This document shows positions 1-18,342 of a DNA stretch of 18,342 bases, piece by piece. The DNA comes from Candidatus Nitrotoga sp. CP45 (lineage in GTDB: Bacteria > Bacteroidota > Bacteroidia > Flavobacteriales > Flavobacteriaceae). The stretch is from positions 1-18,342 of the forward strand of contig CALQCV020000011.1 of the NCBI GenBank assembly GCA_943329165.2, in the 5' to 3' direction. The notes under the pieces were generated by a model. It had not been told where the DNA came from, ran no database searches, and saw only the letters and a program-made list of their open reading frames with translations. Position 1 is the stretch's first letter, and every line of letters begins with the position of its first letter. Position numbers and translations under genes: made by a program.

Positions 1-2
1 GA

Positions 3-164
3 GAAGAATACCAAGACAGCGAAGGAGAGACACTACGTGATGATGAAAACTTCTCGTTTGTTGGGGCGTGGGAATACAAAGGAAACGACATTAGTCAATC
101 GGAACTTCACAAAGAAGAATTAAAATACGAGTTTATCAAAATAGCCGCAAGAAATTACAAATAA
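3..164 (+). CDS. sdhA: Succinate dehydrogenase flavoprotein subunit, C-terminal end (partial)
   Basis: The first 53 codons plus stop of an open frame that enters from the left edge, ending in residues EELKYEFIKIAARNYK. The stop lies 6 bases before the sdhB start. A lysine/glutamate-rich tail directly upstream of sdhB is what the flavoprotein subunit of the Bacteroidota SdhCAB (type B) complex looks like. The subunit oxidises succinate to fumarate with covalently bound FAD on the cytoplasmic face of the inner membrane and passes electrons to SdhB. No catalytic residue lies in this tail, so the call rests on the tail sequence and mainly on its position. A fumarate reductase flavoprotein would look the same here. 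Confidence 0.85.
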   Translation, partial: EEYQDSEGETLRDDENFSFVGAWEYKGNDISQSELHKEELKYEFIKIAARNYK

Positions 165-170
165 GAAGTT

Positions 171-932
171 ATGAGCGCAGCAAAAAACATCAATATAAAC
201 CTTAAAATTTGGCGTCAGAAAGATGCTAAATCTAAAGGAAGCATGGAAACTTATAAATTAGATAATGTTTCGACTGCAAGTTCGTTTTTGGAAATGTTAG
301 ACCAATTGAACGAGCAATTAATCAACGATAAAAAATCTCCAGTTGCTTTCGACCATGATTGTCGAGAAGGAATTTGTGGGATGTGTTCGTTATACATTAA
401 TGGTAGAGCACATGGTCCAGAAACTGGAACAACAACCTGCCAATTGCACATGCGTAAGTTTAAAGATGGTGACACTATTTATATCGAGCCATGGAGAAGT
501 AAAGCTTTTCCAGTAGTGAAAGATTTAGTTGTTGATCGTTCTGCTTTCGATAGAATTCAACAAGCCGGAGGTTTCGTTTCTGTAAATACTTCGGGCAGAA
601 CTATTGATGCTAATGCAACTCCAGTTCCGAAACACGATGCCGACAGGGCTTTTGAAGCTGCTGCATGTATTGGTTGTGGCGCTTGTGTGGCAACATGTAA
701 AAATGGTTCAGCTATGTTATTTGTTGGTGCCAAAGTTTCACAATATGCTTTATTACCACAAGGAAAAGTAGAAGCTACAGAACGTGTTTTAAATATGGTG
801 CGCCAAATGGATGAAGAAGGCTTTGGAAACTGTACCAATACAGGAGCTTGCGAAGTAGAATGTCCAAAAGGGATTTCTTTAGAAAATATTGCTCGAATGA
901 ATAGAGAGTATTTAAAAGCAAGTAAGAAATAA
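171..932 (+). CDS. sdhB: Succinate dehydrogenase iron-sulfur subunit
   Basis: A 253-aa iron-sulfur subunit that carries electrons from the SdhA flavin to the membrane quinone site. The N-terminal ferredoxin-like domain (about 8-110) has the [2Fe-2S] ligands C64, C69, C72 and C90. The C-terminal domain (about 150-250) has [11 protein letters not shown], supplying C166, C169 and C172 plus C176, followed by C221, C227 and C231. By family precedent C166/C169/C172/C231 bind [4Fe-4S] and C176/C221/C227 bind [3Fe-4S]. All cluster cysteines are present and the length is normal for the type B enzyme. The ATG follows the sdhA stop by 6 bases, so the two are co-transcribed. A terminator follows, making this the last gene of the sdh operon. 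Succinate dehydrogenase and fumarate reductase cannot be separated on this subunit alone. Confidence 0.96.
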
Positions 933-958
933 ATTTCACTTATTAAAAAATACAAGAC

Positions 959-982
959 GCACTCAATTTGGGTGCTTTTTTT
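959..982 (+). terminator. Rho-independent terminator after sdhB
   Basis: A 6-bp stem (GCACTC at 959-964 with GGGTGC at 970-975, one G-U pair) around the loop AATTT is followed at once by seven T residues. It lies 26 bases after the sdhB stop and separates the sdh operon from the sigma-factor operon. Confidence 0.8.
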
Positions 983-1009
983 ATTTAAAAAAAAATTCTT
1001 TCCTTTAAG

Positions 1010-1039
1010 GTAACAGAATTAATTATAAAAAGCGTCTAA
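1010..1039 (+). promoter_or_regulatory. Candidate ECF-sigma promoter upstream of the sigma gene (site 1)
   Basis: GTAACAGAA (1010-1018), 15 bases, then GTCTAA (1034-1039, within CGTCTAAC). GTAAC and CGTC resemble the general ECF -35 (GGAAC/GTAAC) and -10 (CGTC) elements. The 18-base gap between them is slightly longer than the usual 16-17. The same bipartite pattern with identical spacing occurs at 1617-1645 and 5881-5909. The -10-like box is 28 bases before the TTG start of the sigma gene, which suggests autoregulation. No experimental support. Confidence 0.5.
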
Positions 1040-1061
1040 CGAATAAATCCTCAGGTATAAA

Positions 1062-1613
1062 TTGATAGAACGTTTAAAATCTAACGATAAAAAAGCATTT
1101 GAAGAATTGGTCGCATTACACAAAAATAGTGTTATCAATACTTGTTATCGTTTTTTATTAGATAAAGAAGACGCTGAAGATATTTCTCAAGAAGTTTTTA
1201 TAGAAATCTATCAGTCTATCCATTCTTTTCGCGCTGATGCCAAAATATCTACTTGGATTTATAGAATTACTGTTACTAAATGCCTAGATGAAATTAAAAA
1301 ACGCAATCGAAAGAAGAGAATCTCTTCAATTGGTAAATTACTCCGTATTGACGAAATTGTTAATTGGATTTCTGGAGGTGATCAGCCGGATGAAAAGATG
1401 AAAGAAAATGAGCAATTAAATGAAATACAAATGGTTCTAAATACTTTGCCCGAAAATCAACGTGTAGCTTTTACTTTAAGCAAAATAGATGGGTTTACTA
1501 ATCAGGAAATAGCTGAAATTATGGGCACTACAATTATTGCAGTTGAAAGTTTAATCTACAGAGCCAAAAAGAGAGTTGCTTCTGATCTTATATCAATATT
1601 AAAAAATAAATAA
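1062..1613 (+). CDS. ECF-family RNA polymerase sigma factor
   Basis: A 183-aa sigma-70 family protein of the extracytoplasmic-function type that redirects RNA polymerase to a small regulon. Region 2 spans about residues 10-82 and includes DAEDISQEVFIEIYQ (the polymerase-contact and -10 recognition helices) and STWIYRIT. Region 4 spans about 123-173, with LPENQRVAFTLSKIDGFTNQEIA and a helix-turn-helix. Region 3 is absent, as usual for ECF factors. The start is TTG at 1062: an in-frame stop at 1044-1046 leaves room for only five codons upstream, none of them ATG, and the peptide beginning here has the normal length. The gene leads a nine-gene same-strand run. The next gene encodes a small one-pass membrane protein, the usual layout of an ECF factor and its anti-sigma factor. 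Its specific signal is unknown. Confidence 0.93.
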   Translation: MIERLKSNDKKAFEELVALHKNSVINTCYRFLLDKEDAEDISQEVFIEIYQSIHSFRADAKISTWIYRITVTKCLDEIKKRNRKKRISSIGKLLRIDEIVNWISGGDQPDEKMKENEQLNEIQMVLNTLPENQRVAFTLSKIDGFTNQEIAEIMGTTIIAVESLIYRAKKRVASDLISILKNK

Positions 1614-1616
1614 TAC

Positions 1617-1645
1617 TGCCAGAAATAAAAACAGTAATCGTCTAA
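1617..1645 (+). promoter_or_regulatory. Candidate ECF-sigma promoter upstream of the anti-sigma gene (site 2)
   Basis: TGCCAGAA (1617-1624), 15 bases, then GTCTAA (1640-1645, again inside CGTCTAAC). The -10-like octamer is identical to site 1 and lies 25 bases before the ATG at 1665. The upstream half keeps only AGAA and the preceding T and C of site 1, not GTAAC. A second promoter here could produce the anti-sigma gene and downstream genes without the sigma gene. Confidence 0.4.
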
Positions 1646-1664
1646 CTAAACAATTGGAAAAGCT

Positions 1665-1955
1665 ATGGATAATTTTAATTTAGATTTTTTAGTAGAACAA
1701 AAACTCCAAGAATATGATAACTTGAAAGAGTTAAATATTTCCAATGATTGGGAAACCAATTTGAATTTAAAATTAAAACGAGGAAAGCCTGCATCAACTG
1801 TACCTCTTCAATACAGTTTAATTCTTGTTATATTGATAGCAATTAATATTAGTTTTATTATGTTTTCAATCATACAGAAACAAGAAAATGATTCAAGAAG
1901 AACTCAAGATTTAAAAGTAGTAAATAATGAAATATTGATTTCACAAAATAATTAA
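1665..1955 (+). CDS. Small single-pass membrane protein, probable anti-sigma factor (CnrY-like in size and topology)
   Basis: A 96-aa protein with about 48 soluble N-terminal residues (acidic and helical, including DFLVEQKLQEYDNLKEL), one hydrophobic segment at about 49-70, and a short polar tail. It lacks the zinc anti-sigma HxxxCxxC motif. Its position immediately after an ECF sigma gene, with a cytoplasmic helical segment joined to one membrane helix, fits an anti-sigma factor that holds the sigma factor at the inner membrane. CnrY of the Cupriavidus Ni/Co module has nearly the same length and layout. I recognise no family from sequence alone, so the role is inferred from context. Its stop is followed after 2 bases by the next start codon, so the two are translated from one message. 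Confidence 0.6.
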   Translation: MDNFNLDFLVEQKLQEYDNLKELNISNDWETNLNLKLKRGKPASTVPLQYSLILVILIAINISFIMFSIIQKQENDSRRTQDLKVVNNEILISQNN

Positions 1956-1957
1956 AC

Positions 1958-2449
1958 ATGGATATTTTTAGTCAAAAAAAGTTTTTAACTCGTATCATAC
2001 TTTTTTTAGTGATGTTGAATTTAATATCAGTTAGTTTCTTCATATGGAAAAGTATTTATAATGAGCCTCTTTTATTTCCCAAAAATGAAGATTATAAAAA
2101 TGTTTCTAGAATTCTAAAAAAAGAATTAAACCTTAGTGAAAAACAAGACTCTAAGCTAATTGAATTAAGAGAAAGTTATTATTTGAAAGAAATTGATTTA
2201 AAAAAAACTATCAAGGACTACAAAGATGAAATGAATGAAAAAATGTTCAATAAAAATACAGATGAAATAAAAATAAAACTTCTTGCTAAACAAATAGCTG
2301 ATGCTGAATATCAAATGGAGTTATTGCGTTTTGAACAAGCCAAAGAACTGAAATTAATTTGTAATGCTGAACAACAAGAAAAATTTGAAAAATTAGTGAA
2401 AGAAATCAGAGATTATTTCAGACCTGACAATCAACCAACCAGACAATAA
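1958..2449 (+). CDS. Membrane-anchored Spy/CpxP/CnrX-like periplasmic protein, candidate signal sensor
   Basis: A 163-aa protein with an uncleaved N-terminal membrane anchor (about 12-30) and a strongly charged, all-helical remainder expected in the periplasm. Two LTxxQ-like motifs, LNLSEKQ (57-63) and CNAEQQEKF (135-143), are spaced as in the Spy/CpxP/CnrX fold. Members of that fold act as stress-responsive chaperones or as metal sensors coupled to an anti-sigma factor. The protein contains no histidine at all and only one cysteine (C135), so the His-rich metal site of CnrX is absent. Any metal sensing would need Glu, Asp or Met ligands, such as the DEMNEKMF region at about 90-97. It sits 2 bases after the probable anti-sigma gene and 2 bases before the first phosphoesterase. 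Spy-like chaperone or sensor are the alternatives. Confidence 0.6.
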   Translation: MDIFSQKKFLTRIILFLVMLNLISVSFFIWKSIYNEPLLFPKNEDYKNVSRILKKELNLSEKQDSKLIELRESYYLKEIDLKKTIKDYKDEMNEKMFNKNTDEIKIKLLAKQIADAEYQMELLRFEQAKELKLICNAEQQEKFEKLVKEIRDYFRPDNQPTRQ

Positions 2450-2451
2450 AT

Positions 2452-4134
2452 ATGAAAAAAAGATTATATTTTTTATTATTGATTTCATCATTTGGTTTAG
2501 CTCAAACGAAATCTATAATTTTAGGAAGACCAACGGCAACATCAGTAACTGCTAGTATATTATTTGATCAAAATGTTCAATATTTTCTTGAATACGGAAC
2601 GCTTTCAGGAAGTTACCCTAATGTAACAACGGTTTATAATAATGCTTTAAATGTTCCGGACGAAATTGATTTAATCAATCTTTCCCCAAATTCACAATAT
2701 TATTACAGAATGCAATTCAAGTTGGTTGGAGCAACTAGTTATTCAGTTACCCAGGAATATAAATTTCATACTCAAAGAGCGCCAGGTGAAAACTTCACTT
2801 TTACTGTGGAATCAGACGAGCATTTATATGACATAAAAGGAAATCGAAGCATGTATCAAGTTACTTTAGCCAATGAGGCCGCAGACAATCCTGATTTTAT
2901 GCTTTCTTTAGGCGATATTTTTGGTGACGATCATACACCATTAACAACAACAAGTTCCGATATGGATGCTTTACATAAAGATTACAGACAGTATTTAGGT
3001 CAAATTTGTCATTCGATTCCTTTTTATGTTTGCTTAGGTAATCATGAAGGCGAAAATGATTATTTTCTTAACACTACTGGAATATATACTACTGTAGCAA
3101 ATCCTTTGCCTGCCGCGCCAAATGGTATTGGAGTATGGGGAACTTTATGGAGAAAATATTATTATCCTAATCCATTTCCTAATAGTTTTTATAGTGGAAA
3201 TACAACTGTTGAAAATTATGGTATAGGTACTCCTGAGAATTATTATGCATGGACTTGGGGTGATGCTTTATTTGTAGTTTTAGATGTTTACAGAACAGAA
3301 ATTGCGCCAGGATCAACCCCTGCAGATCCAGGTAAACCTAATAATTGGGATTGGACTTTGGGAAGAACGCAATATGATTGGATGAGAAGTGTATTAGAAA
3401 ACAGTACAGCAAATCATAAATTTGTGTTTGCCCATCATTCAAGAGGACAAGGAAGAGGTGGTGTAGTATGGGCACCCGGATATGAATGGGGAGGAATGCA
3501 AAACAACCAGTACAAATTTGACCAATACCGCCCAGGATGGGGTAAACCCATTCAAAAAGTATTTGAAGATACTGGTGTAGATGTATTCTTTCAAGGTCAC
3601 GACCATTTGTTTGCTAAAGAGCAACTCAACGGAGTAGTTTATCAGGAAGTTCCAATGCCTAGTGATATTACATATGCCATTGGATATACTGCAAATGCAA
3701 CAGCCTACACCGATCCTGCAGTCGACCCTACTTGTTCTAGGTTAGATGGTACAGGACACATCAGAGTTAATGTCACTCCAAATTGTGTCACTGTAGATTA
3801 TGTAAAAGCATATATACCAGGAACTAATGGTTCAGCAGGACATAATAATGGTGAAATAGGCTATTCGTATACTCTTGGGACTTGTACTTTGGATACAAAT
3901 CAAACTCAAACTCAAAATGACTTTCTTGCTTATCCAAATCCAGCTAACAACAATTTATATTTAAGTTTTAAAGATAGTTCAACAGAACCTTCAGGAGTAA
4001 TAAGAAATGCCTTAGGCCAAATTGTTTTAAAAGTAAATGCAACTGTAATTGATACTTCTTCTCTAGCCAATGGCTTTTATTTTTTGGAGATAGATGGGGT
4101 TACAAAATCCAAAAAAATAATTATTAAACATTAA
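2452..4134 (+). CDS. Secreted purple-acid-phosphatase-like metallophosphoesterase with T9SS sorting domain (1)
   Basis: A 560-aa protein with a signal peptide (about 1-17, cleavage near GLAQ), an N-terminal fibronectin-III-like domain (about 20-107) as in purple acid phosphatases, a metallophosphoesterase domain (about 114-400), and a type A T9SS sorting domain (about 492-560, from YPNPANN to KSKKIIIKH). The metal-binding motifs are complete: D122/H124, GD at 154-155, GNHE at 196-199, H328/H329 and GHDH at 382-385. It should hydrolyse phosphoesters with a two-metal centre outside the outer membrane or on the cell surface; the substrate cannot be read from sequence. The next gene is a full-length paralogue starting 16 bases after this stop, so the pair probably arose by tandem duplication. 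It could be a phosphodiesterase rather than a phosphatase. Confidence 0.88.
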   Translation: MKKRLYFLLLISSFGLAQTKSIILGRPTATSVTASILFDQNVQYFLEYGTLSGSYPNVTTVYNNALNVPDEIDLINLSPNSQYYYRMQFKLVGATSYSVTQEYKFHTQRAPGENFTFTVESDEHLYDIKGNRSMYQVTLANEAADNPDFMLSLGDIFGDDHTPLTTTSSDMDALHKDYRQYLGQICHSIPFYVCLGNHEGENDYFLNTTGIYTTVANPLPAAPNGIGVWGTLWRKYYYPNPFPNSFYSGNTTVENYGIGTPENYYAWTWGDALFVVLDVYRTEIAPGSTPADPGKPNNWDWTLGRTQYDWMRSVLENSTANHKFVFAHHSRGQGRGGVVWAPGYEWGGMQNNQYKFDQYRPGWGKPIQKVFEDTGVDVFFQGHDHLFAKEQLNGVVYQEVPMPSDITYAIGYTANATAYTDPAVDPTCSRLDGTGHIRVNVTPNCVTVDYVKAYIPGTNGSAGHNNGEIGYSYTLGTCTLDTNQTQTQNDFLAYPNPANNNLYLSFKDSSTEPSGVIRNALGQIVLKVNATVIDTSSLANGFYFLEIDGVTKSKKIIIKH

Positions 4135-4150
4135 TATCTATATCATAAAA

Positions 4151-5866
4151 ATGAAAAAAATTGTCAATTGTTTATTTTTTATTTTAAGTATAAATAGTTT
4201 TTCTCAAAACATTACACAAACAGAAATTGTTGGAAGACCCACCAACAATAGTATTACAATTCAAGCTTTTTTTGATGCTGATGTTGAGGTTTCAATACAA
4301 TATGGAACAATCACGGGTAATTATCCCTACAATACCCCATGGCAAAATTTTATGGCAAACGAACCAGCCGAAGTAGTGGTATCTGGGCTTTTAGCAGATA
4401 CAAAATATTATTATAAATTGAACTATAGAACTCCAGGTTCAATACAATCTACCGCAAGACCCGAACATTCATTTCACACTCAAAGACCTGCAGGAAGTAC
4501 TTTTACATTTGTAGTTCAAGCTGATCCGCACATGGATGAGCAAAGTTCAATTCCTGTTTATGACAGATGTTTGCAAAATCAATTGGAAGACAACCCAGAT
4601 TTTATGATTGATTTAGGCGATTTCTTAATGACCGATAAATTAAAAAGAACTAGTGTTACGCCAAACATTATTCCACACGATACCATTCCTTACAGATGTA
4701 AATTATTGCGTTCTAAATATGAAAGCATTTGCCACACGGTACCTTTGTTTATTGCATTAGGAAATCACGAAGGAGAGTCCGGTTGGAACTTAAATAATAC
4801 AGCGGAAAATATTGCAGTTTGGGATACCAACGAGCGTAAAAAATATTTTTTGAATCCAGCTCCAGACAGTTTTTATTCTGGAGATGCTACAAGTTATAAT
4901 TTCGTTGGACAACGAGAAAGTTATTATTCTTGGACTTGGGGCGATGCCTTATTTATAGTAATTGACCCGTATTGGTTTACCTCTCCAAAACCAACAGCAA
5001 CAACAGGTTGGCGCTGGACACTGGGAGCAGCACAGTACAATTGGTTAAAAGCAACATTAGAAAATAGTACAGCCAAATTTAAATTTGTTTTTTCCCACCA
5101 AATTGTTGGCGGAGATCCAAATGGTCGTGGTGGAGTGGAATTTGCTAATTTATATGAATGGGGTGGAAATAATTTAGACGGAACACCTGGGTTTGCTACT
5201 AATCGTCCTACATGGTATAAACCAATTAAAGATCTTTTAACTGAAAATAGAGTAACCACTTTCTTTCACGGACACGATCATTTTTTTGGAAAACAAGAAA
5301 AAGACTGTTTGGTTTATCAAGAAACTCCACAGCCAAGTCATCCCAATTATACAAGTGCAAATTACGCTACAACATATGGTTATTTAGAAGGAACAATTCT
5401 ACCTAATTCAGGACATATTCGTGTAACGGTTGGTCCAAATGGAGTTCAAACAGAATATGTGCGAACTTATTTACCTGCATCAGAAAACGCTACACGCCAC
5501 AATAAAGATGTATCTTCAAGTTATTTTATAGGCGCTTCCAATTGCTATAATTTAAGTACCAATCCTTCAATGATATGGAATGCAAATTATAACGATGAAA
5601 TTGTTTATCCCAATCCATTTTGTAGAGAAACAACTATTGAATTTTCATTAAACGAAACCGAAAAAGTTTCAATTTCAGTTTATAATGAGTTAGGGCAATT
5701 GATAAAAACGCTAGTAATGGAAAATTCTGTTAATCCAGGTAAATTTAAAGTAGTATGGGATGGTACTGATAATTCAGGTAGTGAAGCTGCAAACGGAATT
5801 TATTTATATTCTATTTCAAATCAAAATAAAGTTATAAAATCTGGAAAAATTATTTTAAAACGTTAA
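4151..5866 (+). CDS. Secreted purple-acid-phosphatase-like metallophosphoesterase with T9SS sorting domain (2)
   Basis: A 571-aa paralogue of the preceding product with the same layout: signal peptide (about 1-19), fibronectin-III-like domain (about 23-110) and phosphoesterase domain (about 118-395). The metal motifs are D125/H127, GD at 156-157, GNHE at 204-207, H316 and GHDH at 374-377. The C-terminal sorting domain (about 485-571) includes a FlgD-like stretch, VVWDGTDNSG, and ends in KSGKIILKR. It differs from the first copy at the fourth motif (SHQ here, AHH there), in a longer insert after GD, and in its sorting-domain sequence. The tail has diverged more than the catalytic core, which suggests the two enzymes have different substrates or anchoring. 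Expected location is the cell surface or the medium. It is followed by one of the operon's three long gaps. Confidence 0.87.
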   Translation: MKKIVNCLFFILSINSFSQNITQTEIVGRPTNNSITIQAFFDADVEVSIQYGTITGNYPYNTPWQNFMANEPAEVVVSGLLADTKYYYKLNYRTPGSIQSTARPEHSFHTQRPAGSTFTFVVQADPHMDEQSSIPVYDRCLQNQLEDNPDFMIDLGDFLMTDKLKRTSVTPNIIPHDTIPYRCKLLRSKYESICHTVPLFIALGNHEGESGWNLNNTAENIAVWDTNERKKYFLNPAPDSFYSGDATSYNFVGQRESYYSWTWGDALFIVIDPYWFTSPKPTATTGWRWTLGAAQYNWLKATLENSTAKFKFVFSHQIVGGDPNGRGGVEFANLYEWGGNNLDGTPGFATNRPTWYKPIKDLLTENRVTTFFHGHDHFFGKQEKDCLVYQETPQPSHPNYTSANYATTYGYLEGTILPNSGHIRVTVGPNGVQTEYVRTYLPASENATRHNKDVSSSYFIGASNCYNLSTNPSMIWNANYNDEIVYPNPFCRETTIEFSLNETEKVSISVYNELGQLIKTLVMENSVNPGKFKVVWDGTDNSGSEAANGIYLYSISNQNKVIKSGKIILKR

Positions 5867-5880
5867 TTTTTAATCTACTT

Positions 5881-5909
5881 TGCGAGAATATTCGATATAT
5901 TTTGTCTAA
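5881..5909 (+). promoter_or_regulatory. Candidate internal ECF-sigma promoter upstream of the YHYH gene (site 3)
   Basis: TGCGAGAA (5881-5888), 15 bases, then GTCTAA (5904-5909), with exactly the spacing of sites 1 and 2 and 24 bases before the ATG at 5928. It is the weakest of the three: the base before GTCTAA is T instead of C, and no GTAAC is present. It lies in the 61-base gap between the second phosphoesterase and the YHYH gene and may boost the last four genes. Confidence 0.35.
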
Positions 5910-5927
5910 AAGTAAAACAGCACAATC

Positions 5928-7571
5928 ATGAATAAAATATTCCTACTACTAATTTGCTTACTAAGCAACTTTGTTTTTTCACACACTATCAATTATGATA
6001 CTATTGTTCTAAGGCATTGGTCAATTCAAAAAGAACATAAATTTATAGACGGCACATTTATGATGTTTAAAAATGATACTGTTTTTATTGAAAAAGCAAA
6101 TAATACCATTTCGAAAGTTGCCTTCTTAGATTTGTCAAAGAACGATCAAGAATTTGTAATTAAAAAAAACAGTTGGGTTAAAAATTTAAATACAATAGCA
6201 CTAGAAAAACAAGAAGTTGGCAAAAGTATTTTTAATTATAAATTTTGGATAATTGTATCTTTACTAATTGCTTTTGGATATTATATTTACACTTTTTCAA
6301 ATAGGAAAAAATCAAAATTTTTATACCCAGTTTTGTTCTTTGGAATAGTTATGTCATTGTATAGTTTTACTAAAAAAGCACTTATAACCACCGACCCACT
6401 ATTTGTAAAATCTGCTTTTTTACCTTTTGCTTCAACGGTTAGCACTTCTTGGGACAATACTTATTTCTATGTAAATTCAAAAGGTATTCCAAATCATACG
6501 ATGATGGTTGGGATCTCTAATCATGGATGGCAACAACAAGTGCCAATTCCTCAATGTTATATTAGCTCATATATAAATCAAGCGGGACAACAAAATGCTT
6601 GGAGTATTCCTCTAAATCCTGTGATTGCAGCAACACCTGTACCTGTAAATTCTTCTCATTTTACAATTGGTGCAATAGCAATTGCAGCTAATGGCGTTGC
6701 AATTTTTAATCTAACAACTACATCTGGGCAAAATTCATATACTACTGGGCAATTAGATAATTATGGAGGTCATTGTGGAAAAGGCGATGATTATCATTAT
6801 CATACCGCTCCCTTACATTTAATTACATCTGGTCAAACTACATCAAATGTACCTCTTGCTTTCGCTTTAGATGGATTTGCAATTTATGGTAGTGTTGAGC
6901 CAAATGGTGATGCTTTAGCTGCATTAGATGCTAATCATGGTCACTATTCCAATGGTGTTTATCATTACCACGGAACCGCTAATGCTGATGGAAGTAATCC
7001 ACAGATGATAACAAATATGGTTGGTCAAGTTACTGAAGATGCTAGTTTACAAATTGTTCCTCAAGCTATGGCAAAATCAATTAGAGGTGGAAACTTAACG
7101 TCGCTTTCAGGCGCTTTAATTACATCATGTGTGCCAAATGGAACAAATAATGGTTATAATTTATCCTATAATTTAAATGGCACAAGCGGATATGCAACAA
7201 ATTACAGTTGGAACGGATCGGTATATACTTTCAATTATGTGACTCCAACTGGCACAACAATTACTCCTTATAACAACGGTTTTGCACAATGTACTGTCCC
7301 AAATTTAGGTTTTGACGAAATCATATTTTTAGAAAATGCATTTACTATTTTTCCAAATCCAACCAGCGAAGTATTAAACATTAAAATAAGAAAAGACATT
7401 AATGAAAATGATATTCAAGGGGTTTTAATTTATGATTTAAAAGGAAGTTTAGTTTCAAAAACAGCCAATTTCAAATCTAATATTGATATAAAAAATCTTT
7501 CAAAAGGATCTTACATCGTTAAAATTGAATTTTTAAATTACCAAATATCTAAAAAAATAATTGTGGAATAA
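5928..7571 (+). CDS. YHYH-domain protein with SHD1-like N-terminus, two membrane segments and T9SS sorting domain
   Basis: A 547-aa multi-domain protein. In order: signal peptide (about 1-18); a small domain (about 29-77) resembling SHD1/Sla1 homology domain 1, with GTFMMFKNDTVFIEK and LSKNDQEFV; two hydrophobic segments (about 106-123 and 131-148); a YHYH domain (about 165-400) with the motif twice, YHYH at 289-292 and 345-348, plus GGHCGKGDD and NHGHY; and a T9SS sorting domain (about 475-547, FPNPTSEV to ISKKIIVE). YHYH domains are His-rich and may bind metal, but no reaction is established. Membrane segments in a T9SS cargo are unusual. The ATG at 5928 begins a good signal peptide. The HupE/UreJ-like gene three genes downstream supports a shared role. 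Confidence 0.82.
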   Translation: MNKIFLLLICLLSNFVFSHTINYDTIVLRHWSIQKEHKFIDGTFMMFKNDTVFIEKANNTISKVAFLDLSKNDQEFVIKKNSWVKNLNTIALEKQEVGKSIFNYKFWIIVSLLIAFGYYIYTFSNRKKSKFLYPVLFFGIVMSLYSFTKKALITTDPLFVKSAFLPFASTVSTSWDNTYFYVNSKGIPNHTMMVGISNHGWQQQVPIPQCYISSYINQAGQQNAWSIPLNPVIAATPVPVNSSHFTIGAIAIAANGVAIFNLTTTSGQNSYTTGQLDNYGGHCGKGDDYHYHTAPLHLITSGQTTSNVPLAFALDGFAIYGSVEPNGDALAALDANHGHYSNGVYHYHGTANADGSNPQMITNMVGQVTEDASLQIVPQAMAKSIRGGNLTSLSGALITSCVPNGTNNGYNLSYNLNGTSGYATNYSWNGSVYTFNYVTPTGTTITPYNNGFAQCTVPNLGFDEIIFLENAFTIFPNPTSEVLNIKIRKDINENDIQGVLIYDLKGSLVSKTANFKSNIDIKNLSKGSYIVKIEFLNYQISKKIIVE

Positions 7572-7590
7572 TACTTCTATTTTCATTCGT

Positions 7591-8817
7591 ATGTTAAAGC
7601 TCACTAGTTTTTTATTATTATTTCCAATTTTTTCAAGTGCTCAATACCTTGGGACAGCTTCAGTCACTCAAGGATTAGCAACAACAACTGTATCCAATTT
7701 ATATACTTGTTCTGGAGGAAGAATTGCTGCTTTAGGAACTATAACTGCAACTAATAATTCGGTTTGGACAGTTCCGGCAGTTACTAATTATACAAATGCT
7801 AATTTTCCATTTGCCTCTGATTTACATAACACTTGTAATGGCCATAATTATGCTAATGATGCAGCAGCATTAGCAGCATTAAATGGTTCAGACATTGTTA
7901 CTGTTGATACTAATGGAGAAATAATAACAGCTTATATTTTTGCCGATAATTATTTTGAATTATACATTAATGGTGTTTCGGTTGGCAAAGACAATGTCCC
8001 CTTTACACAATTCAATTCAAATATTGTCAGATTTAAAGTAAATCGCCCTTTTACAATTGCAATGCTATTAGTAGATTGGGAAGAACGATTAGGTGTCGGA
8101 GGAGAAACCAATGGAGGATTTACTTACCATTGTGGAGATGGCGGGATGGTAGCTGTTTTTAAAGACTCAAACAATTCAATAATTGCTAAAACAGGTTCCG
8201 ATTGGAAAGCACAAACATTTTATACATCTCCCATTATGGACTTAACTTGTCCAACTGAAAATGGTTCATTACGCTTATCTGGAAATTGTAGTACTGCTGA
8301 CAGCAATTCGGGTAATAATTATTATGGCTTACATTGGGCACGACCTGCAAATTGGACTCTAGCCACATTTGATGATAGTACTTGGCCTGCCGCCAGTCTC
8401 TATGCGAATGCTGCAATAGGCGTTGACAACAAACCTGCTTATACCAATTTCACCAATATTTTTGATAATCCAACAAATGTCGCACAGTTTGTTTGGAGTA
8501 CTAATGTTATTTTGGATAATGAGGTTATCGTGAGAAAAACAGTTCTTTCAAATTTATCTGTGAATCATAATGATTCGAAAATCAAACATATCAATATATA
8601 TCCAAATCCTACAAAAAGTGAATTTCATTTAGAGGTTGATCCATCGATAAAAAATGAAATTCAATCTGTAAAAATTTATAATCTATTGGGTGAATTAGTA
8701 TTCAGTACCCATCAGTATTTGGAAATAATTTCAACCTCAAATCTTTCCTCTGGAATGTATATCATAAAAGTTAATCTTCCAGAATTTGAAATTTCGAAAA
8801 AATTAATAATCGAATAA
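7591..8817 (+). CDS. Secreted protein of unknown function with T9SS sorting domain
   Basis: A 408-aa protein with a signal peptide (about 1-17, SSAQ), a large beta-rich region (about 20-320), and a type A sorting domain (about 335-408, YPNPTKSEFH to ISKKLIIE). I do not recognise a family. Visible features are FADNYFELYINGVSVGKDN (118-136), typical of jelly-roll carbohydrate- or ligand-binding folds; paired cysteines (C40/C82, C181, C220, C233) that could form disulfides; and an aromatic stretch around WARPANWTLATFDDSTW (249-265), whose ATFDDSTW also suggests a galactose-binding-like module. The frame is open from TTG at 7561, overlapping the preceding gene, but ATG at 7591 gives a standard signal peptide. 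The next gene starts 1 base after the stop. It is likely a surface-exposed binding protein of the same system. Confidence 0.75.
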   Translation: MLKLTSFLLLFPIFSSAQYLGTASVTQGLATTTVSNLYTCSGGRIAALGTITATNNSVWTVPAVTNYTNANFPFASDLHNTCNGHNYANDAAALAALNGSDIVTVDTNGEIITAYIFADNYFELYINGVSVGKDNVPFTQFNSNIVRFKVNRPFTIAMLLVDWEERLGVGGETNGGFTYHCGDGGMVAVFKDSNNSIIAKTGSDWKAQTFYTSPIMDLTCPTENGSLRLSGNCSTADSNSGNNYYGLHWARPANWTLATFDDSTWPAASLYANAAIGVDNKPAYTNFTNIFDNPTNVAQFVWSTNVILDNEVIVRKTVLSNLSVNHNDSKIKHINIYPNPTKSEFHLEVDPSIKNEIQSVKIYNLLGELVFSTHQYLEIISTSNLSSGMYIIKVNLPEFEISKKLIIE

Positions 8818-8818
8818 A

Positions 8819-10006
8819 ATGAAAAAATTAATTTTTCTGTTACTGACTACTTTTTCTTTTGCTCAAAGTGTCACCAAAACTATAAACCTACTTCCAGATA
8901 CAGGACAAAATAGCAGTTATACCGTAACTGTTGGAGAAGATAATGATTATAACATTAATGTTCCATCTTATACCGATAATGGAAACGGAACTATAACAGA
9001 CAATGTAACAGGGTTGATGTGGCAAAAAGTGGATGGTGGTGAAATGACCTTTGAAAATGCTATTTCATATTGCGACAATTTAGTTTTTGCTGGCTACTCG
9101 GATTGGAGATTGCCAACGCCACTAGAGTCGTTTAGCATAATGAATCTTCAAAATACAAACCCAGCATTAAATACCACCTATTTCAGTTCGCCAACTACTC
9201 CAGGTGCCGATTATTGGTGGACAAGCACAGTACAGTTTGGCGATGCTACTAAAGTTTGGTGTACCAATGCCGGTGGTGGAATAGGCAATAAACCAAAAGC
9301 AGAAACAGTAAGCGCCGGTGGTACTTTAAAATACAATGCAAGAGCCGTGCGAACGGTTACGACTCCAACTACTGTTACAAATCATTTTACTGATAATGGT
9401 GACGGTACAATTACCGATAATTTGACTCAGTTAGTATGGCAAAAAATCCCGAATGCTAATCTAGTAACTTGGGAAGAAGCCATAACTTATGCTGAAGGTC
9501 TTACTCTTGCAAATGCTTTAGATTGGAGATTGCCAAATATTAAAGAATTACAGTCAATTACTAATGAATTGACCACAAATCCTTCTGTTTTTACGTCTTA
9601 TTTTTCAAATTTAGGAGTTCATAATTATTGGTCTTCCACCACTTTAAAACCTAATATACAAAATCCATCTAGTGCATGGTATTGGAGCACTCAATATGGC
9701 ATTACAGCCTATGGTAGTAAAACGAGTGCTAATTATGTATTATGTGTTCGTGGAATTCCACAGTTGGGTATTTCGCAATTTGAAAATAAAAATGTCTTGA
9801 AAGTTTTTCCTAATCCTTTTTCAGCCAAAATTTCTTTTGAAAATAAAACCGGTAATGAGTATTATGAATTGTATGACATTCAAGGAAAACTATTTTTTTC
9901 AGGTAAAAACATTGATAAACAAGATTTTTCCAATTTAACAAAAGGTACTTATTTTTTGAAAGTGATAGACCACACTATTTCAAATTTCAAACTAATCAAG
10001 GAATAA
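8819..10006 (+). CDS. Secreted tandem Lcl (DUF1566) domain protein with T9SS sorting domain
   Basis: A 395-aa protein with a signal peptide (about 1-16), two tandem Lcl/DUF1566 domains (about 51-180 and 190-312), and a sorting domain (about 326-395, FPNPFSAK to NFKLIKE). Each Lcl copy shows the family hallmarks: TDNGNGTITDNVTGLMWQK and SDWRLPTPLE in the first, TDNGDGTITDNLTQLVWQK and LDWRLPNIKEL in the second, each followed by YWWTST or YWSSTT and ending in RAVR or CVRG. The fold was first noted in the Legionella collagen-like adhesin; it is a ligand-binding C-type-lectin-like domain without assigned catalysis. The start codon follows the previous stop by one base and the HupE-like gene abuts its end, so translation is probably coupled. 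It may be a surface adhesin or binding subunit of the operon's secreted set. Confidence 0.85.
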   Translation: MKKLIFLLLTTFSFAQSVTKTINLLPDTGQNSSYTVTVGEDNDYNINVPSYTDNGNGTITDNVTGLMWQKVDGGEMTFENAISYCDNLVFAGYSDWRLPTPLESFSIMNLQNTNPALNTTYFSSPTTPGADYWWTSTVQFGDATKVWCTNAGGGIGNKPKAETVSAGGTLKYNARAVRTVTTPTTVTNHFTDNGDGTITDNLTQLVWQKIPNANLVTWEEAITYAEGLTLANALDWRLPNIKELQSITNELTTNPSVFTSYFSNLGVHNYWSSTTLKPNIQNPSSAWYWSTQYGITAYGSKTSANYVLCVRGIPQLGISQFENKNVLKVFPNPFSAKISFENKTGNEYYELYDIQGKLFFSGKNIDKQDFSNLTKGTYFLKVIDHTISNFKLIKE

Positions 10007-10570
10007 TTGTTGGAAACTCTTATCCTTTATCTAAAACTAGGATATACCCATGTTATTCCGCTGGGTTTTGATCACATTCTTTTTATCCTTACACTCTTTT
10101 TTCTTAACTCCAAATTAAAAACTGTAGTCCTCCAATGTTCTGTTTTTACCTTGGCGCACAGTCTTACTTTGGGTTTAGTAGCTTTCGGATTATTTATGCC
10201 CAATGTTAAAATAATAGAAGTTTTAATTGCCTTATCTATACTTTTTACAGCGGTGGAAAACATCGTAACCAATACTATAAATCCTTTTCGTTTACTGATT
10301 GTTTTTGCTTTTGGATTAGTTCATGGTATGGGCTTTGCCAATGCGCTACTGGAAACTGGATTGCCAAAAGAACAGTTTATATCGTCTCTGCTGTCCTTTA
10401 ATTTTGGTGTAGAACTTGGACAATTAGTCGTAATTGTTTCAGCTTATTTTTTAGTTAGTAAATGGTTTAGCAATAAAGTTTGGTATAAAGAACGAATTAT
10501 TTATCCAATTTCAGTAATTATTGGCTGCGTAGCGTTTTATTGGACCATAGAAAGGGTATTATCAATCTAA
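10007..10570 (+). CDS. HupE/UreJ-like integral membrane protein
   Basis: A 187-aa polytopic membrane protein with about six hydrophobic segments. Conserved polar residues lie in or next to the helices: GFDHILFI (20-27, D22/H23), FTLAHSLTL (47-55, H51), AVENIV (E84) and FGLVHGMGFA (102-111, H106), then FNFGVELGQL. These match the HupE/UreJ_2 branch. Classical HupE/UreJ are proposed Ni/Co permeases; the role of this short branch is not settled, and the buried His/Asp/Glu could bind metal. There is no ATG near the 5' end. TTG at 10007 directly abuts the preceding TAA, and TTG at 10010 is an equally possible start, so translation must be coupled to the upstream gene. It is the last gene of the operon, and I see no clear terminator after it. 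Confidence 0.8.
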   Translation: MLETLILYLKLGYTHVIPLGFDHILFILTLFFLNSKLKTVVLQCSVFTLAHSLTLGLVAFGLFMPNVKIIEVLIALSILFTAVENIVTNTINPFRLLIVFAFGLVHGMGFANALLETGLPKEQFISSLLSFNFGVELGQLVVIVSAYFLVSKWFSNKVWYKERIIYPISVIIGCVAFYWTIERVLSI

Positions 10571-10792
10571 TCCATTGACGATTCTAAGAATATAAAAAGG
10601 CCATCGAATTATTTCTTGGTTTATATAAAAGAAACGGAGAATATTATTAGAAATTTCGGCTTACCTTTACTAAAGTCTATCAAAGCAAGGTATGTGAAAA
10701 TAATTGATAAAAACTTTGGTAAACTCCCCGAATGGCATCAAGGTTTCGGAGGCGACGCTTTTATTTTTATAGATGAAATAAATATTAAGTAG
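10571..10792 (+). pseudogene. Remnant C-terminus of a glycoside hydrolase (GH20 beta-hexosaminidase-like)
   Basis: An open stretch of 73 codons plus stop with no ATG; the only plausible alternative start is TTG at 10616. From about 10676 it reads SIKARYVKIIDKNFGKLPEW, then HQGFGGDAFIFIDEINIK and stop. The pattern ARYVK..(A)KN.G.LPEWH.G.G..AF.FIDEI is typical of the extreme C-terminal beta domain of Bacteroidota GH20 hexosaminidases. The catalytic barrel and signal peptide are missing, so this is a fossil of a gene whose 5' part has been deleted or replaced. It lies in the same frame as the preceding HupE-like gene, directly after its stop codon, which is probably coincidental. A short functional protein is unlikely. 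Confidence 0.6.
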
Positions 10793-10871
10793 CCAGGCAC
10801 AAGCCACTAGCCAAAAGCACAAGAATTTAGAATAACTTTACTAATCACTATTGGCAATTGCCAAATGCCTG
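10792..10871 (+). repeat. Intergenic GCCA-rich stretch with a 14-bp perfect palindrome
   Basis: GCCA occurs at 10792, 10803 and 10810. TTGGCAATTGCCAA at 10851-10864 is a perfect palindrome, and CAGGCA (10794-10799) is matched by TGCCTG (10866-10871). The palindrome sits 13 bases before the ATG of the next gene and could be an operator or simply a degenerate intergenic repeat. No consensus promoter is obvious. Confidence 0.4.
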
Positions 10872-10877
10872 AATAAA

Positions 10878-11642
10878 ATGAAAGTAGCACTTATTCAAAC
10901 ATCACTAATCTGGGAAAATCCAATCGAAAACAGAAGTCATTTGGCACAAAAAATAACAGGCTTTATGGAAGAAGTCGACTTAATTGTGCTTCCCGAAATG
11001 TTTTCTTCCGGATTTACGATGAATCCAAAAGCTGTTGCTGAAACTCTGCAAGGTGAAACAGTTTTATGGCTTCAACATTTGGCGAAAGCAAAAAATTGTG
11101 CAATTACAGGAAGTTTGGTCATTGAAGAAAATGGGAATTATTACAACCGTTTGGTTTTTGTTTTTCCGAATGGCGATATCAAAACCTATGATAAAAGACA
11201 TTTATTTACACTTGCAGGTGAACACCAATTCTATTCTGCTGGCGAAGATAAATTGATTATAAATTACAAAGGGTTTAAGATTTGTCCATTGGTTTGTTAT
11301 GACTTACGATTTCCGGTTTTTTCTCGGAATGTAGAGCATTATGATGTGTTGCTTTATGTCGCCAATTGGCCAAAACCACGTGTTAATGCTTGGGATATTT
11401 TACTTAGAGCACGAGCGGTGGAAAATATGTGTTACACGATTGGCGTGAACAGAATTGGAACCGATAATAATAATCACAAGTATATAGGGCATTCTCAAGT
11501 TGTTGATTTTCTGGGAGAATATGTTTTAGAGCCTCAGGAAGCGGATGCTGTTTTTATTGTAGAATTGGATAAAGCGAAACTTTTGGAAACAAGAGAGAAG
11601 CTGACTTTTTTGATTGACAGAGATACATTCGAAATTATTTAA
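10878..11642 (+). CDS. Nitrilase-superfamily carbon-nitrogen hydrolase, omega-amidase (YafV/Nit2-like)
   Basis: A 254-aa single-domain amidohydrolase with the complete catalytic triad: E40 in LPEMFSSGF, K106 in YDKRHLF and C140 in CYDLRFPVF. The context around these residues (SGFTMNP, FTLAGEH, YVANWPKPR, RIGTDNNNHKYIGHS) is typical of omega-amidase. That enzyme hydrolyses 2-oxoglutaramate or 2-oxosuccinamate to the 2-oxoacid and ammonia in the cytoplasm, as repair after glutamine or methionine transamination. The frame is open from a TTG at 10851, but ATG at 10878 gives the standard N-terminus MKVALIQTSLIWENP. Its 3' end overlaps the convergent lipoprotein gene by 8 bases. A related C-N hydrolase with another amide substrate is possible. 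Confidence 0.9.
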   Translation: MKVALIQTSLIWENPIENRSHLAQKITGFMEEVDLIVLPEMFSSGFTMNPKAVAETLQGETVLWLQHLAKAKNCAITGSLVIEENGNYYNRLVFVFPNGDIKTYDKRHLFTLAGEHQFYSAGEDKLIINYKGFKICPLVCYDLRFPVFSRNVEHYDVLLYVANWPKPRVNAWDILLRARAVENMCYTIGVNRIGTDNNNHKYIGHSQVVDFLGEYVLEPQEADAVFIVELDKAKLLETREKLTFLIDRDTFEII

Positions 11643-13230
11643 CACCAATATTAAAGGGCTGCTCCACATCCCAATTGGTGCGGACATCAATTTCTTTTGG
11701 AAAATAAATCACTTCTTCCGATTGCCGTTTTTCTAAAAAACTTCCCGTGTCCCAAACCCTATTTTTATTGTCGTCATATATAATACGCAACGTATATTTA
11801 TCGGGTTCAAGGGTCAAAAATTCAATCGTTGGATTGCTTTCTGTGTAGGCTGTTGCTTTTACTTTTCCGTCTTTGTCCGTAAGTTCAACTACGATCGGGA
11901 ATCTTTTTGCATTTTCTAAAACCACTTTTAAATTACCATAATCAGATGCGTTTTTAGTGGCAACTTTATAAGTTAAAGTATCGTTTGTTTTTTCGTAAAA
12001 ATCAGTCAAAGCATCTGGCAATAATTTAATTTTATATTGCTCTAAAGGTTCTCTTTTGAAATTGAAATAGAGTTTTTGGTTAAAATCATCATACTCTGTT
12101 TCAAAAGGTATAGCAATTGAATCTTTATTAAAAATCGAAATTTTTGATTTGTCAAACTTCACTAAAGGAATCGAACTGTTTAAAGCAAAACGCTCTCTTA
12201 AAAGCGCGCCGGCATAATCTGGGCTTATCCGTAGCGTGTCAGCTTTTTGCTTTTTCAATTTTACTATAAAATCTTTTTTGAAGTTGTCTTTTTCAATAGC
12301 AACAGTAAGAGAATCTGCTTTTATGGGTTTAAACCAAACATGAACGGAATCCTTTTCCTGAATTTGAGTAACCAAACTCGGAATAATTTCAGAACCATTT
12401 TTTACGGTAACTTTTACATTTTTTGGATCACCTTCATAGCCCATTAGTAATTTATTTCCTGAATCTAATGTTGGTTTTACAGCTTTGAAAGGCAGTTTTT
12501 CTTTAAATAATTCTACTTCAAAAATAGTGTCGTTTGGAATCGTAATATATTGTTTTTGAAAACCAATTTTATCCGTTTTGGGATTGAATTTATTATTTCC
12601 GTTGTCTTTCAATGCCACTAAAAGATATTTCCCCGCTTTGATGTTTTCAAGGGTAACAACTTCCAAACTGTCTAAAGTATTCGTGATATATCTAGGAGAT
12701 TCTTTGTATATCGTCGAATCATTGTACTTTTCATTAATTTCATACAACATCACCGAAACAAAATTAGCTACTTTCTTTTCTAAAGCATCTTTCACTTTGA
12801 CATTTATTTTCAACGAATCAATATAAGCTCCAGTTGAGAATACATATTTGAATTGCTGATACGGATTTCCTTCGTTATTGTCTTCAATACTTTGTCCAAA
12901 ATTAAAGCTATATGTTGTGTTTGGCTGAAGCGTGTCTTTTAATTTAATAGTCACTATTTTACTGGCAGTTTGCGGCGAAATCTCAGGTTGATACTTCATG
13001 GGTGGCGAAATAATCAATTGTTTGTTGATGTTTTTCAACTTGACATATTCATCAAAAACTAATTTAATTTCCTTGCCGTTAAAATTAGTCGAGAAATTTT
13101 TAGGGAAACTTGCTTTTAAAACAGGCGCAATCGTGTCTTTATCACCACCGGTAATAGAACCACGTTTGGCACAACTAGCCATTGCCAGAACAAAAAGAAA
13201 GCAAAGTAACTTGAAAATAGATTTTGGCAT
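11635..13230 (-). CDS. Lipoprotein with N-terminal Ig-like (SbsA/Big_5-type) domain
   Basis: A 531-aa protein with a lipoprotein signal peptide (lipobox MASC, acylated C20) and no acidic surface-export signal after the cysteine (CAKRGS), which favours the periplasmic face of a membrane. Residues about 33-132 form an SbsA-type Ig-like domain (DTIAPVLKASFPKNF, FDEYVKLKNINKQ, NTTYSFNFG). The rest is beta-rich and includes GKYLLVALKDNGNNKFNPKTDKIGF (about 200-225) and a C-terminal ALRIIYDDNKN-like segment with RVWDTG. Both resemble the prealbumin-like repeats seen in this family, where calcium-like Asp/Asn loops are common. It is well conserved in flavobacteria but of unknown function. It starts 74 bases after the ComF-like gene stop on the same strand, and its end overlaps the convergent amidase gene. 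Confidence 0.82.
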   Translation of the reverse strand: MPKSIFKLLCFLFVLAMASCAKRGSITGGDKDTIAPVLKASFPKNFSTNFNGKEIKLVFDEYVKLKNINKQLIISPPMKYQPEISPQTASKIVTIKLKDTLQPNTTYSFNFGQSIEDNNEGNPYQQFKYVFSTGAYIDSLKINVKVKDALEKKVANFVSVMLYEINEKYNDSTIYKESPRYITNTLDSLEVVTLENIKAGKYLLVALKDNGNNKFNPKTDKIGFQKQYITIPNDTIFEVELFKEKLPFKAVKPTLDSGNKLLMGYEGDPKNVKVTVKNGSEIIPSLVTQIQEKDSVHVWFKPIKADSLTVAIEKDNFKKDFIVKLKKQKADTLRISPDYAGALLRERFALNSSIPLVKFDKSKISIFNKDSIAIPFETEYDDFNQKLYFNFKREPLEQYKIKLLPDALTDFYEKTNDTLTYKVATKNASDYGNLKVVLENAKRFPIVVELTDKDGKVKATAYTESNPTIEFLTLEPDKYTLRIIYDDNKNRVWDTGSFLEKRQSEEVIYFPKEIDVRTNWDVEQPFNIGVK

Positions 13231-13304
13231 ACCGCTGTTTTATCAAAACACAAAATAACAATTATATTTAGTGTGAATGAAATGTTTTTTGGGAAACTTA
13301 ACAA

Positions 13305-13988
13305 TTAACTGTGGGACATCGCCATGCAAACGACACTGATTTTCGCATCTGGAATTTTTAACAAAGCGCGACTGCAAGATTCGAGTGTTGACCCTGTTGT
13401 AATCACATCGTCAATAAGCAGAAAATGTTTGCCGTGATGATTTTCTGAAAACGAAACATCAAAGACATTGTCAAATACATCACTTCTTCCTAAAAGATTC
13501 TTTTTGGTTTGTGTTTTGGTGTGTAGTTTTCGGTGTAAAAGCTGATTTTCGTATGGAATATTCAAGTTTGCCGACAACGCTTTTCCAAAGCCTTCTACTT
13601 GATTATAACCGCGTTCGCGCAGTCTTTTTTTGTGCAAAGGAACCGGAATTATATAGTCGATGTTTTTTATTTGTTCAAGATCTTGTAATTCTTTGCTATA
13701 CCAATTCCCTATTGTTTCTCCAATTTCTTCCTGCCCTTTATATTTTAATTTGTGTATCATTTCTTGTACGATGCCTTTTTTGTGGAAATAAAATAAAGCC
13801 GAACCATACTCTAACGGAATTCTGCCATAAAACTTCTGAAAGATTTCATTGTCTTCAATTTTATGATGATTCGTTAACGGAATTTCATGGCGGCATTGTG
13901 TACAAATCACTTTTTCATCACTCAATAAAAACGAATGACAACCTGCGCATGACTTAGGAAAAAATAGATTTAGAAGATGATTCCACAT
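13305..13988 (-). CDS. ComF-family phosphoribosyltransferase-like protein
   Basis: A 227-aa protein of the ComFC/GntX type. An N-terminal four-cysteine zinc motif (C14, C17, C29, C32) precedes a type I phosphoribosyltransferase fold. Its PRPP-binding loop is LLIDDVITTGST (190-201, acidic pair D193/D194). The family motifs PVPLHKKRLRERGYNQ (115-130) and TKTQTKKNLLGR (157-168) are intact. In naturally competent bacteria ComF acts on incoming single-stranded DNA during transformation, probably with the ComFA helicase and DprA. Many non-competent bacteria keep a copy, so competence should not be inferred. The ATG at 13986-13988 is divergent from glyQS with a 98-base shared upstream region. The lipoprotein gene downstream may be co-transcribed. 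Confidence 0.92.
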   Translation of the reverse strand: MWNHLLNLFFPKSCAGCHSFLLSDEKVICTQCRHEIPLTNHHKIEDNEIFQKFYGRIPLEYGSALFYFHKKGIVQEMIHKLKYKGQEEIGETIGNWYSKELQDLEQIKNIDYIIPVPLHKKRLRERGYNQVEGFGKALSANLNIPYENQLLHRKLHTKTQTKKNLLGRSDVFDNVFDVSFSENHHGKHFLLIDDVITTGSTLESCSRALLKIPDAKISVVCMAMSHS

Positions 13989-14071
13989 AAAAAAGATAAT
14001 TTTCTTACATAAAAGTATAAAAAAATTGTATTGTAATTGATTTTTACCTCTTTTTTTATAATCGGTTTTTA

Positions 14072-14079
14072 TATTTTTG
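14072..14079 (+). promoter_or_regulatory. Perfect Bacteroidota -7 element just upstream of glyQS
   Basis: TATTTTTG matches TANNTTTG exactly and is followed by CAGC. It ends only 7 bases before the glyQS ATG, which would place the transcription start within a few bases of the start codon. No TTTG is present at the expected -33 distance (around 14048-14051), so the call is moderate. Confidence 0.5.
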
Positions 14080-14086
14080 CAGCACT

Positions 14087-15628
14087 ATGGCAAAACAAGA
14101 AGATTTATTTAAGAACGTAGTTTCGCATGCAAAAGAGTACGGATTTATTTTTCCGTCAAGCGAAATTTATGATGGTTTGAGCGCAGTATATGATTATGCG
14201 CAAAACGGAGTAGAATTAAAAAAAAATATTAGAGAATATTGGTGGAAAGCCATGGTGCAAATGCATGAAAATATTGTTGGTCTTGATGCCGCAATTTTGA
14301 TGCATCCAACCACATGGAAAGCTTCGGGTCATGTTGATGCCTTCAACGATCCGTTGATTGACAATAAAGACTCTAAAAAAAGATATCGTGCCGATGTTTT
14401 AATTGAGGATTATGCCGAAAAATTAAATCTGAAAGCCAAAAAAGAAATCGAAAAAGCACGCGAGCGTTTTGGAGATTCATTCGATGAAGAGCAATACAAA
14501 ACGACCAATCCAAGAGTGATGGAATATCTTTCAAAAGAGAGAGAAATCTTGGAAAGAATGGGACGTTCATTAGGTTCGGGAGATTTAGAAGATGTAAAAG
14601 CTTTAATCGAAGAATTAGAAATTGCCGATCCGGAAACAGGTTCAAGAAACTGGACAGAAGTGCGTCAATTCAACCTAATGTTCGGAACAAAATTGGGAGC
14701 TTCTGCTGAGAATGCTATGGATTTATACTTGCGTCCGGAAACCGCACAAGGAATTTTTGTAAACTTTTTAAATGTGCAAAAAACAGGAAGAATGAAGATT
14801 CCGTTTGGAATTGCACAAACCGGTAAAGCCTTTAGAAATGAGATTGTAGCCAGGCAATTTATTTTCCGTATGCGTGAGTTTGAACAAATGGAAATGCAGT
14901 TTTTTGTAAAGCCAGGCGAAGAAATGAAATGGTACGAATACTGGAAAGAAACACGTTTGAAATGGCATTTATCACTTGGTTTAGGAAGACAAAACTATCG
15001 TTTTCATGACCACGAAAAATTAGCGCATTACGCAAATGCAGCCGCAGATATCGAGTTTAATTTCCCATTCGGATTCAAAGAATTGGAAGGAATTCACTCA
15101 AGAACCGACTTCGATTTAAAAGCACACGAACAATATTCAGGTAAAAAACTACAATATTTTGATACTGAAACCAATTCGAACTACGTTCCTTATGTCGTAG
15201 AAACTTCGGTTGGTTTAGACAGAATGTTTCTGTCTGTTTTTGCTACATCATTACAGGAAGAAACGTTAGAAGATGGTTCAACGCGCACTGTTTTGCGCTT
15301 ACCATCCGTTTTAGCACCGACAAAAGCAGCCGTTTTACCATTGGTTAAAAAAGACGGTTTGCCGGAAGTGGCTCAAAAAATAATCGAAGATTTAAAATGG
15401 GATTTCAACGTGGCGTACGACGAAAAAGACGCTGTTGGAAGACGTTACCGACGACAAGATGCTCTGGGAACACCTTTTTGTATAACCGTTGACCACCAAA
15501 CTTTAGAAGATGAAACGGTTACCATTCGTCACCGAGATTCAATGGCTCAGGACAGAGTAAAAATCTCTGACTTACGCGGACTTATAAACGCTGAGGTTTC
15601 AGTTAGAAATTGGCTGATGAAAATGTAA
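14087..15628 (+). CDS. glyQS: Glycyl-tRNA synthetase, single-chain (alpha2) type
   Basis: A 513-aa class II aminoacyl-tRNA synthetase that charges tRNA-Gly with glycine in the cytoplasm. The N-terminus MAKQEDLFKN...EYGFIFPSSEIYDG and the segment WKASGHVDAFNDPL (77-90) are characteristic of the single-chain enzyme. Class II motif 2 is at 249-270 (FRNEI..., FRMREFEQMEM), preceded by RPETAQGIFVNF (216-227). Motif 3 is VETSVGLDRM (371-380). A charged insertion lies at about 103-190, and the anticodon-binding domain spans about 405-505 (LAPTKAAVLPL to KISDLRGLI). Length and motifs are complete. It is monocistronic: divergent from the ComF gene upstream and closed by a strong terminator downstream. 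The -7 promoter element lies almost on the start codon, so the message may be leaderless. Confidence 0.98.
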   Translation: MAKQEDLFKNVVSHAKEYGFIFPSSEIYDGLSAVYDYAQNGVELKKNIREYWWKAMVQMHENIVGLDAAILMHPTTWKASGHVDAFNDPLIDNKDSKKRYRADVLIEDYAEKLNLKAKKEIEKARERFGDSFDEEQYKTTNPRVMEYLSKEREILERMGRSLGSGDLEDVKALIEELEIADPETGSRNWTEVRQFNLMFGTKLGASAENAMDLYLRPETAQGIFVNFLNVQKTGRMKIPFGIAQTGKAFRNEIVARQFIFRMREFEQMEMQFFVKPGEEMKWYEYWKETRLKWHLSLGLGRQNYRFHDHEKLAHYANAAADIEFNFPFGFKELEGIHSRTDFDLKAHEQYSGKKLQYFDTETNSNYVPYVVETSVGLDRMFLSVFATSLQEETLEDGSTRTVLRLPSVLAPTKAAVLPLVKKDGLPEVAQKIIEDLKWDFNVAYDEKDAVGRRYRRQDALGTPFCITVDHQTLEDETVTIRHRDSMAQDRVKISDLRGLINAEVSVRNWLMKM

Positions 15629-15664
15629 TAGATTTAGCTAATCTAATTAGTCTAGTAATCTAAG

Positions 15665-15698
15665 AAACCCAAATCCAAAAAGATTTGGGTTTTCTATT
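15665..15698 (+). terminator. Rho-independent terminator after glyQS
   Basis: An 11-bp perfect stem (AAACCCAAATC at 15665-15675 with GATTTGGGTTT at 15682-15692), loop CAAAAA, then a T-rich tail TTCTATTTT. It lies 36 bases after the glyQS stop. Confidence 0.9.
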
Positions 15699-15945
15699 TT
15701 GTAAGTATTTATCCCGTTAAAAATCCACATATTAACACTTTTGGCGTATCTGTCAACATTTTACATAACTAAAAACCCGAAATCATATTTTCGTTACAAC
15801 GAAGATGGATACGATTAATCGACTTTAATTTTGAAGTCAAATAGTAGACATAATCGTTAGTGTAAACAAATAGTTTCCTCAAAAATTACCTGTTATTTTT
15901 ACCTAATCTAGTGATTTCCCAACGTCAAAAACCGGAAAAGCATTA
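15699..15945 (+). promoter_or_regulatory. Upstream region of the LytTR gene with dyads and a direct repeat
   Basis: No coding frame is supported here. Three adjacent dyads occur: TTCGTT-AC-AACGAA (15790-15803), the 10-bp palindrome CGATTAATCG (15812-15821), and GACTT...AAGTC (15821-15838). TAATTTTG (15826-15833) matches the Bacteroidota -7 element, but I see no -33 TTTG at the right distance. CAAATAGT is directly repeated at 15838-15845 and 15867-15874. A promoter here would give a leader of about 105 bases. The features suggest a regulated, perhaps autoregulated, promoter. Confidence 0.4.
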
Positions 15946-16857
15946 ATGAGTCAAACGTACATCATTATCGACGATGATAAAGAAAGTGTCTTAAAAACTC
16001 AGGCAATTGCCGAGCGTTTTAGGAACCTTAGTTTTGTTGCGGCTGCCAATACCTACGATGATGGGGTGAATTTGATTTTGGAACACCAACCTCACTTAGT
16101 TTTTTTTGAAATTAATCCAACCGATAAAAAGAGCAATCTTTCGTTGGCATTGATTAATGAATTGTATCGGTATTTAAGAGTGGTTCCCAAAATCATTGTT
16201 ACTACTGCAAAAAAAGACCTGGTTTATGAAGCATTGCAATATGAGGTGATCGATTATTTGCTAAAGCCTTTGAACATAAATGATTTTAGGAAAGCGATTT
16301 TAAAATTTGACCGCGCGATAAAAACAGATTTGCCTTATTCAGAAGAAAAAAATCCTGTGGCGACCTTTGAAGTTTTAGACGAAACGCTTACCGAAGAAAT
16401 AGAAACAGCCGAAAATGATGTTGAGGTAAAAGTGATCCCGGCAGCTGAAAACCCAAAAGGCGCTTCAAGCGAACCAGAAGTTTCTGGAGAAACTCAAAAA
16501 CCACAATCGCTTGTAATTTGCGTGAAATCCTATGGTGATTATCGTTACATCGATTCAGAGAACGTGCTCTATTTTGAAGCCGACAATAACTCTACCGATA
16601 TTCACTTAAACAATGGCGAAATGATTACGGCTTTTAAAACCCTTAAGCATTTTGAAACCGTTTTGCCGCCAACACAATTCTTAAGAATTCACAATAGTTA
16701 TATCATAAATGTAAACCAGGTATCACGTATTCATACCGGAAATACCGTGTGCTATATCAAGAACTCGACAATCAAACTTCCTTTCTCAAAATCCTATAAA
16801 GAGAACGTCGATTTGATTATTAGTAGAATAGCTGCTGGAAATTATTTGGAGATTTAG
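15946..16857 (+). CDS. LytTR-family response regulator with non-canonical receiver domain
   Basis: A 303-aa regulator. Residues 4-125 form a receiver fold with the acidic cluster D9-D11, the conserved Thr in IVTTAKK and Lys in YLLKPLN. The phospho-acceptor position is glutamate (E55 in LVFFEINP) instead of aspartate, so normal phosphorylation is unlikely and a constitutive, phosphomimetic state is possible. A long acidic linker (about 126-187) leads to a LytTR DNA-binding domain (about 190-290) with VLYFEADNNST, KTLKHFE and FLRIHNSYIIN. It should bind DNA in the cytoplasm; target genes are unknown. No sensor kinase lies in the window. A second response regulator starts 33 bases downstream with its own promoter. 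The ATG at 15946 gives the standard receiver start, MSQTYIIIDDDK. Confidence 0.9.
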   Translation: MSQTYIIIDDDKESVLKTQAIAERFRNLSFVAAANTYDDGVNLILEHQPHLVFFEINPTDKKSNLSLALINELYRYLRVVPKIIVTTAKKDLVYEALQYEVIDYLLKPLNINDFRKAILKFDRAIKTDLPYSEEKNPVATFEVLDETLTEEIETAENDVEVKVIPAAENPKGASSEPEVSGETQKPQSLVICVKSYGDYRYIDSENVLYFEADNNSTDIHLNNGEMITAFKTLKHFETVLPPTQFLRIHNSYIINVNQVSRIHTGNTVCYIKNSTIKLPFSKSYKENVDLIISRIAAGNYLEI

Positions 16858-16876
16858 AAGAAAACCCCTAGTTTTG
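16845..16876 (+). promoter_or_regulatory. Consensus Bacteroidota promoter for the NarL-like regulator
   Basis: TTTG (16845-16848), exactly 20 bases, then TAGTTTTG (16869-16876), matching the primary-sigma consensus TTTG-N19..21-TANNTTTG at every fixed position. The -33 box lies inside the last codons of the LytTR gene. Transcription would start around 16880-16884, leaving a leader of roughly 7-11 bases before the ATG at 16891. Confidence 0.65.
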
Positions 16877-16890
16877 CTAAAAATCTTATC

Positions 16891-17547
16891 ATGGAACTAC
16901 AGATTTTAATGGTCGATGATCATCCGCCAATTATTGAAGGGTATAAATCTATTTTGGCATACAATTCCTTGGGTTATAAATTAAATACTACAGCCGCACA
17001 TTCATGCGAAGAGGCTTATAACTCAATTTTTAAGATCAAACATCCTCTAGATATAGTATTTTTAGATTTTACTTTACCGCCTTTTTTTGAAAAGAATATT
17101 AATACAGGAGATGATTTAATTCCAGTTGTCAGAAAACAGCATCCAAATGCCAAAATTGTCATTCTTACGTCACATTATGAGTCGATAATTCTTTATAAAA
17201 TTATAAAACAACATAATCCTGACGGACTTTTAATAAAAAGCGATTTTCAGGCACCAGAATTAATTAAAGCATTCGATACTATCGTAAAAGGAGGAACATA
17301 TTTTAGCAAAACAGTTGTCAATCACCAAAAATCTTGGGGAGAAAAGAATAAAGTTTTGGATAGTTATAACCGCCAAATTCTTTCTTTGCTTGCACAAGGT
17401 GTAAAAACCAAAAGTCTTCCCGATTTGCTTCATCTTTCGAAAAGCGCAATTGATAAAAGAAAAGCTATTCTCAAGCAGCTTTTAGGAATTGACAAAGGGA
17501 ACGACGAAGATATTCTTAAAGAAGCAAGAAAGCAAGGATTGATATAG
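16891..17547 (+). CDS. NarL/FixJ-like response regulator with divergent C-terminal helix-turn-helix
   Basis: A 218-aa protein. The receiver domain (about 3-130) is canonical, with acidic residues D9/D10, phospho-acceptor D59 in VFLDFTLP, ILTSH and the conserved lysine in LLIKSD. The C-terminal part (about 158-218) resembles a LuxR-type helix-turn-helix: NRQILSLLAQGVKTKSLPDL, then HLSKSAIDKRKAILKQLLGI. It lacks the usual LTPRE and TVK sequences and ends in the unusual DEDILKEARKQGLI. It should be a DNA-binding regulator activated by phosphorylation, but no histidine kinase is nearby, so the partner is unknown. A perfect housekeeping promoter upstream means it need not depend on transcription of the LytTR gene. 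Whether the two regulators act on the same genes cannot be seen. Confidence 0.87.
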   Translation: MELQILMVDDHPPIIEGYKSILAYNSLGYKLNTTAAHSCEEAYNSIFKIKHPLDIVFLDFTLPPFFEKNINTGDDLIPVVRKQHPNAKIVILTSHYESIILYKIIKQHNPDGLLIKSDFQAPELIKAFDTIVKGGTYFSKTVVNHQKSWGEKNKVLDSYNRQILSLLAQGVKTKSLPDLLHLSKSAIDKRKAILKQLLGIDKGNDEDILKEARKQGLI

Positions 17548-17847
17548 AATTTACTACTCAACCTTCAGAAAAACTCCGCATTTATTACTATTTCGCACTT
17601 ATTTGAGATTTCATTAAATGTACACTTTTAGTGTATTTCAATGTGAAATCAACAAGCTACTTTTACTATATCAAAATTAAACAATACTAATTTAATAGGG
17701 TTATTAGGTAGTTAAAAGTGGCTTACCACCATAATAGTGACACGATGTAAAGAATGCTTTTCTAGTTTTTTATAGCGAAAACAAACACAGAAACATACTG
17801 TTTATTTTAGAGGTTTGTTATTAAACAGGAGTATGACTAAACCAACC
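17548..17847. other. Non-coding region with a nested inverted repeat
   Basis: I find no supported gene here. At 17607-17650 GATTTCA and TGAAATC (7 bp) enclose a second arm pair, TACACT (17621-17626) and AGTGTA (17630-17635) with loop TTT, giving a 44-bp cruciform-like element without a T-run. AACAAAC (17780-17786) pairs with GTTTGTT (17813-17819). No TTTG/TANNTTTG promoter pair was found for the downstream gene. The 44-bp element could be an operator or an RNA stem in the leader of the 17925 gene. Confidence 0.45.
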
Positions 17848-17899
17848 AAAAAAAGCAGCCCAACTTTTATAATGTTTTGACGACACAAAGCTGGACTGC
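17848..17899 (-). terminator. Minus-strand intrinsic terminator (candidate antisense RNA end)
   Basis: Read on the minus strand, GCAGTCCAGCTTT (17899-17887) pairs with AAAGTTGGGCTGC (17867-17855) as a continuous 13-bp stem with two G-U pairs, and seven U residues follow (17854-17848). On the plus strand the same two positions are C-A mismatches and no T-run follows. Both facts point to a minus-strand transcript, yet no minus-strand gene is seen to its right within the window. Confidence 0.5.
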
Positions 17900-17924
17900 A
17901 ATAATTAAAATTATAAACAAATTT

Positions 17925-18342
17925 ATGAAAAATTTATTATTTGGCTTAATTGCCACCGTTTTATTTGCATTCAGTGGGAATGCACAAAAAATAACTCAAG
18001 AAAGTGTAAGATTGCAACTGGCACAAGGCATGTCAGACTTTACAAGTTCATTAAAACCAGCATTTGACAAAACAAGAAATGTTGAAGACTTCAAGAAAGT
18101 AATTACGGGTTCTTGGTATTCTAAAATAACAAAAGAGGGAAATGATTTATTAAACGCCTCATACAAATTACTTTCTAGTAAAGTTTCCCAAGCTGAAATA
18201 CTGAAGAGCTATAATGGTAAAGAAATGGCTGCCGCTGCATTATATATCGACAATCTTACCCAAAAAGGAATAAAAACAGATGGCACCGAATTATTTGGGG
18301 GAACTACCGGAAATTACAATCCTTATGCAACTAACGCTGTTA
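17925..18342 (+). CDS. Secreted protein of unknown function (3' end outside window)
   Basis: At least 139 codons, cut by the window end. A clear signal peptide (about 1-20, MKNLLFGLIATVLFAFSGNA) is followed by a helical, lysine-rich region (about 22-110, with VRLQLAQGMSDFTSSLKPAF and KVITGSWYSKI). The visible part ends in a Gly/Thr/Asn-rich stretch, FGGTTGNYNPYAT. I do not recognise a family. The start ATG at 17925 is the first residue of the signal peptide, and an in-frame upstream extension would not improve it. The protein is exported across the inner membrane; whether it ends in a T9SS domain lies outside the window. Its 377-base upstream region is structured and holds a minus-strand terminator-like hairpin, so regulation by RNA or by the adjacent response regulators is possible but unproven. 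Confidence 0.8.
   Translation, partial: MKNLLFGLIATVLFAFSGNAQKITQESVRLQLAQGMSDFTSSLKPAFDKTRNVEDFKKVITGSWYSKITKEGNDLLNASYKLLSSKVSQAEILKSYNGKEMAAAALYIDNLTQKGIKTDGTELFGGTTGNYNPYATNAV

What the first reader, a model, noticed from the sequence alone, without database searches (positions are those of the whole stretch)
1062..10570. Nine-gene ECF-sigma operon exporting two metallophosphoesterases, a YHYH protein and partners by T9SS
Seen: nine same-strand genes with gaps of 0-61 bases, led by an ECF sigma factor and two membrane proteins, then five consecutive proteins with signal peptides and C-terminal T9SS sorting domains, ending in a HupE/UreJ-like membrane protein. Known: HupE/UreJ relatives are linked to Ni/Co transport, YHYH domains are His-rich, and the phosphoesterases need two metals. 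Inference: a stress- or metal-responsive surface system combining phosphoester hydrolysis, ligand binding and a membrane component. I know of no described system with this set.
Basis: partly seen in the sequence, partly recalled or inferred. Interest (0 to 1): 0.7.

Follow-up and report, generated by a model that had tools for sequence, protein, structure and literature searches.

The report
Split metal-fishing surface operon in Flavobacterium
Nine adjacent genes in a Flavobacterium genome, several of which recur together in other bacteria from fresh water and the sea, likely form a system that catches a scarce metal such as copper or nickel at the cell envelope, built around an uncharacterised protein predicted to begin with a metal-gripping histidine; no metal has been measured.

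Summary
In detail: nine + strand genes at 1062-10570, gaps 0-61 bases, five with type IX sorting tails over Pfam's cut-off. The block is conserved. In the genus set the 408-aa gene is in 9 of 249 genomes and the YHYH gene in 21; all nine lie beside a YHYH gene. Across these 21 YHYH loci the Lcl gene follows in 19 and HupE/UreJ-2 in 14; the full sigma/anti-sigma/sensor trio is in 2, so it is optional. New here: the YHYH protein puts a histidine right after its signal peptide (52 of 55 by a strict rule, against 2-6% for three neighbouring gene families), the hallmark of published metal-binding 'anglerases', which are fused to HupE/UreJ-2; here the two are separate genes. MbnP, MauG-like or multicopper oxidase genes join the block in some relatives. 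Against: the sensor has no histidine, HupE is missing from 45 of 62 testable 408-aa loci, the N-domain is SHD1-like, not an Ang fold. I favour envelope capture of copper or nickel (0.45); a surface-glycan system is the main rival. Type IX export of YHYH needs release from a membrane hairpin; a lipobox replaces the tail in tail-less relatives.

The parts
959..975 (+). terminator-like stem before the operon, possible transcription boundary
   Evidence: pattern match only; numbers near chance
1010..1038 (+). candidate ECF-type promoter GTAAC-N18-CGTCTA upstream of the sigma gene
   Evidence: 2 forward hits in the genome, backward control 3: not enriched; a similar site lies before the sigma gene of L043, none by that pattern before the other sigma genes listed
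1062..1613 (+). ECF sigma factor
   Evidence: Sigma70_r2 61.2 and Sigma70_r4_2 63.8 bits
1665..1955 (+). single-TM protein, likely anti-sigma factor
   Evidence: position, one hydrophobic segment 52-70, homologues in the same place in L043, L058, L061, L063, L064 and L175; no Pfam family over cut-off
1958..2449 (+). single-TM Spy/CpxP-like protein, likely sensor partner
   Evidence: LTXXQ 23.4 bits (cut-off 24.3); profile A4 finds Spy E 3e-4, CnrX E 1; no His
2452..4134 (+). calcineurin-like metallophosphoesterase 1 with type IX tail (about 3931-4125)
   Evidence: motifs DxH, GD, GNHE, GHDH
4151..5866 (+). calcineurin-like metallophosphoesterase 2 with type IX tail (about 5603-5854)
   Evidence: motifs DxH, GD, GNHE, GHDH
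5928..7571 (+). YHYH protein: signal peptide, SHD1-like N-domain with leading His, membrane hairpin, YHYH domain, type IX tail (about 7347-7565)
5982..5984 (+). codon of the predicted mature N-terminal histidine (residue 19)
   Evidence: cleavage itself is predicted
6228..6368 (+). two hydrophobic segments (residues 101-117, 131-147) with a basic loop between them
6600..6896 (+). YHYH Pfam match; conserved H190, H282, D288, H290, H292, D315, H348 lie in and around it
   Evidence: model pLDDT 92.2
7591..8817 (+). P408: beta-rich protein with type IX tail (about 8596-8811); core resembles lectin / GH78 carbohydrate-binding domains at a modest score
8819..10006 (+). Lcl protein, two Lcl_C stretches, type IX tail (about 9803-9985)
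10007..10570 (+). stand-alone HupE/UreJ-2 membrane protein, predicted metal permease
   Evidence: H15, D22, H23, H51, H106, E136 invariant in all 21 aligned sequences, 15 from this block and 6 others

Best explanation
This is a conserved, patchily distributed gene block that likely captures a transition metal (copper or nickel) at the cell envelope: its central YHYH protein is predicted to expose a chelating histidine as its first mature residue and would pass the metal to the HupE/UreJ-2 membrane protein encoded last. Shown: gene content, recurrence of the block, the histidine placed right after the leader, the conserved His/Asp sets of HupE/UreJ-2 and of the YHYH domain, type IX tails on five proteins. 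Predicted: the sigma / anti-sigma / Spy-like trio switches the operon on in response to envelope conditions; signal peptidase frees the amino group of the histidine so that it can chelate together with its side chain; the N-domain faces the periplasm, held by the first membrane segment, while the YHYH part either stays on the hairpin or is cut off after the second segment and sent to the surface; the metallophosphoesterases, the lectin-like P408 and Lcl act outside the outer membrane, where they may release or hold the metal or its ligand. Untested: which metal, direction of flow, any transport, and the cut.
For: (1) His after the leader: every YHYH+N protein with an intact start by the loose rule; 52 of 55 by a strict rule, against MPE 3 of 53, P408 2 of 80, LCL 2 of 43, sulfatase 2 of 18 and 29 of 379 unlabelled ORFs with a hydrophobic start. 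In an environmental set 53 of 65 pass; 7 more show the same S-H junction but an extra His in the leader, 5 lack a full leader. In the genus set all 20 loci with an intact start have it (window plus 19 of 20 fetched; L176 is truncated), 19 of them after a small residue. [quoted passage not shown] (3) Of nine other HupE/UreJ-2 loci that I picked and fetched from the family, the six with an N-terminal extension all have His after the leader (in L142 the extension is only about 20 residues); the three short ones have no such domain. (4) Metal residues of the block's HupE kept. (5) Copper-linked genes near P408 in relatives: MbnP and/or MauG-like genes in 4 of 81 loci, multicopper oxidase in 4, redoxin in 12 (Pfam-tested in L050 and L053, the rest by clustering or core match); multicopper oxidase and redoxin directly before the sigma gene in L175, and both beside two further YHYH genes on contig C246 of the window's own genome. 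(6) Other YHYH proteins neighbour DUF6702-like proteins with His after the leader in L072 and L099 (17.9 and 22.8 bits, below the cut-off of 24); DUF6702 binds Ni, Co and Cu (PMC12537917, passage).
Against: HupE/UreJ-2 is near P408 in only 17 of 62 testable loci, and in none of the 14 loci with LytS/LytTR genes, the marine form with PEBP and often MacAB-TolC. The third gene lacks histidines, so a CnrX-type metal site is absent. The N-domain is SHD1-like (18 of 27 members; SLA1 SHD1 2hbp E 0.0017), not the Ig-like Ang fold. L090 and L105 have tyrosine, not histidine, at the junction, and in L175 the residue before the histidine is proline. In L089 and L090 the pair sits behind FecR and TonB-receptor genes, which can serve glycan as well as metal-chelate uptake. 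YHYH has been predicted to be a metal-dependent hydrolase in phage tails (PMC7824862, passage). P408 and Lcl point to glycans. No metal measured.
Confidence: 0.45

Rival explanations
1. Surface glycan system: YHYH is a metal-dependent hydrolase, P408 and Lcl are lectins that hold a polysaccharide, and phosphoesterases and sulfatase trim phosphate and sulfate esters from it; the histidines serve catalysis, not metal uptake.
Confidence: 0.25
2. Phosphate and sulfate scavenging: the two phosphoesterases and the sulfatase free phosphate or sulfate outside the cell, the rest are helpers.
For: Two metallophosphoesterases with intact motifs, a sulfatase between Lcl and HupE in relatives.
Against: Phosphoesterases are near P408 in only 20 of 60 testable loci and next to YHYH in 14 of 21 genus loci, so they are accessories. 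No search for phosphate transporters was made.
Confidence: 0.12
3. Envelope-stress operon: the Spy/CpxP-like protein and sigma factor answer to damaged envelope and the surface proteins are adhesins and repair enzymes without a metal role.
For: Third gene profile matches Spy (E 3e-4) better than CnrX (E 1); thioredoxin-like and redoxin genes in some loci.
Against: The sigma trio is missing from most loci while YHYH, P408 and Lcl stay together; the conserved His after the leader and HupE/UreJ-2 are unexplained.
Confidence: 0.13

Closest known systems
Anglerases Ang-1/Ang-2 fused to HupE/UreJ-2 (PMC12537917, section 8 read)
   Same: histidine directly after the signal peptide, HupE/UreJ-2 permease, metallophosphatase neighbours (Ang-2)
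   Different: here the histidine protein and the permease are separate genes; N-domain is SHD1-like instead of an Ig-like beta-sandwich and is followed by a membrane hairpin and a YHYH domain
CnrYXH of Cupriavidus (recalled; search listing only)
   Same: ECF sigma, short single-TM anti-sigma, single-TM periplasmic helical sensor encoded together
   Different: gene order sigma first, sensor closer to Spy, no histidine ligands, and it leads secreted proteins instead of an efflux pump
MbnP/MbnH pairs (PMC3621798, passages)
   Same: MbnP and MauG-like genes stand together upstream in L050, L053 and L108 (Pfam-tested in the first two)
   Different: the window operon has neither
YHYH domain proteins of jumbo phages and pelagimyophages (PMC7824862, PMC7029224, passages)
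   Same: conserved His/Asp set, company of lectin-like domains
   Different: cellular, with a His1 N-domain and membrane segments

Membership tests
HupE/UreJ-2 (PF13795) | profile over curated cut-off | tested here: met
   144.7 bits against 24.5
HupE/UreJ-2 (PF13795) | conserved metal residues in the membrane helices | tested here: met
   H15, D22, H23, H51, H106, E136 invariant in 21 of 21 aligned; their role in nickel transport is recalled
HupE/UreJ-2 (PF13795) | metal transport | not testable with these tools
   needs uptake assay
Anglerase (Ang + HupE/UreJ-2) | histidine immediately after the signal peptide | tested here: met
   YHYH protein, (cleavage predicted from sequence only)
Anglerase (Ang + HupE/UreJ-2) | Ang domain fused to HupE/UreJ-2 in one protein | tested here: not met
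   operon HupE has 187 aa and no N-terminal domain
Anglerase (Ang + HupE/UreJ-2) | Ig-like beta-sandwich Ang domain | tested here: inconclusive
   N-domain profile finds SLA1 SHD1 (2hbp E 0.0017) and designed Cake proteins at lower E; no Ang chain listed up to E 2; N-domain fold was not predicted
Anglerase (Ang + HupE/UreJ-2) | Cu2+/Ni2+ binding | not testable with these tools
   needs purified protein
YHYH (PF14240) | profile over cut-off | tested here: met
   46.4 bits against 25
YHYH (PF14240) | conserved His triad and Asp | tested here: met
   H38, H130, D136, H138, H140, D163, H196 of A3 invariant in 42 sequences
CnrYXH-type regulator | ECF sigma + single-TM anti-sigma + single-TM sensor gene set | tested here: met
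   same trio in five of the other 80 P408 loci by sequence match (L043, L058, L061, L063, L064) and in L175
CnrYXH-type regulator | CnrX metal-ligand histidines in the sensor | tested here: not met
   no His in window ORF3
CnrYXH-type regulator | sensor sequence relation to CnrX | tested here: inconclusive
   E 1 to 1.8 for CnrX and NccX chains, 3e-4 for Spy
Type IX secretion substrate | C-terminal sorting domain | tested here: met
   five of five over cut-off
Type IX secretion substrate | soluble periplasmic intermediate without membrane helices (YHYH protein) | tested here: inconclusive
   two internal hydrophobic segments; release by a cut after the second is possible. The other four show none, but at that threshold even their leaders are not flagged
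Calcineurin-like metallophosphoesterase (PF00149) | profile and metal motifs | tested here: met
   both proteins
CBM67 / GH78 N-domain (PF08531) for P408 | profile over cut-off | tested here: not met
   17.8 bits against 25 in the L082 homologue; not listed for the window protein
CBM67 / GH78 N-domain (PF08531) for P408 | shared fold | tested here: inconclusive

The most novel reading that the evidence does not exclude
A two-piece anglerase island: a membrane-held His1-SHD1-YHYH protein fishes copper or nickel and feeds a separate HupE/UreJ-2 permease, while type IX-displayed phosphoesterases, a lectin-like P408 and Lcl mobilise the metal at the cell surface; YHYH would be a new metal-binding fold, and its YHYH half would be cut free and sent to the surface either as a lipoprotein or by type IX secretion. 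The island has spread between Bacteroidota and Psychrobacter in different regulatory dress.
Probability: 0.3. Interest if true: 0.75.

Novelty: new variant of a known kind. Interest (0 to 1): 0.55.

Why it matters
YHYH proteins are widespread and, as far as the held library shows, uncharacterised: a whole-word full-text search for YHYH gave 26 papers; judged by title only two concern the domain, both on phages, and I read their YHYH passages. If the histidine after the leader binds metal, it gives YHYH a testable role, extends the 2025 anglerase idea to a two-gene form in Bacteroidota, and links type IX surface proteins to metal supply. HupE, UreJ and Flavobacteri- occur together in 0 papers of that library, and 'anglerase' in 1.

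Tried and rejected
Type IX tail as a trap: the first family search with the full 408-aa protein matched 239 of 299 genomes, mostly through the sorting tail; I then used the core only and read 7 genomes as true carriers (an eighth, G212, has a short partial match). First clustering of neighbours chained through the tail and was replaced by core matches. PDB sequence match for MPE1 and Lcl: none up to E 0.1; MPE2, HupE and sigma were not searched there. P408 and YHYH: none up to E 1. A genome-wide ECF promoter motif: 2 forward hits against 3 in the backward control, so not claimed. CnrX-type metal sensing by ORF3: no histidines, dropped. Alignment A6 was cut to start at the histidine, so its His column is no evidence. 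The distance correlations (P408-YHYH r 0.64, P408-HUP 0.90; 0 of 2000 permutations reached them) do not separate co-transfer from common descent. A paper search for ECF sigma, Bacteroidetes, heavy metal, CpxP and anti-sigma together gave nothing.

Full report
Check of the finding. One search gives the nine ORFs at the stated places, another the gaps (51, 2, 2, 16, 61, 19, 1, 0), another the Pfam families. All five secreted proteins carry the type IX sorting tail over Pfam's cut-off, and a SprA match is in the genome. The window is a whole contig (C11) of a 2.0 Mb, 77% complete assembly of 282 contigs. One genome of its genus set, G635, has a contig of the same length as that of L040, titled Flavobacterium sp., and protein relatives with names are mostly Flavobacterium.

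Is the block conserved? An alignment of seven P408 cores (A1) found 354 confirmed relatives among 465 pattern matches in one genome per species; the best 80 were kept, so the sample is biased to near relatives. I added the window: 81 loci. Of 72 loci with at least 3 kb upstream, the gene directly before P408 on the same strand is a YHYH gene in 48, a PEBP gene in 10 (in all ten a YHYH gene precedes it), HupE in 1, none of these in 13. Of 66 with at least 3.5 kb downstream, the next gene is Lcl in 32 and LytTR in 13. Counting same-strand genes from 9 kb before to 6 kb after P408, HupE is present in 17 of 62 testable loci, a phosphoesterase in 20 of 60, a sigma gene in 10 of 53. Three arrangements stand out: a freshwater one, MPE MPE YHYH P408 Lcl [sulfatase] HupE, with or without the sigma trio; a marine Flavobacteriaceae one, LytS YHYH PEBP P408 LytTR, often behind MacAB-TolC; and one in L089, L090 and L105 behind a different sigma gene, with FecR and TonB-receptor genes (Pfam-tested in L089 and L090; L105 by layout). 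Psychrobacter isolates carry YHYH P408 (L102-L104, L106, L112; P408 62-63% identical), so the pair crosses phyla.

A test in defined genome sets. In the genus set P408 is in 9 of 249 genomes, YHYH of this subfamily in 21 of 249; all nine P408 genomes are among the 21 and the two genes lie side by side (Fisher p 3e-11, no correction for relatedness). I mapped the window and all 20 others: Lcl follows YHYH or P408 in 19 of 21 (not L173, L174), HupE is downstream in 14, a phosphoesterase is adjacent in 14, a CPX-like gene in 4, the full sigma trio in 2 (window, L175); L161 and L168 have the CPX-like gene with no sigma gene beside it. Seven of the eight fetched P408 loci of this set have the contig lengths of records among L034-L045, so the two samples overlap. 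In the family set P408 cores occur in 7 of 299, plus a short partial match in G212, and strong YHYH matches in 8 of 299; four genomes have both, adjacent or with PEBP between. Exceptions: YHYH alone (G090, G281), YHYH fused to PEBP-like sequence (G211, G020), P408 alone and shortened (G287) or among repeated transposase-like genes (G168), P408 beside a different YHYH type (G184). In a class-wide sample P408 is in 3 of 149 including the window's genome. So YHYH-Lcl-HupE is the firmer core in Flavobacterium, P408-YHYH the core across phyla, and sigma trio, phosphoesterases and sulfatase are accessories.

Link to metals. PMC12537917 (outline, passages, section 8 read) describes His1 domains fused to HupE/UreJ-2 that bind copper, with metallophosphatase neighbours for Ang-2. 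In the window's family PF13795 is in 273 of 299 genomes, so the family itself is common. Of nine other loci that I picked and fetched, the six with an N-terminal extension all put His after the leader and the three short ones have no such domain. The operon's HupE is short, yet its neighbour YHYH has the histidine. In L050 and L053 MbnP, MauG-like peroxidase and multicopper oxidase genes (Pfam-tested) stand upstream on the same strand; L175 in the genus set has multicopper oxidase and redoxin right before the sigma gene; the window's own genome has multicopper oxidase, redoxin and two more YHYH genes on a 3.6 kb contig. Second YHYH genes in L072 and L099 neighbour DUF6702-like proteins with His after the leader; DUF6702 is a reported Ni/Co/Cu binder (passage). 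Whether these genes are co-regulated is not known.

Regulation. Sigma, anti-sigma-like and Spy/CpxP-like genes recur together in L043, L058, L061, L063, L064 and L175, and by position in L067 and L110. The layout resembles CnrYXH (recalled), but ORF3 has no histidine and its profile is nearer Spy. A GTAAC-N18-CGTCTA site ends 23 bases before the sigma start and a similar one lies in L043, but not before the other sigma genes listed; genome-wide the pattern is not enriched.

Verdict.

Noticed in passing
L102, L103, L104, L106, L112: Psychrobacter isolates (Gammaproteobacteria) carry YHYH and P408 at 62-63% P408 identity, which suggests transfer between phyla.
   Followed up: partly
L128 (9196-11208), L129 (9047-11182): Single ORFs that join the His-led N-domain, YHYH and a PEBP-like domain; elsewhere YHYH and PEBP are neighbouring genes.
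   Followed up: partly
L147 1399-1989: The window genome's second HupE/UreJ-2 (contig C7) reads N-D where others have D-H in the first helix, so it may have lost the metal site.
   Followed up: no
L131: P408 of G168 sits among several near-identical transposase-like gene pairs.
   Followed up: no
window 5928-7571 and the YHYH proteins of L034-L113: A lipobox-like Cys after the second membrane segment and a long C-terminal part exclude each other in 62 of 63 YHYH proteins: two possible surface routes for one domain.
   Followed up: partly
L134 (G000:C246): Own genome holds multicopper oxidase, redoxin and two YHYH genes on a 3572-base contig, the genes that precede the block in some relatives.
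   Followed up: yes
L072 17487-18779, L099 6862-7497, L173 11001-11540: DUF6702-like proteins beside YHYH genes (Pfam-tested in L072 and L099 only, below cut-off; L072 18174-18779 and L173 judged by eye).
   Followed up: partly
L089 3418-10894, L090 4581-10900: YHYH or its N-domain with P408 behind sigma, FecR and TonB-receptor genes.
   Followed up: partly
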